Assembly (NCBI RefSeq): GCF_028736155.1
Contig: NZ_CP117879.1
Location: 124,001-188,000 of the forward strand
Length of the DNA stretch: 64,000 bases
Source of the DNA: Flavobacterium sp. KACC 22763
GTDB taxonomy: Bacteria; Bacteroidota; Bacteroidia; Flavobacteriales; Flavobacteriaceae
Direction: 5' to 3'
Each line of letters opens with the position of its first letter. The first letter of the stretch is position 1. Shown here in pieces: positions 1 through 64,000 of the stretch. A program made the position numbers and the translations under genes. The notes under the pieces were generated by a model, which worked only from the letters and a program-made list of their open reading frames with translations, ran no database searches and was not told the origin of the DNA.

Positions 1-547
1 TACAGAATTAGTCGCTTCTATTGAAGCCGCAAAGATTCTAAATAATGAATTTTTGGTTATTCCGTGGGTCGATGAACCTTTTAGAAGAAATATCGAAGAT
101 TATAAAAAGATTGCAGCGCGTGTAAACGAAGCTGCAAAAATGTGCAAAAAAGCAGGCTTGAAACTGGCTTATCATAATCATGATTTTGAGTTTCAAAAAC
201 ATGATGGCGTTACAGGCTACGAAATTTTATTAAAGGAAACTGATAAAGATTTGGTTTATTTTGAATTGGATTTATATTGGGTAATTCATTCTGGAAATGA
301 TCCATTAAAACTTTTCAAAGAAAATCCAGGCCGTTTCAAAATGTGGCATGTAAAAGATAAAGACAAGAAAAATAATGATTTAAATACTGAAGTTGGTTCG
401 GGAACAATCGATTTTAAACCTTTCTTCGCGGCAGCAAAACAATCAGGAATGATTCATTTTTTTGTAGAACAGGAAAATAATTTTGCTTCAAATTCTTTTG
501 AATCGATAAAAATGAGCTGTGGTTTTATTTCGAAAAATTTAGTCTAA
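1..547 (+). CDS. Sugar phosphate isomerase/epimerase (xylose-isomerase-like TIM barrel), 5' truncated
   Basis: The reading frame is open from base 2 and has no start codon inside the window, so only the C-terminal part (about 181 codons) is present. Visible family features are AYHNHDFEF (metal and substrate histidines), ELDLYW, MWHVKDKD and a late acidic VEQE, which follow the E-D-H-E metal-site order of AP-endonuclease-2/xylose-isomerase-like barrels. Members isomerise or epimerise sugars or inositol derivatives. The substrate cannot be read from this fragment. The next gene starts 9 bases downstream on the same strand, so they may be co-transcribed. Confidence 0.8.
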   Translation, partial: TELVASIEAAKILNNEFLVIPWVDEPFRRNIEDYKKIAARVNEAAKMCKKAGLKLAYHNHDFEFQKHDGVTGYEILLKETDKDLVYFELDLYWVIHSGNDPLKLFKENPGRFKMWHVKDKDKKNNDLNTEVGSGTIDFKPFFAAAKQSGMIHFFVEQENNFASNSFESIKMSCGFISKNLV

Positions 548-556
548 TTCCTGTTC

Positions 557-1465
557 ATGAAGAAACTTCTTTTATTGGTATTTGTAATTCTTTTGTCTTG
601 TCAATCTAATAAAAAAGAAAAGACAAATTTAAAGCCACCGCCAGTTCCGCAGCAAATTTTACCGCCTCAACCTTATTTCATAGATATTAAAATTAATGAT
701 GTTAAACTTGGGAAACCCGCCTATGGTGATTGGTTGTTTTCTCATAAAGAAAACGGACAAAGTTTCGAACAATTTGTTAGAACTAAACATGTTGTTCCAA
801 CAAAAGAAGAAAACATTATTTATTTGCAGCCTATAGGAAAGTTCAATTCAATGCAAATAAAACAAATTGAATTAGTTCGTCAGTATCTGCAAATATTTTT
901 TCAGTTGGAAACTAAGGTTTTAGAAAATGTTTCAAATGAGATTATTCCAAATCATGCCAGACGGATGGGAGACGTTGGGCAAGAACAGTTTTTAGCTGGA
1001 TATATTTTGACCGATGTTTTAAAAGAAGAAAAACCTAATAAAAGAATTGCTTTAATGGCAATAACTGAAAAAGATTTGTATCCAAAACCCGAATGGAATT
1101 ATGTTTTTGGATTGGCATCTTATAGAGATAAAATCGCAGTAAGTTCTATGTATAGAATGCAAAAAGAAGCCGATTTTAATTTAGGTTTAGAACGATTGCT
1201 GAAAATTTGTTCGCATGAAATAGGGCATATGTTTGGTCTACATCATTGTATTGAAGCCAGTTGTGTTATGAATGGTACAAATAGTATGATAGAAACAGAT
1301 TCACATTCTATTAGATTGTGTTCTCTCTGTCAAAGAAAATTAAATTCAGGGTTTAATTATGATAATGTAAAACGATTGAAAGAGCTTAAAGAATACTTTA
1401 AAGAAAATAATCTTGATGAAGGATTAATGCTAATGGAAAAAGATCTTAAATCAATTAAAAAATAA
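557..1465 (+). CDS. Archaemetzincin-like zinc metalloprotease, predicted lipoprotein
   Basis: 302 aa. The N-terminus has a lipoprotein signal with lipobox ending at Cys15 (VILLSC), followed by a Pro-rich linker, so the protein should be anchored to a membrane outside the cytoplasm. The catalytic motif is seen directly: HEIGHMFGLHH at residues 220-230 (His220, Glu221, His224, His230), then Cys231, Cys236, Met238 and a distal CSLC (Cys255, Cys258). The histidine motif, Met-turn and four cysteines are the hallmark of archaemetzincins (MEROPS M54), where the cysteines bind a second zinc. Archaemetzincins are peptidases with poorly defined natural substrates. A cupin gene follows 7 bases downstream, suggesting an operon. 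Confidence 0.88.
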   Translation: MKKLLLLVFVILLSCQSNKKEKTNLKPPPVPQQILPPQPYFIDIKINDVKLGKPAYGDWLFSHKENGQSFEQFVRTKHVVPTKEENIIYLQPIGKFNSMQIKQIELVRQYLQIFFQLETKVLENVSNEIIPNHARRMGDVGQEQFLAGYILTDVLKEEKPNKRIALMAITEKDLYPKPEWNYVFGLASYRDKIAVSSMYRMQKEADFNLGLERLLKICSHEIGHMFGLHHCIEASCVMNGTNSMIETDSHSIRLCSLCQRKLNSGFNYDNVKRLKELKEYFKENNLDEGLMLMEKDLKSIKK

Positions 1466-1472
1466 ATAGAAA

Positions 1473-1814
1473 ATGGCAACAAGTAAAGAATTTATAAAAG
1501 GAGACGAAATCGAGTGGGAAGTAGTCGGTGAAGGAATTAAGCGTAAGATTTTGGCTTTTGATGAAAGAGTAATGTTGGTAAACGTTCATTTTGAAAAAGG
1601 CGGAATTGGTACTTTGCACGATCATTATCATTCTCAAGTTACATACATTGCAAGCGGAAAATTTGATGTTACAATCAGCGGAGTAACCCAGACTCTAAAA
1701 GAAGGCGATAGTTTTTATATTCCGCCTCACGCTGTTCATGGAGTTGTATGTTTGGAAACGGGCATGCTGACAGATGTTTTCAGTCCTGCACGAGAAGATT
1801 TTTTACAATATTAA
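1473..1814 (+). CDS. Small single-domain cupin protein
   Basis: 113 aa, a typical length for a one-barrel cupin. Motif 1 is HDHYHSQVTYIASG (His49, His51, Gln55 in place of the usual Glu, Gly62) and motif 2 is PPHAVHG with His89, so a metal site with three His and one Gln is plausible. No signal peptide is visible, so it is cytoplasmic. Proteins of this type are often annotated as KdgF-like (ring-opening of unsaturated uronates) or as quercetinase/oxalate-type cupins. The sequence alone does not settle the substrate. It follows the archaemetzincin gene by 7 bases. Confidence 0.8.
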   Translation: MATSKEFIKGDEIEWEVVGEGIKRKILAFDERVMLVNVHFEKGGIGTLHDHYHSQVTYIASGKFDVTISGVTQTLKEGDSFYIPPHAVHGVVCLETGMLTDVFSPAREDFLQY

Positions 1815-1833
1815 AAATAAAAAATCAGTAAAA

Positions 1834-1922
1834 ATCTGCGTTTTCGAGATAGCGAATCTGCATTATCCGCGTTCTAAGAACAGACACGGATTAGACGGAT
1901 TCGCTATCGCGAAAACGCGGAT
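1834..1922. repeat. Imperfect inverted repeat, dispersed palindromic element
   Basis: A 25-base arm at 1834-1858 is matched by the reverse complement at 1898-1922 with two mismatches. The loop carries ATCCGCG and GGATTAGACGGATTC-type sequence. The element fills the gap between the cupin and MFS genes and could fold as a transcription barrier. Its sequence style (ATCCGCG, GCGAAAACGCGG) differs from the AT-rich surroundings, which suggests a member of a dispersed family. Confidence 0.6.
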
Positions 1923-1980
1923 CTAAGTAGATTTAATTTTAAAAAAAACTTAAATTATAGTTTAGCTTAAATATAGGTGG

Positions 1981-1988
1981 TATTTTTG
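1981..1988 (+). promoter_or_regulatory. -7 promoter box (TAnnTTTG type) for the MFS gene
   Basis: TATTTTTG matches the Bacteroidota consensus TAnnTTTG. It ends only 4 bases before the ATG at 1993, so the transcript would begin at or next to the start codon (leaderless or nearly so). No clear TTTG -33 element is visible at ideal spacing. Confidence 0.5.
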
Positions 1989-1992
1989 CAGC

Positions 1993-3177
1993 ATGAATTT
2001 ATCTAAAACTAATGTACTGTTTATGGCAGTTTGCACTGGTCTTATAGTTGCAAATCTTTATTACTGCCAGCCTTTGATTGTTTTAATTGCCAACGAATTT
2101 AAAATTCCAGAAGAGAGTGCCGGAACGATAACCTATCTTACTCAGGCGGGTTATGCTATCGGATTGTTTTTTATGGTGCCGCTTGGCGATAAAATAGAAC
2201 GAAAAAGGCAAATTTTGATGACTACTTTTGCTACTGTAATTGCCTTATTAATTGCGGCAACAGCCAAAAGTTTTCTTGTTTTACAAATTGCTTCCCTACT
2301 TATCGGAATCACTTCAATAGTACCGCAGCTTATATTGCCTTTGGCCGCTTCTTTGAGCGCGCCCGAACAAAGAGGAAAAGTTGTTGGAACTATTATGAGC
2401 GGACTTTTGGTCGGGATTTTGCTTTCGCGAACATTAAGCGGATTTATCGGTCAGGTTCTGGGCTGGAGATCCATGTTTTATATCGCAGCAGGAATTTGTC
2501 TTTTGATCTTTTTTGTAATTCAGAGCAAATTTCCACAGAACAAACCACAATTTCAAGGAACTTACGGACAACTGATCCAGTCACTGTTTACGCTTATAAA
2601 AACACAGCCCGTTTTGCGCGAAGCAACCGCAATCAATGTTTTCAGTTTTGCTCAATTCGGAGCATTTTGGACCACAATGGTGCTTTTGCTTTCTGGAAAA
2701 CCTTTCGATTTTAATAGTGCAACAATTGGTTTATTCGGAATCGTTGGTGCGTCTGGAGCTTTAGCAGCACCTCTTGTTGGGAAATTGGGAGATAAAGGAA
2801 ACTCTAGAATTGCAGTTGGTTATGGTATTTTATTGGTTTTAATCAGCTTTTTGATTTTTTATTTTTCAATAGAAAGTGTAATCGGAATCGCAATCGGAAT
2901 TGTGTTTATTGATATCGGAATTCAAGGTGTTCACATTTCTAATCAAACTAGAGTTTATTCGTTATTGCCAGAAGCAAGAAACAGATTGAATACCGTATTT
3001 ATGTCACTGACATTTTTAGGAACAGCAGCGGGATCGGCATACGGTTTGTTGTTATGGAAAATGGGTGGATGGCAGTATGTAACAATTGGCTGTATGGTCT
3101 TATCATTATTGTCATTAACAGTGTACGGATTCACATATAAATCAAAATCTAAAAAAGCAAAAGCGCAAATTGATTAA
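1993..3177 (+). CDS. MFS transporter, drug/sugar efflux type
   Basis: 394 aa with about 12 predicted hydrophobic helices. The loop between helices 2 and 3 carries GDKIERKRQ, which matches the MFS signature (GD-x-x-x-R-K/R). A related sequence, GKLGDKGNSR, occurs at the half-way repeat. This places it in the inner membrane as a proton-coupled exporter of the type often annotated as arabinose/bicyclomycin efflux. The substrate is unknown. A promoter box lies immediately upstream, and the next gene has its own promoter, so it is probably monocistronic. Confidence 0.88.
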   Translation: MNLSKTNVLFMAVCTGLIVANLYYCQPLIVLIANEFKIPEESAGTITYLTQAGYAIGLFFMVPLGDKIERKRQILMTTFATVIALLIAATAKSFLVLQIASLLIGITSIVPQLILPLAASLSAPEQRGKVVGTIMSGLLVGILLSRTLSGFIGQVLGWRSMFYIAAGICLLIFFVIQSKFPQNKPQFQGTYGQLIQSLFTLIKTQPVLREATAINVFSFAQFGAFWTTMVLLLSGKPFDFNSATIGLFGIVGASGALAAPLVGKLGDKGNSRIAVGYGILLVLISFLIFYFSIESVIGIAIGIVFIDIGIQGVHISNQTRVYSLLPEARNRLNTVFMSLTFLGTAAGSAYGLLLWKMGGWQYVTIGCMVLSLLSLTVYGFTYKSKSKKAKAQID

Positions 3178-3189
3178 AAAATTAATTTG

Positions 3190-3197
3190 TAAATTTG
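3190..3197 (+). promoter_or_regulatory. -7 promoter box for the immunophilin gene
   Basis: TAAATTTG fits TAnnTTTG. A TTG lies 17 bases upstream at 3170-3172 as a possible -33 element. The start codon is 22 bases downstream of the box. Confidence 0.5.
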
Positions 3198-3219
3198 CGT
3201 TCAAATTAAAAATAACAAC

Positions 3220-4152
3220 ATGGAAAACGGAATATACGCTAAATTCAATACTAGCAAAGGTTCAATTTTAGTAAAATTGACACACGATTTGACACCGGGA
3301 ACTGTAGGGAACTTTGTTGCTCTTGCAGAAGGAAATATGGAAAATAAAGTGAAACCTCAAGGACAAAAGTTCTATGACGGATTAACTTTCCATAGAGTAA
3401 TAGCAGATTTCATGATTCAAGGTGGTTGTCCAAAAGGAACTGGAACTGGAGATCCAGGTTACAAATTTGATGATGAATTTCACCCAAGCTTAAAACACGA
3501 TCGTCCAGGAGTTTTATCAATGGCAAATTCTGGTCCAGGAAGTAATGGTTCTCAATTCTTCATTACTCACGTTCCAACTCCTTGGTTAGATAACAAACAC
3601 AGTGTTTTTGGACACGTTGTTGAAGGACAAGATATTGTTGATGCTGTTGCTCAAGGTGACAATTTAGAGTCTGTTGAAATTATCAGAGTTGGAGAAGAAG
3701 CTCAAAAATGGAATGCAATTGAAGCTTTCATTGGTTTAAAAGGTGCTCGTATGAAACGTGAGGCAGCTTTAAAAGCAGAGTCTGAAGCAAAAATGGAACA
3801 ATTAGCTGCTGGTTTTGATAGAACAGAAAGCGGTTTACGTTATAAAATGATTCAAAAAGGAGAAGGTAAGAAAGCTGAAGCTGGAAAAACAGTTTCTGTT
3901 CACTACGAAGGATCTCTAGATAACGGAAAAGTATTTGATTCTTCTTACCCACGTAAAAAACCAATCGAATTCAAATTAGGAATTGGACAAGTTATCGAAG
4001 GATGGGACGAAGGTATTGCTTTATTGCAAGTTGGAGACAAAGCTCGTTTTGTAATTCCATCTGATTTAGCTTACGGTCCGTCTGGTGCTGGAGGAGTTAT
4101 TCCACCAAACGCTGTTTTAATTTTCGACGTTGAATTAATGGACGTAAAATAA
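3220..4152 (+). CDS. Cyclophilin-FKBP fusion peptidyl-prolyl isomerase (dual-family immunophilin)
   Basis: 310 aa with two complete PPIase domains. Residues 1 to about 165 are a cyclophilin ([37 protein letters not shown]). Residues about 200-310 are an FKBP domain ([45 protein letters not shown]). About 35 charged residues link them. No signal peptide is seen, so it is cytoplasmic. Both families catalyse cis-trans isomerisation of Xaa-Pro bonds and can act as folding helpers. Fusions of this order are known from Flavobacterium. A strong terminator follows, and the gene has its own promoter. Confidence 0.95.
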
Positions 4153-4188
4153 GAGTTTAAAAGCAATTTAGTATTGTTTTAAATAATA

Positions 4189-4220
4189 ATCCCATGCGCC
4201 GTGGCGTATGGGATTTTTTT
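4189..4220 (+). terminator. Rho-independent terminator of the immunophilin gene
   Basis: AATCCCATGCGCC pairs with GGCGTATGGGATT (one G-T pair) across a 2-3 base loop, followed by seven Ts, 37 bases after the stop codon. Confidence 0.85.
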
Positions 4221-4256
4221 ATATTTACTTGAATTAAAAAAATACAAAACCAAGAA

Positions 4257-4562
4257 ATGAAAAAAACGATTTTAAGTTTAATGGCTATCATGTTGTTTGC
4301 AGCGGCATGTGGCACTAAAAAAACGGCTGTTGCAGAAACTGCTCCTGCTGAGAAGGAAATTAAAGCAAAAGAATTAACACCTGAATTGGCAGCAGGTAAA
4401 AGCCTCTATGAGAACAGCTGTGCTAGATGTCATAAGCTTTATGAACCGAAAGCATATACAAAAACAGAATGGACACCGATTTTAGTAAAAATGGGTAAAA
4501 AAGCAAAATTAGACGAAACTCAAATGGCTTCAATTACCAGCTATATTGATTCGCAATTGTAA
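4257..4562 (+). CDS. Small c-type cytochrome lipoprotein
   Basis: 101 aa. The signal peptide ends in a lipobox with Cys18 (FAAAC), followed by a short Ala/Glu/Lys-rich linker. A single haem-attachment site CARCH is at residues 55-59, and Met79 or Met90 could be the distal ligand. It is a mono-haem cytochrome c domain of minimal length, predicted to be tethered on the periplasmic side of a membrane and to act as an electron carrier. A partner oxidase or reductase is not encoded nearby. It is flanked by terminators on both sides and so appears to be transcribed alone. Confidence 0.88.
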   Translation: MKKTILSLMAIMLFAAACGTKKTAVAETAPAEKEIKAKELTPELAAGKSLYENSCARCHKLYEPKAYTKTEWTPILVKMGKKAKLDETQMASITSYIDSQL

Positions 4563-4585
4563 TTTTGAGTTTGAGAAAAAAGCAT

Positions 4586-4617
4586 AAAAAAACTGTTCTA
4601 TTGAACAGTTTTTTTAT
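4586..4617 (+). terminator. Terminator after the cytochrome gene
   Basis: AAACTGTTC and GAACAGTTT form a stem with a 4-base loop, followed by a run of Ts. Confidence 0.8.
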
Positions 4618-4631
4618 TTTCAAATAGATAT

Positions 4632-4663
4632 AAAAAAAACACCGTCACAGAATGAGGTGTTTT
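4632..4663 (-). terminator. Terminator of the GreA/GreB-like gene
   Basis: Read on the minus strand, AAAACACC and GGTGTTTT form a stem around a 10-base loop and are followed by Ts, six bases past the end of the GreA-like gene. Confidence 0.7.
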
Positions 4664-4668
4664 AAAAT

Positions 4669-5064
4669 TTAAGAATGATGTACCGCCGAATTATCTACAG
4701 CGATTACTTTTAAAGTTTTGATTCCAGCAGGTAATTCCCAATCCACTTCGTCATTTTCTTTAAAACCAATAATAGCAACACTTAAAGGTGCTAAAATTGA
4801 AATTTTAGATTGTTTTACATCTGCTGCAGAAGGTAAAACGATTTGAATTTTCATTTGTTTCTTAGCTTTTACATCTTCTATCGTTACAAATGAATTGATT
4901 CGTATTACCGAACTGTCTAATTCGCTTTCTTTACTAATTACAGCGCGATCTAATTCTTGCGAAAGCTGATTGGCTTCTTTAGTATTTGTTGAGTTTTTAC
5001 TTTTTAAAATCAATTCTCTTAAAAATTGATAATCTGATTTACAGAAAGTGGGTGTTGGTTTCAT
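4669..5064 (-). CDS. GreA/GreB-family elongation factor-like protein (Rnk-type)
   Basis: 131 aa. The N-terminal half is a short helical region, probably too short for the full GreA coiled coil. The C-terminal half matches the GreA/GreB FKBP-like domain: VRINSFVTIEDV, KIQIVLPSAAD, ISILAPLSVAIIGFKENDEVDWELPAG. In Rnk and related proteins this fold binds RNA polymerase, and the acidic tip of long GreA coils stimulates transcript cleavage. With the shortened coil, a cleavage role is uncertain. It lies downstream of the structured RNA candidate on the same strand and ends in its own terminator. Confidence 0.8.
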   Translation of the reverse strand: MKPTPTFCKSDYQFLRELILKSKNSTNTKEANQLSQELDRAVISKESELDSSVIRINSFVTIEDVKAKKQMKIQIVLPSAADVKQSKISILAPLSVAIIGFKENDEVDWELPAGIKTLKVIAVDNSAVHHS

Positions 5065-5244
5065 ATCTATATTGAATTTATTGTTATAAAATTTTAAATG
5101 ATTTTTTCTCCTTCGAATAATTTACAAGTAAAAATTTCTCTGACTTTTTTAAAAGGCAGAATCGAAACGTTTAATCTGAAAAACAAAAAAATATCTGATC
5201 AAAAATTGATTTTTGTCAAATAATAGAAATGTTTAAGCTGATGT

Positions 5245-5405
5245 AAATCCTCCGTCAAAAAGAAGAAAAGTGAAGTAGACGGAGGCCTAAAAAATAAAGG
5301 CCTTATTATGTGAAATAATTACAGCAGGTAGCGGTTTTGCTACGCAAAACGACTTTATAGAAGCTGTAAATGGTGTTTTATTTCCCATAAGGAGGATTAA
5401 ATTGA
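5245..5405 (-). ncRNA. Candidate structured RNA, rod-shaped (6S-like?)
   Basis: The gap 5065-5444 holds no credible ORF but has nested pairings when read on the minus strand. AATCCTCC (about 5390-5397) can pair with GGAGGATT at the far end (about 5245-5252). Inside this lie CCTTAT/ATAAGG, AAATAA/TTATTT, TTACAGC/GCTGTAA and a terminal hairpin CGTTTTGC-GTA-GCAAAACCG. A second pairing, CCTCCGTC with GACGGAGG, competes with the closing stem. A TATCTTTG box sits just upstream at 5410-5417. A long rod with internal bulges is the architecture of 6S RNA, and a 6S-Flavo class is known from Flavobacteria. Alternatively it is the 5' leader of the GreA-like gene. The identity is inferred, while the pairings are seen. 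Confidence 0.45.
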
Positions 5406-5409
5406 TCTG

Positions 5410-5417
5410 CAAAGATA
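5410..5417 (-). promoter_or_regulatory. -7 promoter box for the structured RNA candidate
   Basis: Minus strand reads TATCTTTG, an exact TAnnTTTG box, placing a start site near 5403-5405. The -33 region is weak. Confidence 0.45.
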
Positions 5418-5444
5418 CGTAATCTTTTTGAATTTAGTGAGGTT

Positions 5445-5999
5445 TTACTTCCATTTAATGCCACAACCTAAACTTGGTTTCTGTGGTTCTTTTAAACTTC
5501 TGTTGTAAATTAAGGCATCTATAGCGCCTCTCAGATCGCTTCCGCTAAGGGGAATTCCGTTGCCAGGTCTTGAATCATCTAGCTGACCGCGATAGAATAA
5601 TTTGTCTTGATTATCAAATAAATAAAAGTCTGGCGTGCATGCTGCCTGATATGCTTTTGCCGTTTCTTGGCTTTCATCATACAAGTACGGAAAGTCAATT
5701 TTGTTTTCCATAGCAAAGTCAGTCATTAATTCTGGACTGTCTTCAGGGTATTTGACAACGTCATTGCTCGAAATCGCGATTACTCCTAATCCCTGAACGC
5801 GATAATCATTGGCAATCATTACAATTTCTTTAATAACATGATGCACAAACGGACAATGGTTGCATATGAACATAACCAAAGTGCCTTTCGAACCTTTTAA
5901 ATCTTCAAAAGAAAAAGTATTATTCGAGTTGGTGTCTTTTAAATAAAAATCAGGTGCAATTGTTCCTAAAGGAAGCATTGTTGATTCTGTTCGTGCCAT
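5445..5999 (-). CDS. Thioredoxin-fold protein, AhpC/TSA-like redoxin
   Basis: 184 aa when started at the ATG at 5999, where MARTES begins the conserved region. An upstream in-frame start at 6056 would add 19 residues that do not look conserved. The fold is peroxiredoxin-like: GTIAPDFYLKD, then LVMFICNHCPFVHH with a CxxC pair (Cys46, Cys49), SSNDVVKYPEDS, PYLYDESQETAKAYQAACTPDFYLFD, and a C-terminal GCGIKWK. The cis-Pro segment CTPDFYLF is present. The family is usually labelled thioredoxin family protein. The role is a cytoplasmic thiol oxidoreductase or peroxidase, and no partner is encoded next to it. Confidence 0.85.
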   Translation of the reverse strand: MARTESTMLPLGTIAPDFYLKDTNSNNTFSFEDLKGSKGTLVMFICNHCPFVHHVIKEIVMIANDYRVQGLGVIAISSNDVVKYPEDSPELMTDFAMENKIDFPYLYDESQETAKAYQAACTPDFYLFDNQDKLFYRGQLDDSRPGNGIPLSGSDLRGAIDALIYNRSLKEPQKPSLGCGIKWK

Positions 6000-6061
6000 T
6001 TTATCTGAAATTTGATTCTCAAAAATAGCTTTAAAAATCTGTAAATAAAAGCGCACAAGAA

Positions 6062-6116
6062 TAAAAAATACCCAAAGAAAGCAGTTAGCCTTTTCAGCTT
6101 GCTTCTTTGGGTACTG
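6062..6116 (-). terminator. Terminator of the 6127-7020 hydrolase gene
   Basis: On the minus strand TACCCAAAGAAGC pairs with a TTTCTTTGGGTA arm across a loop of about 20 bases and is followed by a T run. It lies just past the stop codon. Confidence 0.75.
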
Positions 6117-6126
6117 TTTTAAATTT

Positions 6127-7020
6127 TTATGAATTCAAAAACTCCAATAAGTCTTCATTTAGTTTTTCTCTATCGGTATAAAATAAACCATGAGGCGCTC
6201 CTTCATATTCGATATAAGTATTATTAGCAATTGATTTTGCCGCTTTTCTAGAAGTAAGATCAATAGGTACAATTTTGTCGTCGTCGCCATGAATAATCAA
6301 GGTTGGAACTTTTATGAAATCCAATTCGTCCCTGAAATCAGTATAAGAAAAAGATTCTGCACATTTTAAAGTAGCTCTTGGAGAAGCCACAGAACATAAG
6401 TTTCTGTAATATTCTAATAATGGAGTGCTGATTGGTTTATTGATAATGTTTATGCCAAAAAACGTTTTTCCGAAATTGTCTACAAAACCAATTCGGTCTT
6501 CTTTGATTGCTGCTGCAGTATTCTCGCTTTTCTCTTTTGGATGGCCGTCAGGATTGTCGTGAGTCTTTAAAAGAAACGGAATAATTGATGAAATTAAAGC
6601 TGCTTTAATAACATTTTTTCCGCCATGACGACTGAAATAACGAACTACTTCGCCACCGCCCATTGAAAAACCGACAAGAGTTACGTCTTCTAATTCTAAT
6701 TGTTCGATAATTTCTTTAAGGTCATCTGTCAAAGTATCATAATCGTAACCATCCCAAGGCTGAGAAGATTTTCCGAAGCCACGTCGGTCATAGGCAATTA
6801 CACGACAATTGTTTTGCACTAGATGATCAATCTGATATTCCCACATTTCATTCGAAAGTGGCCAGCCGTGAATTAGAATTACTGGTTTTCCTTGACCGTA
6901 ATCCTTCACATAAAGCCTTACATTTTGAGCAGTTTCTATGTATTTATCTGTGTGAACCTGTTTTAAATTAGATTCAAAATCTTTAATTGACATGCATGCA
7001 TTTGGTTCAATATGTTCCAT
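6127..7020 (-). CDS. Alpha/beta hydrolase (non-haem chloroperoxidase/esterase type)
   Basis: 297 aa. The oxyanion-hole strand is ILIHGWPLS, the nucleophile elbow is VGFSMGGGE (Ser in GxSxGG), the acid is in IIHGDDDKIVP and the catalytic His in GAPHGLFYT, so the triad is complete. YDRRGFGKSSQPWDGYDYDTLTDDL is the typical segment following the oxyanion strand. No signal peptide is present. Members of this group hydrolyse small esters and may show perhydrolase (so-called chloroperoxidase) activity; the physiological substrate is unknown. An alternative start at Met10 would remove a poorly conserved leader. Confidence 0.87.
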   Translation of the reverse strand: MEHIEPNACMSIKDFESNLKQVHTDKYIETAQNVRLYVKDYGQGKPVILIHGWPLSNEMWEYQIDHLVQNNCRVIAYDRRGFGKSSQPWDGYDYDTLTDDLKEIIEQLELEDVTLVGFSMGGGEVVRYFSRHGGKNVIKAALISSIIPFLLKTHDNPDGHPKEKSENTAAAIKEDRIGFVDNFGKTFFGINIINKPISTPLLEYYRNLCSVASPRATLKCAESFSYTDFRDELDFIKVPTLIIHGDDDKIVPIDLTSRKAAKSIANNTYIEYEGAPHGLFYTDREKLNEDLLEFLNS

Positions 7021-7122
7021 GTTATATCTTTTTTCGTGAGTGTTTTTCGTTTTCTTCTCGTAAAATTAGATTTAAGAAAAAGAAAAAGGTTATAGAATTA
7101 GGCGCATTAATTACAAAATTTA

Positions 7123-7130
7123 TAGGTTTG
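7123..7130 (+). promoter_or_regulatory. -7 promoter box for csaA
   Basis: TAGGTTTG fits TAnnTTTG and ends 19 bases before the csaA start codon. Confidence 0.45.
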
Positions 7131-7149
7131 TAAATAATACAATTTAAAA

Positions 7150-7485
7150 ATGGATTTAACCTGGAACGAATTTGAACGCACTGATATGCGCGTTGGAACA
7201 ATTATAGAAGTGAATGATTTTCCTGAAGCAAGAAAACCAGCTTATCAACTAACAATTGATTTTGGTTCAGAAATCGGAATTAGAAAATCATCTGCACAAA
7301 TTACTAAAAGATATCAGAAGGAAGATTTAGTTAATCGTCAGATTGTGGCAGTTGTAAATTTCCCAAGAAAGCAAATCGGAAAATTTATGAGTGAATGCCT
7401 TGTTTTAGGAGCGGTAGGAGAGGAAGGAGATGTGATTTTGTTGGCTCCTGATTTTAAGATTCCTAATGGATTACGTATAGGTTAG
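7150..7485 (+). CDS. csaA: CsaA-type tRNA-binding domain protein
   Basis: 111 aa, the full length of CsaA. It is a single OB-fold EMAPII/tRNA-binding domain: DMRVGTIIEVNDFPEARKPAYQLTIDFG, GIRKSSAQIT, QIVAVVNFPRKQIGKFMSECLVLGA and a C-terminal LLAPDFKIPNGLRIG. CsaA proteins form dimers, bind tRNA-like or polypeptide ligands, and have been described as secretion chaperones in Bacillus. The function here is inferred from the family. The gene has its own promoter and a perfect-looking inverted repeat right after its stop codon. Confidence 0.9.
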   Translation: MDLTWNEFERTDMRVGTIIEVNDFPEARKPAYQLTIDFGSEIGIRKSSAQITKRYQKEDLVNRQIVAVVNFPRKQIGKFMSECLVLGAVGEEGDVILLAPDFKIPNGLRIG

Positions 7486-7490
7486 TGTTC

Positions 7491-7562
7491 AGTGTTCAGG
7501 TTTTTAGTGTTCAGTAATGATGATTAAACTTTAGTAAACTGAACACTCAAAACCTGAACACT
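7491..7562. repeat. 25-bp inverted repeat between csaA and a hydrolase gene
   Basis: The arm 7491-7515 is complementary to 7538-7562 with a single mismatch. Both arms contain AGTGTTCAGG and AGTGTTCAGT. It may act as a shared terminator for the two convergent genes. The same AGTGTTCAG words recur at 12840-12965. Confidence 0.7.
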
Positions 7563-7564
7563 GA

Positions 7565-8113
7565 CTACTCTTTAATATTATCGATTAACTTCTGTAATAT
7601 CAATTGTCCCTCTTCCCAATACTTTAAATCAGAATCAGAGTTAATGTGTCCTTGCTGACCAATATTTACAAAATCACTTCCCCATTTTTCAGCGAAGAGT
7701 TTTTTTCTTTCAAAAGAAGCATAAGGATCATTTTCGCTCGCTACTACTACCGAAGGAAAAGGTAATTTATAAAGCGGAATTGGAGAAAAATTTCTTATGC
7801 ATTCAGGTGTATGCTGAGGTGAATCAACATCAGCAGGAGCGACTAATAAAGCCCCAATAATATTCGGATTATTGTATTTTTCTGCCCAATGCAAAACCAA
7901 TGAAACAGCCAAACTGTGTGCCACTAAAATAGTGGGTTTGTCAAGTTTTAAGATGTTTTCATTTAATCTCTCAAGCCATTCTTCACGAATTGGTTCGTCC
8001 CAATTGTCTTGGACAACGCGAATTGAGTTTTCGAATTTTTTATGCCAAAAGGTTTGCCAGTGTTTCTCTCCAGAATCTCCAAGTCCTGGTATAATTAATA
8101 GTTGTGTCTCCAT
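7565..8113 (-). CDS. RBBP9/YdeN-family alpha/beta hydrolase
   Basis: 182 aa, the usual size for this compact serine-hydrolase family. The N-terminus LIIPGLGDSGEKHWQTFW is diagnostic. The nucleophile is in VAHSLAVSLVLHWA, the acid in ASENDPYAS and the His in GQQGHINSDS, so the triad is complete. It is cytoplasmic (no signal). Family members are small serine hydrolases of unclear physiological substrate. It converges with csaA across the 25-bp inverted repeat. Confidence 0.87.
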   Translation of the reverse strand: METQLLIIPGLGDSGEKHWQTFWHKKFENSIRVVQDNWDEPIREEWLERLNENILKLDKPTILVAHSLAVSLVLHWAEKYNNPNIIGALLVAPADVDSPQHTPECIRNFSPIPLYKLPFPSVVVASENDPYASFERKKLFAEKWGSDFVNIGQQGHINSDSDLKYWEEGQLILQKLIDNIKE

Positions 8114-8168
8114 TGCCGTGGAATTTTTATTTAGTGATTTATTTTATTTACTCAGCGCAATTAATTTA

Positions 8169-8300
8169 ACACATAGAGATATAGATTTTATAGACTAAAA
8201 AAGGCGCTATGCTTTGTTTAGTAAACATTAGCTATGCGTGAGAAATGTGTTTCTCTATTTACTCTTTGCTTCTTTTTTTTAAAACTATCTTTCTATGTGT
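8169..8300. repeat. Candidate dispersed repeat with ACACATAG/CTATGTGT termini
   Basis: ACACATAGAGATATAG at 8169-8184 is an imperfect inverted partner of CTATCTTTCTATGTGT ending at 8300. GCTATGC occurs twice inside, and a GTTTAGTAAAC palindrome lies between those copies. It fills most of the 210-base gap and has no coding capacity. It resembles a small non-autonomous element, but no target duplication was established. Confidence 0.4.
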
Positions 8301-8324
8301 TTGATTTTTTAATTTATATTAAAC

Positions 8325-9155
8325 TTATAGTTTTTTATTGCGTTCTTTTAAAATTCGGTTTATTTCATTAACTAAAAGCGGAAAACCAGGTTCTGTCATT
8401 CCGTGACCGTAACCGTCCAATTCATATAATTTAGTCTGTGTATGTCCAACCAGTTTCATCATTCTGGCCATATATGCGTTTTCTTCATAACGCCCAAGCA
8501 TTTCTAGTTCACGATCTCCAGTAATTAATAACATTGGCGGAGCATCGACACGAACGTGATATAAAGGAGCAAATTGGTCAATTGTTGGCTGTTTTTCGGG
8601 AATTCCGTTTTCTCGTCTAATTTCGAAATGCGTAATGCATTGCCCGCTAAACGGAATAAGCCCCGCAATTTGGTTGGCATCAATGTTTTCTTTTTGAAGA
8701 TATTTTTTATCCAAACCAATCATCATTCCTAAATATCCTCCAGCTGAATGTCCAGAAACAAAAATTAAGGATTTATCGCCTCCATAATTTGCAATGTTGT
8801 TGAAAGTCCAAGCAACAGCTGCTGCAGCGTCTTCAATAGCCTTTTCTGCTTTTGCTTTTGGCGACAATCTATAATTTACTCCAATAATTGCAAAACCTTT
8901 ATTTTTTAAAGCTTCTGGGATTTCTTTGTTTCCGCCAGTTAATCCGCCGCCGTGAAACCAAACGATTGTTGCGAATCCGGTTTTGTTTTTGGGATAGTAA
9001 ATATCCAAAACACATCTTTCGTTGATGTATTTATCAGATTTATTTACAGCCGTACTATAATATTGGATATTGTTTTTCGTTTCATACTCTATATTCTGTG
9101 CAGAAAGAGAAAATCCAAAGAAGAAGAAACTTAGAAGAATAATTAATTTTTTCAT
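8325..9155 (-). CDS. Secreted alpha/beta hydrolase / carboxylesterase
   Basis: 276 aa starting at the ATG at 9155, where MKKLIILLSFFFFGFSLSAQ forms a clean Sec signal peptide. The longer frame to 9218 would put 21 residues ahead of the signal. The catalytic features are an HGGG oxyanion hole (WFHGGGLTGG), nucleophile SGHSAGGYLG, acid in ITGDRELE and His in DGYGHGMTEPG. This is the BD-FAE/hormone-sensitive-lipase-like pattern, which suggests a periplasmic or exported esterase, perhaps for acyl or feruloyl esters on polysaccharides. No polysaccharide utilisation genes are adjacent, so the substrate is open. Confidence 0.85.
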   Translation of the reverse strand: MKKLIILLSFFFFGFSLSAQNIEYETKNNIQYYSTAVNKSDKYINERCVLDIYYPKNKTGFATIVWFHGGGLTGGNKEIPEALKNKGFAIIGVNYRLSPKAKAEKAIEDAAAAVAWTFNNIANYGGDKSLIFVSGHSAGGYLGMMIGLDKKYLQKENIDANQIAGLIPFSGQCITHFEIRRENGIPEKQPTIDQFAPLYHVRVDAPPMLLITGDRELEMLGRYEENAYMARMMKLVGHTQTKLYELDGYGHGMTEPGFPLLVNEINRILKERNKKL

Positions 9156-9310
9156 TAGAAGTAAAATGTAATTTGTAAAATTATTTGAAGTAAAAAGTGC
9201 ATGAATCGTACGTCTCACATTTTACAATTCACATCTCGAAACATAAATATATAAAAAAAGTCCAAAATGCATAACAAATTGGACTTCTACTTTATGTAGA
9301 TGATTTTAGA

Positions 9311-9694
9311 TTAAATATCGTCAAAATCAATATCTGTAAAACTAGATCTTTGGCTTTCAGTCTTTTCAGAGCTGTATTCTTTTTTAAAATCTTTTTGGTG
9401 TCTTTCAGAAATTACTTCTTCGCCTTTGTGGTTTAAAACATAAGAAGTCATTTCTTCTAATATTTCGGAGAAAGCACTAAAATCTTCTTTGTATAAATAG
9501 ATTTTGTGTTTTTTGAAGTGAAAAGAACCATCTTCTTCAGTAAATTTTTTGCTTTCTGTAATCGTGATATAATAATCATCAGCTTTGGTAGCTCTCACAT
9601 CAAAGAAATAAGTTCTTCTTCCTGCGCGTAATACTTTAGAAAAAATCTCTTCTTTTTCTAACATGTCATTTTCTCTCATAATACGTTCTATCAT
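9311..9694 (-). CDS. PUR-alpha-like DNA/RNA-binding protein (DUF3276)
   Basis: 127 aa. The core VLRAGRRTYFFDVRATKADDYYITITESKK and HFKKHKIYLYKEDFSAFSEILEEMTSYV matches the single PUR repeat of DUF3276 proteins, which are widespread in Bacteroidota and related to Borrelia BpuR. PUR domains bind single-stranded DNA and RNA and can dimerise. The C-terminal tail, after about residue 100, is charged and low in complexity (KKEYSSEKTESQRSS). Ile2-Glu3 precede Arg4, and Met6 and Met11 are alternative starts. Confidence 0.85.
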   Translation of the reverse strand: MIERIMRENDMLEKEEIFSKVLRAGRRTYFFDVRATKADDYYITITESKKFTEEDGSFHFKKHKIYLYKEDFSAFSEILEEMTSYVLNHKGEEVISERHQKDFKKEYSSEKTESQRSSFTDIDFDDI

Positions 9695-9747
9695 TTTTGG
9701 AATTAATAGTACTCAAAAATCATAAAAAATTATCTATTACGCAACAA

Positions 9748-11526
9748 TTAAAGTAATTCTTTTTCCGAAAGTTGTTTTAAATATAACGATGCATAATAAC
9801 CTTCTTGATTTATTAATTGATTATGAGAACCTTGTTGAATTATCTTACCATCTTCGAGTATAATAATTTTATCTGCATTCTTGGCAGATGATACTCGATG
9901 GCTCACAATTATAGTTGTTTTGTCTTTAGAAATTTCGAATAAATTATTCAAAATCATTTCTTCAGTTTCAGTATCAACGGCAGACAAACAATCGTCAAAA
10001 AGTAAAATTGCAGGGTTTTTAATAATGGCTCTTGCTATAGAAACACGCTGTTTCTGTCCTCCTGAAAGTGTAATTCCTCTTTCTCCTAAAACGGTGTCAT
10101 ACTGTTTGTTAAAGGCAATAATATTATCATGAACAACAGCATTTTTAGCAGCTTCGATTACTTCTTCATCAGTTGCATTCTGATTTCCGAATTTGATATT
10201 GTTTTTAATCGTGTCAGAAAATAAGAAAGCATCCTGAGGCACAATTCCGATATTATTACGAAGATCATTTAAATTTAAAGTGCTGATTTCATGTTGATCA
10301 ATTTTAACTTCTCCTTCGGTTACATCATACAATCTCGAAATCAAAGAAAGAATAGTCGATTTCCCCGAGCCAGTTTTTCCGAGAATTGCCAATGTTTCTC
10401 CTTTTTTTACTGTAAAAGAAACATTTTTTAACGCTTCTATATTAGTATCATCATAAGTAAAAGAAACATTTTCGAAAGAGATATTTCCTTGAATTTCTGA
10501 AGTGTTTTCGTTGTTGTTTTTGATTTCTGGTTCGATTTTCAAGAATTCATTCAGACGTTTTTGAGAAGCTTCCGCTTCCTGAACCATAGAAGAAACCCAT
10601 CCTAAAGAAGCAACCGGCCACGTCAGCATATTTACATATAATATAAACTCAGCAATGGTTCCAATATTAGGAATGCTTCCGTTAATATACATTACACCTC
10701 CAAAATATATTACAACCAAGTTACTGATTCCGATAAGAGCAATCATTAAAGGTCCAAATAAAGATTGTACTCTTGCAAGACTTAAACTTTTACGTTTGCT
10801 CTCTTCTGCCAAATCAACCATATTATTTTGATGCTGATTTTCTAAAGAATACGCTTTTATAACTCGAATTCCTGAAAAGATTTCCTGAGTAAAACTCGAC
10901 ACTTTAGAAAGATATTGCTGGAACGTGGTGCTTCGTTTATTAATTTCTGAACTTAATTTAAAAATACAATACGAAAGAATAGGTAAAGGTAGTATGGTAT
11001 ATAAGGTAAGCCGTGGCGATACATTATACATATATAATATAACGATGGCAAAACGGATAGCTGTATTTATAGTATACATTACAGCTGGCCCAACATACAT
11101 TCGTACTTTTGAAACGTCTTCACTAATACGGTTCATTAAGTCTCCTGTTCGGTTTTGTTTGTAGAAATTCTGTGAAAGATTCTCATATTGTCTGAAAACT
11201 TCATTTTTTAAATCAAATTCAATATGGCGCGACATTACAATTAAAGTCTGACGCATTAAAAATGTTAAAAAACCAGCAACGATAGTAGTTCCGATGATAA
11301 GTAGCACATTATGAATGAGATCCTGACGAAAAGTTGCAATTACTATTTCTGATTTTTGCTCTGCAGCAGATAATTTATCAAAATTCTCAATAGCATTTAA
11401 AGACTTGCTAATCAGTTTTGGAGTAAATAAAGAAAATATTTGTGCGATTATAGTGATTAAAATTCCAAGTGAAAAACTGTATTTATATTTGATGAAATAT
11501 TTGTTTAAATAGCTTAATTCTTTCAT
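9748..11526 (-). CDS. ABC transporter, fused permease and ATPase (MsbA/MDR type)
   Basis: 592 aa half-transporter. Residues 1 to about 320 hold six membrane helices of an ABC type-1 exporter. The nucleotide-binding domain has Walker [11 protein letters not shown]-loop VPQDAFLFS, signature LSGGQKQR, Walker B ILLFDDCLSAVD and the H-loop VSHR. It should work as a homodimer in the inner membrane, exporting lipids, peptides or drugs. Note Asp in place of the usual catalytic Glu after Walker B (LLFDDCLS); many relatives in Bacteroidota share this, and in heterodimeric exporters it marks a degenerate site, so a heterodimer partner elsewhere is possible. Confidence 0.9.
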   Translation of the reverse strand: MKELSYLNKYFIKYKYSFSLGILITIIAQIFSLFTPKLISKSLNAIENFDKLSAAEQKSEIVIATFRQDLIHNVLLIIGTTIVAGFLTFLMRQTLIVMSRHIEFDLKNEVFRQYENLSQNFYKQNRTGDLMNRISEDVSKVRMYVGPAVMYTINTAIRFAIVILYMYNVSPRLTLYTILPLPILSYCIFKLSSEINKRSTTFQQYLSKVSSFTQEIFSGIRVIKAYSLENQHQNNMVDLAEESKRKSLSLARVQSLFGPLMIALIGISNLVVIYFGGVMYINGSIPNIGTIAEFILYVNMLTWPVASLGWVSSMVQEAEASQKRLNEFLKIEPEIKNNNENTSEIQGNISFENVSFTYDDTNIEALKNVSFTVKKGETLAILGKTGSGKSTILSLISRLYDVTEGEVKIDQHEISTLNLNDLRNNIGIVPQDAFLFSDTIKNNIKFGNQNATDEEVIEAAKNAVVHDNIIAFNKQYDTVLGERGITLSGGQKQRVSIARAIIKNPAILLFDDCLSAVDTETEEMILNNLFEISKDKTTIIVSHRVSSAKNADKIIILEDGKIIQQGSHNQLINQEGYYASLYLKQLSEKELL

Positions 11527-11672
11527 TTTTTTAAGAAATATGATATTGAATTGATTTGAATTTAAGAATTATTATTAAATAAAATTATAATAATTTGCGA
11601 TTTAATCAAAACAATTATATTGTAAAATTGTTATTTTAAAGACAAAAAATTAGCGCATGTGTATTTTTTAAT

Positions 11673-11680
11673 TATGTTTG
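11673..11680 (+). promoter_or_regulatory. -7 promoter box for the leucine dehydrogenase gene
   Basis: TATGTTTG fits TAnnTTTG. The start codon is 50 bases downstream. Confidence 0.4.
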
Positions 11681-11730
11681 AGATGTCTTTTTGACAAATT
11701 CATAATTTTAACCTAATTAATACTAGCGCT

Positions 11731-12837
11731 ATGGATGCAACTTTCGCAACTGGAAAGGAACTTCAAAAAATGGATCCTGTTTTTGGTCAATTATCTTTTG
11801 ACGATCACGAACAAATTGTATTTTGCAATGACAAAGATACAGGTTTAAAAGCAATTATTGGTATTCATAATTCGGTTATGGGGCCAGCTTTGGGAGGAAC
11901 CAGAATGTGGAATTATAACACAGAATGGGAAGCTTTAAACGATGTTTTACGCCTTTCTAGAGGTATGACGTTTAAATCTGCTATTACTGGACTAAATATT
12001 GGTGGAGGTAAAGCTGTAATTATTGGTGATGCTAAAACTCAAAAAACACCTGAATTAATGCGTAAGTTTGGTGAATTCGTTCACTCACTTAGCGGAAGAT
12101 ATATTACTGCAGAAGATGTCGGAATGGAAACTAAAGACATGGATACAGTAAGAGACGTAACGCCTTATGTTACGGGTATTTCTGAAGAAAGAGGTGGTTC
12201 TGGAAACCCTTCTCCAATTACTGCTTACGGAGTTTATTTAGGTATGAAAGCGGCAGCTAAAAGTCAGTTTGGTACTGATGTTTTAGACGGTAAAAAAGTT
12301 TTGGTACAAGGAATTGGGCACGTAGGTGAAACTTTGGTTGAATATTTAACTAAAGAAGGAGCGCAGGTAACTATTTCTGATATCAACGAAGAAAAATTAT
12401 TTCAAGTTGCTTCAAAATACAATGCAACAATTTATACTGGTGAAGATTTATATACTGCAGATGTTGATATCTATGCGCCGTGTGCGATGGGAGCAACAAT
12501 AAATGATAATACAGTAGATAAAATTAAAGCTAAAGTTATTGCAGGTGCAGCAAACAATCAATTGGCTGATGAGAATGTTCACGGAGCAAGATTGCAAGAA
12601 AGAGGAATTTTATATGCTCCAGATTTCTTGATCAATGCTGGTGGAATCATCAATGTTTATGCTGAATTAGCTAACTACGGTAAAGCTGAAATCATGAGCA
12701 AAACAGAAAATATCTATAACACAACGTTAGAAATTATAGATTTTGCTGCTAAAAACAATATTACAACTCATAAAGCGGCACTTACAATTGCTCAAAATCG
12801 TATCGATCAAAGAAGAATCGAGAACGCTAAGAAGTAA
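11731..12837 (+). CDS. ldh: Leucine/valine (Glu/Leu/Phe/Val family) dehydrogenase
   Basis: 368 aa, the length of octameric leucine dehydrogenases rather than glutamate dehydrogenases (about 450 aa). The substrate-side motifs are GPALGGTRMW, Lys82 in MTFKSA and Lys94 in NIGGGKAVI; the 12-residue spacing equals that of the substrate-binding and catalytic lysines of the family. The Rossmann motif VLVQGIGHVGETLV follows, then APCAMGATIN and GAANNQL. It oxidatively deaminates branched-chain amino acids to 2-oxo acids with NAD+ in the cytoplasm, reversibly. It is monocistronic, with a terminator at 12881-12919. Confidence 0.9.
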   Translation: MDATFATGKELQKMDPVFGQLSFDDHEQIVFCNDKDTGLKAIIGIHNSVMGPALGGTRMWNYNTEWEALNDVLRLSRGMTFKSAITGLNIGGGKAVIIGDAKTQKTPELMRKFGEFVHSLSGRYITAEDVGMETKDMDTVRDVTPYVTGISEERGGSGNPSPITAYGVYLGMKAAAKSQFGTDVLDGKKVLVQGIGHVGETLVEYLTKEGAQVTISDINEEKLFQVASKYNATIYTGEDLYTADVDIYAPCAMGATINDNTVDKIKAKVIAGAANNQLADENVHGARLQERGILYAPDFLINAGGIINVYAELANYGKAEIMSKTENIYNTTLEIIDFAAKNNITTHKAALTIAQNRIDQRRIENAKK

Positions 12838-12880
12838 TTAAGTGTTCAGTGTTCACTTTCTTAAGTGTTCAGTCTTAAAG

Positions 12881-12919
12881 TCTCAGTTTGCAGTTTATTC
12901 TGTAACTGAGATTTTTTTT
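12881..12919 (+). terminator. Terminator of the leucine dehydrogenase gene
   Basis: TCTCAGTT pairs with AACTGAGA across about 15 bases and is followed by eight Ts. It is embedded in a region rich in AGTGTTCAG and CACTGA words (12840-12965), the same repeat style as 7491-7562. Confidence 0.7.
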
Positions 12920-13054
12920 GCGCATGTTTGGTACTGCTCACTAAACACTGATCACTGACGACTATAAATAGAGACTGACCACTAAATTCTGAAAACTGAC
13001 CACTAAAATGACGACTTTTTTACGAATTAATTTTAAAATACGCCTTTAAAGTTA

Positions 13055-13062
13055 TACTTTTG
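13055..13062 (+). promoter_or_regulatory. -7 promoter box for nusB
   Basis: TACTTTTG (in context TTATACTTTTGCAG) fits TAnnTTTG and lies 28 bases ahead of the GTG start. Confidence 0.5.
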
Positions 13063-13090
13063 CAGACTAATTTTTAAATGTTCTTACAAG

Positions 13091-14035
13091 GTGGTAAATA
13101 GAAGACACATACGCGTTAAAGTAATGCAATCCATTTATGCAATGCACCAAAGCGGTTCTGATAACATGGAAAAAGAAGAGAAATTTCTTTTCTACAGCAT
13201 TGACAATATTCAGGACTTATATCTTATAATGCTTTCTTCATTGATAGAAATTTGCAAAAAAGAAGCTGTCTATTTGCATCTGTCAAGTAAAAAACACCTT
13301 GCTACTGCGGCAGAACGTAATCCGAACGAAAAGTTCATCAAAAACAAAATCTTTCAGCTTTTAGCAGAAAGTAATTCTCTTAGCATTGCTTTAGAAAATC
13401 GTAAAATCAATAACTGGTCTTTAAACGATGATTATATCATTTTGCTTTTAAATGATGTTAAAGCAAGCGATATCTACAAAAAATACATGAGCAATAACGT
13501 CAATACGTTTGAAGAAGACAGACAATTTATTATTGATTTGTTTGAAAATGTTATTGTACCAAATGAAAAATTATATGAATATTTGGAGGATGATAAATTA
13601 ACTTGGGTTGATGATATTCCGGTTGTAAATACTCATATCGTTAAACAATTGAAAGCAATTAAAACAGAAGATCCAGACGATTTTAGAGTGCCAAAATTGT
13701 ATAAAGATGTTGAAGATAAAGATTTTGCTAAAGATTTGTTTAGAAGAACAATTCTAAACGAAACGGCTTTTGCAAAAGAATACGAAGATAAAACGCCAAA
13801 TTGGGATAGTGATCGTATTGCTGAAATTGATACAATTATCTTAAAAATGGCTATTTGCGAGTTTGTTAAATTTCCATCAATTCCAGTAAAAGTAACTCTT
13901 AACGAATATTTAGAAATTGCAAAAGAGTATTCTACACCAAAAAGTAGTATTTTTATCAACGGAATTTTAGACAATCTGGTTAAGGAACTGACTGCCAACA
14001 AAAAGATGGTAAAAGTAGGAAGAGGGTTAATGTAA
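13091..14035 (+). CDS. nusB: Transcription antitermination factor NusB, long Bacteroidota form
   Basis: 314 aa against about 140 for classical NusB. NRRHIRVKVMQSIYAM at the start and the C-terminal DRIAEIDTIILKMAICEF...VKVTLNEYLEIAKEYSTPKSSIFINGILD are the NusB core. About 170 residues of insertion/extension lie between, as is normal for the phylum. The start is GTG: the nearest upstream ATG (13078) is out of frame, and the frame upstream lacks another good start. NusB binds boxA RNA with NusE/S10 in rRNA antitermination. YajC follows 80 bases downstream. Confidence 0.9.
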   Translation: MVNRRHIRVKVMQSIYAMHQSGSDNMEKEEKFLFYSIDNIQDLYLIMLSSLIEICKKEAVYLHLSSKKHLATAAERNPNEKFIKNKIFQLLAESNSLSIALENRKINNWSLNDDYIILLLNDVKASDIYKKYMSNNVNTFEEDRQFIIDLFENVIVPNEKLYEYLEDDKLTWVDDIPVVNTHIVKQLKAIKTEDPDDFRVPKLYKDVEDKDFAKDLFRRTILNETAFAKEYEDKTPNWDSDRIAEIDTIILKMAICEFVKFPSIPVKVTLNEYLEIAKEYSTPKSSIFINGILDNLVKELTANKKMVKVGRGLM

Positions 14036-14115
14036 GATTTAAAATAATCAATTTTTAAATTCCAAATTCCAAAAAAAAAAGAATATTAAATATAAATCAA
14101 AAACAAATTTAAATT

Positions 14116-14391
14116 ATGGGACAATTATCTCAATTTGCGCCATTTCTTTTAATGTTTGTGGTAATCTATTTCTTTATGATCAGACCACAACAAAAAAGAG
14201 CTAAAAACGAAAAAGAATTTGAAAGCAGCCTAAAAGTAGGTGACAAAATAGTAACAAAAAGTGGTTTCCACGGTAAAATCGCTGAATTAGCAGAAACTAC
14301 AGTTGTAATCGAAACGATGTCTGGAAAATTAAAATTAGAGCGTTCTGCTATCTCTTTAGAATTGAGCGCTGCTTTGAATAAGAAAGCTTAA
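14116..14391 (+). CDS. yajC: Preprotein translocase subunit YajC
   Basis: 91 aa, normal for YajC. One N-terminal membrane helix (FAPFLLMFVVIYFFMIRP) is followed by the conserved RPQQKRAKNEKEFESSLKVGDKIVTKSGFHGKIAEL and VVIETMSGKLKLERSAI. YajC associates with SecDF-YidC in the inner membrane and supports protein export. It follows nusB and ends at a strong terminator. The nusB-yajC order is common in Flavobacteria. Confidence 0.93.
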   Translation: MGQLSQFAPFLLMFVVIYFFMIRPQQKRAKNEKEFESSLKVGDKIVTKSGFHGKIAELAETTVVIETMSGKLKLERSAISLELSAALNKKA

Positions 14392-14411
14392 TTTTAAATT
14401 GCAATATTTTA

Positions 14412-14449
14412 AAAATCCCAAATTCCAAAAGGAGTTTGGGATTTTTTTT
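14412..14449 (+). terminator. Terminator of the nusB-yajC unit
   Basis: AAATCCCAAA pairs with TTTGGGATTT across a 12-base loop, followed by eight Ts. The left arm and loop are built from the dispersed word AAATTCCAAA. Confidence 0.85.
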
Positions 14450-14473
14450 CGTTTTTAACTGAATACTGCAGTT

Positions 14474-14620
14474 TTGTCATTTCGAACGAAGAGAGAAATC
14501 TTCGCAAGTAGCTCCGCAAAGACTTTAATTCATTGTATGAAAATATAGCCCGTGGTTTCAACTATGGGAATAAGGATTGTGATTATGATAATGATTGTGT
14601 CCCCGTGGTTGAAACCACGG
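14474..14620. repeat. Two dispersed repeats in the 14392-14735 gap
   Basis: 14474-14520 contains a TTGTCATTTCGAACGAAG-type repeat. CCGTGGTTTCAAC (14550-14562) is complementary to GTTGAAACCACGG (14608-14620), and 14603-14620 is itself a near-perfect 18-base palindrome. No ORF lies in the gap, which otherwise holds only the two flanking hairpins. Confidence 0.6.
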
Positions 14621-14651
14621 ACTAGTTTACCAGATGATATTTTTCTATTAT

Positions 14652-14696
14652 AAAAAAACCTTTGTCAAGGTTTTAAACTTTGACAAAGGTTTTCGT
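14652..14696 (-). terminator. Hairpin terminator of the peptidase T-YdeI unit
   Basis: AAACCTTTGTCAA and TTTGACAAAGGTTT form a long stem. On the minus strand it is followed by seven Ts. It is 40 bases past the YdeI-like stop codon. Confidence 0.7.
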
Positions 14697-14735
14697 ATGG
14701 TTTTGGAATTTGGATTTTAAATATTGGAATTTAAA

Positions 14736-15323
14736 CTATCTGTATTTATCGTTGAGTCCAACATTAGCCAAAATCATCGGAATCACTTTTTCGATTCTCG
14801 AAAGTTTGGTTTTTTCCTGTTTAGCCGTTTCAATATATTCTAAAAACTCATATTGTTTGTAAGGAGAAAACTTCGCGAAAGCTTCTTTTAAATCTGGATT
14901 TTTAGCCATTTCTGCATTTAGAAGTTCTGAAACTATTGCTTCTTTTTTTGCAGGTTTTATGACTTTACCTTGTTTTTCGTTTTCAATCGCTTCGTAAATA
15001 TATTCTAAAACTTCTTTTTCGTTTACTTGATCTTTAGAAGTAAAACGCCATTGACGCAAAGATTTTGTGACTTCTTCTTGAGCGTTAATGAGTTTCTTTT
15101 TCTTGTCTTTTAAGAAAACACCATTAAAAAACCATATTGCAAAATAATCTTTAAATCCGCCAAGGCCAATTACGTTTTTCTTCTCGTAAACATAAACTGG
15201 ACCGCCCCATTTTGTGGTTTCAGTCAGTTCAGTTTTGTCAATAATCGATTTTAGGAAAAGCAATTCTTCTTCCCATTGATCGCCGTATTTCCAAATGCCT
15301 TTATTTTCGGATTTTGATTCCAT
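14736..15323 (-). CDS. YdeI/OmpD-associated family protein with DUF1801 domain
   Basis: 195 aa. Residues 1 to about 110 match DUF1801 (WKYGDQWEEELLFLKSIIDKTELTETTKWGGPVY, NVIGLGGFKDYFAIWFFNGVFL). The C-terminal 60 residues match the YdeI/OmdA helical domain (KNPDLKEAFAKFSPYKQYEFLEYIETAKQEKTKLSRIEKVIPMI). The family's role is unclear; some members were linked to bacteriocin tolerance. Its ATG overlaps the pepT stop codon by one base (TAATG), so the two are translationally coupled. Confidence 0.83.
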   Translation of the reverse strand: MESKSENKGIWKYGDQWEEELLFLKSIIDKTELTETTKWGGPVYVYEKKNVIGLGGFKDYFAIWFFNGVFLKDKKKKLINAQEEVTKSLRQWRFTSKDQVNEKEVLEYIYEAIENEKQGKVIKPAKKEAIVSELLNAEMAKNPDLKEAFAKFSPYKQYEFLEYIETAKQEKTKLSRIEKVIPMILANVGLNDKYR

Positions 15324-16600
15324 TATTTTCTTTTCTTAGATTTTTCTGGTGCGTCAAAAATTCCTGGAATTGCAGTTAATTCAGCAATTTTTACAATAAC
15401 ATCAGTTGCTTTCTGAATGCTTTCAGCTGGAACATATTCGTATTTTCCGTGGAAATTATGTCCGCCCGCAAAAATGTTCGGACAAGGTAATCCCATAAAC
15501 GATAATTGAGAACCGTCCGTTCCGCCACGAATAGGTTTTATGATTGGTTTGATGTTTAATTCTCTCATTGCTTTTTCGGCAATGTCTACAATATATTTTA
15601 CAGGTAGAACCTTTTCTTTCATATTGTAATATTGATCTTTAACTTGAGCAATTACAATATCTTCTCCAAATTTCTTTGCAAATTTCTTGTTGAATTGTTT
15701 TGTCAGTTTATGAATCAATTCTTTTCTTTTTTCGAATTTCTTTCTGTTGTGATCACGAATAATCAGTTCTAAAACTGTTTCTTCTATATTTCCTTTGATA
15801 TGATGTACGTGAAAGAAGCCCTCGTAACCTCTAGTTTCTTGAGGAGTTTCGCCTTTTGGAAGTTCGTTGATAAAATCATTTGCCAAAAGCATAGAATTGA
15901 TCATTTTTCCTTTGGCATAACCTGGATGAACGCTTTTTCCTTTAAAAGTAATTTTTGCTCCAGCAGCGTTAAAATTTTCGTATTCTAATTCGCCAATCTG
16001 ACTTCCATCCATAGTGTAAGCCCATTGTGCTCCAAATTTTTCTACATCAAAATGATGTGCCCCACGACCAATTTCTTCATCTGGAGTAAAACCGATTCTG
16101 ATTTTTCCGTGTTTAATTTCCGGATGTTGGATTAGGTATTCCATTGCCGAAACAATTTCAGTAATTCCAGCTTTATCATCAGCGCCTAATAGTGTTGTTC
16201 CGTCAGTTGTAATGATGGTTTGTCCTTTATATTGTAATAAATCTTTGAAGTAATCTGGAGATAAAACAATGTTTTTTTCAGCGTTCAGTACGATATCTTT
16301 TCCGTCGTAATTTTCAACGATTTGAGGTTTAACATTAGCTCCGCTAAAATCTGGAGAAGTGTCAAAGTGAGAAACAAAACCAATTGTTGGTACTTCATGA
16401 TCAACATTGCTCGGAAGTGTTGCCATGATATACGCTTTGTCATCTATGGTTACATCTTCAAGACCAATTGCTTTTAGTTCGTCAACTAGTTTATTGGCAA
16501 GATTCCATTGTTTTTGTGTGCTCGGGGTTGTTTGTGAATTTGGATCCGATTCCGTATCAATCGTTACATAACTGATAAAGCGATCTATGATATGTTGCAT
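15323..16600 (-). CDS. pepT: Peptidase T (tripeptide aminopeptidase)
   Basis: 425 aa. M20 family metallopeptidase with [14 protein letters not shown] (metal His), [12 protein letters not shown] (bridging Asp), [15 protein letters not shown] (catalytic Glu pair), [16 protein letters not shown] in the lid domain, and [29 protein letters not shown] with the last metal His. PepT removes the N-terminal residue of tripeptides in the cytoplasm using two zinc ions. The C-terminal extension KSKKRK is basic. The stop codon overlaps the next gene's ATG. Confidence 0.93.
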
Positions 16601-16670
16601 TTTTTTGAATTTTTAGCAAATATAGAAAAATTTTTCTGCTAGGAAATTTAGCTTTCAATATCTGAATTAA

Positions 16671-16703
16671 TAAAAAAGGGATTCAATTTTGAATCCCTTT
16701 TTG
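16671..16703 (-). terminator. Terminator of the formylglycine-generating enzyme gene
   Basis: AAAGGGATTCAA and TTGAATCCCTTT form a near-perfect stem flanked by A and T runs, 15 bases past the stop codon. Confidence 0.85.
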
Positions 16704-16717
16704 GTATTTTGAGTTTG

Positions 16718-17857
16718 TTATTTACTTTTTACGCATCTAAAACCAACGTGGTTTGCGGCAGATCTGATTTCACCTTTTCCTCTTGTTCCAACCATATAAC
16801 GAGTACAGTATTGATCGGTGCATAAGAAAGAACCTCCACGGTGAACTCTTTTTATTTCAGACGGATCGCTAGGATCATAATATGCACTCGGTCCCTGTGG
16901 ATTTTTTGTCACTTTACCGCTTTCTGCTAATGATTTGTAATAATCTACGCTGTACCAATCGTTTACCCATTCCCATACATTTCCAGCGATATCATATAAT
17001 CCGTATGCATTTGGAGCGTATTGTTTGGTTGGGGCAATTCCTTTAAATCCGTCTTCTCCAGTATCACCGTCTTTAATTGGAAAATGGCCTTGGTAGATGT
17101 TAGCCTGAAATTTTCCTTTTGGTTTTAAATCATTTCCCCAAGCGTATAAATTTCCAGTTTTTCCACCTCTTGCGGCAAATTCCCATTCAGCTTCAGTCGG
17201 AAGTCTTTTTCCAGCCCATTTTGCATAAGCCGCAGCATCTTCGTAAACAACATGTACAACAGGATATTTTTCTTTTCCTATAATGGTGCTTTGTGGGCCT
17301 TCTGGATGTCTCCAATCTGCACCTGGTTCGTAACGCCACCATTGCAAGAAATTGTTCAAATTAACTGCTGATGGTGTAGGAGTGAAGACTACAGAACCTG
17401 TTACTAAATCTTCCTCGTTTGCCGTTGGAAATTCTTCTTTAGTTGGTTTTTGTTCAGCAACAGTAACATAACCAGTTGCTTTTACAAATTTTTCAAATTC
17501 TTCATTAGTTACTTCAGTTTCGTCCATATAATAGCCATCTACATAAACTCTGTGAATTGGAGCTGCATCTTTTGTCACGCCTTTAATGCTACATAGACTT
17601 TCATCTTCAACATTAGTTCCCATAGAAAATTCGCCACCAGGAATCCAAACCATGCCTTTCGGGGCTTTTTCTGTTGGTTTAAATTTATTTTCAACAGTTG
17701 GCTTGAATTCAGATTCTGCATTGCTTGGAATTTCATGACATTCTGCAACTGTTTTTTCTGCTTTTTCTTCCTTATTTGTAAATCTAGTATAGCTGTAAGC
17801 GATTGAAATAATGGATAATGTGAGTAATGCAAAAATCCAAAAGGTTTTGTTTTTCAT
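16718..17857 (-). CDS. Exported formylglycine-generating enzyme (FGE/SUMF1 family)
   Basis: 379 aa. The N-terminus has a hydrophobic segment (FWIFALLTLSIISIAYSY), a signal peptide or anchor, so the enzyme is predicted outside the cytoplasm. The FGE fold starts at about residue 65 (GMVWIPGGEFSMGTN) and includes RLPTEAEWEFAARGG and GNVWEWVNDWY. Crucially, the C-terminus has Cys346 and Cys351 (CTDQYC) followed by a conserved GFRC, matching the spacing of the catalytic Cys336/Cys341 of human FGE. It should therefore be a true FGE that oxidises the CxPxR cysteine of sulfatases to formylglycine. The obvious client is the arylsulfatase in the same gene run. Confidence 0.87.
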   Translation of the reverse strand: MKNKTFWIFALLTLSIISIAYSYTRFTNKEEKAEKTVAECHEIPSNAESEFKPTVENKFKPTEKAPKGMVWIPGGEFSMGTNVEDESLCSIKGVTKDAAPIHRVYVDGYYMDETEVTNEEFEKFVKATGYVTVAEQKPTKEEFPTANEEDLVTGSVVFTPTPSAVNLNNFLQWWRYEPGADWRHPEGPQSTIIGKEKYPVVHVVYEDAAAYAKWAGKRLPTEAEWEFAARGGKTGNLYAWGNDLKPKGKFQANIYQGHFPIKDGDTGEDGFKGIAPTKQYAPNAYGLYDIAGNVWEWVNDWYSVDYYKSLAESGKVTKNPQGPSAYYDPSDPSEIKRVHRGGSFLCTDQYCTRYMVGTRGKGEIRSAANHVGFRCVKSK

Positions 17858-17959
17858 GGTTTATTTATTTGAGCTTATAATGGTTATCAATAGCAGGTAT
17901 AAAATTAGGGAAAATTACTTTTATAAGTATAGTAATTTTATAGAATTAATAAAATTAAA

Positions 17960-18958
17960 TTATTCTTTCTCAACCGAAACTACTTCGTACTTGTTTTTTC
18001 CATCAATCTGTACGGGTTGATAATAGGTTTCTCCAAATTTTACATATTTAGCATCACCAATTGTCACTTCTTCTCCGCCTTCAGGTAAATTATCTACTAT
18101 TGTTCCTGCTGTAGGAGCAACTACAGTATATTTCCCGCCATCTTTTTCATAATAGGTTCCGCCGTAATAGTAATTGTTTACCGTTCCGGTATTTACCGTT
18201 TCTGCTCCACTAGGAATATTGTTTACAGTACCTCCAACTGGTGCAGGAACTGCTGTATAACCGCCATTGGTCGAGGTATACCAAACTCCTTGATCGTAGT
18301 GATACTTTTCGTTTTGCACGCTTACAATAATTGCTGTAGTTGCTAGAGTTGCTACGAAAAATCCCCAAGGATGCCAAACTGGTCCCCAGTAAAATGGTAC
18401 ATAAGGACGCGGATAATAGGGATGATAGCAATTATATCTGTAACCACCATACACATAAGGTGGACGTGTATATGGTCTATATCCTGGACGAACTACTGTA
18501 TTTCGATTATTTCGAACATGAACACTATTGTTAACATTAATATTGACATTATTTCTGTTTCTGTTAACGGTATTGCCACTTATGTTGGTGTTTCTATTGC
18601 CTACATTGTTTCGATTGACAGTATTATTTCGATTTACTGTATTGTTTCTATTTACAGCGTTGTTTCTGTTAGAATTGTTTGCAGGTCTAGTTATTTGAGT
18701 GCCAGAATTGTTGGCTCCTGGTCTAGTCGTTGCAGTAGGTCTAGTTGTACTTGGTCTTGACACATTTGGTCTGGACTGTGTAGCAGGTCTAGCCTGACGA
18801 GTGTGTGTAGCTGCTCCGCCACCGCCTCTGTTAAATCCGCCGCCACCTCCGCCACCTCGATGACGCTGCGCTAAGCTGTCAACAGAAATAAATAAAAAAG
18901 CTCCAGTTAAACACATTAGAAGTGCCAGTTTTTTTACTGTTTTCGATATACTTTTCAT
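17960..18958 (-). CDS. DUF6515-like secreted protein with Gly- and Asn-rich low-complexity N-terminus
   Basis: 332 aa. A signal peptide (LALLMCLTGAFLFISVDSLAQ) is followed by a Gly-rich stretch, a Thr/Pro/Arg segment, and repeats of NRNNTV/NRNN up to about residue 140. A Tyr/Pro-rich stretch (YGGYRYNCYHPYYPRPYVPFYWG) leads to a hydrophobic helix, then two similar modules (TNGGYTAVPAPVGGTVNNIPSG and GGKYTVVAPTAGTIVDNLPEG). Proteins like this are commonly annotated DUF6515; their function is unknown. Location at the cell surface or in the periplasm is inferred. It lies between the porin and FGE genes on the same strand. Confidence 0.7.
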   Translation of the reverse strand: MKSISKTVKKLALLMCLTGAFLFISVDSLAQRHRGGGGGGGFNRGGGGAATHTRQARPATQSRPNVSRPSTTRPTATTRPGANNSGTQITRPANNSNRNNAVNRNNTVNRNNTVNRNNVGNRNTNISGNTVNRNRNNVNINVNNSVHVRNNRNTVVRPGYRPYTRPPYVYGGYRYNCYHPYYPRPYVPFYWGPVWHPWGFFVATLATTAIIVSVQNEKYHYDQGVWYTSTNGGYTAVPAPVGGTVNNIPSGAETVNTGTVNNYYYGGTYYEKDGGKYTVVAPTAGTIVDNLPEGGEEVTIGDAKYVKFGETYYQPVQIDGKNKYEVVSVEKE

Positions 18959-19030
18959 ATTCAGTAATTTATGTGATTTAAAGTTATGAAAAAAAATGTT
19001 CGTTTTGAATTAATGAATTAAAAGTTTGAA

Positions 19031-20251
19031 TTATAATGAGATATCCCATTGTATTCTAAAACGCCAGCCTTGTTGTAGCGGAAGTGTTTTGTCTTGAAAA
19101 CTAAAGTAACTTACCTCTGAAGTCAATTTATTTTTGTGTCCGTTGAAAAACCAGTTAAAAGCCAATGTAGATTCTTCTTGTCTATTTTCTCTTATAGAAT
19201 TATCAGGTCTGTAGCCTGCATGACGGCCGGCCATTTCTAAATGTTTTGGCCACCAGTCAAAAACATTATGAAAGAAATATCCAGCTTGAACATAATAGCC
19301 TTTCATTACTGTCATATCATTGTTATTGTATTTGTCAATAATTTCTTTGGTATGCCATTCGCTTTGCCAAGAAAAGCCGCGATACATAAAAGCACTTTCT
19401 AAGTTCCATTGATTAACTCTATATTGACCTGGTAATCCATCTTCAAATCCGTCTAAAGAACCTCCTCCAGCTTGCGAAAATCGTGTATACGGACTTCGAT
19501 TGGTTACAGCAGAAAAGGCAATAATTGGAGTTGGTTTTTCGTGAAATTCTAAATCACAGCCTTCAAAATCAAGAAATCTGCCTAGGAAATTCCATTGTGC
19601 TCTTCCAAAATACATTAAGTGATTATCATCGTTTGAAGTGCTTCCGCGTCCTGTTCCTGTTAATGCTGCGGCCCAATAATTAAAATCGGCAATTCCGGCT
19701 CCTTTTAAATGACCATAAACTTCGGCTCCTAATTGTCGGTCAACGGTAAAAGGGCGGTTGATTAAGGATCGATCTACCATTTGTTGTTCACCACTGCTAA
19801 TAAAGCGCTCGCGGGTAAATTCTGTTTTCCATTGTCCCACTTTAAAACTCAGCCAATCCCATTTTTCGATCATTATTCTGAAGTCAAGCAAATTAGATTG
19901 ACTCAATTCATATTCCCAATAATATTTAAGCCAAGGTTCAAAAGCATGACCGCCGACTTTTAATCTGGCACGGTTTATTTTGAAAGTGGTTTTAGCATCT
20001 TGGCTATAATCATCGTAAGTCAATGGATCTGTATCATTTGGTGTTGAAAAGCGAAACTGAAGACGGCTTGCTAGTTGAAACAGAAATTTTTTGTCTCGGG
20101 TTTCCAGTTCAATTCCTTTACTGCCATAACGAACATTCATTAGTTTGGTAGTGTCTTTTTCTTGTTGCGAAAATCCTTTAAAACCAATCAACAAAAGGAA
20201 AATAAAGAGTAGGTGTTTAGAAATACGATTTGATTTATTTGAGCTGCGCAT
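19031..20251 (-). CDS. Phosphate-selective porin O/P-like outer membrane protein
   Basis: 406 aa with a signal peptide (LLFIFLLLIGFKGFSQ). The body has the amphipathic beta pattern and recognisable OprP/OprO segments: FKINRARLKVGGHAF, KYYWEYELSQSNLLDFRIMIEKW, FKVGQWKTEFTRERFISSGEQQMVDRS and a terminal aromatic-rich strand WRFRIQWDISL. It should form an anion-selective trimeric outer-membrane pore. It starts 20 bases after the barrel gene at 20272, so they are an operon. Sitting beside a sulfatase, it may admit sulfated or other anionic substrates; that is inference. Confidence 0.83.
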   Translation of the reverse strand: MRSSNKSNRISKHLLFIFLLLIGFKGFSQQEKDTTKLMNVRYGSKGIELETRDKKFLFQLASRLQFRFSTPNDTDPLTYDDYSQDAKTTFKINRARLKVGGHAFEPWLKYYWEYELSQSNLLDFRIMIEKWDWLSFKVGQWKTEFTRERFISSGEQQMVDRSLINRPFTVDRQLGAEVYGHLKGAGIADFNYWAAALTGTGRGSTSNDDNHLMYFGRAQWNFLGRFLDFEGCDLEFHEKPTPIIAFSAVTNRSPYTRFSQAGGGSLDGFEDGLPGQYRVNQWNLESAFMYRGFSWQSEWHTKEIIDKYNNNDMTVMKGYYVQAGYFFHNVFDWWPKHLEMAGRHAGYRPDNSIRENRQEESTLAFNWFFNGHKNKLTSEVSYFSFQDKTLPLQQGWRFRIQWDISL

Positions 20252-20271
20252 AAGATCAATAGGTTTATAAA

Positions 20272-20850
20272 TTATTTTCCTCCAAAGTTTTTTGCAATTC
20301 CTAAACCGATTCCCCAGCTGTCATAGGCATTCCATTTAAAGTCGTAACTCATAGTGCCAAAAACTTCCCATCCTTTAGGGAGTTCGTAGCCATATTCTAC
20401 ACCAGCTCGGGTTAAGAAAAAATCTTCTTCTTTGGCAAATTCACCTCCAAAACCTAAAAGAAAACTCCAATTTTCGTTTGGTTTGTAAATTCCCATAAGG
20501 GCAGGGGCAATAGGATAACTTCTTTCTACGGTTTCTTTGTCTTTTTCACTAACGTATACTTTTTCGACTTTATATTTTTCCATAATAAAATCAGTATGAA
20601 GACCAATTGCCCATTTTTCATGAAACTGAAATGTATAATCTATCCCCCAAGCAGGAAGGGTTAAAGTTTCCCGATTTCCTTCGTCATCACGACCTTCAAA
20701 AACATGAACATGATTAATCGATAATCCAATTTGATGATGCGATTTGAATTCTTTTTCTTCGTTTTCCTGAGCTGAAATTTTGTTTTGAATGATTAAGTAC
20801 AAAAGAGCTGTTAGAAAAAGTGTTTTTTTAAGATGGCTTGTACTAGTCAT
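20272..20850 (-). CDS. Outer-membrane beta-barrel-like protein, unrecognised family
   Basis: 192 aa. The signal sequence (TLFLTALLYLIIQNKISAQ) is followed by about eight alternating strands (HHQIGLSINHVHVFEG, WAIGLHTDFIMEKYKV, NWSFLLGFGGEF, WEVFGTMSYDFKW, GIGLGIAKNFGGK). The last residues are not the usual terminal Phe. I do not recognise a specific family; similar small barrels are often annotated as transporter-like or DUF proteins. It is placed between the sulfatase and porin genes, so it may be part of the same uptake system. Confidence 0.7.
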   Translation of the reverse strand: MTSTSHLKKTLFLTALLYLIIQNKISAQENEEKEFKSHHQIGLSINHVHVFEGRDDEGNRETLTLPAWGIDYTFQFHEKWAIGLHTDFIMEKYKVEKVYVSEKDKETVERSYPIAPALMGIYKPNENWSFLLGFGGEFAKEEDFFLTRAGVEYGYELPKGWEVFGTMSYDFKWNAYDSWGIGLGIAKNFGGK

Positions 20851-20877
20851 TGTGATTTAGTTTTTAATCTTTAATAA

Positions 20878-20935
20878 AAAAGAGGTATTTTATTTACTTT
20901 TTTCAGTATATAAATACCTCTTTAATTTTATTTTT
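20878..20935 (-). terminator. Hairpin after the arylsulfatase gene
   Basis: AAGAGGTATTT and AAATACCTCTT form an 11-bp stem with a loop of about 20-25 bases, with a T run on the minus strand. It could attenuate transcription from the sulfatase into the barrel and porin genes rather than stop it. Confidence 0.6.
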
Positions 20936-20943
20936 CTATAAGA

Positions 20944-23379
20944 CTACTCGCTTTTCATAATTCTTAAAGCTTCTTTATTAAGATCTTCATAGCTTTGTTC
21001 GCTAATATCAACACCAACACCTAAGATTTCTCCACCTTTAAAAGTACCTGGTGATTTGTATTGATGACTTACAGCGTCGCCACTATCGAATCCTACACAA
21101 AGACCATCACCAGAAAGTGTGAATTTACCTGGTTGTGTTTTCATAGGACCTTTGGCTACTTCTTTGCCATCAATGTATAAATGACCTGTACCAATTTGTT
21201 CTCCGTTTTTACCAGTACTTTCTCTTACAAACTCAAATCCTAAGGCATGTTTACCAGGAGTTAAGGTAGCCGATGAAACAAAAGTTTGTTCTGGCTGAAT
21301 TCCTAAGAAATTATAAACATAGTATAATTTATTGTCTTTGATGAATAAAGAGTGTCCTCCAAAGCGAGATCCGTGAGCAAAAACTACTCCTGAAGCTCCC
21401 GATTTAATATCTACATCACCTACAATTTTGTATGAACGACCACGTACGTTTACTGCTACACCTTCTGGTACAGCAGCAGTTCCAGGGTAGTAAATGTAAC
21501 GAGTTTTTGGTTTTTCTTGAGAAGGACGTTCCGTGCTTAATAATTCCATAGGAGAACGGTCGTCTAGAGGTAAAACTAAATTTTTAGCCGCTTCGTCAAA
21601 CCAAGCATCTTTAAGTTCTTTTAATTTTTCAGGGTACTTTTTAGCCAAATTGTTTGACTCAGCTCTGTCCACATCTACATTGTACAATTCCCATTCGTCT
21701 TTGTCAAAGTTACTTTTACCCGTAAGTGGTACGTGTACAGCAACTGCTTTCCAACCGTCTTTCCAAATGGCACGAGTCCCCAACATTGTATAGTACTGTA
21801 TGTGTTTTTGAGTAGGAGCATCTGGTTTAGCATCAAACGAGTATTTCATTGAAACTCCAGATAATGGATATTGATCTACGCCATTATATTTAGTAGGCAT
21901 TTCTAAACCACAGATGTCTAAAATTGTTGGTACAATGTCAGTAGAATGGTGGTATTGATTACGGATTTCGCCTCTGGCTTTAATTCCTTTTGGCCATGAA
22001 ATTACTAATGCATCACAAGTTCCTCCTGCATAATTACTGTAGCGTTTAAACATTTTGTAAGGAGCAGAGAAAGCCGCCGCCCAACCAGTAGGATAATGCT
22101 CGTAAGTATCTGGACCTCCTAGTTTATCCAAATATTTTAAATTTTCAGATAATTCATCAGGATAGCCGTTAAAGAATTTGTTTTCGTTTACAGATCCAGA
22201 TGGAGAACCTTCACCTGAAGCACCATTATCGGCAGCATAAAGAACTACAGTATTTTCTAACTGACCTGTTTTTTCTAAATACTCAATAACACGTCCTACT
22301 TGAGCATCAGTGTATTCGGAGAAACCGGCATATACTTCGGCTAGTTTTGAGAATAATTTTTTCTCATCAGCGCTTAGTGTATTCCAAGGTTTTACATAAT
22401 CACCAGGATTAGCAATATTAGGAGGTAAGAAATTGAAATCGGTGTTTTTAGTTCCTTTAGGTACAATTCCTTTAGCAATCATACGAGGTAATACCCATTC
22501 GCGATAAGCATCGTAACCAGTATCAAATTTTCCTTTGTATTTAGCAATGTACTCTTCTGGTGCATGGTGTGGTGCATGGTTTGCTCCAGGGCAATACCAC
22601 ATATACCATGGTTTAGAAGGATTGGTGGCTTTTTGGTCTTTGATGTATTCAATGGCTTTATCGGCTAAATCTTTAGATAAGTGATAGCCCTCTTCAGGAG
22701 TATAAGGTGCCTCAATAAAGTGGTTGTCTTCTATTAAATCAGGATACCATTGGTTGGTTTCGCCTCCTATGAATCCGTAATAGCGGTCAAAGCCCATTTG
22801 GGTTGGCCATTGTGCTTTGGAACCTCCAGAAGAAACGTCTTGTTCCGGTACGTTGTGGTTTTTTCCAATCCAGAAAGTACTCCATCCTGCTTGTTGTAAT
22901 ACTTGACCAATTGTAGCACACTGAGCTGGGATTTGTCCGTTTGCTCCAGGATAACCATCTGTAGTTTCGGTGATGGATGCCATACCGTTTAAGTGGTGGT
23001 TACGACCAGTTAATAAAGTAGAACGGGTTGGCGAACATAATGCTGTAGTATGCCATTGGGTGTAGGTAATACCATTGTCTGCTAATTTTTGTAGTGTTGG
23101 CATGTTTATGGCTCCTCCATAAGGAGACCAGGCAGCCTGTCCTGTGTCATCGTATAAGATAAACAATACGTTTGGTGCACCTTCTGGAGCTGCTTTTTTT
23201 GTGTAGGGCTTCCAGTCTGGTTTTGAATTTCTAATATCAAGTTCGATGACACCATGGAAATTTTCTTTAGTTACTTTCTGAGGATCTGCCTGAGCGGCTA
23301 ATTTCGAGGTTAAGCCTAATGAAAGGCAAAATAGCAGGGTGAAAATACTTTTCAGGATGAATTGTTTACTGACTTTCAT
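20944..23379 (-). CDS. Exported formylglycine-dependent arylsulfatase (large S1 family)
   Basis: 811 aa. The Sec signal peptide ends near residue 29 (LGLTSKLAAQ). Calcium ligands Asp77-Asp78 are in FILYDDTG, and the modification site CSPTR is at 115-119, where Cys115 would become formylglycine. The signature continues STLLTGRNHHLNG, with GKNHN and AADNGASGEG supplying other metal and sulfate contacts. Length far above classical sulfatases (about 500) comes from insertions and a C-terminal beta-rich domain from about residue 630. Enzymes of this type hydrolyse alkyl or aryl sulfate esters in the periplasm. It heads the run of genes that ends with the FGE. Confidence 0.9.
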   Translation of the reverse strand: MKVSKQFILKSIFTLLFCLSLGLTSKLAAQADPQKVTKENFHGVIELDIRNSKPDWKPYTKKAAPEGAPNVLFILYDDTGQAAWSPYGGAINMPTLQKLADNGITYTQWHTTALCSPTRSTLLTGRNHHLNGMASITETTDGYPGANGQIPAQCATIGQVLQQAGWSTFWIGKNHNVPEQDVSSGGSKAQWPTQMGFDRYYGFIGGETNQWYPDLIEDNHFIEAPYTPEEGYHLSKDLADKAIEYIKDQKATNPSKPWYMWYCPGANHAPHHAPEEYIAKYKGKFDTGYDAYREWVLPRMIAKGIVPKGTKNTDFNFLPPNIANPGDYVKPWNTLSADEKKLFSKLAEVYAGFSEYTDAQVGRVIEYLEKTGQLENTVVLYAADNGASGEGSPSGSVNENKFFNGYPDELSENLKYLDKLGGPDTYEHYPTGWAAAFSAPYKMFKRYSNYAGGTCDALVISWPKGIKARGEIRNQYHHSTDIVPTILDICGLEMPTKYNGVDQYPLSGVSMKYSFDAKPDAPTQKHIQYYTMLGTRAIWKDGWKAVAVHVPLTGKSNFDKDEWELYNVDVDRAESNNLAKKYPEKLKELKDAWFDEAAKNLVLPLDDRSPMELLSTERPSQEKPKTRYIYYPGTAAVPEGVAVNVRGRSYKIVGDVDIKSGASGVVFAHGSRFGGHSLFIKDNKLYYVYNFLGIQPEQTFVSSATLTPGKHALGFEFVRESTGKNGEQIGTGHLYIDGKEVAKGPMKTQPGKFTLSGDGLCVGFDSGDAVSHQYKSPGTFKGGEILGVGVDISEQSYEDLNKEALRIMKSE

Positions 23380-23770
23380 GATTTAAGTTATTTATTATTA
23401 TTGATCTTGTGCGGGACACTTTGTTGAACTTTGTGTATAAAAAATAATCTGAAAAAAATCGAATTTTAGTCTTCTCTGAATTGAAATATTTTTACTGGCT
23501 TATAGTTTTTAAAATTTTGAAATGTAATCACTCAAATTTAAATATTATAAGCTTGGAAGCTGTTTCTGAACCAACTTAACTGGTTTCATTTTATAACTTG
23601 AAACACAAAAAAGAGGTTTTTGTAGTATTAGTCTTTATCAGTTTTTGGAATTGTTTGGATTATGAATGAAATAATTAAACAAAAGATCAGTTATTTGTTT
23701 TTGTAAAAAAGACACCTTTTTAAACTATAATATTTAAATTTGCAGCCAAAATAACAACAACACAACTCTT
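23380..23770. other. 390-base divergent intergenic region, no gene
   Basis: AT-rich, with no convincing ORF or RNA structure. It must hold the arylsulfatase promoter (I could not identify a convincing TAnnTTTG box for it) and holds the pyrD promoter at its right end. Confidence 0.5.
23735..23742 (+). promoter_or_regulatory. -7 promoter box for pyrD
   Basis: TAAATTTG fits TAnnTTTG and lies 28 bases ahead of the ATG. Confidence 0.5.
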
Positions 23771-24805
23771 ATGTATAAATTGATAATTCGTCCGATACTT
23801 TTTTGTTTTGATCCTGAAAAAGTACATTACTTTACTTTCTCATTTGTAAAATTCATTTCAAAAATCCCTGGAGTTTCGGCAATTATAAGATCAATTTATG
23901 AAGTAAAAGACACTCGACTAGAAAGAGAAGTTTTTGGAATTAAATTCAAAAATCCAGTTGGACTTGCGGCTGGTTTTGATAAAGATGCTAAGTTGTATAA
24001 AGAACTAGGTGATTTTGGTTTTGGTTTTATCGAAATTGGAACTGTAACGCCAGTGGGACAAGAAGGAAATCCGAAAAAGCGTTTATTCCGTCTAAAAGAA
24101 GACCAAGCGATTATTAACCGAATGGGTTTTAATAATGGTGGAGTTCTAGAAGCTGTAGAACGTCTGAAAAAGAACTCAGGTGTTTTGATTGGAGGAAATA
24201 TCGGAAAAAATAAAGTGACTGATAACGATGATGCCGTAAAAGATTATATCATTTGTTTTGATGCACTTTTTAATCATGTAGATTATTTTGTAGTGAATGT
24301 GAGTTCGCCAAATACACCAAATTTGAGAGCACTGCAAGATAAAGAACCATTAACGGCTTTATTGCAGACTTTACAGAACAGAAATGTTGAAAAGCAAAAA
24401 ACAAGCACTCAAAAAGTAAAACCAATTCTTTTAAAAATTGCTCCAGATTTAACAGATGAGCAATTATTGGATATTATTGACATTGTAAAAACAACTCAAA
24501 TTGCAGGTGTAATCGCGACAAACACAACTATTTCAAGAGAAGGTTTACAGTCTGCTAACCAAACAGAAACAGGAGGTTTGTCTGGAAAACCATTAACAAA
24601 ACGCTCTACAGAAGTAATTCGTTTTCTTTCAGAAAAAAGCAATAAAGCGTTCCCTATTATTGGAGTAGGAGGAATTCATTCTGCCGATGATGCAATTGAA
24701 AAACTAAATGCAGGTGCCAGTTTGGTGCAATTATACACTGGTTTTATCTATGAAGGGCCAGCTTTGATAAAAGCAATCAACAAAAAAGTTTTAGAGCAAT
24801 TATAA
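23771..24805 (+). CDS. pyrD: Dihydroorotate dehydrogenase (quinone), class 2
   Basis: 344 aa, class 2 length. The N-terminal membrane-associating helices ([27 protein letters not shown]) precede the FMN barrel: [66 protein letters not shown] with the catalytic serine, [27 protein letters not shown] and [12 protein letters not shown]. It oxidises dihydroorotate to orotate in pyrimidine synthesis and passes electrons to quinone. The 3' end overlaps the convergent DUF3307 gene by 6 bases. Confidence 0.95.
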
Positions 24806-25507
24806 AAGCAGCGCTTGAACAGTTAATCCGACAAGTATTGCAATTCCAAAACTGATTAAGGTTCCAATCATTACATATTCGGTCAATTTTCTGTCTTTGG
24901 CTTCTTTTAAATCTCCGAATCTAAAAATAGATTTAGCGGCCAGCAAAAAACCGATTGCCTCAAAATGTCCGGTTAAAATAAAACCGAAAACAAATAAGCG
25001 TTCTAAAATACCAATATAATTTCCAGCAGCTATCAGAGAATTATCCTGATGGCTGTTTTTGCTTTCAGGAGCCCATATTGAAATTATGGTTTTTATAAAA
25101 ATTGAGGTAGGTTTAGTTAGCAGTAAAATTGCGGTAATGAGAATCCAGAAGGTATTGTTTTGCCAAAAGTTGATTATGGTTTTGTTTTCATAAAGCAACA
25201 CTATGCCAATTAAAACAAGAATATGTGCAATCTGATCTAGAACAAACCAAATACGTTTGGTTTTGTCTTTCTGGAAATGCAGTTTGATTAAATCGATAGT
25301 GCCGTGCGTAACAGCGATTAAAGCTGCATAAGGGATAAAATTGATTTCGCCCACTAAAACTGCTGCTAAAACTCCGTGCAGTAAAATATGAATATACAAA
25401 TAAACACTTTTGTGTTTTTTGAGTTCTTTATTGGCGACCCAAGAATTGGGCTGCCAGATAAAATCACCAAATAAATGAGCGAGAAACAGTTTTGTAAATA
25501 AAATCAT
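24800..25507 (-). CDS. DUF3307 membrane protein
   Basis: 235 aa with about six hydrophobic segments. The N-terminus [19 protein letters not shown], a later YIHILLHG and the His/Asp pattern are typical of DUF3307 proteins. Function is unknown. It starts within the end of the satD-like gene (four-base ATGA overlap, 25504-25507), so the two are translationally coupled. The pairing with a SatD-type regulator is known from other bacteria, suggesting an inner-membrane protein controlled by, or acting with, that regulator. Confidence 0.82.
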
Positions 25508-26115
25508 GGGGCTGTAAGTTGTTTTATTTGTTTTCTAAAATATCGATCTAAATTCATTACCAAATCAAACTGAGCGCGTTTTTGTCTTCGGCTGACGGCA
25601 GCTTGATTAATGCCTAGTTTTTGCCCTAATTCTTCTTGTGACAAAGTTGGATTTTCAATTGCAACAGCTACAAATTCTGCCGATTGCACCAGCCAGCTGT
25701 CCATAAAAGTCAATGCTAATTGGAGCATTAAATTCAGTTTTTCATCCAAATCAGTATCTCCTGTTCGCATAGCCAGAGTAACTTTTTGCTTTTTTAAAGT
25801 TTCAAAAAGTTCGCCCGAGTGTATAAAAGCAGAACCATTGCTTTCAGATATTCTTTCAGCATTGTGCGTTTTATCTCCAAAACCAATGCTCATTCGAGCA
25901 TCAGACTTTATGGCTCTTAAATGTGCTTTTATCAAAATAGTCGCTAACAACGCATCTTCGGGATTGCGAACTTCTATTTGAAATTCATCTCCACGATATA
26001 CCTCCCATTGACTTGGAGTATGGCCGAAGGGAGCTAAGATTTTCTTTAAATCTTCAACCCAATGTTCAGATTGCTGTCTTGAACCAATTATGTCACCTGT
26101 AATTACACTAGTCAT
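25504..26115 (-). CDS. SatD-family DNA-binding protein
   Basis: 203 aa. It starts with MTSVITGDIIGSRQ, the SatD N-terminal signature, followed by YRGDEFQIEV and SIGFGDK. The C-terminus holds a helix-turn-helix (LSQEELGQKLGINQAAVSRRQKRA, about residues 156-180). The domain order suggests a ligand- or nucleotide-sensing N-terminus with a C-terminal DNA-binding end; the sensing part is inference. Streptococcal SatD was linked to acid tolerance. The gene has a near-leaderless promoter and sits next to two 21-bp repeats that may be its operators. Confidence 0.8.
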   Translation of the reverse strand: MTSVITGDIIGSRQQSEHWVEDLKKILAPFGHTPSQWEVYRGDEFQIEVRNPEDALLATILIKAHLRAIKSDARMSIGFGDKTHNAERISESNGSAFIHSGELFETLKKQKVTLAMRTGDTDLDEKLNLMLQLALTFMDSWLVQSAEFVAVAIENPTLSQEELGQKLGINQAAVSRRQKRAQFDLVMNLDRYFRKQIKQLTAP

Positions 26116-26119
26116 AACT

Positions 26120-26127
26120 CAAATATA
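26120..26127 (-). promoter_or_regulatory. Proximal -7 promoter box for satD-like gene
   Basis: Minus strand TATATTTG, ending 4 bases before the ATG, which would give a leaderless transcript. Confidence 0.45.
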
Positions 26128-26153
26128 ATTAAAAAATTATAAATTTTATATTA

Positions 26154-26161
26154 CAAATATA
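26154..26161 (-). promoter_or_regulatory. Distal -7 promoter box for satD-like gene
   Basis: Minus strand TATATTTG. It lies 15 bases from the first operator-like repeat, which would overlap the spacer/-33 region of this promoter. Confidence 0.45.
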
Positions 26162-26175
26162 AGGAATAAAAATAA

Positions 26176-26224
26176 TTATTACGTTTTTTGGTAATATTTT
26201 AATTTATTACGTTTTTTGGTAATA
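26176..26224. promoter_or_regulatory. Two identical 21-bp operator-like repeats
   Basis: The same 21 bases occur at 26176-26196 and 26204-26224, with a 28-base period. Each contains the dyad TTAC-N8-GTAA. A half site TATTAC recurs at 26232-26237, roughly one more period along. They lie between divergent promoters for the satD-like and HMG-CoA lyase genes. Likely binding sites for the adjacent helix-turn-helix protein (inference). Confidence 0.6.
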
Positions 26225-26250
26225 AAAGTGATTATTACAATATTCATTAA

Positions 26251-26258
26251 TAAATTTG
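26251..26258 (+). promoter_or_regulatory. -7 promoter box for the HMG-CoA lyase gene
   Basis: TAAATTTG fits TAnnTTTG. It lies 27 bases downstream of the second 21-bp repeat, so those sites occupy its -33 region and upstream. Confidence 0.45.
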
Positions 26259-26325
26259 TTTGTGCTAAAATTATCTTTTATTTCATTAAAAAAGGAACTA
26301 ACTTAGCCTTACAAAAGAATAAGCT

Positions 26326-27192
26326 TTGAGTAAAGAAATCAAAATCATCGAATGTCCTCGAGATGCCATGCAAGGCATTAAGGATTTTATTCCAACCAAA
26401 AATAAAGTTACCTACATACAAGCTTTGCTGCGAGTAGGCTTTGATACAATTGATTTTGGAAGTTTTGTTTCTCCAAAAGCTATTCCGCAAATGCAGGATA
26501 CTGCTGAGGTTTTGGCACAATTAGACCTTTCGCAAACGACAAGCAAACTGCTTTCTATTATTGCCAACACGCAAGGCGCGATAACTGCTGCAGATTATGC
26601 ACAGATTCAGTATCTAGGTTTTCCATTTTCTATTTCTGAGAACTTTCAGATGCGTAATACACATAAAACTATTGCAGAATCTCTAGTTACGCTCGAAGAA
26701 ATCCTTGAAGTGGCCGATAAGAAAAACAAAGAAGTTGTAACATACCTTTCAATGGGTTTCGGAAATCCATACGGAGACCCGTGGAATGTAGAAATTGTAG
26801 GCGAGTGGACCGAAAAACTGGCTGGAATGGGCGTGAAAATTCTTTCGCTTTCTGATACTGTTGGAACTTCTACGCCAGAGGTAATCACGTATTTGTTTTC
26901 AGATTTAATTCCGAAATATCCTGAAATTGAATTTGGTGCTCATTTGCATACAACGCCAGAAAGCTGGTTCGAAAAAATCGATGCGGCTGCAAAAGCAGGC
27001 TGTACTCGCTTTGATGGTGCTATTCAGGGCTTTGGAGGCTGCCCAATGGCAACCGATAAACTCACAGGAAATATGCCGACAGAAAAACTGGTTTCCTATT
27101 TTACAGCCAATAAAAAAATAACAGGACTTAATTCTCTTAGTTTTGAAAGTGCTTATAATGAAGCTTCGAAATTGTTCGGAAAGTTTCATTAA
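26326..27192 (+). CDS. mvaB: Hydroxymethylglutaryl-CoA lyase
   Basis: 288 aa with a TTG start: an in-frame stop at 26320 excludes anything longer, and SKEIKIIECPRDAMQGIKDFIPT is the conserved N-terminus. HMGL-like barrel features are IIECPRDAMQG (metal Asp and catalytic Arg), FGSFVSPKAIPQM, SMGFGNPYGDPW, LSLSDTVGTSTPE, GAHLHTTPE with the metal histidines, and GFGGCPMA with the catalytic cysteine. It cleaves HMG-CoA to acetyl-CoA and acetoacetate in leucine breakdown. Its promoter region is shared with the divergent satD-like gene. Confidence 0.9.
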   Translation: MSKEIKIIECPRDAMQGIKDFIPTKNKVTYIQALLRVGFDTIDFGSFVSPKAIPQMQDTAEVLAQLDLSQTTSKLLSIIANTQGAITAADYAQIQYLGFPFSISENFQMRNTHKTIAESLVTLEEILEVADKKNKEVVTYLSMGFGNPYGDPWNVEIVGEWTEKLAGMGVKILSLSDTVGTSTPEVITYLFSDLIPKYPEIEFGAHLHTTPESWFEKIDAAAKAGCTRFDGAIQGFGGCPMATDKLTGNMPTEKLVSYFTANKKITGLNSLSFESAYNEASKLFGKFH

Positions 27193-27260
27193 AAAATATT
27201 TAAATACATAAGTAATATCTTACGTAAAAAAGCGTTTTTATTTATGCTAATAAAATTAAA

Positions 27261-27809
27261 ATGAAACGAAATCTCATACAAAAAATCTCAATATTGTTTG
27301 CTGCAGTTTTTTTTCTGTCTTGTTCAAGCGATTTAGATTTTGATCAGATAAACGATTTTAAGCTAGAGCCAGTATTTGTGGCAAACCTAGCTTATTTTGA
27401 TATTCCGGCAAACAAACTTGTAGATGATGGAGGTACAAATGTCTATCCAGACGTAAGAGACTTTGATATTTTTAAAAATAAATTTTTTAATGAACGTCTT
27501 AAAAAAGCTGAGTTTGATTTTGAAATTGAGAATACTATAAATCGTTCTTTTGTTATAAACATGCTTTTGCTTAATGCAGAGAATAAGGTCTTGCAGACAT
27601 TATCTTTCGCAGTTCCATCTTATAAAGGAACACCAAATGTTATAAAATACCCTACAGAAGTTTTTGAAAATGCGCGATTAGATCTTTTAAAACAGACCCA
27701 AAAGATTGGCTTTGTGGTAATAATTGCAGCTGGGTCTCCATTGAATAGTGAGAGTCTAGGAGATTTAAAATTAAGATCAAGTGCAACTGCTTATTTAGAA
27801 ATTGAATGA
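27261..27809 (+). CDS. Lipoprotein of unknown function, paired with a DUF5723 protein
   Basis: 182 aa. The lipobox Cys21 (FFLSCSS) is followed by SDLDFDQINDFKLEPVFVANLAYFDI. No domain recognised. The end overlaps the next gene by 4 bases (ATGA), so it is translationally coupled to the DUF5723 gene, and the two products probably work together at the outer membrane. Confidence 0.75.
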   Translation: MKRNLIQKISILFAAVFFLSCSSDLDFDQINDFKLEPVFVANLAYFDIPANKLVDDGGTNVYPDVRDFDIFKNKFFNERLKKAEFDFEIENTINRSFVINMLLLNAENKVLQTLSFAVPSYKGTPNVIKYPTEVFENARLDLLKQTQKIGFVVIIAAGSPLNSESLGDLKLRSSATAYLEIE

Positions 27810-29200
27810 GAAAAACGCTAATCCTTTGCTTGTTTTTTCATCTTTCTTGTTTTGCCCAAAACAGAGAGTTGTTATATAATTTTACTTCAATTCCGCAATC
27901 TTCACTTGTAAATCCGGGAGCTGATGTTTCGTATAAATATTATTTCGGATTTCCAGTTTTATCTGGAATTTCAGCAAATGTAGGTTCCAGCAGTTTCTCA
28001 GCTTATGATTTGTTTTCAAATAATGGAGTCGATTTTAATCAAAAAGTGAGAGATGTAGTCAATAAATCTTCTAGCAATGATAAAGTTGTGACCAATCAGC
28101 AACTTGAATTATTTTCGGGCGGATTCAGAATTGGAGGAAGAGAAAGCCGTTCGTATGTTTCTTTCGGCTTATATCAGGAATTTGATTTCTTTATGTTTGT
28201 TCCAAAAGATTTAGCTTTACTGGCCTTAAACGGAAATAGAGATTATATTGGAAAATCATTTAATTTGGGTGATTTAAACATGAAAGCCGAAGTGCTTTCT
28301 GTATTTCATGTTGGTTTCCATAAAAAAGTCAATGATAAATTTGTTTATGGAGGACGTGCCAAAATTTATTCAAGCGGTGCAAATGCTACTTCAACAAAAA
28401 ATTCAGGATACATTTATACAGGACAAGAGCCCGGAACTCCAAACCTTTACAATCAGGTTATTTCTTCCAATTTAGAACTAAAAACCTCTGGAATTGCAAG
28501 TTTCACTAAAGATGAGTACGAAGGAAATATAGCGCGTGATATTGCCAATAATACCTTCTTTAAAGGAAGTCTAGGTTTTGGCGTCGATGCAGGAATTACC
28601 TATTATATAAAAGACAATTTGCAGCTAACGGCGAGTATTATAGATTTGGGTTTTGTAAGACAGACTAAAGACATAGAAACCCTTACTTACAAAGGTACTT
28701 ACCAATACAATGGTGCTAATCCTGATTTCTTAGGTTCAGATGATCCAGAAAATGTATTTGACGAATTTGACAAAGCTATACCAAGAGATACACTTTATAA
28801 TAAGTATACAACTTGGCGTCCGACGAAGTTTTATTCTTCCATTCAATATTCGTTTGGTGAAGCGCGTCCAGATGACGAATGTAATTGTCATGGAAAACTT
28901 AATACATATTATAAAAATGCGGTAGGAGCACAGCTTTTTGCAATGACTGCACCTCGAACACCTTTATTTGCCTTAACAGCTTTTTACAGAAGAAATATTT
29001 TTAGGAAATTAGATTTTAAAGCCACTTATACCTTAGATACTTTTTCAAGTACAAATATTGGTTTAGGTCTTGCAGGAACAATTGGTCCAGTAAATATTTA
29101 TGCTCTGGTCAATAATGTTTTAGAATATAAAGATATCTCCAAAGCTAGTAGTGCGGCATTTCAACTCGGAATCAATTTTGTTTTTCAAGACAAGGAATAG
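27806..29200 (+). CDS. DUF5723-type outer membrane protein
   Basis: 464 aa. The signal peptide (LILCLFFHLSCFAQ) is followed by SIPQSSLVNPGADVSYKYYFGFPVLSGISANVGSSSFSAYDLF, the start typical of DUF5723. The rest is repeated beta-strand sequence with many Gly and aromatic residues (FSGGFRIGGRESRSYVSFGLYQ, GLGLAGTIGPVNIYALVNNVLEY), resembling FadL/PorV-like barrels. The function is unknown. It is coupled to the upstream lipoprotein by a 4-base overlap. Confidence 0.75.
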   Translation: MRKTLILCLFFHLSCFAQNRELLYNFTSIPQSSLVNPGADVSYKYYFGFPVLSGISANVGSSSFSAYDLFSNNGVDFNQKVRDVVNKSSSNDKVVTNQQLELFSGGFRIGGRESRSYVSFGLYQEFDFFMFVPKDLALLALNGNRDYIGKSFNLGDLNMKAEVLSVFHVGFHKKVNDKFVYGGRAKIYSSGANATSTKNSGYIYTGQEPGTPNLYNQVISSNLELKTSGIASFTKDEYEGNIARDIANNTFFKGSLGFGVDAGITYYIKDNLQLTASIIDLGFVRQTKDIETLTYKGTYQYNGANPDFLGSDDPENVFDEFDKAIPRDTLYNKYTTWRPTKFYSSIQYSFGEARPDDECNCHGKLNTYYKNAVGAQLFAMTAPRTPLFALTAFYRRNIFRKLDFKATYTLDTFSSTNIGLGLAGTIGPVNIYALVNNVLEYKDISKASSAAFQLGINFVFQDKE

Positions 29201-29216
29201 AAATATTCAATTTTTC

Positions 29217-29279
29217 AAATTCCAAATTCCAAAAAAAGCGAAGCTTTTTTTTCGTTCTAACTTGGAATTTGGAATTTAA
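29217..29279. repeat. AAATTCCAAATTCCAA inverted-repeat hairpin
   Basis: AAATTCCAAATTCCAA on the left is complementary to TTGGAATTTGGAATTT on the right, with GCGAAGC-type loop sequence between. It probably terminates the DUF5723 transcript. The same heptad word recurs at 14054, 40686 and 55237. Confidence 0.6.
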
Positions 29280-29362
29280 AAAATTGGAATTTAATTTGAA
29301 AGACTTTTCCTGTAAATACAAATTTATGAATAAGTTAGTATTCAAGTTAGCAATTTATTCAC

Positions 29363-29370
29363 TATATTTG
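29363..29370 (+). promoter_or_regulatory. -7 promoter box for guaB
   Basis: TATATTTG fits TAnnTTTG and ends 26 bases ahead of the ATG. Confidence 0.5.
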
Positions 29371-29396
29371 CACGCAATTCAACTAGAAATTGCAAC

Positions 29397-30869
29397 ATGA
29401 TAGCACACAACTCCAAGATTATCGGCGAAGGTTTGACTTACGACGATGTATTATTAGTACCTAACTACTCGAATGTGCTTCCCCGCGAAGTGAGTATCAA
29501 ATCGAAATTCTCAAGAAACATTACATTAAACGTTCCGATTGTATCTGCTGCTATGGATACAGTTACAGAAAGTGCAATGGCAATCGCTATGGCACAAGAA
29601 GGCGGAATTGGTGTTTTACATAAAAATATGACTATCGAACAACAAGCAGGAAAAGTTCGAAAAGTAAAGCGTGCTGAAGCGGGAATGATTATCGATCCGG
29701 TAACATTACCAATGAACTCTACTATTGCAGACGCAAAAAATGCAATGAAAGAATTTGGAATCGGTGGTATTCCAATCGTTGACGAAAACAAAATCTTAAA
29801 AGGAATTGTAACCAATCGTGACTTACGTTTCGAGAAAAATGGTGCAAGACCAATCGTAGAGGTTATGACAAGCCAAAACTTAGTAACAGTTTCTGAAGGA
29901 ACATCTTTAGAACAGGCAGAAGTAGTTTTACAAGGTCATAAAATCGAAAAATTACCAGTTGTAAACGATAAAAATGAATTAGTTGGTTTAATCACTTTCA
30001 GAGATATTACAAAACTGACTCAAAAACCAATCGCAAACAAAGATTCTTTTGGTCGTTTAAGAGTTGCTGCTGCAATTGGAGTTACTGGAGATGCAGTTCA
30101 AAGAGCTGAAGCTTTGGTTGCTGCAGGGGTAGACGCCATTATTATTGATACAGCTCACGGACATACAGAAGGTGTGGTGAATGTATTAAAAGAAGTAAAA
30201 TCAAAATTCCCTCAAATAGACGTAGTGGTTGGAAACATTGCTACTCCAGAAGCGGCTAAATATTTAGTAGAAAACGGAGCAGACGGAGTAAAAGTTGGAA
30301 TCGGACCTGGTTCTATCTGTACTACTCGTATCGTTGCGGGTGTTGGTTTCCCTCAATTCTCAGCGGTTTTAGAAGTGGCTGCGGCTATTAAAGGAACTGG
30401 AGTTCCAGTAATTGCAGATGGTGGAATTCGTTATACAGGAGATATTCCTAAAGCTATCGCTGCAGGTGCCGACTGCGTAATGTTAGGTTCATTATTAGCA
30501 GGAACAAAAGAATCTCCAGGAGAAACTATTATTTTTGAAGGAAGAAAATTCAAATCTTACCGCGGAATGGGATCTGTTGAAGCAATGCAGACAGGATCAA
30601 AAGACCGTTATTTCCAAGATGTTGAAGACGACGTTAAAAAATTAGTTCCAGAAGGAATCGTTGGACGTGTTCCTTACAAGGGAGAATTAAACGAAAGTAT
30701 GCTTCAGTTTATTGGAGGACTTCGTGCAGGTATGGGATACTGTGGTTCAAAAGATATTCCTACTTTACAAGAAACAGGACGTTTCGTGAGAATCACTTCA
30801 AGCGGAATCACTGAAAGTCATCCGCATAACGTAACAATTACAAAAGAAGCTCCAAATTATTCTAGATAA
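29397..30869 (+). CDS. guaB: Inosine-5'-monophosphate dehydrogenase
   Basis: 490 aa, full length. The barrel is interrupted by two CBS domains (about residues 92-200: [22 protein letters not shown] and [21 protein letters not shown]). The active-site loop [18 protein letters not shown] carries the catalytic cysteine; [20 protein letters not shown] and a C-terminal SHPHNVTI are conserved. It oxidises IMP to XMP with NAD+, the first step to GMP. It has its own promoter and terminator (30891-30922). Confidence 0.97.
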
Positions 30870-30890
30870 TTTTTAGTCTTTATATAAAAC

Positions 30891-30922
30891 AAAAGGCATA
30901 AGATTTAAATCTTACGCCTTTT
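30891..30922. terminator. Bidirectional terminator between guaB and 30924-31760
   Basis: AAAGGC-TAAGATTT pairs with AAATCTTA-CGCCTTT, with A and T runs on either side. Confidence 0.8.
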
Positions 30923-30923
30923 T

Positions 30924-31760
30924 TTATTTGATTTTACTAATTCTGGCAGTTTGCTTTATGCTTGTGGCAGAGTTTAATTTAATGCCAAATTCATCTTGTT
31001 TCAAGTCAAACATAAGCTTCATATCTATGGCGCTTTCGCTCGCAAAATAATTAGGAATGTCGTATGTCATTTTTCCGGTTCCGGTTCCTGAGACAATAAT
31101 GTTGTTTAAGTTTTCTGATGAAACATTTGCCGTATAAACCTGATTGATGTCAAAATAAGCATTTTTGTCAACGATATTTGTTAGTTTGTAAATAGTTGTG
31201 ATTGACATATCAATGTTAAGTGCTCCAATTGGAATTGTAAGAGGGCTTTCCTGAGAAAATGCTTCGCCAACTTTTAATTTTTTTTCTGGTAATGCAAGTT
31301 GGGAAAAAGAGCTTTTTACGATTTCAAAAATAGTGTTTTTAGATGCTTCATCAAGATCTTTTGCAACAATAGAATCCAATTTTGGCAATGCAGAAATTGA
31401 TCCTTTCCCGTAGATTAAAGTGCCATTCGGGATTATAGTATTTCCTTTGTTGTCTAAAGATTTTATATATTCAATTACAACAGGAAAATTTCCTTCTGCA
31501 TTTGTTTTGCCAGTTTTAAAAACTGACTCCATGTCGATAGTAGAATTAGTTATTGTCGGGTTTTTTACGCCAGTAGATTTTAATGTATTGAGAAAATCTT
31601 CAGATCCTTCATAAGTAAGTTCGTATGAAGCTGAATTTGTCATTGTTTGATTGTAAACAGTTTGAGGTGAGAACCGTATTTTAAAATCTAAAGTTTGATT
31701 GGACTGACCGTAATTTAAAAATGTAACGGAAGCAAAAAGAAATAAATATAGTTTTTTCAT
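30924..31760 (-). CDS. Secreted protein of unknown function (DUF6263-like)
   Basis: 278 aa. A signal peptide (LYLFLFASVTFLNYGQ) is followed by a beta-rich sequence, with segments LDFKIRFSPQTVYNQTMTN, LPEKKLKVGEAFSQESPLTIPIG and GTGTGKMTYDIPNYFASES. The layout resembles DUF6263 proteins, though I am not certain. No catalytic motifs or lipobox are seen. It converges with guaB across the shared terminator. Periplasmic or outer-membrane associated by inference. Confidence 0.6.
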   Translation of the reverse strand: MKKLYLFLFASVTFLNYGQSNQTLDFKIRFSPQTVYNQTMTNSASYELTYEGSEDFLNTLKSTGVKNPTITNSTIDMESVFKTGKTNAEGNFPVVIEYIKSLDNKGNTIIPNGTLIYGKGSISALPKLDSIVAKDLDEASKNTIFEIVKSSFSQLALPEKKLKVGEAFSQESPLTIPIGALNIDMSITTIYKLTNIVDKNAYFDINQVYTANVSSENLNNIIVSGTGTGKMTYDIPNYFASESAIDMKLMFDLKQDEFGIKLNSATSIKQTARISKIK

Positions 31761-31812
31761 AGGTAATTCAAAGCGCTTTTTTCGCTTAGAGAACGAAAGT
31801 AAGAAATAAAAA

Positions 31813-32127
31813 CTATTTTATACAGTTAGAATGGTTTTCTTTAAAAGTAAGTTTATTCTTTCTTAATTCTTCCAAGAGTTTTGGCAGACTGCTTGGGCCT
31901 ATTCCATGCAAAGACATAATTTCTTTTTGAGTAAATTGAGATAAATCTTCCGCAGTTTTAATGTCCTTACTTTCCAAAGCTCTTCTTGCCGGCGCAGATA
32001 AAACGGATAAAAGTCCGGAATTTGGTTTTCGTTCCGCTTCACAAATAGGGCAAGTAGGACAATCACTGGTTTTAAAATAGTGATGCCCTTTTTTACAAGT
32101 TCTCTTATTTTTTGAAATATCGCTCAT
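31813..32127 (-). CDS. Zinc-ribbon plus RNA polymerase alpha-CTD-like small protein
   Basis: 104 aa. The N-terminus has Cys11, His15/16, Cys23, Cys26 and Cys29 (CPTCPIC), a likely zinc knuckle. Residues about 42-95 (LSAPARRALESKDIKTAEDLSQFTQKEIMSLHGIGPSSLPKLLEEL) match the helix-hairpin-helix fold of the C-terminal domain of RpoA. It lacks the rest of alpha. Possible roles are DNA binding or interaction with transcription factors that contact alpha-CTD. It lies 29 bases downstream of the TetX-like gene stop on the same strand orientation, and may be co-transcribed. Confidence 0.75.
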   Translation of the reverse strand: MSDISKNKRTCKKGHHYFKTSDCPTCPICEAERKPNSGLLSVLSAPARRALESKDIKTAEDLSQFTQKEIMSLHGIGPSSLPKLLEELRKNKLTFKENHSNCIK

Positions 32128-32156
32128 AACTATAAAGCTATGAAATTTATTTATTC

Positions 32157-33299
32157 TTATTCGTATCGGCTGTTCAGAATATCTTCCGTAACAATATCAG
32201 AATGCAGTAAATCTTCCATTTTCTTTGTCATGCGTTGTGCTTCTAAGGCGTAACCAAACATTTTCTTTTCATAATCAGCAATTGCTTCGTCAATTGTTTC
32301 AAATTTTCCGTTGGTTAAATTCTCGGTCAAATGGAAAGCATAAAATAAACCCATATTTACACCTTCGCCAGCAAATGGAGGCATTAAGTGAGCTGCATCA
32401 CCAACAAGTGTAATGTTTGAATGTTCTTTCCAAGATTCTTCTAAAGAAAATAAACGCAATGGCAAACCAGAAAATTCAGTTGATGCAGCAAAGAATTTTT
32501 TATAATCATCTGTCCAATTTTTAAAAGTTTCGTTCAAAAAGGAAATAACAGATTGATCATCTTCAAAATCAATTCCGTGGTTTGAAATCCAGTTTTCATC
32601 CGCTTTAAAAGAAACACCAAAATGTACAGAACCGTCGCGCATGGTATGTGTGTAAAACATTTTATGTTCGCCCATTGCCATGACATTTCCGTTTCCGTAT
32701 TTAGGCTTAAATTCGGGATAATCTTGATCTGGATTTGTAATTTCTCCTTGAATGATATATGTTCCAGAAAGCTGGGGTTCTTGATCGCTTACAAATTTTC
32801 TAGCGTTTGATCTTCCTCCATTTGCTACAATAACAAAATCTGCGATTGTTTTTGTGCCGTTTTTGAATTCTAAAATATATTGGTTCTCTGTTTTTTCAAG
32901 ATTGACCAATTGACTGTCCCAAACAACAGTGCCTTCTTCAAGATTATCCAGCATAATTTTTCTAAGATCGTTTCTGTCAATTTCTGGACGTGAAAAAGCA
33001 TTGGTTTCGTCTGGCATTTCATCAGAAGTTATGTTTCCATCTATATCGGCCATTTTTTCTCCAGTTGGTCTTGCATATTTGTAGAATTCATTCATTAAAC
33101 CTGCTTTCTGAATTGCATATTGACCAGAATCGGAGTGAATATCCAAAGTTCCGCCCGATGTTCTGGCTTGAGCATCAATGTCTCTTTCGTAAACCGTAAC
33201 ATCGGCACCATTAATTTGTAAAATTCTTGCCGTTGTTAATCCGACTGGACCACCACCAATAATGGCTATTTTTTTATTTTCTATAATTGAAGTTTTCAT
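32157..33299 (-). CDS. TetX-like FAD-dependent monooxygenase
   Basis: 380 aa from the ATG at 33299; a longer frame to 33341 lacks conservation. The FAD fold has IAIIGGGPVGLT (residues 11-22), VYERD, INRNDLR-like EIDRNDLRKIML, and GDAAHLMPPFAGEGVNMG at 300-317. The whole length parallels TetX proteins (SGGTLDIHSDSGQYAI, VHFGVSF, ADYEKKMFGYALEAQ). Residues equivalent to TetX Gln192, His234 and Gly236 appear present (IIQGEI, VHFG), while the tetracycline-contacting Arg213 position appears to be Asn or Val. It may hydroxylate tetracycline-like or other polycyclic compounds; tetracycline inactivation is unproven. A TetR gene lies upstream. Confidence 0.8.
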   Translation of the reverse strand: MKTSIIENKKIAIIGGGPVGLTTARILQINGADVTVYERDIDAQARTSGGTLDIHSDSGQYAIQKAGLMNEFYKYARPTGEKMADIDGNITSDEMPDETNAFSRPEIDRNDLRKIMLDNLEEGTVVWDSQLVNLEKTENQYILEFKNGTKTIADFVIVANGGRSNARKFVSDQEPQLSGTYIIQGEITNPDQDYPEFKPKYGNGNVMAMGEHKMFYTHTMRDGSVHFGVSFKADENWISNHGIDFEDDQSVISFLNETFKNWTDDYKKFFAASTEFSGLPLRLFSLEESWKEHSNITLVGDAAHLMPPFAGEGVNMGLFYAFHLTENLTNGKFETIDEAIADYEKKMFGYALEAQRMTKKMEDLLHSDIVTEDILNSRYE

Positions 33300-33354
33300 T
33301 TTTATTGAAATTAATATTGTAATTGTTCTGTGACTTAACACAGAGTGATAAAGT

Positions 33355-33423
33355 ATTTAGAATTTAGAATTTAGAATTTAGAATTTAGAATTTAGAATTT
33401 AGAATTTGGAATTTGGAATTTCG
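33355..33423. repeat. Heptanucleotide tandem repeat (AATTTAG)n
   Basis: Nine consecutive 7-base units, six AATTTAG then two AATTTGG and one AATTTCG, preceded by a partial unit. They lie between the tetR-like stop and the tetX-like start. Confidence 0.9.
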
Positions 33424-33430
33424 GATTTAT

Positions 33431-34021
33431 TTATGGAGTAAGCGCCTTTAAAACCAGATTAAAAGCGTTAGTTTTAATCTCCTCATTGAGAACAAAAGAT
33501 TTTCCAGACATGGATTTTCCATCTCTATGAAATTCTAAAAGAGAATAAAGCGAGCCGTAAGCAATACTCCAAAATACTTCATAAGGAACAGAAATAAGTT
33601 CTTTTCTTTCAATTGCCGAAACCATAAATTCGGTCATCATTTGTTTGTACTTTCCTGTTACTTCTTGTATGATTGCATCACCATGAGTAGAATGTCTTAA
33701 AAGTTCAAAACAGGTTGCCTGTAGTGTAAAATTTTGATTAAAATAAATACGGTTTTCCCATTGATTTCGTAATCCGTCTCTAAAAGACATATCTGTAGAG
33801 AAACCGTCAAACATCTTTTCAAAGAAGTTCTGGCCAATTTCAATTCCGATTTTACGAATCAAATCTTCCTTGTCTGAATAATAGATGTAAAGTGTCGCAA
33901 CAGAAATGCCGCATTCTTTAGCCAAACGATTCATTCCAAAACCTTCTACGCCTTGCGTGACAATCATTTCTATTGCTTTCTGCTTTACAATTTCTTCTTT
34001 ATTGATATCTCTTGTTCTCAT
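33431..34021 (-). CDS. TetR/AcrR-family transcriptional regulator
   Basis: 196 aa. The N-terminal helix-turn-helix (about residues 10-55) reads IVKQKAIEMIVTQGVEGFGMNRLAKECGISVATLYIYYSDKEDLIRK, the standard TetR DNA-binding domain. The C-terminal ligand domain (WENRIYFNQNFTLQATCFELLRHS) resembles regulators of lipid or drug functions. An 18-bp dyad with CGATCG centre lies at 34059-34076 in its own promoter, suggesting autoregulation. It is followed by the TetX-like gene on the same strand, so an inducible operon is plausible. Confidence 0.88.
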   Translation of the reverse strand: MRTRDINKEEIVKQKAIEMIVTQGVEGFGMNRLAKECGISVATLYIYYSDKEDLIRKIGIEIGQNFFEKMFDGFSTDMSFRDGLRNQWENRIYFNQNFTLQATCFELLRHSTHGDAIIQEVTGKYKQMMTEFMVSAIERKELISVPYEVFWSIAYGSLYSLLEFHRDGKSMSGKSFVLNEEIKTNAFNLVLKALTP

Positions 34022-34041
34022 AATTTTAATTAATTACGGTA

Positions 34042-34049
34042 CAAAGATA
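34042..34049 (-). promoter_or_regulatory. -7 promoter box for the tetR-like gene
   Basis: Minus strand TATCTTTG, 20 bases ahead of the ATG. Confidence 0.5.
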
Positions 34050-34058
34050 TGAATAATA

Positions 34059-34076
34059 AATGAACGATCGCTTATT
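34059..34076. promoter_or_regulatory. Candidate TetR operator
   Basis: AATGAACGATCGCTTATT is an imperfect 18-bp palindrome centred on CGATCG. It sits 9 bases upstream of the -7 box, over the spacer and -33 region. Confidence 0.55.
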
Positions 34077-34084
34077 TTTTTTTT

Positions 34085-34220
34085 TTTGAGATTCTAAGAT
34101 GCTGAGATTCTAAGATGCTGAGGTTTTGAGGTGTTGGGTTTTTTAGGTTCAAAGGTTCAAAGAGACAAAGGTTTTTAAGGTTTGGAAATGGATTACCTCC
34201 AGCTTTAGCTGGAGGTTGAA
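34085..34220. repeat. Direct repeats and ACCTCCAGCT palindrome
   Basis: TGAGATTCTAAGATGC occurs twice in tandem at about 34087-34118. ACCTCCAGCT-TT-AGCTGGAGGT at about 34195-34216 is a perfect 22-base palindrome. These fill the 34022-34330 gap together with the operator and the terminator. Confidence 0.65.
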
Positions 34221-34269
34221 AAAAGGACAAAGAGAAGGGCTTTAGCCAAATTTTAAGCTTAAAAGCAAA

Positions 34270-34307
34270 CAAAAAAAAAGCTGAAACGATATTGTATCAT
34301 TTCAGCT
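34270..34307 (-). terminator. Terminator of the L,D-transpeptidase gene
   Basis: On the minus strand AGCTGAAATGATA pairs with TATCGTTTCAGCT across CAA, followed by nine Ts. Confidence 0.85.
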
Positions 34308-34330
34308 GATTATGTATTTAGAATATATTT

Positions 34331-35215
34331 TTACAGAGTTTTTGTTGGCTCGGCTTCTCTTAGGTTCTGATTTTCTAAGATTTCTTTTAAGTACGGCGTT
34401 ACTGTGTTTTCAATATCGCCTTCAGAGATGTTTAAAGCTTCTGGATCTGATGCCAATTGTAGCCACGGTTTTGGGCCATCAAAATTATAACTTCCAAAAA
34501 CTACCACAGGCGTACCTTTTACTTTTACATTTTCTCTGTCTTTTAAAATCCATTCGTCGGCAAATTTATAGAGATATTTAGCGTCTTTTTCTAATAGGCG
34601 TAAGCAAGAATGTGAGGCTGGATAACCAGGTAAAGCATATTCGTGAAAACCAACTCCCAGTTTATTTTCAATGTTAAAGTTCCATTTTAAATCCCATTCG
34701 TCATTAAAAGTGCTTGTGGTTTGTTCGGCTTTCCAATTGGTGAAAAACAATCCAGTAGGAGTAGGATCTTTTTTTCTTCCCATATTGGTAGGACCGGTAC
34801 GAACCAATTCACCATTTTCGTAAGCAGCAAAAGTTTGGGTTGGATAAGAAAAGAGAATAATTTTTGAAACTTCTTCTAGAGCCGAAACATGAAGCGGAAA
34901 CGGAAGATAATAGACCAAATCTCCGCTAAAATCTGCTGGAATTACAATAGAATCTAATTTCTTAAAATTAGCTTTATCTGTTCGGTTTAAAGCATAAACA
35001 ACATCCATTTTAGAGCTGTCAGCTTCATTAAGCTTTAGCCATTCTTTTGTATTTGTTATTTTGTAAGAAACTGTTTCAGGTTTTTTGTATTCAATAACCT
35101 TTTTTTTCTCTTTTTTATTTTCAGTCAATGTTATAGTATCGGTTTTTTTGCAAGAACCTAATAAGACTAACATCAAGATTAGTGTGGCGTTTGCTGTGTA
35201 ATATAACTTTTTCAT
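34331..35215 (-). CDS. L,D-transpeptidase (YkuD family), predicted lipoprotein
   Basis: 294 aa. The lipobox Cys22 (LVLLGSC) gives a lipid anchor. The YkuD domain spans about residues 115-240, with His191 in GVGFHEYALPGYPASHSCLRL, nucleophile Cys204 and Arg206. These form the catalytic centre that makes 3-3 cross-links in peptidoglycan or attaches proteins to it, in the periplasm. The S-H-x-C-x-R form of the motif is intact. About 55 residues at the C-terminus are beyond the domain. It has its own terminator. Confidence 0.88.
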   Translation of the reverse strand: MKKLYYTANATLILMLVLLGSCKKTDTITLTENKKEKKKVIEYKKPETVSYKITNTKEWLKLNEADSSKMDVVYALNRTDKANFKKLDSIVIPADFSGDLVYYLPFPLHVSALEEVSKIILFSYPTQTFAAYENGELVRTGPTNMGRKKDPTPTGLFFTNWKAEQTTSTFNDEWDLKWNFNIENKLGVGFHEYALPGYPASHSCLRLLEKDAKYLYKFADEWILKDRENVKVKGTPVVVFGSYNFDGPKPWLQLASDPEALNISEGDIENTVTPYLKEILENQNLREAEPTKTL

Positions 35216-35303
35216 GGGTGCATTTTTATGAATACAAAGTTATAAATCTGATAGCCAAAAAGAGTTACATAATTTTTTGAATTGGTTTCGGGATTTACAT
35301 TAA

Positions 35304-35768
35304 TTATAAATTTATCTGGTACTGGATTCTTTTCGTTTTAATTATTTTATTTAATTCTTCAAGTGTTAGTAAAACATAATTTGATGATTCATTATGTAAA
35401 GAAATAAAACAAAATTTATATTGGTTGCCAAGTTGTGTTGCTAAAGCAAATTCGCTTTCAGTTGCTCCAAAGAAAAAACCGTAAGGTAAATTGACTAATT
35501 TTTTCTTTGTAGTTTTTAATTCGATCAAAATAATGTTACTTATATCTTCTATCTCAATAATTTTTTCGAGATTAGTATGACCAGGAATTAAAACTAAGTC
35601 AAATGCTCTTGAGTATTTTTTATCTATGTCAAGTAAATCAAGTATTTTCTTTCTGCTATCCTTATCTGGTTTAATAAAGTTAACATCAGATTTAACTAAT
35701 AATTCCAGAGCTTCATTTTCGGATTTATTGTTACTAATCGTTATAGTGTAAGAAAATTTGTTTGCCAA
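35304..35768 (-). CDS. PD-(D/E)XK nuclease-like small protein (DUF3883-like)
   Basis: 154 aa, no signal peptide. Residues 56-85 hold the pattern of a PD-(D/E)XK site: Asp57 in FDLVLIPG, then Glu83 and Lys85 in IILIELKTTKK. After it, FFFGATESEFALATQLGNQYKFCFISL resembles the DUF3883 C-terminal half (aromatic strand, Glu, helix, Tyr, strand). Such domains are Mg-dependent endonucleases often fused to helicases or restriction proteins; here it stands alone. There is no obvious methylase or helicase partner in the window. It is between the L,D-transpeptidase and the NUDIX gene, same strand. The nuclease activity is inferred. Confidence 0.55.
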   Translation of the reverse strand: MANKFSYTITISNNKSENEALELLVKSDVNFIKPDKDSRKKILDLLDIDKKYSRAFDLVLIPGHTNLEKIIEIEDISNIILIELKTTKKKLVNLPYGFFFGATESEFALATQLGNQYKFCFISLHNESSNYVLLTLEELNKIIKTKRIQYQINL

Positions 35769-35806
35769 TTTTTTTATTAAATTTAAAGAGTATGTAGTTT
35801 ACGATT

Positions 35807-36391
35807 TTAAATTAGTCCTTTAATTTTTGCATGCTGCAAAAGCATAATAGTTTTAGCATCAGTAATTTCTCCAGATTCAATCATAGAGTAAGCTTCATCA
35901 AAAGTATATTCTAAAACTTCGATGTTTTCTTGTTCTGCGTCAAGTCCGCCACCAGAGCTTACTTTCATACTTTCATCATATTCGCCAACAAATAAATACA
36001 AAATCTCTGTAACAGATCCTGGAGACATATAGGTTTCGATTACTTTTTGAACTTTTGTTAAACGATATCCTGTTTCTTCTTCAGTTTCGCGAATAATAGC
36101 TTGTTCTGCATTGTCTTTATCTAAAAGCCCCGCGCAAACCTCAATCATCATTCCGGTTTTATTTCCGTTAAGATAGGTTGGTAAACGAAATTGTCGTGTC
36201 AGGATAACTGTTTTTTTTGCCGTATTATATAGCAATATTCCTGCACCATTTCCGCGGTCGTAAACTTCACGAATATGTGATTCTACTTTTTCGTTTTCTT
36301 TTGTGTAGTTAAAAGTAACTTTGTTTAAGATATACCAATTGTCTGATAATAACTTGGTCTCTGTAATCTCAATTTCAGGATTTTTTCTCAT
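35807..36391 (-). CDS. nudK: NUDIX hydrolase, NudK-like (GDP-mannose pyrophosphatase type)
   Basis: 194 aa. The NUDIX motif is GLLDKDNAEQAIIRETEEETGY, with the metal-binding REtEEETG core intact but a slightly variant spacing before it, as in NudK. The region VYDRGNGAGILLYNTAKKTVILTRQFRLPTYLNG and EYDESMKVSSGGGLDAEQENIEVLEYTFDEA also match NudK. Enzymes of this group hydrolyse GDP-mannose and other nucleotide sugars to GMP and sugar phosphate, requiring Mg. It follows purA, separated by a terminator at 36409-36438. Confidence 0.83.
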   Translation of the reverse strand: MRKNPEIEITETKLLSDNWYILNKVTFNYTKENEKVESHIREVYDRGNGAGILLYNTAKKTVILTRQFRLPTYLNGNKTGMMIEVCAGLLDKDNAEQAIIRETEEETGYRLTKVQKVIETYMSPGSVTEILYLFVGEYDESMKVSSGGGLDAEQENIEVLEYTFDEAYSMIESGEITDAKTIMLLQHAKIKGLI

Positions 36392-36408
36392 GTCAGTAGT
36401 AAATAGTC

Positions 36409-36438
36409 AAAAAAAACGCTCTGAAAATCAGAGCGTTT
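36409..36438 (-). terminator. Terminator of purA
   Basis: AAACGCTCTGA and TCAGAGCGTTT form an 11-bp stem with a 3-base loop, followed by Ts on the minus strand. Confidence 0.85.
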
Positions 36439-36446
36439 AAAATGTA

Positions 36447-37718
36447 TTATTTTGTTATTGTTTGCTTTCTATCTGGTCCAACCGATACAATTTTGATTGG
36501 CACTTCGATTTCTTTTTCAATAAACTCAATATATTCTTTTAGCTCAATTGGCAATTGATCGTAAGTTGTCAATCCAGTTAAATCTTGTTTCCATCCTTTG
36601 AACTCTTTGTAAACTGGAGTAACATTTTCTGGTTCAATGTTATAAGGGAAGTGAGAAATGTTTTGTCCTTTATAGTTGTACTCTGTACAAACTTTTAAAG
36701 TTTCAAAACCAGAAAGTACATCACCTTTCATCATCATTAACTGAGTAACTCCGTTAACTTGAACTGCATATTTTAAAGCAACAAGGTCTAACCATCCGCA
36801 ACGTCTTTGTCTTCCTGTTACAGAACCAAATTCGTTCCCTACTTTTGCCATTGTAGCACCAACTTCGTCAAAAAGTTCAGTTGGGAAAGGTCCGCTACCA
36901 ACACGTGTAACGTAAGCTTTGAAAATTCCGTAAACCTCTTTGATTTTGTTAGGAGCAATTCCTAAACCTGTACAAGCTCCAGCAGCAGTAGTATTTGATG
37001 AAGTAACGAAAGGATAAGTTCCGAAATCAACATCTAATAAAGATCCTTGAGCACCTTCGCAAAGAATAGATTTTCCAGCTTTTTGAGCTTGGTGCATGTA
37101 TTCTTCACTGTCAATGAAATCTAATTTCTTTAATTCTTCAATAGCTTCAAAGAATTCTTTTTCTAATTCAGCTAAGTTGTATTGAATATTAACATCGTAG
37201 AAAGCAATCATAGCTTCGTGTTTGTCCGCCAAAGCTCTGTAACGCTCTTTAAAATCTTCTAATTCGATGTCTCCAACACGTAAACCATTTCTACCTGTTT
37301 TATCCATGTAAGTTGGCCCAATTCCTTTAAGAGTAGAACCAATTTTAGCTTTACCTTTAGAAGCTTCAGAAGCCGCATCTAATAAACGGTGAGTTGGTAA
37401 AATTAAATGTGCTTTTCTAGAAATGATTAATTTACTTTTGATATCAAGGTTGAATTTTTCTAAACCTTCAATTTCTTTTTGAAAAACTACAGGATCAATT
37501 ACAACACCATTTCCGATAACATTTACTGAGTTTTTATGAAAAATTCCAGAAGGGATAGTTCTAAGTACGTGTTTAATTCCGTCAAATTCTAATGTATGTC
37601 CTGCATTTGGTCCTCCTTGGAAACGTGCAATAATATCATAATTTGAGGTAAGTACGTCAACAATTTTTCCTTTACCTTCATCTCCCCATTGTAATCCTAG
37701 TAATAAATCTACGGTCAT
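36447..37718 (-). CDS. purA: Adenylosuccinate synthetase
   Basis: 423 aa. GTP site QWGDEGKGKIVD, catalytic His in NAGHTL, KIGSTLKGIGPTYMDKTGRNGLR, the IMP contact CEGAQGSLLDVDFGTYPFVTSSN, RVGSGPFPTEL, TGRQRRCGWLDLVALKYA, and the C-terminal SVGPDRKQTI. It converts IMP and aspartate to adenylosuccinate using GTP, the first committed step to AMP, in the cytoplasm. It lies downstream of fur and relA/spoT with gaps of about 97 and 80 bases, all on one strand. Confidence 0.97.
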   Translation of the reverse strand: MTVDLLLGLQWGDEGKGKIVDVLTSNYDIIARFQGGPNAGHTLEFDGIKHVLRTIPSGIFHKNSVNVIGNGVVIDPVVFQKEIEGLEKFNLDIKSKLIISRKAHLILPTHRLLDAASEASKGKAKIGSTLKGIGPTYMDKTGRNGLRVGDIELEDFKERYRALADKHEAMIAFYDVNIQYNLAELEKEFFEAIEELKKLDFIDSEEYMHQAQKAGKSILCEGAQGSLLDVDFGTYPFVTSSNTTAAGACTGLGIAPNKIKEVYGIFKAYVTRVGSGPFPTELFDEVGATMAKVGNEFGSVTGRQRRCGWLDLVALKYAVQVNGVTQLMMMKGDVLSGFETLKVCTEYNYKGQNISHFPYNIEPENVTPVYKEFKGWKQDLTGLTTYDQLPIELKEYIEFIEKEIEVPIKIVSVGPDRKQTITK

Positions 37719-37815
37719 TCTGTTTTAATTTGCGTTGGGACAATCTAAGTCGTCCTACTGATTATGTAGTTAATTTTCTTTTTTTATTTTTTTTGAAAAA
37801 GTCTAATTGAATAGA

Positions 37816-38280
37816 CTATGAATTTGAATTTTGCTTTTTGTTTCCGTAGAAATAAAGCGAATGATTAGTGATTTCAATATCAAAAATTTCTTCGATAGTC
37901 TTTTTGATAGTTTGAATTCTTGGATCACAAAATTCAATTACTTCTCCCGAATCCGTCATAATGATGTGATCATGCTGTTTATCAAAATATGATTTTTCGT
38001 AGTAAGCCTGATTTTGTCCAAATTGATGTTTTCTAACCAAAGCGCAGTCTAACAATAACTCGATCGTGTTGTATAAAGTAGCTCTACTCACACGATAGTT
38101 CTTGTTTTTCATCTTGATATAAAGGTTTTCTATATCAAAATGCTCCTCGCTATCGTAAATTTCCTGAAGTATAGCATAACGCTCAGGAGTTTTGCGATGC
38201 CCTTTTTGTTCAAGATATAGTGTAAAAACATTTTTTACAATTTCTTGATTCTTAGTGTTGTCAGTTGAAATAAGTGTCAT
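37816..38280 (-). CDS. Fur-family transcriptional regulator
   Basis: 154 aa if started at the ATG at 38280. A TTG start at 38289 is unlikely, because that TTG is part of the TATCTTTG promoter box (38287-38294). The winged helix ([49 protein letters not shown]) and regulatory segment [25 protein letters not shown] are of Fur/PerR type. The paired CxxC structural-zinc sites are absent (one Cys only in each region), as in several Bacteroidota Fur proteins. The metal sensed is not evident. Upstream is spoT, downstream purA. Confidence 0.85.
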
Positions 38281-38286
38281 ATCCGG

Positions 38287-38294
38287 CAAAGATA
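38287..38294 (-). promoter_or_regulatory. -7 promoter box for the Fur-family gene
   Basis: Minus strand TATCTTTG, ending 6 bases before the ATG at 38280, giving a leaderless or near-leaderless transcript. Confidence 0.5.
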
Positions 38295-38368
38295 ATTTTT
38301 TATTTTTAATGAATAAAAGTTTCGGGTTTAAAGTTTCGTTACAAAATTCTTATAGTTTCCCTAAAAAG

Positions 38369-40588
38369 TTAGGTTCTGTACTCTCGAGTAACCTTATCGA
38401 CTCCGTCAATTTTCTTAATTGCGCTAATCATTTTTTTCAAAATCGTATTGTTTTTCACAATTACAGCAACTTGTCCATGGAAAATTCCAGCATCCGTACT
38501 TAGCGAAATACTCTGAATGTTTACACTCATATTGTTTGAAATTACCTTTGTCAGCTGGTTGGTAAGTCCTAAAACATCCATTCCTGTAATATTGATAATG
38601 GCTTTGAATTCTTCTTGAGAAGAGTCAATCCATTTGGCACTCATAATTCTGTAAGCATAATTAGACTGCATTCCAATAGCGTTTGGACAATCTTTTTTAT
38701 GCACTTTTATTCCTTCATTAATGGTAACAAAACCAAAAACATCATCACCAGGAATTGGGTTACAGCATTGTGAAAGTTTATAATCTAACTTGTCATGTTC
38801 GGTTCCAAAAACCAGCATGTCATAATTGCTGCTGATGACTGGTTTGTGAATATCCTCGTCTGCAGTGTCTTTTGTTCGTTTGATTTTATTTTTGAAGAAA
38901 TTGATAAACGAATTGCTTTTCTGTGCCGCATAATCTTTTAATTGCTGATTTTCGATCGCACCAATTCCGACTCTATAAAATAAATCTAAACTTGTTTTTA
39001 ATTTGAAGAAATTAACTAACTCGTTTGTTACTTGTTCGTTGAATGTAACTTTTAGGTGTTTTAATTTTCTAACAAGTAATTCTTTTCCTTCTTCTGCAAT
39101 TTTTTTAGTGTTCTCGTTAAGAACGTTTTTAATTTTATTTTTAGCTCTCGAAGTCGTTACGTATTCTAACCAGTTTACAGTTGGTTTCTGGTTTGGAGAA
39201 GTAATTACTTCAACTTGATCACCGCTTTTTAGTTCGTAATTCAAGGGCACTAGACGTCCGTTTACACGAGTTCCGCGAGTTTTAATTCCGATTTCAGAGT
39301 GGATGCTGAAAGCAAAATCAAGAGAAGTAGCGCCTTTTGGTAACGATTTGATTTCTCCTTTTGGAGTAAAGACGAAGATTTCTTTAGAATATAAATTCAT
39401 TTTAAAATCTTCCACAAAATCAACCGCATTCGTTTCTGGATTTTCAAGGGCTTCACGAAGAAGATTCAGCCAAGTATCCAGACCGCTTTCTTCTGTCGCG
39501 CCGTTTTTATATTTGTAATGCGCTGCGTAACCTTTTTCGGCAATTTCATCCATACGTTCGCTTCGAACCTGAACTTCGACCCAGCGTCCTTTTGGTCCCA
39601 TTACGGTAATGTGAAGGGCTTCATAACCAGTTGATTTTGGAGATGAAATCCAATCACGCAAACGGCTCGGGCTCGGTCTGTAATGATCTGTTACGATGGA
39701 ATATATTTTCCAGGCAATAAATTTTTCTTCGTGCGCATCAGCTTTATATACAATTCTAAGCGCGAACTTGTCATAAACTTCATCAAAGGTTACGTTTTGA
39801 GCGCGCATTTTTCGACGAATAGAATAGATAGATTTTGGACGCCCCTTAATAATATAATCTACACCTTCATTGTCTAAAGATTTTTTTAGAACATCCGAAA
39901 TATCTTTGATATAGGCGTCTTGCTGTTCTTTAGTTTCACGAATCTTACTTACGATATCCTCATAAACTGCCGGTTCGGTATATTTTAGTCCTAAATCCTC
40001 AAGTTTGGTTTTAATGTTATAAAGTCCTAAGCGATGAGCTAGGGGAGCATAAATGTATAAAGTTTCAGATGCGATTTTGGTTTGTTTGTATTCCGCCATC
40101 GAATCCATTGTTTGCATATTATGAAGACGATCGGCAAGCTTAATTAAAATCACACGAACATCATCATTCAGTGTCAGAATCATTTTTCTGAAATTCTCAG
40201 CCTGCATTGAGGCATTTAAATCTTTTTGAACTAAAGATATTTTAGTAAGACCCTCAACTAGCTGCGCCACTTTCGGATTGAATAAACGCTCAATATCTTC
40301 TACAGTCATTGGTGTATCCTCTACAACATCGTGCATTAAAGCCGCAGCGATAGAGGTCGCGCCCAGACCAATTTCTGAGGCAACAATTTTTGCAACTGCA
40401 ATAGGATGAAAGATATAAGCTTCGCCCGATTTACGTCTCTGATCTTTATGAGCATCAACGGCAACATCAAAAGCTTTTCTAATTAATTTCTTGTCAGTAG
40501 GGCTTAAAGTTTGATAACTTATTCGAAGTAATTCCTTGTATTCCTGCGCAATAGCTTTGTTTTCTTTTTCTATATCTATTTCTGTCAT
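38369..40588 (-). CDS. spoT: RelA/SpoT family (p)ppGpp synthetase/hydrolase
   Basis: 739 aa from the ATG at 40588. The HD hydrolase domain (HPIAVAKIVASEIG, AALMHDVVEDT) is followed by the synthetase domain (GRPKSIYSIRRKMRAQNVTFDEVYDKFALRIV, WISSPKSTGYEALHITV), TGS (EIFVFTPKGEIKSLPKGATSLDFAFSIHSEIG), a helical region, the zinc-finger-like CCNPIPGDDVFGFVT and the C-terminal ACT domain (IINITGMDVLGLTNQLTKVI). Both hydrolase and synthetase motifs are retained, so it should be bifunctional and run the stringent response. Order here is spoT-fur-purA-nudK. Confidence 0.95.
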   Translation of the reverse strand: MTEIDIEKENKAIAQEYKELLRISYQTLSPTDKKLIRKAFDVAVDAHKDQRRKSGEAYIFHPIAVAKIVASEIGLGATSIAAALMHDVVEDTPMTVEDIERLFNPKVAQLVEGLTKISLVQKDLNASMQAENFRKMILTLNDDVRVILIKLADRLHNMQTMDSMAEYKQTKIASETLYIYAPLAHRLGLYNIKTKLEDLGLKYTEPAVYEDIVSKIRETKEQQDAYIKDISDVLKKSLDNEGVDYIIKGRPKSIYSIRRKMRAQNVTFDEVYDKFALRIVYKADAHEEKFIAWKIYSIVTDHYRPSPSRLRDWISSPKSTGYEALHITVMGPKGRWVEVQVRSERMDEIAEKGYAAHYKYKNGATEESGLDTWLNLLREALENPETNAVDFVEDFKMNLYSKEIFVFTPKGEIKSLPKGATSLDFAFSIHSEIGIKTRGTRVNGRLVPLNYELKSGDQVEVITSPNQKPTVNWLEYVTTSRAKNKIKNVLNENTKKIAEEGKELLVRKLKHLKVTFNEQVTNELVNFFKLKTSLDLFYRVGIGAIENQQLKDYAAQKSNSFINFFKNKIKRTKDTADEDIHKPVISSNYDMLVFGTEHDKLDYKLSQCCNPIPGDDVFGFVTINEGIKVHKKDCPNAIGMQSNYAYRIMSAKWIDSSQEEFKAIINITGMDVLGLTNQLTKVISNNMSVNIQSISLSTDAGIFHGQVAVIVKNNTILKKMISAIKKIDGVDKVTREYRT

Positions 40589-40747
40589 AACGGCATAGTT
40601 CAAGTACTAAAAATAAGAATTAGTTTGAACATACGCAAGGCCATATGATTGTAGATTTTAGAGTGTAGATTTTGGATTTTTGAAGGAATAAATTCCAATT
40701 TTTTTAAATTCCAAATCCCAAATTCCAAAGGAGCAAAGCGACTTTAG

Positions 40748-40851
40748 AAAATCTAAAATCTAAAATCTAAAATCTAAAATCTAAAATCTAAAATCTAAAA
40801 TCTAAAATCTAAAATCTAAAATCTAAAATCTAAAATCTAAAATCTAAAATC
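40748..40851. repeat. Heptanucleotide tandem repeat (AAAATCT)n
   Basis: About 14.9 perfect copies of AAAATCT in 104 bases. The right end merges with the minus-strand stop codon (TGA, 40850-40852) of the SpoU gene. Left of it, 40686-40730 has AAATTCCAAATCCCAA units. The gap 40604-40849 has no ORF. Confidence 0.95.
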
Positions 40852-41638
40852 AGAACCCCCTCTGTCTTTTTGCTTCAAAAATTAGAATTGCAGCAGCAAC
40901 AGAAACGTTCATGCTGTCGATTTCTCCTTGCATTGGGATAATGATGTTTTGAGTTGCTTCATCTCGCCATTGCTGAGTTAAGCCCGTTGCTTCTGTGCCG
41001 ACAACCAAAGCAGTTGGAGTAGTAAAGTTTTGTGTATGATATGAAGTCGAATTTTGTAAAGTGGCGCTGTAGAAATTGATCTTTTTTTCTTTCAAAAAAG
41101 CAATAATTTCTTCTGATGTTCCAGTTGCGATTTGGTTGGTAAAAAGACATCCAACGCTTGAACGGACAATATTCGGATTGTATAAATCGCTTTTTGGATT
41201 GGCGATTAAAACTGCGTCTAGATTTGCTGCATCTGCAGTGCGTAAAACAGCACCGATATTTCCTGGTTTTTCTAAAGATTCTACCACTAAAATCAGAGGA
41301 TTGTCAGATAATTTTAAATCAGATAATTTTAAGGATTTGGTTTTCGCTATGGCTAGAATTCCTTCCGTTGTATCTCGATAAGCCAGTTTTTGATAAACTT
41401 CTTTGTTGATTTCGATAATCTGAAACGGATTCTGAATCAGCTTATTGATTTCTGATTCTGAAACTAATTCTGGTAAGAATAAAACCGTTTCGATTTCGTA
41501 ACCACCTTTTATGGCTAATGAAATTTCGCGTTGTCCTTCAATCAAAAACGTTCCGGTTTGTTTTCTGGCTTTGGCTTTTTCTTGAAGTAAAACCAAAGAT
41601 TTTATAAACGGATTTTGAACTGAAGTAATTTGTTTCAT
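40850..41638 (-). CDS. TrmH/SpoU-family RNA 2'-O-methyltransferase
   Basis: 262 aa. N-terminal RNA-binding part: QITSVQNPFIKSLVLLQEKAKARKQTGTFLIEGQREI (SpoU_sub_bind-like). The SPOUT motifs follow: LVVESLEKPGNIGAVLRTADAAN (motif 1), VGTEATGLTQQWRDEA (motif 2) and IIPMQGEIDSMNVSVAAAILIFEA (motif 3), with the deep knot. It methylates 2'-OH of rRNA or tRNA using SAM; the target nucleotide cannot be read. The gene ends inside the edge of a heptad tandem repeat. Confidence 0.9.
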   Translation of the reverse strand: MKQITSVQNPFIKSLVLLQEKAKARKQTGTFLIEGQREISLAIKGGYEIETVLFLPELVSESEINKLIQNPFQIIEINKEVYQKLAYRDTTEGILAIAKTKSLKLSDLKLSDNPLILVVESLEKPGNIGAVLRTADAANLDAVLIANPKSDLYNPNIVRSSVGCLFTNQIATGTSEEIIAFLKEKKINFYSATLQNSTSYHTQNFTTPTALVVGTEATGLTQQWRDEATQNIIIPMQGEIDSMNVSVAAAILIFEAKRQRGF

Positions 41639-41689
41639 TTTTTTAAGCGACTAAGATTCTAAGGCGCTAAGGTACTGAGTTTTTTTCTT

Positions 41690-41862
41690 CCTGCAAGGTT
41701 TTTAAAACCTTGTAGGTATAATAGTAAAGTTTGTTTGCCACGACCCGAGCGACAGAGAACGGGTGAATCATTTTTACAAATTTTACGAATTGTAATAATT
41801 TTTCGCCACAGATTAAAGAGATTCTCACAGATTAAATCATTTTTAATCCCTTAATCTGTGGC
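41690..41862. repeat. Cluster of palindromic repeats
   Basis: 41690-41716: CCTGCAAGGTTTTTAAAACC-type hairpin. 41805-41862: GCCACAGATTAA pairs with TTAATCTGTGGC. The second type recurs at 47388 (see there). The gap 41639-41913 shows no ORF. Confidence 0.65.
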
Positions 41863-41913
41863 AAAATAAAAATAGAAATTCGCGAAAATTCGTGGAATTC
41901 GTGGCTAAAAAAA

Positions 41914-42999
41914 CTATTTCTCAAAAACTTCTTTAATCTCAGTTTCAACAGGATGATCGGTTTTGAAATCATATCCCATTAATTTTGCTAATGTTTGAGC
42001 AAATTGTTTTTGGTAGAATTGTGATTCTGTTTTGATTTCGCCTTTTGGAGTAATTTCTGGTCCCATTGCAGCAAACCAAATTTCTGAAGCACCCGGAATA
42101 TCAGAGCCGTGATCTGTCCATTGTGCTTTTACTTTGTCTCCACGTCCGTGATCGACGGTTATGAAAAGCGTTGTTTTGTTTTTGTATTGCGGATCGTTTT
42201 GAACAAAATTCCAGATTTCCTGAATCCATTTATCGACTTGATTGGCTGCATCCAGATACGAACGATATTGTGCATGATGTGCCCATTCGTCAGTTTCACC
42301 ATAAGCGATATAAAGTGCTTTTGGTTTTTTATTTTTTAGCTCGTCTAAAGCTTGATAATGCGTAAAAACATCTAAACATTCATCCATGTGAAATGGTTTA
42401 TATGAATTGTCACGCATTTCATTTAATAAGTTCTGAGCTGCTGTTGGTTTATTTCCGCCTACTTTGTCAAAAGCTGAAATTACAGGAAACCCGCTTCTTT
42501 CTTCATTTAAGATTCTGTCGAAAGCATCCCATGCGCCAAAAGCGGCAACTTTTCCTTTCAGCTTAGACTGTTTATTTAAAAATTCCAGAACATTTACGTT
42601 TGGATTGGCTTTGTAACCGTTTGAGTTGACTTTTACATCTACATTTCCAGTCATGATTTCACTATAGCCAGGATAACTAAACCAATACGGATTGGCAACA
42701 TCAACTTTATTTCCTAAATCTCGGTTCCCGTAAATCTGACCTTTAGAAGCAATTTCAGACCAGAAAAAAGGCATTAGTTTTTTACGAGCTTCTTTGACAT
42801 TAGCATCGCTATATTTTTTATAAATGTAAGCGCTGTCTCCTTGATTGAACTTTTTATCATTGGCAATTGCTGGATCGATTCCTTTAAAAACTTCCTGCCA
42901 TCTAAAGCCATCAGTAGTAATGATAATGATGTTTTCTGTTTTTTGCGCTTGAGATTGAATGCCAAATAAAACGAATAGAATTAGAATTGTTTTTTTCAT
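41914..42999 (-). CDS. Secreted alkaline phosphatase superfamily protein (phosphodiesterase/sulfatase-like)
   Basis: 361 aa from the ATG at 42999, where MKKTILILFVLFGIQSQAQ forms the signal peptide; the longer frame to 43098 is not credible. The fold is that of the alkaline phosphatase superfamily: IIIITTDGFRWQEVFKG (metal Asp, then a putative Thr/Trp pocket), SYPGYSEIMTGN with candidate nucleophile Thr/Ser, YIAYGETDEWAHHAQYRSY and FITVDHGRGD with metal His/Asp. Often annotated as phosphoglyceromutase-like or type I phosphodiesterase. The substrate is unknown. The promoter box is at 43045-43052. Confidence 0.8.
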   Translation of the reverse strand: MKKTILILFVLFGIQSQAQKTENIIIITTDGFRWQEVFKGIDPAIANDKKFNQGDSAYIYKKYSDANVKEARKKLMPFFWSEIASKGQIYGNRDLGNKVDVANPYWFSYPGYSEIMTGNVDVKVNSNGYKANPNVNVLEFLNKQSKLKGKVAAFGAWDAFDRILNEERSGFPVISAFDKVGGNKPTAAQNLLNEMRDNSYKPFHMDECLDVFTHYQALDELKNKKPKALYIAYGETDEWAHHAQYRSYLDAANQVDKWIQEIWNFVQNDPQYKNKTTLFITVDHGRGDKVKAQWTDHGSDIPGASEIWFAAMGPEITPKGEIKTESQFYQKQFAQTLAKLMGYDFKTDHPVETEIKEVFEK

Positions 43000-43044
43000 T
43001 TTTATCTGTTTTTGAGTTGTTATATTCAGATTGTTATTTTCTTT

Positions 43045-43052
43045 CAAAACTA
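43045..43052 (-). promoter_or_regulatory. -7 promoter box for the phosphatase-like gene
   Basis: Minus strand TAGTTTTG, 45 bases ahead of the ATG at 42999. The same box, in near identical context, precedes the gene at 43125-44060. Confidence 0.4.
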
Positions 43053-43124
43053 ATTTAATAATAAAGATAACAGTAAATCCAATCTGTAAAATAACCATAA
43101 GTTAACAGATTATAAAAAATACAT

Positions 43125-44060
43125 TTATTCTAATTCATTAAAAGAGTTAACCTTAAATAAGAGTTGTAATTTAATCGGATCTTTTTTTGAGTTTGGATAA
43201 CTTTCGGCATTAACTCTTTGTTCAAATACTTTCATGATATCTAAATCCAAATCGTCTTTAATGGCATATTCTATTTCGTTTTTCTTTTCCTTTAGTACAA
43301 ATTGAACTCTTATTTTTCCTGCCTTTTGGGAGTTTTTAAATAGTTCTTCAAATATTACATTTGTTTTTTCAATGATTAACTTGAGATCTTCAAATGAACT
43401 ATTTTCGACTAATTCTGCATCAGAATTTAGAAAAATGACTTGTTCAAGTTTCGTTTCTTTTTCTCCTTTCGAAACAGAATCAACGATTTCCCCATTTTGA
43501 TAGACTACAGTTGCATTAGGTTTGTTTGATTTCGGGGCTTCGTCTAACCACATTAATTTTAAATTTTTCTTTAAAAGATTCAAAATGTAGTTGTGCTCTT
43601 TTGTTTCCACAATTAATAAAGGTTCATCAATATCAAAGGAAATTACCGACCAATAATATATTAGCTCTTGAGGAGTAGCTTTTCTTATTGTAAAATCGTT
43701 TGCAACTTCGGTTTTAAACTCATCCCATATAATTTTTGATTCATTAAGATCCTGACTCAATTTTCCGTCTAAGATTTCATTATCAACATGAAATTGTACT
43801 TTCCTTCCTTCGATATTTTGTATTTTCTTATTGTCTTTAAATCTTTTCCATAATACAGGACCAATAACTAGATTGTCTTGTAATAATTTATAATCAGAAT
43901 TGTTAGATAGATTGTCAGCGATTAGTTTTTTTGCTTTTTCTACCGTTTTTGTATCAGCATAATTGTAAACGATGCCTTTCGGTATTGTGATAGTCTCTTT
44001 TTTTTGAGCTTGAGTTTTATAAATTAATAAAAGAAATAGAATAAGGCATATTTTTCTCAT
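43125..44060 (-). CDS. Secreted protein of unknown function
   Basis: 311 aa. A signal peptide (ICLILFLLLIYKTQAQ) is followed by charged, alternating sequence without recognised domains. Segments about residues 65-160 and 235-310 (KIRVQFVLKEKKNEIEYAIKDDLDLDIMKVFEQRVN) have a beta-alpha-beta pattern that loosely resembles TonB C-terminal domains; this is weak. The promoter box TAGTTTTG is 40 bases upstream. It may be periplasmic. No operon partner is clear. Confidence 0.55.
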   Translation of the reverse strand: MRKICLILFLLLIYKTQAQKKETITIPKGIVYNYADTKTVEKAKKLIADNLSNNSDYKLLQDNLVIGPVLWKRFKDNKKIQNIEGRKVQFHVDNEILDGKLSQDLNESKIIWDEFKTEVANDFTIRKATPQELIYYWSVISFDIDEPLLIVETKEHNYILNLLKKNLKLMWLDEAPKSNKPNATVVYQNGEIVDSVSKGEKETKLEQVIFLNSDAELVENSSFEDLKLIIEKTNVIFEELFKNSQKAGKIRVQFVLKEKKNEIEYAIKDDLDLDIMKVFEQRVNAESYPNSKKDPIKLQLLFKVNSFNELE

Positions 44061-44099
44061 TTTTAATCAATTTAAAATTACTAATCGTTCTGATTTCTT

Positions 44100-44107
44100 C
44101 AAAACTA
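44100..44107 (-). promoter_or_regulatory. -7 promoter box for the 43125-44060 gene
   Basis: Minus strand TAGTTTTG, in the context AATTAGTTTTGAAG, 40 bases before the ATG. Confidence 0.4.
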
Positions 44108-44171
44108 ATTAATTTAATTTATCTAATTTTACCCAATAACGTGATGCAACTATAAATTGGTAAAAATAAAT

Positions 44172-45503
44172 TTATAGAATCCCTCTCGACTTAATCTCCA
44201 AATATTTATTAATCGCGTCAAGCGTAAGATTTTCTGGTTGTGTCAAAACAGAATGGATTCCGTATTTCTTCAATTCGTTTACAATTAATCGTTTTTCAAA
44301 CATGAATTTTTCGGCAATTACTTTGTCATAAACTTCCTGAATTGTAGTTGTTTTTTTATTGATGATGCTATTTAATTCGGTATTACTAAAGAAAACCACA
44401 ACCAATAAATGGCTTTTGGCAATTCCTTTTAAATAAGGCAATTGACGGTTTAAACCGTCCATGGTTTCAAAATTGGTGTACAGAATTATTAGACTTCTCT
44501 GATTAATGTTTTTCTTAATGTCAACATACAATCGGCTGTAATCGCTTTCGAAGAAATCGGTTTTTACATTGTATAAAGTTTCGAGGATTTTCTGCATTTG
44601 CGATCCTCTTCTTTCGGCAAAAACTCTGTTTTCTACTTTTTTAGAAAAAGAAAAAAGTCCTGCTTTATCTTGTTTTTTCAGAATGACATTGGATAAAACC
44701 AAAGCCGAATTAATTGCATAATCTAATAGACTTAATCCGTCAAAAGGCATTTGCATTACTCGCCCTTTATCGATTGCCATATAAACAGATTGCGATTTTT
44801 CGTCCTGAAACTGATTGACCATCAGCGAATTTCTTTTGGCTGTTGCTTTCCAGTTTAAAGTTCGTAAATCGTCGCCCTGAACGTATTCTTTAATCTGTTC
44901 AAACTCCATGGTATGACCAATGCGACGTATTTTTTTAATTCCGTATTGAAATAAATTATTCGAAAAAGCAATCAAATCGTATTTTCTTAATTGAATATAA
45001 GAAGGATATGTTGGAACCATTTGATCCTTATCAAAAGTAAATCTTCTCGAAATCAATCTTAATGGCGAAGAAACATAAATATTCAAAGAGCCGAAATGAT
45101 ATTCTCCACGTTCTGTCGGACGAAGATCATAGCCAATTTCTTTTTGTGTTGCCGCTTTTATTGTTTTTACGATTTTGAAATCGCGAACTTGAAATTGAAA
45201 CGGAATTTCATCAATAATTTTAACCGAAACAGGGAAAGTATAATGGTTTTTTATATTAATCTTTATCGGATTTAAATCTCCATTTGATAATTTTTCGGGA
45301 GTAATTCTTTCGGCTTCTAGTCCAGTTCTTGCCAAGTACAAAAGCAAAATATCAAGCCCTAAAAAAGTAACTAAACCTAAAACCAACAGCCAGACTGCGT
45401 GGTACATATTCGGAAAAATGAAAGCGCAGATAAACAATCCTATAATGCCAATGAGCACATAGAAAAAGAAATTGTTCAGATATAGACTTTTTATGAATTT
45501 CAA
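44172..45503 (-). CDS. DUF58 domain protein, membrane anchored
   Basis: 443 aa. Two N-terminal membrane helices (residues about 11-55) are followed by a beta-rich region (LSNGDLNPIKINIKNHYTFPVSVKIIDEIPFQF) and the DUF58 core (YVQGDDLRTLNWKATAKRNSLMVNQFQDEKSQSVYMAIDKGR), a vWA-like fold. DUF58 proteins usually pair with MoxR ATPases, the gene for which is upstream at 46338. They are thought to work as a membrane-linked chaperone-like pair. The order MoxR, small secreted protein, DUF58 is read in one direction. Confidence 0.88.
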   Translation of the reverse strand: MKFIKSLYLNNFFFYVLIGIIGLFICAFIFPNMYHAVWLLVLGLVTFLGLDILLLYLARTGLEAERITPEKLSNGDLNPIKINIKNHYTFPVSVKIIDEIPFQFQVRDFKIVKTIKAATQKEIGYDLRPTERGEYHFGSLNIYVSSPLRLISRRFTFDKDQMVPTYPSYIQLRKYDLIAFSNNLFQYGIKKIRRIGHTMEFEQIKEYVQGDDLRTLNWKATAKRNSLMVNQFQDEKSQSVYMAIDKGRVMQMPFDGLSLLDYAINSALVLSNVILKKQDKAGLFSFSKKVENRVFAERRGSQMQKILETLYNVKTDFFESDYSRLYVDIKKNINQRSLIILYTNFETMDGLNRQLPYLKGIAKSHLLVVVFFSNTELNSIINKKTTTIQEVYDKVIAEKFMFEKRLIVNELKKYGIHSVLTQPENLTLDAINKYLEIKSRGIL

Positions 45504-45526
45504 GTTTTCTCGGTTTTATGTTTTTT

Positions 45527-46138
45527 CTAATAAATTTTGGTGAACTCATTAAAATCAAAGCCTTCTAAAGAAGCTATTTTCCAAGCTCCGTTTTCTTTGA
45601 TGGTTTTCACTTTGTATTTAAAATCGCCTTTCCACGACCAGGTCCAATCAAAAGAAGCTTTATCGTTTTCAATCTTCAAGTGATTAATCGTCATTGTTTT
45701 CCAAAAATTTTCTGGATTGTCTTGACAATTGCACCATGGATTAGAATCACTTCCAAAAGGAGGCAAATCTCCTTCAAGCCATTCTATTTTTTTAGTTTTA
45801 AGATTAGAATCTATTCGTAAAGCGATTTTATTGTAATTGTCTAAAAACTGCTGCGAAAAGAAATTGGTTTTCTTCAGTTCTTCCAGTCTTTTTTTATGTG
45901 AGTTTAAATCTAGGCCAATGTATTTGTCTCCTTTTTTGTTTGCAAGAGGATTGAAATCATTGTTGCTATTTTTAGTTTCTACCCATTCGTAAAGTTTCTT
46001 TACTAAAGTTTCAATTTCCTGTTTGTCATTTTTGAAATAAAAAGAATCTTTTTTATTTTTAAAAAACGCAGCATTTGATGACTGAAAAGCAATCAACAAT
46101 AATAGAGAGAATGATATAAGAAGTTTAGACGGTTTCAA
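45527..46138 (-). CDS. Secreted protein of unknown function in the MoxR locus
   Basis: 203 aa. A signal peptide (LLISFSLLLLIAFQSSNAA) is followed by IETLVKKLYEWVETKNSNNDF and a C-terminal domain (KMTINHLKIENDKASFDWTWSWKGDFKYKVKTIKENGAWKIASLEGFD) that looks like an NTF2- or DUF3828-like alpha+beta fold. A CNC motif (WCNCQDN) is in the middle. No function known. It starts 23 bases ahead of the DUF58 gene, so the two are an operon. Confidence 0.65.
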   Translation of the reverse strand: MKPSKLLISFSLLLLIAFQSSNAAFFKNKKDSFYFKNDKQEIETLVKKLYEWVETKNSNNDFNPLANKKGDKYIGLDLNSHKKRLEELKKTNFFSQQFLDNYNKIALRIDSNLKTKKIEWLEGDLPPFGSDSNPWCNCQDNPENFWKTMTINHLKIENDKASFDWTWSWKGDFKYKVKTIKENGAWKIASLEGFDFNEFTKIY

Positions 46139-46156
46139 TTTTTTATAGTTTTTATT

Positions 46157-46258
46157 GTTTCAAGTTTCAGGTTTCAAGTTTCAAGTTTGCTCTTCTTTGT
46201 TAGGCTGAGCGGAGTCGAAGCCCGTTGTGCCCTTCGACTTCGCTCAGGGTGACAATTG
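46157..46258. repeat. GTTTCAA heptads and CTGAGCGGAGTCGAAG inverted repeat
   Basis: 46157-46188: four and a half 7-base units (GTTTCAA, one GTTTCAG). 46205-46220 and 46232-46247 are a 16-base inverted repeat (15 of 16 matching) in a CCTTCGACTTCGCTCAGGG-type element, common as dispersed repeats. Gap 46139-46337 otherwise empty. Confidence 0.75.
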
Positions 46259-46337
46259 AGATGTACAAAGTTTTCGCTTTCAAGTTTGTCCACCATTCAC
46301 CATTAACAATTTATCATTAACAATTCACAATTAATAA

Positions 46338-47351
46338 CTACCTCGGGATTTCGACTGTTTCAATAATTTGTTTAATAATTTCTGAACTAGTAAGTCCTTC
46401 CATTTCACGTTCTGGCGCTACGATGACGCGGTGCTGTAACACTGGAATCGCAGCTTCTTTTATATCTTCTGGCGTTACGAAATCGCGTCCGCGGATTGCA
46501 GCAAAACCTTTCGAAGCATTCAAAATAGCGATTGAAGCACGAGGCGAAGCACCTAGATATAAAAAGGCATTTTCGCGTGTGTTTACCACAATTCTAGCAA
46601 TGTACTCCAATAAGTTTTGTTCTACTCTGATTTGCTTTACCAAACCTTGATATTCTTTGATTTCTTCAGCAGAAAGAATAGTTTTAATAGCGTCGAGTTT
46701 TCCGTGGTCTTGCAACGAATGTTCTCTCTGAATAATTAAAATCTCTTCATTCAATTTCGGATAATCAATCGTGATTTTAAAAAGGAAACGGTCCAATTGC
46801 GCTTCTGGCAAACGATAAGTTCCTTCTTGTTCAACAGGGTTTTGGGTAGCAATTACTAAAAATGGCGCTTCCAATTGATAAGCAGAACCGTCAATTGTAA
46901 TTTGGCGTTCTTCCATTACTTCAAAAAGTGCAGCTTGTGTTTTTGCAGGAGCACGGTTGATTTCATCAATTAAAATCAGATTAGAAAAGATTGGCCCTTT
47001 TTTGAATTCAAATTCTGAGTTTTTCAGATTAAAAATAGAAGTTCCCAAAATATCAGAAGGCATTAAATCGGGCGTAAACTGAATTCTGCTGAAACCGATA
47101 TTTAAAGTTTTAGCTAATAATTTTGCTGTAATTGTTTTGGCAACTCCAGGAACACCTTCTAAAAGCACGTGACCGTTTGACAAAATAGCAACCAAAAGCT
47201 GATCTACCATTTTGTGCTGTCCTACGATTACCGTTTCAATCTCTTTTTTGATCGTGTTTACGTGATCTAAAAGAGGTCCTAAATTAATTCTCGTTTCAAA
47301 ATTCACATTTTCATTTGTGATTTCGCTAGATGTTGTATTGATATCGTCCAT
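46338..47351 (-). CDS. MoxR-family AAA ATPase
   Basis: 337 aa. Walker A LLEGVPGVAKT (residues 64-73), Walker B LILIDEINRAPAKTQAALFEVMEE, sensor 1 VIATQNPVEQEGTYRLPEAQLDRF, and the lid ending RHRVIVAPEREMEGL. MoxR ATPases act as chaperone-like remodelers with vWA/DUF58 partners. It is the ATPase partner for the DUF58 protein at 44172. The gene is flanked by repeats, 116 bases from the DUF4350 gene. Confidence 0.92.
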   Translation of the reverse strand: MDDINTTSSEITNENVNFETRINLGPLLDHVNTIKKEIETVIVGQHKMVDQLLVAILSNGHVLLEGVPGVAKTITAKLLAKTLNIGFSRIQFTPDLMPSDILGTSIFNLKNSEFEFKKGPIFSNLILIDEINRAPAKTQAALFEVMEERQITIDGSAYQLEAPFLVIATQNPVEQEGTYRLPEAQLDRFLFKITIDYPKLNEEILIIQREHSLQDHGKLDAIKTILSAEEIKEYQGLVKQIRVEQNLLEYIARIVVNTRENAFLYLGASPRASIAILNASKGFAAIRGRDFVTPEDIKEAAIPVLQHRVIVAPEREMEGLTSSEIIKQIIETVEIPR

Positions 47352-47387
47352 AATTTGGTATGTTTTTTTATTTTTTTGCCACAGATT

Positions 47388-47459
47388 AAAGGATTAAAAT
47401 GATTTTATTGAAAACTAATCTGTGCTAATCTTTTTATCCCGATAGCTATCGGGAGTGGC
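47388..47459. repeat. GCCACAGATTAA repeat with CCCGATAGCTATCGGG palindrome
   Basis: GCCACAGATTAA at 47388-47399 is the same word as at 41805. A perfect 16-base palindrome CCCGATAGCTATCGGG is at 47438-47453, and GTGGC closes it at 47455-47459. Fills the gap before MoxR. Confidence 0.7.
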
Positions 47460-47467
47460 TAAATAAA

Positions 47468-48670
47468 TTAATGTAAAATCTTTTCTATTGCTGTGTTTAT
47501 TTTAATCAAATCTTCTTCAAGACTTCCGTGATAACTGTTTCGGTGGTCATTAATTAACTGAACTACATCGCGAATATCTTTTTCATCTTTTCCTGTTTTA
47601 TAATGTAATTTGGTTATAAAATCGTCATCGAGTTTGGTGGTGTCAAGCAAATAATCGGTTCTAATTTTTTCTAAAAAGTAAATAATCTTTTTATCAATTA
47701 TATTGGTATGATCACCTTCTTGATAATATAGATTTCCAATTGTTTTGGTAAAATCAACAGTTAGATTCTGCAATGGTTTTATGATTGGCACGACTCGCTG
47801 TTTGCGTTTTGCATTAAAAATCATAAAAATAAGAATTCCAAGTAAGCCTAAATACCAAGCCGATTTTAAAGCGGGCTGACTCCAAATATAACGCATCGGA
47901 GAGCTTGAAATTCGTTTATCGTTAAAAGTTTTGTTGTACCAGAAAATATTTCCTTTCGGGATATAAGAAAGAACGTTTTCAGCATACTGATAATAATCTT
48001 TTTTGAGCAGATTGTAATTGGTAAAAGCCACTGGCTGCGTGTGCAGATAGAGATGGCCATTTTTGTATGGAACTTCAATAAAATTGACTTGTCTTTTGTT
48101 TTTACTGCTGATTTGATATCCCAGAACTTTTGTGTTTAAAGTATCTATTTTAGAAAAATAATCGCTTAATCCGGTATTAAAAGTATATTTTTTTGCGCTT
48201 ACTTTTTTGTTTGCCATCCAAACCGAAATGCTATCATTGGGCATAAAATCGGTTTTCAGTTCGATTTTTAAAGAATCTAACAGCGCTTTTGGAAATACTT
48301 TCATACTTAGAAAAGCATTGTTTCCATGAGAAACAAAGTATAGAATTTCTCTCATTGATCCTTCGTCAATATTATCGACTTCAGAAATGTTCATGAAAGA
48401 GCCTTTAATTTTATACTTTTCTACATTTTCTCTAGAATCATATTGAGAGTCCAGATATTCATAAGGAGTCTGCGTAGAAATTCTTTCTATTTTCTGCTTA
48501 AAAATACCATCAGCTTCTTGGTCAAAAACGTATAATCCGAAAGGGATTTTATCTTCAACAGAATACGTTGGAGTCCAATCAATAGGTTTTGGCTGTCCTT
48601 TATCTACGAGTAATGTTATTCCGAAAATTAAAACCAGAATAGCAATGTATATTTTAACTTTATTATCCAT
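47468..48670 (-). CDS. DUF4350 membrane protein
   Basis: 400 aa from ATG 48670 (an upstream TTG at 48676 is also in frame). One N-terminal helix (KIYIAILVLIFGITLLVD), a periplasmic region with DUF4350 features (IPFGLYVFDQEADGIF, EGSMREILYFVSHGNNAFLS, LHTQPVAFTNYNLLKKDYYQYAENVLSYIP), a second helix (AWYLGLLGILIFMIF), and a cytoplasmic tail that resembles a helical domain. Part of the MoxR locus. It overlaps DUF4129 by 8 bases. Confidence 0.83.
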   Translation of the reverse strand: MDNKVKIYIAILVLIFGITLLVDKGQPKPIDWTPTYSVEDKIPFGLYVFDQEADGIFKQKIERISTQTPYEYLDSQYDSRENVEKYKIKGSFMNISEVDNIDEGSMREILYFVSHGNNAFLSMKVFPKALLDSLKIELKTDFMPNDSISVWMANKKVSAKKYTFNTGLSDYFSKIDTLNTKVLGYQISSKNKRQVNFIEVPYKNGHLYLHTQPVAFTNYNLLKKDYYQYAENVLSYIPKGNIFWYNKTFNDKRISSSPMRYIWSQPALKSAWYLGLLGILIFMIFNAKRKQRVVPIIKPLQNLTVDFTKTIGNLYYQEGDHTNIIDKKIIYFLEKIRTDYLLDTTKLDDDFITKLHYKTGKDEKDIRDVVQLINDHRNSYHGSLEEDLIKINTAIEKILH

Positions 48671-49436
48671 TACCAAAGGTTTTTAATGCTTTTTTAAAAC
48701 TATTTTCAGTCTTTCTGAATGTTGAATCATCAATTTCAAATTCGCCATACCAAATATAATTGTATAGATAAGAAAGATAAGTAAACTCTTCTTTGTGAGC
48801 AGGATTATGCAATTCATACAAATAATCGGAATTGGTCTTTTCGATATCCCATTTAATATAATGATGCTGTGCCATTACTTTCAAGAGCCATAAATAATAG
48901 TATCGCACAGCAATTCTTTTTTCGCCAGCCTCGACACTTTCTTTAATAAGTTTTTCAAAATCTAAAAGATGAATGTTTTTCTCGGCATCGGAATAAAACA
49001 GCGCTCTTTTGTCGGCATTCTTTCCAAAAATCCATCTTCCTTCTCGTTTGATTAATGCTTTGACGATAAAATAAATCAAGGTAATAACCACTAGAATAGC
49101 TATTATTCTAAATAGAATAGAAACAAAATCTAGAGACGTTTTTACGCTGCTAAAATTAAATAAGTTGGCAATTTGTCTAGCGAGCCAATGCTTAAAATGA
49201 TCCCACCAGTTTTTTTCGGGTTCTTTGTATTCGTAAACAAAGTCCTTATCGGTATATTTTTTCTTGAAGTTCTTTTCAAAATGTCTAGCTTCTACAGCTC
49301 CAGAATCTACCTTGATATCTTTTTCAGTAAACTTAATACTAACAATTTTTGGAGGATCTTCTTCAACCAGAGTATCTTGGGCACATACTGGGCTCAGACA
49401 GAAAAGAAAATATAAAATAATAACAAACCTATTCAT
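48663..49436 (-). CDS. DUF4129 membrane protein
   Basis: 257 aa. A signal peptide (FVIILYFLFCLSPVCAQ), one central membrane helix (IIAILVVITLIYFIVKALI), and a cytoplasmic DUF4129 domain (AGEKRIAVRYYYLWLLKVMAQHHYIKWDIEKTNSDYLYEL, FTYLSYLYNYIWYGEFEID). Function is unknown, but it is a usual neighbour of MoxR, DUF4350 and DUF58. Eight-base overlaps with both neighbours indicate translational coupling. Confidence 0.83.
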   Translation of the reverse strand: MNRFVIILYFLFCLSPVCAQDTLVEEDPPKIVSIKFTEKDIKVDSGAVEARHFEKNFKKKYTDKDFVYEYKEPEKNWWDHFKHWLARQIANLFNFSSVKTSLDFVSILFRIIAILVVITLIYFIVKALIKREGRWIFGKNADKRALFYSDAEKNIHLLDFEKLIKESVEAGEKRIAVRYYYLWLLKVMAQHHYIKWDIEKTNSDYLYELHNPAHKEEFTYLSYLYNYIWYGEFEIDDSTFRKTENSFKKALKTFGNG

Positions 49437-50385
49437 TTGTAGTATCTCCGATTAAATCAATTGATTTAGATTCTTGTTTGTCTCCTGACTCTAAACTATA
49501 GTAAATCATTCCCTGATTCACTATAATGATGTTGTTGAAAATGTTGCCAAGAATAATTAGCACAATTACAACAATCGTGATAAAACCGATCAACAAAGGC
49601 GAAGGTTCTATAGAGTTTGTATGGTCTGAAGCAGAATTTCCAATTAAATAGGCCAAAGCGATAAACATACCCACAAAGTATAAACACATTGTTATGGCAA
49701 ACTGAACAAACTGCATTATCATCATAATAATAAAGGTTGTTCCAATTGTGTTCCAAAAATCTAGTTTTATTAAATAGTAGGCATGTCTTAGAGATTCAAA
49801 AAAACGTTTTTCTTCTGTCAGATAACTGTAAAAATGTAGGTTTAAAAAGGTAAACAATGCCGGCAGCGCAATCATAAGCAACGGAATCCCAATAATAATG
49901 AAGCACAGAAAGAACAAGATGATCAGTGCAATTATTAAAATCGGAAAAACTAAAAATAAATAGCCTATGCTAAACTTTATTAATTTAAAAAGAACTTTAA
50001 AAAAGCTTGCCGAGACATCATTCACTTCAAAATCTTCTTTGCCAGCGCCGATCATTTTTAAATATAAAACCGGATAGGCATAATTAAACAATGATGTAAT
50101 AAAGAATAAAAGAATGCAGATAAACATCAGTACCACTACTAATCCTTCATTATGATTGAAATATTCAAGGAGATCATTTTTTAATTGATTGTTTTCAAGA
50201 CCAGAATTTTGAATATGTTCAAAATTAACTTTAAGGAGTGTATAAATTACTATTGCAAAAAGAAGTAAAAATGCTCCATTTGTAATAAAAAAAATCTTGA
50301 AAAAGTTCTTTCCGTAATTTTTGAAAAAAGTAAAAGTATCGCCTAGATTATCACCTAATTGTCTTTTTCTGTAAAGCTCGAACAT
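49429..50385 (-). CDS. Polytopic membrane protein of the MoxR/SpoIIM locus
   Basis: 318 aa with about six hydrophobic segments (FFITNGAFLLLFAIVIYTLL, VVLMFICILLFFITSLF, YLFLVFPILIIALIILFFLCFIIIGIPLLMIALPALF, IALAYLIGNS, IGFITIVVIVLIILGNIFN). No named domain recognised with confidence; it is like proteins with DUF4013/glycerophosphodiesterase-membrane type folds that accompany SpoIIM. It shares one base with the SpoIIM stop/start (TAATG) and overlaps DUF4129. Confidence 0.75.
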   Translation of the reverse strand: MFELYRKRQLGDNLGDTFTFFKNYGKNFFKIFFITNGAFLLLFAIVIYTLLKVNFEHIQNSGLENNQLKNDLLEYFNHNEGLVVVLMFICILLFFITSLFNYAYPVLYLKMIGAGKEDFEVNDVSASFFKVLFKLIKFSIGYLFLVFPILIIALIILFFLCFIIIGIPLLMIALPALFTFLNLHFYSYLTEEKRFFESLRHAYYLIKLDFWNTIGTTFIIMMIMQFVQFAITMCLYFVGMFIALAYLIGNSASDHTNSIEPSPLLIGFITIVVIVLIILGNIFNNIIIVNQGMIYYSLESGDKQESKSIDLIGDTTNE

Positions 50386-51362
50386 TATAAATGAATTGGT
50401 TTTGAAGTTATTTTTTTGTGTACAATAAAAGGGTAAATCAAGTAGTAAAACGAAATTATTGCCAATGTCAATAGGATAATGAAACTACTTAGCCAATTGG
50501 GCATATCGATAGAATATCGTGTGATAAAACCTTCTAAAAATCCTGCGCTTATGGTAAACGGAAAAGTGCTTAAGAATATTTTAAAGCTGTTTTTGAAACC
50601 GATTTTAAATGAATTTAACCTAGAAAAAGTTTTAGGAAATAGGATAGAAGCACCTAAAATAAATCCAGCTGTAGTTTCAATAACAATGGCAAAAATCTCC
50701 ATAGAACCGTGAATCCAGATGCCTCGCACACTTTTCCAGAAAACGCCCTGTTCGTAGAAAAAATATTGAAAAGAACCCAGCATAATACAGTTTTGAAGAA
50801 AAACATTAAAAGTTCCGATTCCTGCAAAAATGCCGTAGAAATAACATCTGGCGCCTACAAAAAGATTATTGACCGTGATGCCAATAAAACTTCCCCAATT
50901 GCTGCCCGAACCATACACGGCCATTGGATTGCCTTTTTTGATGTTTTCTAAAGTCATATTTACATAATCGTCGCCTAAAATAAGGCGTACAAAATCACGG
51001 TCATAACGAGCAGAAAGAACTCCGATAGAAACGGTAACAAAAAATAAGGCAAATGCATAAACCAAATACCTTCTGTATTCGTAAACCAATAAAGGGACTT
51101 CGATTTTAAAGAAATCTACAAGTCGATTCTGATCGGTACGTTTGGTTTTGTAAATTTTTTGATAAATCTGAGAGGCAAGATGATTGAGATACACAACCGT
51201 TTTACTTTTAGGGTAATACGTTTGAGCATACGACAAATCATTCATCATTTGAATGTACAAATTAGCTAATTCATCAGGATTTTTTTTAGCTTTACCAAAA
51301 ATTGCCAGCTCAAACTCGAGCCATTTTTCTCTGTTTTGTTTTATAAAGGCGATTTCTCTCAT
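50385..51362 (-). CDS. SpoIIM-like (stage II sporulation protein M family) membrane protein
   Basis: 325 aa. N-terminal cytoplasmic helical region (REIAFIKQNREKWLEFELAI, LANLYIQMMNDLSYAQTYYP) followed by five or so helices. Contains GSFIGITVNNLFVGARCYFYGIFAGIGTFNVFLQNCIMLGSFQYFF and IWIHGSMEIFAIVIETTAGFILG, the DUF95/SpoIIM core. The organism is not a spore former, so the function is unrelated to sporulation. The start codon is 20 bases from the divergent RDD gene. First gene of the minus-strand run. Confidence 0.87.
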   Translation of the reverse strand: MREIAFIKQNREKWLEFELAIFGKAKKNPDELANLYIQMMNDLSYAQTYYPKSKTVVYLNHLASQIYQKIYKTKRTDQNRLVDFFKIEVPLLVYEYRRYLVYAFALFFVTVSIGVLSARYDRDFVRLILGDDYVNMTLENIKKGNPMAVYGSGSNWGSFIGITVNNLFVGARCYFYGIFAGIGTFNVFLQNCIMLGSFQYFFYEQGVFWKSVRGIWIHGSMEIFAIVIETTAGFILGASILFPKTFSRLNSFKIGFKNSFKIFLSTFPFTISAGFLEGFITRYSIDMPNWLSSFIILLTLAIISFYYLIYPFIVHKKITSKPIHL

Positions 51363-51382
51363 TGTAGGCTAAAATATGAAAT

Positions 51383-52126
51383 ATGTCAGAATTATCTATT
51401 AATACGACACAAAATGTCAAAATAAATTTTATCGCTGCTTCTGTAGGCGAAAGGTTAGGTGCTTTTTTTATAGATCTGTTTATTATAATCTGTTATATAA
51501 CAGCGCTTTCAATAATACTTTTTGACTGGCTGCAGCTCGATAGATTGATGGTCAATTTGGATGGCTGGTCACGCGGTGCGATTTTTTTATTATTGTATTC
51601 GCCAGTTATAGTGTATTCGCTGGTTTTAGAAAGTGTTTTTGAAGGGCAGTCACTTGGCAAAAAAATACTGAAAATTAAAGTGGTAAAAATTGACGGCTAT
51701 CAAGCGGGTTTTGGAGACTATTTAATTCGCTGGTTTTTTAGAGTAATTGATTTTTTTAGTTTTGTCGGACTTCCGGGACTTATTGCTGTTATTACAAGCC
51801 AGAAATCACAGCGATTAGGCGACATGGCAGCAGGCACTGCAGTGATTACTTTAAAGAATAAAATCAATATCAGCCACACTATTTTGGAGGACATTGGGGA
51901 ATCATATGTTCCTACATATCCTCTCGTAATTAAGCTTTCAGACAATGATATGCGTATTATTAAAGAAACCTATCAAAAAGCCGCCGCTAAAAACGACCAT
52001 GAGGTTATTTACAAACTGGTTGCAAAAATTGAAAGCGTAACAGGAATTAAAAATCAATCTGGAAATAATGGCGATTTTATCCGCGTAATTTTAAAAGATT
52101 ATAATTTCTATACACAGAATATGTAA
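51383..52126 (+). CDS. RDD family membrane protein
   Basis: 247 aa. RDD signature: GERLGAFFIDLFIIICYI (Arg, Asp, Asp) in helix 1, GQSLGKKILKIKVVKIDGYQAGFGDYLIRWFFRVID in the middle, and QRLGDMAAGTAVI. Three membrane helices and a cytoplasmic tail of about 70 residues. Divergent from SpoIIM by 20 bases, a standard gene neighbourhood. Function unknown; some RDD proteins act as ion antiporters. Confidence 0.88.
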   Translation: MSELSINTTQNVKINFIAASVGERLGAFFIDLFIIICYITALSIILFDWLQLDRLMVNLDGWSRGAIFLLLYSPVIVYSLVLESVFEGQSLGKKILKIKVVKIDGYQAGFGDYLIRWFFRVIDFFSFVGLPGLIAVITSQKSQRLGDMAAGTAVITLKNKINISHTILEDIGESYVPTYPLVIKLSDNDMRIIKETYQKAAAKNDHEVIYKLVAKIESVTGIKNQSGNNGDFIRVILKDYNFYTQNM

Positions 52127-52233
52127 TTTTTTTCTTTGAAGAATTGTTTGATTTTTCTAATTTTTGCTGATTATTTTTTTAAATTTCTTTGTAAATTTAT
52201 ATATACATAATTAATTCATAAATTTCCAATCCA

Positions 52234-53085
52234 ATGAAAATTACTAAGCCTTTTCTCGTATTATTAGTACTATTATCTGCTTGCGTTAGTTTTGCTCAAA
52301 GCGGAAAAAAATTAGATAAAATTATAAAAAGAGATTACCAGATAATTGAATGTACGGTTCTAAAAATGTCTGATAAAACAGTAGAATATTCACTTCCTGG
52401 TGAAACCGTTCAGATTTCACTAGATGTTTCTCAGATTGCCAAAATTGATTTTGCAAGCGGAAGATCTCAAACCTTTGATGTTTCTTCGAGCATAAGCGCT
52501 CCAGTTCAGAATGATTCTCAAAATGTAGCAAGTGCAGATATGAAACACAATACAATAGCGGTATTGCCAGTTCCTTACGTAAATGCAGATAATCAGCAAG
52601 GTTCTGAAGATATGGCAAAATTTGCTCAAAATGATTTGTACAACAAATTGTTAGATAAATCTTCTAACATTTTTCCGCTGACAGTTCAGGATTTAAGAAC
52701 TACAAATAGTTTATTGCATAAAGCAGGAATTGACCACAATAATATTGACGAAACGCCAATAGAAGATCTTGAAAAAATACTGGGAGTTGATAATATTGTG
52801 GCCGCAAAAGTTTCATACACAATTGGAACGGGTTCTACAGCTACTGCTTACAACAGCGGAAATGCGAAAGTGAGCAATAACAATAAAAAAGTAACTACAA
52901 ACGACATTTCTACAACAACAGCAAACAATCAGACGTATTACTACTATACGGTTTATTTTGATATGTATAAAAATACCGATAAGATTTACTCACAAACTCG
53001 TAAACCTTTGTTGGCTGTAAAAGATGGTTGGATGGATTCTATTTCTTATTTATTAAAAAGAAGTCCAATTTACGTGAAAAAATAA
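52234..53085 (+). CDS. Secreted protein, CsgG/LpoB-like middle region, unknown function
   Basis: 283 aa. Signal peptide (FLVLLVLLSACVSFAQ). A short N-terminal domain (IECTVLKMSDKTVEYSLPGETVQISLDVSQIAKIDF) is followed by NTIAVLPVPYVN...FAQNDLYNKLLDKSSNIFPLTVQDLRTTNSLLHKAGIDH, whose pattern (V-L-P, then helices, then a strand) resembles the CsgG/TolB-N/LpoB class. A Thr/Asn-rich loop (TGSTATAYNSGNAKVSNNNKK) separates strands near the C-terminus. Family assignment is tentative. Confidence 0.55.
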   Translation: MKITKPFLVLLVLLSACVSFAQSGKKLDKIIKRDYQIIECTVLKMSDKTVEYSLPGETVQISLDVSQIAKIDFASGRSQTFDVSSSISAPVQNDSQNVASADMKHNTIAVLPVPYVNADNQQGSEDMAKFAQNDLYNKLLDKSSNIFPLTVQDLRTTNSLLHKAGIDHNNIDETPIEDLEKILGVDNIVAAKVSYTIGTGSTATAYNSGNAKVSNNNKKVTTNDISTTTANNQTYYYYTVYFDMYKNTDKIYSQTRKPLLAVKDGWMDSISYLLKRSPIYVKK

Positions 53086-53171
53086 GGAATGTTTTTATGA
53101 GCGAGAGTTGTTAAGATTATTCGTCACAACTTTGTAACTTTGACCCTTTACATCTTTGTAACTCAAAAAAA

Positions 53172-53774
53172 ATGTTTCACTTACTTGATATTATTGGGAC
53201 AATGGCGTTTGCAATGTCAGGCGCCTTGACCGCAATGCACAAAAAACTAGATCCGTTTGGGGTTTTTATCATTGCATTTGTAACTGCCGTTGGAGGCGGA
53301 ACACTTCGCGATGTCTTAATCGGAAGAACTCCTGTTGGCTGGATGCGCGACATGCAATATGTGTATGTGATCATTTTAGGATTTTTTCTAGCGATACTTT
53401 TCCGAAAAAGATTCGACAAACTTCGAACCTCGTTGTTTCTATTTGATACAATTGGGCTTGGAGTTTTTACTTTAATAGGTCTTGAACGTGGACTTATAAC
53501 GGGTCTGCATCCTGCAATTTGTATAGCATTGGGAACAATGACAGCTTGTTTTGGAGGTGTAATTCGCGATATTTTATGCAACGAAATTCCAAATGTATTT
53601 CGAGAAGAAATCTATGCAACGATTTGTATTTTGGGCGGAATTGTTTTTTTTGGATTAAGAAAGCTAAATTTAAACGACGATATTTTATATTTAGTTACTT
53701 CTCTTGTGATTATTGTGGTTAGATTAATGGCGGTTAAATATAAATGGCATTTAAAAGCTTTTGATCATAAATAG
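53172..53774 (+). CDS. TRIC-like cation channel (UPF0126)
   Basis: 200 aa, about seven helices. Two repeated UPF0126 units, GTMAFAMSGALTAMHKKLDPFGVFIIAFVTAVGGGTLRDVL and LIGLERGLITGLHPAICIALGTMTACFGGVIRDILCNEIP, with GG-x-x-RD signature twice. Bacterial homologues of TRIC channels are trimeric K+ channels; some members of this family transport glycine or other ions. Next gene starts 2 bases after its stop, so operon with the polysaccharide cluster. Confidence 0.87.
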   Translation: MFHLLDIIGTMAFAMSGALTAMHKKLDPFGVFIIAFVTAVGGGTLRDVLIGRTPVGWMRDMQYVYVIILGFFLAILFRKRFDKLRTSLFLFDTIGLGVFTLIGLERGLITGLHPAICIALGTMTACFGGVIRDILCNEIPNVFREEIYATICILGGIVFFGLRKLNLNDDILYLVTSLVIIVVRLMAVKYKWHLKAFDHK

Positions 53775-53776
53775 AT

Positions 53777-54724
53777 ATGGAATACACTATAAGAAAGTAC
53801 TCTCAAGATGATTATTCAATCTGGAATGATTTTGTGGCCCAGTCTAAAAATGCTACATTTTTATTTCATCGCGATTTTATGGAATACCACAAAGATCGTT
53901 TTAAAGATTTTTCGCTTTTAGTTTTTGAAGATGAAAAATTGCGCGCCATTCTTCCTGCCAATAAAAAAGAAAATACGGTTTATTCGCATCAGGGGCTCAC
54001 ATATGGCGGATTGGTTTATTTACCCAAATTGAAAGCAGAAAAGGTTGAATCTATTTTAAATGAAATTTTACTTTTTTTGAAAGAAAACCAAGTTAGTACT
54101 TTTTGTTATAAGCCAATTCCAGATTTTTATTTTTCTGAGGGAAACGCAGCAATTGACTTCTTCTTATTGAAAAGAGGAGCGGTTTTAGAACGAAAAGAAA
54201 TGAATCTGGCTATTAATCTGACGGTTCCCCTAAAGATTTCTAAAAGCAAAATGAAGCATTTTAGAAGGATAGAAAACCTAGATTTGGATATTTTTGAAGA
54301 AGAAAATTTTGATCCTTTTTGGGGAAAAATTTTGGAGCCAAGATTAGCAGAGAAGTTTAATGTAAAACCAGTCCACTCCAAAGAAGAAATTACGTTTTTG
54401 AGATCTAAATTTCCGAAAAATATTAGACAATATGCTGCTTATAGAAATGATGAAATTATAGCTGGAATAACGATTTTTGAAACCAAAAATGTTGTAAAAT
54501 CACAATACGGTGCCACTTCAAAAACAGGAGAAGAATTTAGAGCACTAGATTTTTTATTCATTAATCTGATTCATAAATACAAACGAAAAGGGAAGCATTT
54601 TTTTGATATGGGAATTGTGGATGATGAAAATGAATCAGGCTATAATTTAGGGCTATTGAATCAAAAAGAAGAATTAGGCTGTTCTATTTATAATCAGGAT
54701 TTTTATAAAATAGAAATAAAATGA
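53777..54724 (+). CDS. FemAB/GNAT-like acyltransferase
   Basis: 315 aa. Two GNAT-like halves: IWNDFVAQSKNATFLFHRDFMEYH at the start and RNDEIIAGITIFETKNVVKSQYGATSKTGEEFRALDFLFINLIHKYKRKGKHFFDMG in the second half, a pattern of FemAB-like peptidoglycan or aminoacyl transferases. It starts the polysaccharide cluster and overlaps the aminotransferase ATG by 4 bases. It may acylate an amino sugar from the following enzymes; that is inference. Confidence 0.68.
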   Translation: MEYTIRKYSQDDYSIWNDFVAQSKNATFLFHRDFMEYHKDRFKDFSLLVFEDEKLRAILPANKKENTVYSHQGLTYGGLVYLPKLKAEKVESILNEILLFLKENQVSTFCYKPIPDFYFSEGNAAIDFFLLKRGAVLERKEMNLAINLTVPLKISKSKMKHFRRIENLDLDIFEEENFDPFWGKILEPRLAEKFNVKPVHSKEEITFLRSKFPKNIRQYAAYRNDEIIAGITIFETKNVVKSQYGATSKTGEEFRALDFLFINLIHKYKRKGKHFFDMGIVDDENESGYNLGLLNQKEELGCSIYNQDFYKIEIK

Positions 54725-55869
54725 TACCATTTTTAGACCTAAAAAAAATAAACAAACCGTATGAAACCGCTTTTCAGGAAAAATTGAAATTGGTTTTAGA
54801 AAACGGCTGGTATATTTTAGGAAAAGAATTGGAAACATTTGAAAAAGCTTTTGCGGAATATTGTCAATCAAAATATTGTATCGGAGTCGGAAATGGCTTT
54901 GATGCATTGGTTCTTATTTTTAAAGGCTATATAGAACTCGGAAAACTCAAAAAAGGCGATGAGGTTATTGTTCCAACAAACACATATATTGCTAGTATTC
55001 TAGCCATTTTGCAAGCCGATTTGGTTCCTGTTTTGATCGAACCAAGATTAGAAAGCTACAATATAAATCCAGAATTAATTCCCGAGAAAATCACTTCAAA
55101 AACAAAAGCTATTTTAGCAGTCCATTTGTATGGACAATTGGCTGAAATGCAGAAAATAAATGAGGTTGCAGAAAAGCATGCTTTGATTGTTGTAGAAGCT
55201 GCAGCACAAGCTCATGGTGTTAGAAAATATCAATTCTTAAATTCCAAATCCCAATCAGACGAAAATCTACAATTTTCGGATGTCACTCTGAGTGAAGGGC
55301 CACAAAGTGCTTCCGCATTTAGTTTTTATCTAGGCAAAAAATTGGGTTGTTTGGGAGACGGTGGAGCCATTACCACAAATGATGAAAAATTAGCAAAAGT
55401 TCTTTTTTCGCTTCGAAATTATGGTTCAGAAAAAAAATATCATAACGAATATGTCGGCGTAAACTCCAGATTAGATGAACTTCAGGCTGGGTTTTTAAAT
55501 TTAAAATTACCAAATTTAGATTCAGATAACGAGAAAAGAAGAGCTATTGCAAAACGATATTTATCAGAAATTGAAAATGATAAAATAGTGCTTCCATTTT
55601 GGGATCTTTCACGGAATCATGTTTTCCATTTGTTTGTTATTCGAACAGAAAACAGGGCACATTTACAAGAATATTTAGCTCAGAACAATATTCAAACCGT
55701 AATTCATTATCCCATTCCTCCACATCAGCAAAAGGCTTTTTCACAATGGAATAATTTGTCGGTTCCGATGACTGAAAAGATTCATAAAGAAGTTTTAAGC
55801 TTGCCGATAAGTCCCATTATGACAGAATCTGATATGAATTTTGTGATCAAAACTTTAAACCAATACTAA
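54721..55869 (+). CDS. DegT/DnrJ/EryC1 sugar aminotransferase (FdtB-like), with abnormal active site
   Basis: 382 aa. Family features: FLDLKKINKPYETAF at the N-terminus, GVGNGFDAL, EVIVPTNTYIAS, and after the active site YHNEYVGVNSRLDELQAGFLNLKLPNLD. These are typical of FdtB/QdtB aminotransferases that make dTDP-3-amino-3,6-dideoxyhexoses. Two oddities: (1) the PLP-pyridine aspartate in the motif ED-AAQA is Ala160 here (VVEAAAQAHG); (2) residues about 169-196, just before the Schiff-base Lys206 in SFYLGKKLG, are about 20 longer than normal and match dispersed repeat DNA. The gene is otherwise intact and in a closely packed operon. Activity is therefore questionable. Confidence 0.85.
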   Translation: MIPFLDLKKINKPYETAFQEKLKLVLENGWYILGKELETFEKAFAEYCQSKYCIGVGNGFDALVLIFKGYIELGKLKKGDEVIVPTNTYIASILAILQADLVPVLIEPRLESYNINPELIPEKITSKTKAILAVHLYGQLAEMQKINEVAEKHALIVVEAAAQAHGVRKYQFLNSKSQSDENLQFSDVTLSEGPQSASAFSFYLGKKLGCLGDGGAITTNDEKLAKVLFSLRNYGSEKKYHNEYVGVNSRLDELQAGFLNLKLPNLDSDNEKRRAIAKRYLSEIENDKIVLPFWDLSRNHVFHLFVIRTENRAHLQEYLAQNNIQTVIHYPIPPHQQKAFSQWNNLSVPMTEKIHKEVLSLPISPIMTESDMNFVIKTLNQY

Positions 55870-57144
55870 TTGAATTTTTATAGAAAAATAGTTCAAACAA
55901 ATTTGTTTAAAATTGCTTCTTTAAACAGTTTTAGTGTTGCTTTAAAAATCGGAATCGGTTTAATTACATCCAAGATTCTGGCAGTTTTTGTTGGTCCAAG
56001 CGGAATGGCTCTGGTTGGAAATCTTCGTAACTTTTTAACTTCATTAGAAAATATTTCCACTTTGGGGTTTCAAAATGGAATCGTAAAATATACCGCTGAA
56101 AATGAAAAAAATGAAAGCGAACTTGAAAAAATAATTTCTACGGTTTTTATATGTCTAGTTTTCTTAGCGTTTCTATTAAGTGGCATTTTATTTTTTACAG
56201 CTTCTTATTGGAACCAAGAAATTTTTGGAAATAAGGCTGAATATTTGATTGTCTTTAAAGTTTTAGCTTTAGTTTTGCCAACTTACGGACTTTCAATTTT
56301 TCTAATTGCGGTAATTAATGGTTTGGGCAGATTTAGAAAAGTAATTTGGATTAATATCATTGGAAACATTATTGGTTTATTGACTTCCATTTTTCTGATT
56401 TTGCAGTTCAAAACCACAGGAGCTTTGCTGGCAATTGTAATCGCACCGGCTTTGCTGTTTTTTATTACTTTTTATTTGGTTCAAAAAGAGATTCAATTTC
56501 TTCAATTCTTAAAATTAAAAGCATTCAATTTTAATGTATTGAAAAATCTTTCTTCTTATTCTTTGATGGTGTTGGTTTCGTCTGTTTTAGGGCCTTTTGT
56601 TTTTCTTGCAATTCGAAATCATATTATTCAGAATTTAGGAATCGAACAAGCAGGATATTGGGAAACTATGACAAGAATTTCGACTTATTATTTAATGTTT
56701 GTCAGTACGATTTTGAGTGTTTATTTTCTTCCAAAATTATCTAAAGCTCAAAATGATTCAGAAACCAAAAATGTCTTTTTACAGTATTATAAATTTATAC
56801 TTCCAATTTTTGTTTTGGGTTTAACGTTGCTATATTTTACTAGGTTTTTTATAGTTCAATTACTTTTTACTAAAGAATTTTTACCTGTAGCCAATTTGTT
56901 TTTTTGGCAGCTTTTAGGCGATGTTTTCAAAGTTTGCGCCCTGATTTTGGGTTTTCAGTTTTTTGCTAAAAAAATGACTTCAGCCTTTATCGTTGCCGAA
57001 TTATTTTCGTTTTCGGTCTTATATTTTGCTTGTTTGTATTTTATCAAAATCTTTCAAATCGAAGGCGTTGTAATCGCTTATGCTTTCGATAATTTGGTTT
57101 ATCTACTGGTTTTGGCGTTTTATTTTAGAAAAATTCTATTCTAA
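55870..57144 (+). CDS. Polysaccharide flippase (Wzx/MATE-type)
   Basis: 424 aa with about 12 helices. The N-terminus FKIASLNSFSVALKIGIGLITSKILAVFVGPSGMALVGNLRNF is typical of O-antigen translocases (PF13440/01943 type). It starts with TTG directly after the aminotransferase stop (TAATTG); a following ATG within the first 30 codons is lacking. It should move undecaprenyl-linked oligosaccharide units across the inner membrane. It overlaps the end of the convergent glycosyltransferase gene by 4 bases. Confidence 0.87.
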   Translation: MNFYRKIVQTNLFKIASLNSFSVALKIGIGLITSKILAVFVGPSGMALVGNLRNFLTSLENISTLGFQNGIVKYTAENEKNESELEKIISTVFICLVFLAFLLSGILFFTASYWNQEIFGNKAEYLIVFKVLALVLPTYGLSIFLIAVINGLGRFRKVIWINIIGNIIGLLTSIFLILQFKTTGALLAIVIAPALLFFITFYLVQKEIQFLQFLKLKAFNFNVLKNLSSYSLMVLVSSVLGPFVFLAIRNHIIQNLGIEQAGYWETMTRISTYYLMFVSTILSVYFLPKLSKAQNDSETKNVFLQYYKFILPIFVLGLTLLYFTRFFIVQLLFTKEFLPVANLFFWQLLGDVFKVCALILGFQFFAKKMTSAFIVAELFSFSVLYFACLYFIKIFQIEGVVIAYAFDNLVYLLVLAFYFRKILF

Positions 57145-58277
57145 TTTTCATTCCACTTCGAAATATACTTTTCTGCAATTTTCTTATAGTGATGATGCTC
57201 TTCTATAAAAGCCCTTGCACGTTTTCCAATTGCCATAATTTCATCTGGATTTTCAATTAAAAAAGACAATTCATCTACCAAGTAATCAAGGTCTGGAATA
57301 GCATTTATACAGACTTTTTTAGAAAGGTTGTAATGCGAAATAAATTCGTTTTCTGCGCCTGTAAAAACCACTTTTCCTTTTGCCATTGCTTCAAGTGCGT
57401 TATAGCCTTGATCGTATGCATAAATTTGATCTAGCAAAATATGACAGCGGTTGTACAAATTAATATACTCACCATAAGGGACACTGCGAACTGTTATAAT
57501 TTCTACTTTTTTAGCATATTTTTCTTGAATAATTTCTAAAGCTTTTTCAAAATAATCATTTCCTTTTTTTATGTAATTATCATTATTAATTCCGTGAAAA
57601 ATAATGATTTTATCATCAATATTCAGCGATTCAAATTGTAATTTATCAATGTTTATTGGGTTTGGAATTAATCCTAAATATTTGCTGTTTCCTTGTAACG
57701 GAAGATGATAATCAAAATCGGAAGCAATTATTCCGTGACAGTTTTTATAAATAAACTGATGCAGTCTGAAGAATGCTTTTTCTCGAAATTTCAAAACGTT
57801 TCCAAAAGACTTTTTATCGATTTTATGATTTAGATATAACGGAATTACAGATTTAAAATCGGGATTTTCGAAGCAATATTTCACATTCAAATAATCGTAG
57901 CCACAGCTCAATAAATAAAGCTTTTGATTGTTTTTTGAAAGATGTGAAATAATTTTTTTTTCAAAGTAAGGCTGGCATTCAAAACTGTTTTCGTTGATTA
58001 ATTGCACAACATCAAAACCAGAACATTGCTTTTTGAATTTTAAAAATTGGCAATATGTAAAAAACGAACTTATATCAAAGCCTGACAATTTATAAAGAGC
58101 AACTTTTGCTTTTTTCAACAATCCCGAGTCCCATTTTTTTTGGATAGGAAAATCGACAGGAAAGTTTTTAAAGCCATCTTTTCGACCGACAATAAAAACT
58201 TCATGTCCTAAAGCCTGTAAACCATCTTTTAGAGAATTGTGCAAATGGCTGTATTCGCCTACCAATAATACTTTCAT
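57141..58277 (-). CDS. Glycosyltransferase, GT4/GT1-like
   Basis: 378 aa. GT-B fold: MKVLLVGEYSHLHNSLKDGLQALGHEVFIVG at the N-terminus and IDDKIIIFHGINNDNYIKKGNDYFEKALEII, DQGYNALEAMAKGKVVFTGAENEFISHYN at the C-terminus (the latter is the E-x7-E-like nucleotide-sugar binding motif, in a weak form). The acceptor and donor sugars cannot be read. Convergent with the flippase. On the minus strand in a mostly plus-strand cluster. Confidence 0.82.
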   Translation of the reverse strand: MKVLLVGEYSHLHNSLKDGLQALGHEVFIVGRKDGFKNFPVDFPIQKKWDSGLLKKAKVALYKLSGFDISSFFTYCQFLKFKKQCSGFDVVQLINENSFECQPYFEKKIISHLSKNNQKLYLLSCGYDYLNVKYCFENPDFKSVIPLYLNHKIDKKSFGNVLKFREKAFFRLHQFIYKNCHGIIASDFDYHLPLQGNSKYLGLIPNPINIDKLQFESLNIDDKIIIFHGINNDNYIKKGNDYFEKALEIIQEKYAKKVEIITVRSVPYGEYINLYNRCHILLDQIYAYDQGYNALEAMAKGKVVFTGAENEFISHYNLSKKVCINAIPDLDYLVDELSFLIENPDEIMAIGKRARAFIEEHHHYKKIAEKYISKWNEN

Positions 58278-58321
58278 TAATGTGTATATTTGACAAATAT
58301 ATTTACTTTTTTGGTTAAAAC

Positions 58322-59404
58322 ATGAGTAAAAAGAAAGTTGCTATTGTTTCGCATTCATTAGGAGAAGGAGGGGCAGAACGTTTTGCGGGTTTACTGACTT
58401 TTATGTTAGAAGATTCTGGTTTTGAGGTTCATTCTATTATTGTTAATGATTGTGTAGATTATTCGTATACAGGAATTTTATTCAATTTGGAAAGAGAAAA
58501 TTCGGGTTCGTTTTCTTTTTTTAAAAAACTAAAAAAAGGAAAGCTATTGCGAAATTATCTGATTCAGAATAATATCGAAATTGTTATTGACGGGCGTTCG
58601 AGAAATGTTTTATTACGGGAGTTAATTACGAGATTTATTTATCGAAATTTAAAAATCTTTTATATCGTTCACAGCTATAATTTTGAGATTTATTTTCCTT
58701 CCTCAAAGTTTTGGTCGAGAATACTTTATAAGAATGTAGAAGCCTTAATCTGTGTTTCAAAAGCGATTGAAGAAAAAGTTAATCGTCTATTTCAATTAAA
58801 GAATACAACAACAATTTACAATCCTTTTTTTATTGCGGAAGAAGAACTAAGAAAAGAAATCTTGGAGCCCAAAAAAGTGATTTTATTTTTTGGAAGATTT
58901 GAAGAAAAAGTGAAAAATTTCACACTAATGCTAGAAGCTTTTTCTCAATCAAAAATATATGAAAAAGGATATCATTTGCATGTAATGGGATTTGGGAAGG
59001 ACTTGGATTTTATTCAGCAGAAAATTGAAGAATTGAATTTGAGAAATTATGTTAAGATTCTTCCTTTCAGAGAAAACCCTTTTGATGAGGTTCGAGAAGC
59101 TAAATTTACCGTTTTGACCAGTAATTTTGAAGGTTTTCCGTTATCTATTGTAGAATCATTGGCTTTGGGAACGCCTGTAATTGCTGTTGATTGTAATTCT
59201 GGACCTAGAGAAATTATTCAAAATGGATTTAATGGATTATTAGTCGAAAATCATAATCCGAAAGCTTTTGCAGAAGCGATGAATAAATTTGCAGATGATA
59301 GCAAATTATATAATTTTTGTAAAAAGAATGCTGCTGAAAGTGTAAAACATTTGTCTTTAAAAAATATTGCAGAACAATGGAAGAATCTTCTAAATCATCA
59401 ATAA
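58322..59404 (+). CDS. Glycosyltransferase family 4
   Basis: 360 aa. GT-B fold with KKVAIVSHSLGEGGAERFAGLLTFML at the N-terminus (GGAER), VILFFGRFEEKVKNFTLMLEAF and LTSNFEGFPLSIVESLALGTPVIAVDCNSGPREII, with the E-x7-E motif (EGFPLSIVE) intact. Typical of GT4 retaining enzymes in polysaccharide clusters. It overlaps the following FdtA-like gene by 28 bases. The sugar is unknown. Confidence 0.9.
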   Translation: MSKKKVAIVSHSLGEGGAERFAGLLTFMLEDSGFEVHSIIVNDCVDYSYTGILFNLERENSGSFSFFKKLKKGKLLRNYLIQNNIEIVIDGRSRNVLLRELITRFIYRNLKIFYIVHSYNFEIYFPSSKFWSRILYKNVEALICVSKAIEEKVNRLFQLKNTTTIYNPFFIAEEELRKEILEPKKVILFFGRFEEKVKNFTLMLEAFSQSKIYEKGYHLHVMGFGKDLDFIQQKIEELNLRNYVKILPFRENPFDEVREAKFTVLTSNFEGFPLSIVESLALGTPVIAVDCNSGPREIIQNGFNGLLVENHNPKAFAEAMNKFADDSKLYNFCKKNAAESVKHLSLKNIAEQWKNLLNHQ

Positions 59405-59811
59405 TAACGAATATTTCAGATATTCAACTCATTGAAATTCCTAAAATTCAGGATCGTAGAGGAAATCTTTCTGTTGTAGAAGGAGATACAATTCCGTTTG
59501 TTTCCAAAAGAGTATACTATCTGTATGATGTGCCAAGCGGAAGCAAAAGAGGCGGGCACGCACATATTGAACAGCAAGAGTTTTTAATTGCTTTAAGCGG
59601 TAGTTTTGATGTGGTTTTGAAAGACGGAAAAAACATTAAAACAATTACGCTAAATAAACCAAATGTTGGCTTGCTTATTGTTTCTGGGATTTGGCGTGAA
59701 CTTAAAAATTTCTCTTCAGGAAGTGTTTGTCTGGTTTTGTCTTCTGGCGAGTTTAGTGAAGGAGACTATATTCGAGAATACAAAAAGTTCCGACTATTTA
59801 AAGACAGATGA
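59377..59811 (+). CDS. fdtA: FdtA/QdtA-like dTDP-sugar 3,4-ketoisomerase (WxcM cupin)
   Basis: 144 aa, the length of single-domain FdtA. Cupin motifs RGNLSVVEGDTIPFVSKRVYYLYDVP, RGGHAHIEQQEFLIALSGSFDVVLKDG (catalytic His-x-His), and NVGLLIVSGIWRELKNF, SSGEFSEGDYIREYKKF. FdtA isomerises dTDP-6-deoxy-4-ketoglucose to its 3-keto form for transamination by FdtB, here the gene at 54721. RmlA/B and an acetyltransferase (FdtC) would be needed elsewhere. The ATG lies inside the GT4 gene (28-base overlap); the end overlaps the next gene by 18 bases, convergent. Confidence 0.88.
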   Translation: MEESSKSSIITNISDIQLIEIPKIQDRRGNLSVVEGDTIPFVSKRVYYLYDVPSGSKRGGHAHIEQQEFLIALSGSFDVVLKDGKNIKTITLNKPNVGLLIVSGIWRELKNFSSGSVCLVLSSGEFSEGDYIREYKKFRLFKDR

Positions 59812-60723
59812 GCCAAATCCTAAATTGGCTAAAAAGGTTTTAAAGAAAATTAGAATGCGTAAAATAAATGCAGGAAGACGCAGTAAAACTTTTTTCTTCC
59901 AACTTAAATTTTCTAAATCTATTGCGTTGTAATACTTATAGAAAAGCGTTTTTTCTCCAGCTAATTTGCTTTTTATCGCAAGAGAAAAACGATTTAAATC
60001 TAAAAACCTTTTTAAATTTGAGTTTGTTTGTTCTGCTATTTCAAACTTTGAAAAATCCATCTTTTCTTTAATCAAACGTTTGTCTTTCGAAAGACTTTTG
60101 GGATCGTAAATATAACGAGCCAATACTTTCCAAGAAAACACAACAGGGTAAACAAGCCCAATTCTGATCCACAAATCGGTGTCTTCTCCACTTTTAATTT
60201 TAGTATCAAAATGCCCAATTTCTTCGAAAATGGATTTATGAAAAACGGAGCAGGAAGTACACAAAACGGTTTCTTTTAAACTGGCTTTAAAATAATTTAC
60301 AATTTCAAAATCATCATTTGTTTTGGAAATTGAATATTGTGCCGAAATTACTTTTTTTGAAGTTTCAAATTCTATCGCAGCAGAAAACACTTTTTGATTT
60401 GGAAGCTTTGAAATGTTAGTATATATAGTTTCTAAAAATGTTGGATGCCAATAGTCATCTGCATCAAGAAAAGCAATAAAATCGGCATTTGCTTTTTCGA
60501 TTCCGTAATTTCTAGTTGCTGAAACACCTTTATTTTTTTTAATGAAATACTGTATTCTAGGATCTTTAAATTGAAGTAATTTCTCTTCGCTTTTATCTGT
60601 CGATCCGTCATTTACCACAATAATTTCAAAATCCTGAAAAGTTTGATTCAAAACACTTTGAATCGTATTTTCAATGAAGTTCTCTTTATTGTAAAGCGGA
60701 ATTATGATAGAAAAAAAAGCCAT
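59794..60723 (-). CDS. Glycosyltransferase family 2 (GT-A)
   Basis: 309 aa. FSIIIPLYNKENFIENTIQSVLNQTFQDFEIIVVNDGSTDKSE is the GT2 start, ADFIAFLDADDYWHPTFLE holds the DxD metal site. A C-terminal region (residues about 220-309) is basic and hydrophobic. It adds a sugar from a nucleotide donor, inverting. It abuts the next GT2 gene (60723/60724) with no gap. The 3' end overlaps FdtA by 18 bases. Confidence 0.92.
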   Translation of the reverse strand: MAFFSIIIPLYNKENFIENTIQSVLNQTFQDFEIIVVNDGSTDKSEEKLLQFKDPRIQYFIKKNKGVSATRNYGIEKANADFIAFLDADDYWHPTFLETIYTNISKLPNQKVFSAAIEFETSKKVISAQYSISKTNDDFEIVNYFKASLKETVLCTSCSVFHKSIFEEIGHFDTKIKSGEDTDLWIRIGLVYPVVFSWKVLARYIYDPKSLSKDKRLIKEKMDFSKFEIAEQTNSNLKRFLDLNRFSLAIKSKLAGEKTLFYKYYNAIDLENLSWKKKVLLRLPAFILRILIFFKTFLANLGFGSSVFK

Positions 60724-61605
60724 TTATTTTGTTTTAAGAAAACAGTAATAACCTAATTTATAAATGTCAAACAGAAAAAGTGACGGTTTGTCTGAAAGCA
60801 AATTTCGCTCAATTTTTTGTTCCGATTTTTTAAAAACAAAATTAAAAATAGAAATCAGTTTCATTTTTTTTAAGAAGTCAAAAGAACCGAAGATTTTACT
60901 TTCGTTTTTAGATATTTTATTCAAATTATCTAAAAAAACTAGATTTTCTAATGCAGTTTTTGTTTTGCTTAGAAATAAAGAGGAAGATTCTAAATTTAAG
61001 TGAAAAACGGGATTTTCAATATGCTTAATCTCAATTTCATTAGATTTTAAAACGGCAAAAAAAAGCAAATCTTCATAGCCATATTTTGTTAAATTTTCAT
61101 CGAAAGGAAAGCGACCAAGAATTTCTTTCTTTATCAATAAATTAGAAACCAATGCGGTATTTGATGGGTTTTTATTTCTTTCGGATAAACTTAAGGCTTC
61201 TCTTTTTTTGCCATAAATCCAGCGTAAAACTTGTTCTTGTCGAGGCTTTTTATTTTTGTACAAAAGTCCGCCAAAAACCGTTTTGTTTTCTATTTCTGAA
61301 ATATAATTAGAAATAAAAGTATTGTGAACCGGCATTGTATCGGCATCCAAGAAAAGTAAATTTTCGTAAACCGCTTTTTTTGCCAGTAAATTTCTAATGG
61401 CGCTTCGTCCTATATTTTTTTCTAAAATAGAATAGGAAGCATTTTCGAATAGATTAATTCTTTCGTTTTCAATTGTAAACTCTTGAGAAGCATCGTCTAA
61501 AAAAAGAATTTCAAAAGTAATTCCGCAAGAATTGCATTGCTTTACGAGTTCGCTTGCAAGCGGTAAAACATTGTAATTATAAACCGGAATTAAAATGGAA
61601 AGCAT
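60724..61605 (-). CDS. Glycosyltransferase family 2 (GT-A)
   Basis: 293 aa. [24 protein letters not shown] is the GT2 start; ILFLDDASQEFTIENERINLF and LLFLDADTMPVHNTFISNY hold the metal-binding DxD; NPSNTALVSNLLIKKEILGRFPFDENLTKYGYEDLLFFAVL holds the C-terminal ED. It probably adds a hexose to a polysaccharide. Its ATG overlaps the stop of ftsE (TAATG), so it is coupled to ftsE. Confidence 0.9.
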   Translation of the reverse strand: MLSILIPVYNYNVLPLASELVKQCNSCGITFEILFLDDASQEFTIENERINLFENASYSILEKNIGRSAIRNLLAKKAVYENLLFLDADTMPVHNTFISNYISEIENKTVFGGLLYKNKKPRQEQVLRWIYGKKREALSLSERNKNPSNTALVSNLLIKKEILGRFPFDENLTKYGYEDLLFFAVLKSNEIEIKHIENPVFHLNLESSSLFLSKTKTALENLVFLDNLNKISKNESKIFGSFDFLKKMKLISIFNFVFKKSEQKIERNLLSDKPSLFLFDIYKLGYYCFLKTK

Positions 61606-62288
61606 TACACGCTTCTTTGCACCACTTCGAAGATTCTTTCATCTTCGCATTTTAAGGTTTTAGAAGGGAATTTCATCAATAAAGCATAATCGTGTGTTGC
61701 CATAATGATAGTTTTACCAGCGGCGTTGATTGCTTTTAATACTTCTAGTACTTCAGAACTTGTTTGAGGATCAAGGTTTCCTGTTGGTTCGTCTGCCAAA
61801 ATAAATTCTGGATCGTTAAGCAATGCTCTTGCAATCGCAACACGCTGCTGTTCTCCGCCAGAAAGCTGATGAGGCATTTTGTTTACAAAATCTTTCATGC
61901 CTACTTTGTCCAAAACTTCATCAATTTTGTGCTCCATGGCTTCTTTTTCTACCCAGCCAGTTGCTTTAAGAACAAAAAGCATATTGTCTTTTATAGAACG
62001 GTCTGGAAGCAGTTTGAAGTCCTGAAATACAATTCCGATTTTACGTCTCAAGTACGGAATATCTTTTTCTTTTAAAGTAGCCAAATCAAATTCGACAATA
62101 TGTCCTTCACCTTCAATTAAAGGTAAATCAGCATATAAAGTTTTTAGAAAACTACTTTTTCCAGAACCAGTTTTCCCGATAATGTAGATAAACTCTCCAT
62201 GATTAACATCTAGATTAATATGAGATATAATTTTTCTTCCTTCTTGATATATAGTGACTTCTTTAAGAGACAGTACGGTTTGTGACAT
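61605..62288 (-). CDS. ftsE: FtsE-like ABC transporter ATP-binding protein
   Basis: 227 aa from the ATG at 62288; the upstream frame to 62354 has no conservation. Walker [11 protein letters not shown] (38-46), signature LSGGEQQR, Walker [13 protein letters not shown] and H-loop ATHD. Also [15 protein letters not shown], typical of FtsE, with an FtsX membrane partner expected elsewhere. FtsEX couples ATP hydrolysis to cell-wall hydrolase activation at the division site. Its stop is coupled to the GT2 gene. Confidence 0.87.
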
Positions 62289-62501
62289 AATAAAATTGGT
62301 TTGAATGGTAAAAGTAATAAGATAACGTTTGTATTCAAAATAAATTTGAATCATTTCTTAGGAAAAAGTTTAAAAAATGAAATGTTTTAGAAAGTTTGAG
62401 AACCAATAAATTGAAGTTTATTAAACCTTAAAATCATAAACGATTATTAATTTGTTTATAATAAAACCTAAAAACGTTTCGTTATAAAGCGTATAAAATG
62501 A

Positions 62502-62509
62502 TACTTTTG
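62502..62509 (+). promoter_or_regulatory. -7 promoter box for the TPR gene
   Basis: TACTTTTG (context GATACTTTTGAA) ending 21 bases ahead of the ATG at 62531. A GTTTC at about 62476-62480 may serve as the -33. Confidence 0.5.
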
Positions 62510-62530
62510 AATACCTAAATATTAATCAAA

Positions 62531-64000
62531 ATGCGTAAACTATCCAGGTTCTTTATATTCCAAATTCTCCTTACTTCGACAATAGTTTCGGCACAGAAAT
62601 CGGCTATTTATACTTACGAATTAAAGGATTTTGACAAAGCACTGGCTTTATATAATGATAAACAATATGCTTCGGCTCAATTGATTTTTGAAAAAGTAAA
62701 ATACAATGCGACCAACGAAGAAGTTCAGTCGGATTGTGCTTTCTACATTGCCAATTGCGCTATAAGAACCAACAAAGCAAATGCCGATGCTTTAGTAGAG
62801 CAATTTGTAAATGATTATCCAACGAGCACGAAACAAAATCAGGCTTATATCGAGGCTGCTCAATTTTTCTTCGAGCAGGGAAATTACCCAAAAGCATTGC
62901 AGTGGTTTGATAAAGTGGATGAAAGCTACATGAGTAAAACCGAATCGGATAAGTTTAACTTCATGAAAGGCTACAGCTATTTTAATGCTAAAAAGAAAAA
63001 AGAAGCCACCAATTATTTTAATAAAGTTGTCAATTCTAAAGAATATGGTTCTCAGGCCAAATATTACTTAGGTTTTATGGCTTATGAAGGAGACGATTAT
63101 AAAGAGGCGACTAAATATTTTGATGAGGTTTCGGGTGAAGAAAAATACAAAGAAAAACTGTCGTACTATCAAGCTGACATGAATTTCAAATTAGGAAATT
63201 TTCAAAAAGCGATTGATTTAGGATTGGTAGCCATGAACAAATCGAACGATATTGAAAAATCGGAATTGAATAAAATTATTGGAGAAAGTTATTTCAATTT
63301 GAAGCAATATGGAAAAGCAATTCCGTATTTGGAACAATATGCTGGTAAAAAAGGAAAATGGAACAATACCGATTTTTATCAGTTAGGTTATGCGTATTAT
63401 GAGCAGAAAGAGTATGAAAAAGCCATTTCTCAGTTTAATAAAATTATTGAAGGAAAAGATTTTGTTGCGCAGAATGCCTATTACCATTTAGGTTTAAGCT
63501 ATTTAAATACGGGTAAAAAGCAAGAAGCTTTAAACGCTTTCAAGAATGCTTCCGAAATGGATTTTAATGCACAAATTCAAGAAGACGCCGCTTTAAATTA
63601 TGCTAAATTGAGTTATGATATTGGAAATGCGTATCAGGCTGTTCCAGGTATTTTATTAGATTTCCTTAAAAAATATCCAAACAATTCTAGCCGTGCAGAA
63701 GTAGAGAAATTATTGGTCGATTCTTATATTTCTTCTAAAAATTACAAAGAAGCTTTAGCATTATTAGAAAAAAACAGAACTGCGGAAAATAAAGCAGCGT
63801 ACCAAAAAGTACTTTTTTATCGCGGATTAGAATTGTATAACGAAAATAATTACCAAGAGGCAGGTAAATTATTTAAAAGTGCTATCAGCGAACAAAAGAC
63901 GCCTGAGTTTACTGCACGTGCCACTTTCTGGAAAGCAGAAACAGAATATCTTAATGATGATATGCAAAATGCTCTTCTGACTTACAAACAGTTTGCCGGA
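62531..64000 (+). CDS. Large TPR protein, 3' truncated by the window
   Basis: 490 codons, open to the end of the window. A signal peptide (FFIFQILLTSTIVSAQ) is followed by tandem tetratricopeptide repeats from about residue 30: KALALYNDKQYASAQLIFEKV, AQFFFEQGNYPKALQWFDKV, YLGFMAYEGDDYKEATKYFDEV, QLGYAYYEQKEYEKAISQFNKI and others. It resembles periplasmic or outer-membrane-associated TPR scaffold proteins of Flavobacteria. No catalytic domain is seen in the part present. Confidence 0.9.
   Translation, partial: MRKLSRFFIFQILLTSTIVSAQKSAIYTYELKDFDKALALYNDKQYASAQLIFEKVKYNATNEEVQSDCAFYIANCAIRTNKANADALVEQFVNDYPTSTKQNQAYIEAAQFFFEQGNYPKALQWFDKVDESYMSKTESDKFNFMKGYSYFNAKKKKEATNYFNKVVNSKEYGSQAKYYLGFMAYEGDDYKEATKYFDEVSGEEKYKEKLSYYQADMNFKLGNFQKAIDLGLVAMNKSNDIEKSELNKIIGESYFNLKQYGKAIPYLEQYAGKKGKWNNTDFYQLGYAYYEQKEYEKAISQFNKIIEGKDFVAQNAYYHLGLSYLNTGKKQEALNAFKNASEMDFNAQIQEDAALNYAKLSYDIGNAYQAVPGILLDFLKKYPNNSSRAEVEKLLVDSYISSKNYKEALALLEKNRTAENKAAYQKVLFYRGLELYNENNYQEAGKLFKSAISEQKTPEFTARATFWKAETEYLNDDMQNALLTYKQFAG

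Follow-up and report, generated by a model that had tools for sequence, protein, structure and literature searches.

The locus analyzed here raises the question of how a loop of an enzyme came to carry sequences that elsewhere in the same genome lie between genes. It sits in a 64,000-nucleotide stretch, hereafter the window, which spans bases 124001-188000 of a Flavobacterium genome that we searched as a single contig of 5.56 Mb.

An enlarged aminotransferase loop contains dispersed repeats

The gene at 54721..55869 (+ strand), supported by its open reading frame (ORF), by homology to proteins in the PDB and by dN/dS, encodes a DegT/DnrJ/EryC1/StrS sugar aminotransferase of 382 amino acids. 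Sequence comparison with the PDB gave 7n63, 5u1z and QdtB (3frk) as the nearest solved structures, with homology over the full length and the same motifs flanking the loop described below. Because no curated NCBIfam cut-off was reached, we call the protein FdtB/QdtB-like on the basis of homology; the substrate of enzymes of this type is presumably a dTDP-3-keto-6-deoxyhexose. Genes for a flippase and a glycosyltransferase-like protein adjoin it. We take the lysine of the SFYxGK motif to be the PLP-binding residue and Asp160 to be the pyridine-nitrogen aspartate that holds PLP. The window copy retains this lysine, in a motif that reads SFYLGKK for SFYPGKN, and differs from FdtB/QdtB-type enzymes in having Ala at codon 160 (55198..55200, +), where 104 of 105 orthologs have Asp; the pair of PLP-site residues is thus incomplete. 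Judging from these substitutions the enzyme may be impaired, although dN/dS outside the loop is 0.09 between this gene and its sister gene L025.

Between the motifs AQAHG and FSFY lies a hypervariable and probably surface-exposed loop, VRKYQFLNSKSQSDENLQFSDVTLSEGPQSASA (55219..55317, +), delimited by loop extraction in 105 distinct orthologs. It has 33 residues, compared to 16-17 in the family and 16 in the solved relatives shown; the initial annotation was right that the segment exceeds the family length, but the excess is 16-17 residues and not the approximately 20 proposed. It had also placed two repeat families in tandem within the reading frame, and both are there. The first is an AATTCCA-type heptamer module, TTAAATTCCAAATCCCAA (55237..55254, +), which reads LNSKSQ and is identical over all 18 bases to 40704-40721. 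The second, predicted at about 55280-55296 and located at 55281..55297 (+) by genome copy search, is one shortened REP arm, TGTCACTCTGAGTGAAG, which reads DVTLSEG and differs at two positions from the minus strand of 46238-46254; L025 carries a longer form of this arm, CTGAGCGGAGTCGAAGAG. Between them we found an additional element that had gone unmentioned, a TCTAAAA-like heptamer remnant, AAAATCTACAATTTT (55262..55276, +), which reads ENLQF and matches its strict word label with two mismatches.

Searching the genome for both repeats, as had been suggested, showed that both families are dispersed. TTAAATTCCAAATCCCAA has three exact copies and, within ≤3 mismatches, 133+113 copies on the two strands (246), versus 11+9 (20) for the pattern reversed. 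For TGTCACTCTGAGTGAAG there are 28+16 copies (44) within 3 mismatches, the minus-strand copy at 46238-46254 among them, versus 0+1 for the reversed pattern. At 40704..40855 (+), the AATTCCA module precedes a 111-bp TCTAAAA array in an intergenic composite whose order is the same as in several loops. A repeat search further delineated an intergenic island at 46156..46311 (no strand assigned) made up of a TTTCAAG array, a REP pair and an ATTCACC/ATTAACA array; the REP pair (46201-46258) has arms at 46205-46220 (+) and 46232-46247 (-), compared to the single shortened arm in the loop. Other intergenic repeat islands in the window lie at 33351-33428, 14053-14073 and 29218-29276. Ten relatives have arrays of varying repeats upstream of the gene, at a distance similar to that of 46156-46311. 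Profile matching identified four Y1_Tnp (PF01797) matches above cut-off in this genome (G000:C1:122639-122983, 3342471-3342815, 4169920-4170261 and 5534761-5535006), which are candidate REP-associated transposases; the match at 122639-122983 lies ~1 kb upstream of the window.

Relatives fill the same loop with other repeats

We searched 150 drawn Flavobacterium genomes for the aminotransferase. A match at E<=1e-100 was present in 118, and no listed place contained an internal stop, in a search that genes broken into pieces could escape. Fourteen lower-scoring places were left out of the locus set, which comprised 147 loci (L025-L171) taken from named contigs and from the drawn genomes; setting aside eight duplicates and 15 loci that lack the first loop pattern (four distant loci, L160 and L162-L171) yielded 124 distinct genes, namely 105 orthologs (>58% identity) and 19 more distant genes. 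L162-L171 were read with a looser loop pattern, and L160 was left out.

By the ending of the loop, 17 of the 105 orthologs are short and canonical (KAGNLSDAAA-like), 12 reach that ending after additional residues and 76 lack it, a count that includes at least one gene missed by the pattern (L090, SGNLNNAAA). All 19 distant genes, three of which come from other lineages, have 16-18 loop residues, 18 with a canonical-like ending (the exception is L146), and one matches a repeat word; ten further paralogs (among them L170, the second copy in our own genome) are canonical with 16 residues. Together, 29/29 distant genes have 16-18 loop residues and 28/29 the canonical ending, and none of the 29 holds the residues of the window loop, whose conservation in distant proteins lacking the repeats had been proposed as a refutation. 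A family-wide draw gave matches in 72 of 149 genomes, from which 29 loci were read, one of them again Flavobacterium; 27 have 15-18 residues. Two loci of other genera have a longer loop at the same place, L236, which is repeat-like, and L256, which reads NSKFQ because it itself carries AATTCCA repeats.

Among 120 database proteins, 119 loops could be read, with lengths of 16-51 residues, and 115 contained a repeat-type peptide. Such peptides, which were selected after the loops had been seen, gave 209 matches in 3,225 loop residues versus 0 in 42,024 other residues. Two loop forms, P0011/P0012 and P0043, come from entries that their source assigns to one species, F. ginsenosidimutans. Dispersed repeats—7-bp tandem units and REP arms—thus occupy one fixed loop in most of the Flavobacterium genes examined, and the alignment with other genes that was originally recommended shows relatives replacing the segment by other repeats. 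Replacement need not lengthen the protein. Exactly 17 residues are found in 33 of the 88 non-canonical or enlarged loops, and because 26 of these 33 carry a listed repeat word, equal-length overwriting is common; the description of the segment as an insertion thus needs correction, the change often being a substitution of equal length. Once length 17 was excluded, loop lengths showed no preference modulo seven residues.

Seven-base periodicity is concentrated in the loops

For the 88 loops that are enlarged or non-canonical, identity between bases 7 bp apart (lag 7) was 0.473, and lag 14 gave a further peak. In 2,000 draws of equally long windows from the same genes the mean was 0.280 and the highest value 0.306, and codon shuffling within the loops reduced the value to 0.281. 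Taken singly, 59/88 non-canonical loops were 7-periodic at p<=0.01, versus 0/17 canonical loops and 0/315 control windows, leaving 29/88 that are not 7-periodic at 1%. The loop of the window is by itself only weakly periodic (p 0.035 versus codon shuffles); the case for it rests on the genome counts and on its relatives. A de novo search, with genes called by a simple longest-ORF rule, as in the cluster and AroA surveys below, found 46 arrays of 7-bp units in 6.5 kb of loop sequence (36/105 genes); elsewhere, coding DNA (1.04 Mb) yielded 10 and non-coding DNA (0.19 Mb) 30. At periods of 5, 6 and 8-11, the loops gave 0-1 arrays, and as many as 20 turned up in the remaining coding DNA (20 for period 9, 15 for period 11).

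To identify individual repeats we used a strict list of thirteen overlapping words: AATTCCA, TCTAAAA, ATTAACA/ATCAACA, ATTCACA, GAATTAC, TTTCAGA, CAGTATT, CAACCGA/CAACCTA, TTGGAAG, AAAGTCG, AAAAATC, REP arms and small palindromes, of which AAAAATC, TCTAAAA and ATTAACA cross-match. A strict match was found in 66/105 loops versus 47/3,150 control windows; the list replaced a looser word set that had matched 79/105 loops versus 176/2,100 controls. On the reverse strand, 16 loops match TTGGAAG (equivalent to a cross-match with AATTCCA), three TCTAAAA, one AATTCCA and one a palindrome word. No listed word is matched by 22/105 loops; these, like the 29 that lack 7-periodicity, may have decayed or arisen in some other way. 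We counted copies genome-wide for AATTCCA, REP, CAGTATT, CAACCKA, GAATTAC and TCTAAAA, and arrays of the ATTCACA/ATTAACA and TTGGAAG types were found in non-coding flanks; AAAGTCG, AAAAATC, TTTCAGA and the palindromes were listed from the loops alone.

Sister genes differ in the loop and little elsewhere

A quick tree of 108 proteins, built with the loop left out and with 23/105 inner branches well supported, shows repeat labels switching almost as often as shuffled labels do (ATTAACA, 19 changes versus a shuffled mean of 19.4; TCTAAAA, 17 versus 19.2; AATTCCA, 15 versus 19.5). Different species, and even sisters that are 95% identical, carry different repeats. The clearest such pair is L029 and L054 (SH-aLRT 97; dS 0.167), whose genes are 95% identical on each side of the loop and whose neighborhoods are 94-96% identical over ~5 kb each way. 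Their loops are wholly different: one is of the ATTAACA type, with 17 residues, and the other combines AATTCCA, a palindrome and a REP arm in 35 residues. Across five pairs, dN/dS outside the loop is 0.06-0.12; the loop changes freely, and purifying selection acts on the remainder of the enzyme.

Homologous recombination could in principle generate this pattern if strains exchanged loop alleles and repeats had been captured only a few times, and near-random labels on the gene tree are expected under such exchange as well. In 4/11 pairs (L025/L062, L113/L116, L027/L068 and L027/L025), one 60-bp bin touching the loop lies 7-18 points below the side mean, as could be left by short exchanged tracts. 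Of the eight pairs with long flanks, six lose homology downstream, 1.1-2.5 kb from the start of the gene; the gene therefore borders variable DNA, a setting that suits exchange. Against this, the 60-bp bins touching the L029/L054 loop are 0.90 and 1.00 identical in flanks of 94-96% identity, so there is no long exchanged tract around it. We consider allele exchange an unlikely account of the loop.

Loop repeats and the repeat content of genomes

Genomes with an AATTCCA loop tend to be rich in AATTCCA. The median number of three-unit copies is 15 in 11 such genomes versus 1 in 72 others (p 4.7e-5, kinship uncorrected), in a count where some genomes are also rich in the reversed control (G016, 41+59); G103 has an AATTCCA loop yet no three-unit copy. 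The two genomes with CAGTATT loops rank 4th and 2nd of 25 for that repeat, and the two with CAACCKA loops rank 2nd and 4th of 25. For GAATTAC, G062, whose loop carries that repeat, shares sixth place among 25 genomes; first and second are G133 and G119, both of which have canonical loops. For TCTAAAA, whose reversed control is uninformative since the pattern is identical when read backwards, three of the four genomes with matching loops hold 111-131 copies and the fourth (G026) holds one, and the richest genomes, G121 and G056, have other loops. Abundance in a genome does not dictate the loop repeat. Nor was a donor near the gene apparent: 12-mers common to a loop and its own flanks (<=10 kb) were not above controls, and we rejected this candidate source.

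These counts also bear on a local origin of the heptamer arrays, in which slippage of native codons during replication would have produced them and nothing was imported. In many bacterial genomes, according to one paper, heptanucleotides are the most frequent class of long simple repeat, and 7-nt slippage has been put forward (PMC4679880); existing arrays probably do change in this way. Slippage as the origin of the arrays appears quite unlikely, however, given that AATTCCA, TCTAAAA, CAGTATT, CAACCKA and GAATTAC are dispersed in the genomes searched, that AATTCCA is commoner where the loop has it, that REP arms, which are not 7-bp repeats, occupy the same loop and that sister loops have no common sequence.

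Heptamers occupy loops of other enzymes

We surveyed where clusters of repeats fall, using the first-listed, best-matching places, which are not random draws. Of 52 AATTCCA clusters sampled in our own genome, none lies inside another gene, 45 being intergenic and seven at ORF edges. One of 20 TCTAAAA clusters in G006 is inside a gene, which is the aminotransferase gene, and four are at edges; for GAATTAC in G133 the corresponding numbers are 0/12 and six. CAACCKA clusters were found inside genes in 7/10 cases in G119, 8/27 in G141 and 15/35 best-match loci over the genus, one of the last being the aminotransferase loop of G021 (L345). Of these in-gene copies, 28/30 are in the sense orientation, giving the hydrophilic peptide QPTTDNR, and two are antisense. 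For CAGTATT, 6/21 clusters are inside genes, three sense and three antisense; across the CAACCKA and CAGTATT counts one place was counted twice (L264 = L327), and in L343 the antisense ORF is possibly spurious. On the strength of the G119 cases, we rejected the idea that the aminotransferase loop is unique.

Family models identify leucyl-tRNA synthetase, methionine synthase, MnmE, RmlD, an E2 acyltransferase, a BioF-like protein and YggS as hosts, together with a PabB-like protein whose family match is below the model's cut-off. At one place this PabB-like protein has TYQQPTTDNRQPKIE in G119 and QCSVFSIQSSDVEIQ in G012, which are of equal length and are different repeats. LeuRS (L321, L346, L350), MetH (L268, L329, L335), the PabB-like protein (L264, L313) and RmlD (L267, L298) also have in-frame heptamer segments whose position is shared by several genomes. 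AroA (EPSP synthase; L262, L289, L344) has four loop sites, and a 7-bp array was present in 12/12 site-by-genome cases from three genomes that were picked because one site was hit. The arrays are mostly of different words and mostly of constant length, with two close variants at one site. In 120 database AroA proteins (P0121-P0240), the four sites were read in 117, 90, 87 and 62 cases and proved highly variable, with repeat-type peptides; one site is sometimes REP-like (VTLSAVEG).

The breadth of hosts makes it distinctly unlikely that diversifying selection for enzyme specificity or evasion favors new loops, with repeats as raw material. Loop change is indeed very fast relative to the dN/dS of the remaining sequence in the five pairs, as such selection would produce, but AroA, LeuRS, MetH, the PabB-like protein and RmlD behave in the same manner, where it is hard to imagine, and the loops are mostly hydrophilic filler.

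Discussion

We conclude that the aminotransferase loop very probably originates from non-coding repeat DNA turned into protein. That the repeats enter the gene by a copying step is a tentative proposal. Under such a model, repeats would be copied ectopically from intergenic sites into the gene, with short homologies mediating template switching or gene conversion and, for REP, perhaps with the aid of a RAYT-type transposase. Selection would remove copies that cause a frameshift, introduce a stop or compromise folding; the survivors would be in-frame, stop-free and mostly hydrophilic copies in tolerant loops. A resident repeat has sequence in common with numerous other copies, and this would accelerate later replacements. 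Y1 transposases may be needed for the REP component, and our analysis linked no enzyme to the heptamers.

The success of 7-bp units may have a plain reason. Because 7 = 1 mod 3, all frames of an array give one and the same seven-residue cycle, so a stop-free cycle leaves the array open whichever frame of that strand is read. The cycles of captured strands, being stop-free or more hydrophilic, support a protein-level sieve: for GAATTAC, TTTCAGA, CAGTATT, ATTCACA, AAAAATC and CAACCTA the captured strand is stop-free and the other has a stop, and for AATTCCA, CAACCGA and AAAGTCG the other strand is more hydrophobic. In TCTAAAA and ATTAACA both strands contain a stop, and in the copies found in loops this codon is altered. 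Against a sieve, the sense cycle of CAGTATT is hydrophobic and TTGGAAG does not exceed its opposite strand in hydrophilicity; nor does a sieve explain why AATTCCA, stop-free on both strands, is absent from the other genes sampled. A broader and more speculative reading is that an ongoing, perhaps enzyme-driven process in Flavobacterium writes a genome's 7-bp repeats into recurrent docking loops in core enzymes, frequently without altering their length, and that heptamers are a protein-coding repeat class in their own right, which spreads since a stop-free 7-bp unit can be read through in all frames.

Two other explanations fare poorly. A phase-variable contingency locus, in which 7-bp units toggle the gene on and off, would fit the frameshift caused by gain or loss of one unit and the adjoining flippase and glycosyltransferase-like genes, but it is very improbable given the lack of internal stops at the listed places (among the 118 matching genomes, where broken genes could be missed), the short and imperfect arrays and the REP arms that serve equally well. 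Chance resemblance in an AT-rich, Asn/Lys/Ser-rich loop, to which the weak periodicity of the window's own loop might point, deserves almost no weight, since codon shuffling keeps composition and abolishes the lag-7 signal, and since there is an 18-base identity and there are whole-genome copy counts to account for.

If the origin of the loop in repeat DNA is accepted, non-coding repeats become protein repeatedly at the same enzyme residues across a genus, and the path from junk DNA to peptide is traceable from donor copy to mature loop. Protein-coding selfish DNA would then widen from a few intracellular bacteria with palindromes to a large genus with simple direct repeats. Annotators should expect repeat peptides like NSKFQIP, NLKSKIY, QPTTDNR and VTLSEVE in Flavobacterium enzymes.

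Several known systems invite comparison. Heptanucleotide tandem repeats of cyanobacteria are named STRR; these, the G-rich heptamers and the TAACTGA repeats are tandem 7-bp units dispersed between genes, as are the heptamer arrays that we found in Flavobacterium. Such repeats are described as common between genes in several bacteria, with the G-rich heptamers of Xanthomonas and Nostoc under-represented in coding sequence and most TAACTGA sets upstream of starts, as far as these two accounts go (PMC4692102, PMC4679880). Flavobacterium heptamers, by contrast, form protein loops.

REP elements associated with RAYT (TnpA-REP) are likewise dispersed, and the TGTCACCCTGAGCGAAG-type copies of the window resemble them in this respect and in being paired as inverted arms at 46201-46258. 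The many near-identical dispersed copies expected of a REP are present here (44 versus 1 reversed, <=3 mismatches). By the definition quoted in one source, in which two Flavobacterium genomes appear in a table of REPs, these elements seldom overlap coding regions (PMC12306157). In the Flavobacterium loop, the imperfect palindrome is reduced from two arms to a single arm, which is read as the protein sequence VTLSE(V)E.

The original papers on the protein-coding palindromic elements (RPE) of Rickettsia are reportedly those of Ogata and colleagues. These elements, described as short dispersed repeats lying both between genes and in frame within conserved protein genes (PMC2229807), are the closest precedent that we found in the sources consulted (PMC2229807, PMC2635572). 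RPE and similar protein-coding repeats of Wolbachia are alike in having dispersed copies between genes and in frame inside genes, and we observed both in Flavobacterium. The likeness to RPE drawn in the initial annotation is apt to this extent. It falls short in that RPE are palindromic and MITE-like, with a hairpin, whereas the Flavobacterium copies are mostly 7-bp direct repeats of many sequences, with REP contributing one arm only, and in that the same loop is here overwritten by different repeats in different species. We found no report of repeats inside Flavobacterium coding sequences in the open-licence literature, which is weak evidence of novelty. The recurrent overwriting of the same enzyme loops by direct 7-bp repeats and REP arms extends the known forms of protein-coding repeat DNA, and it recurs across the genus.
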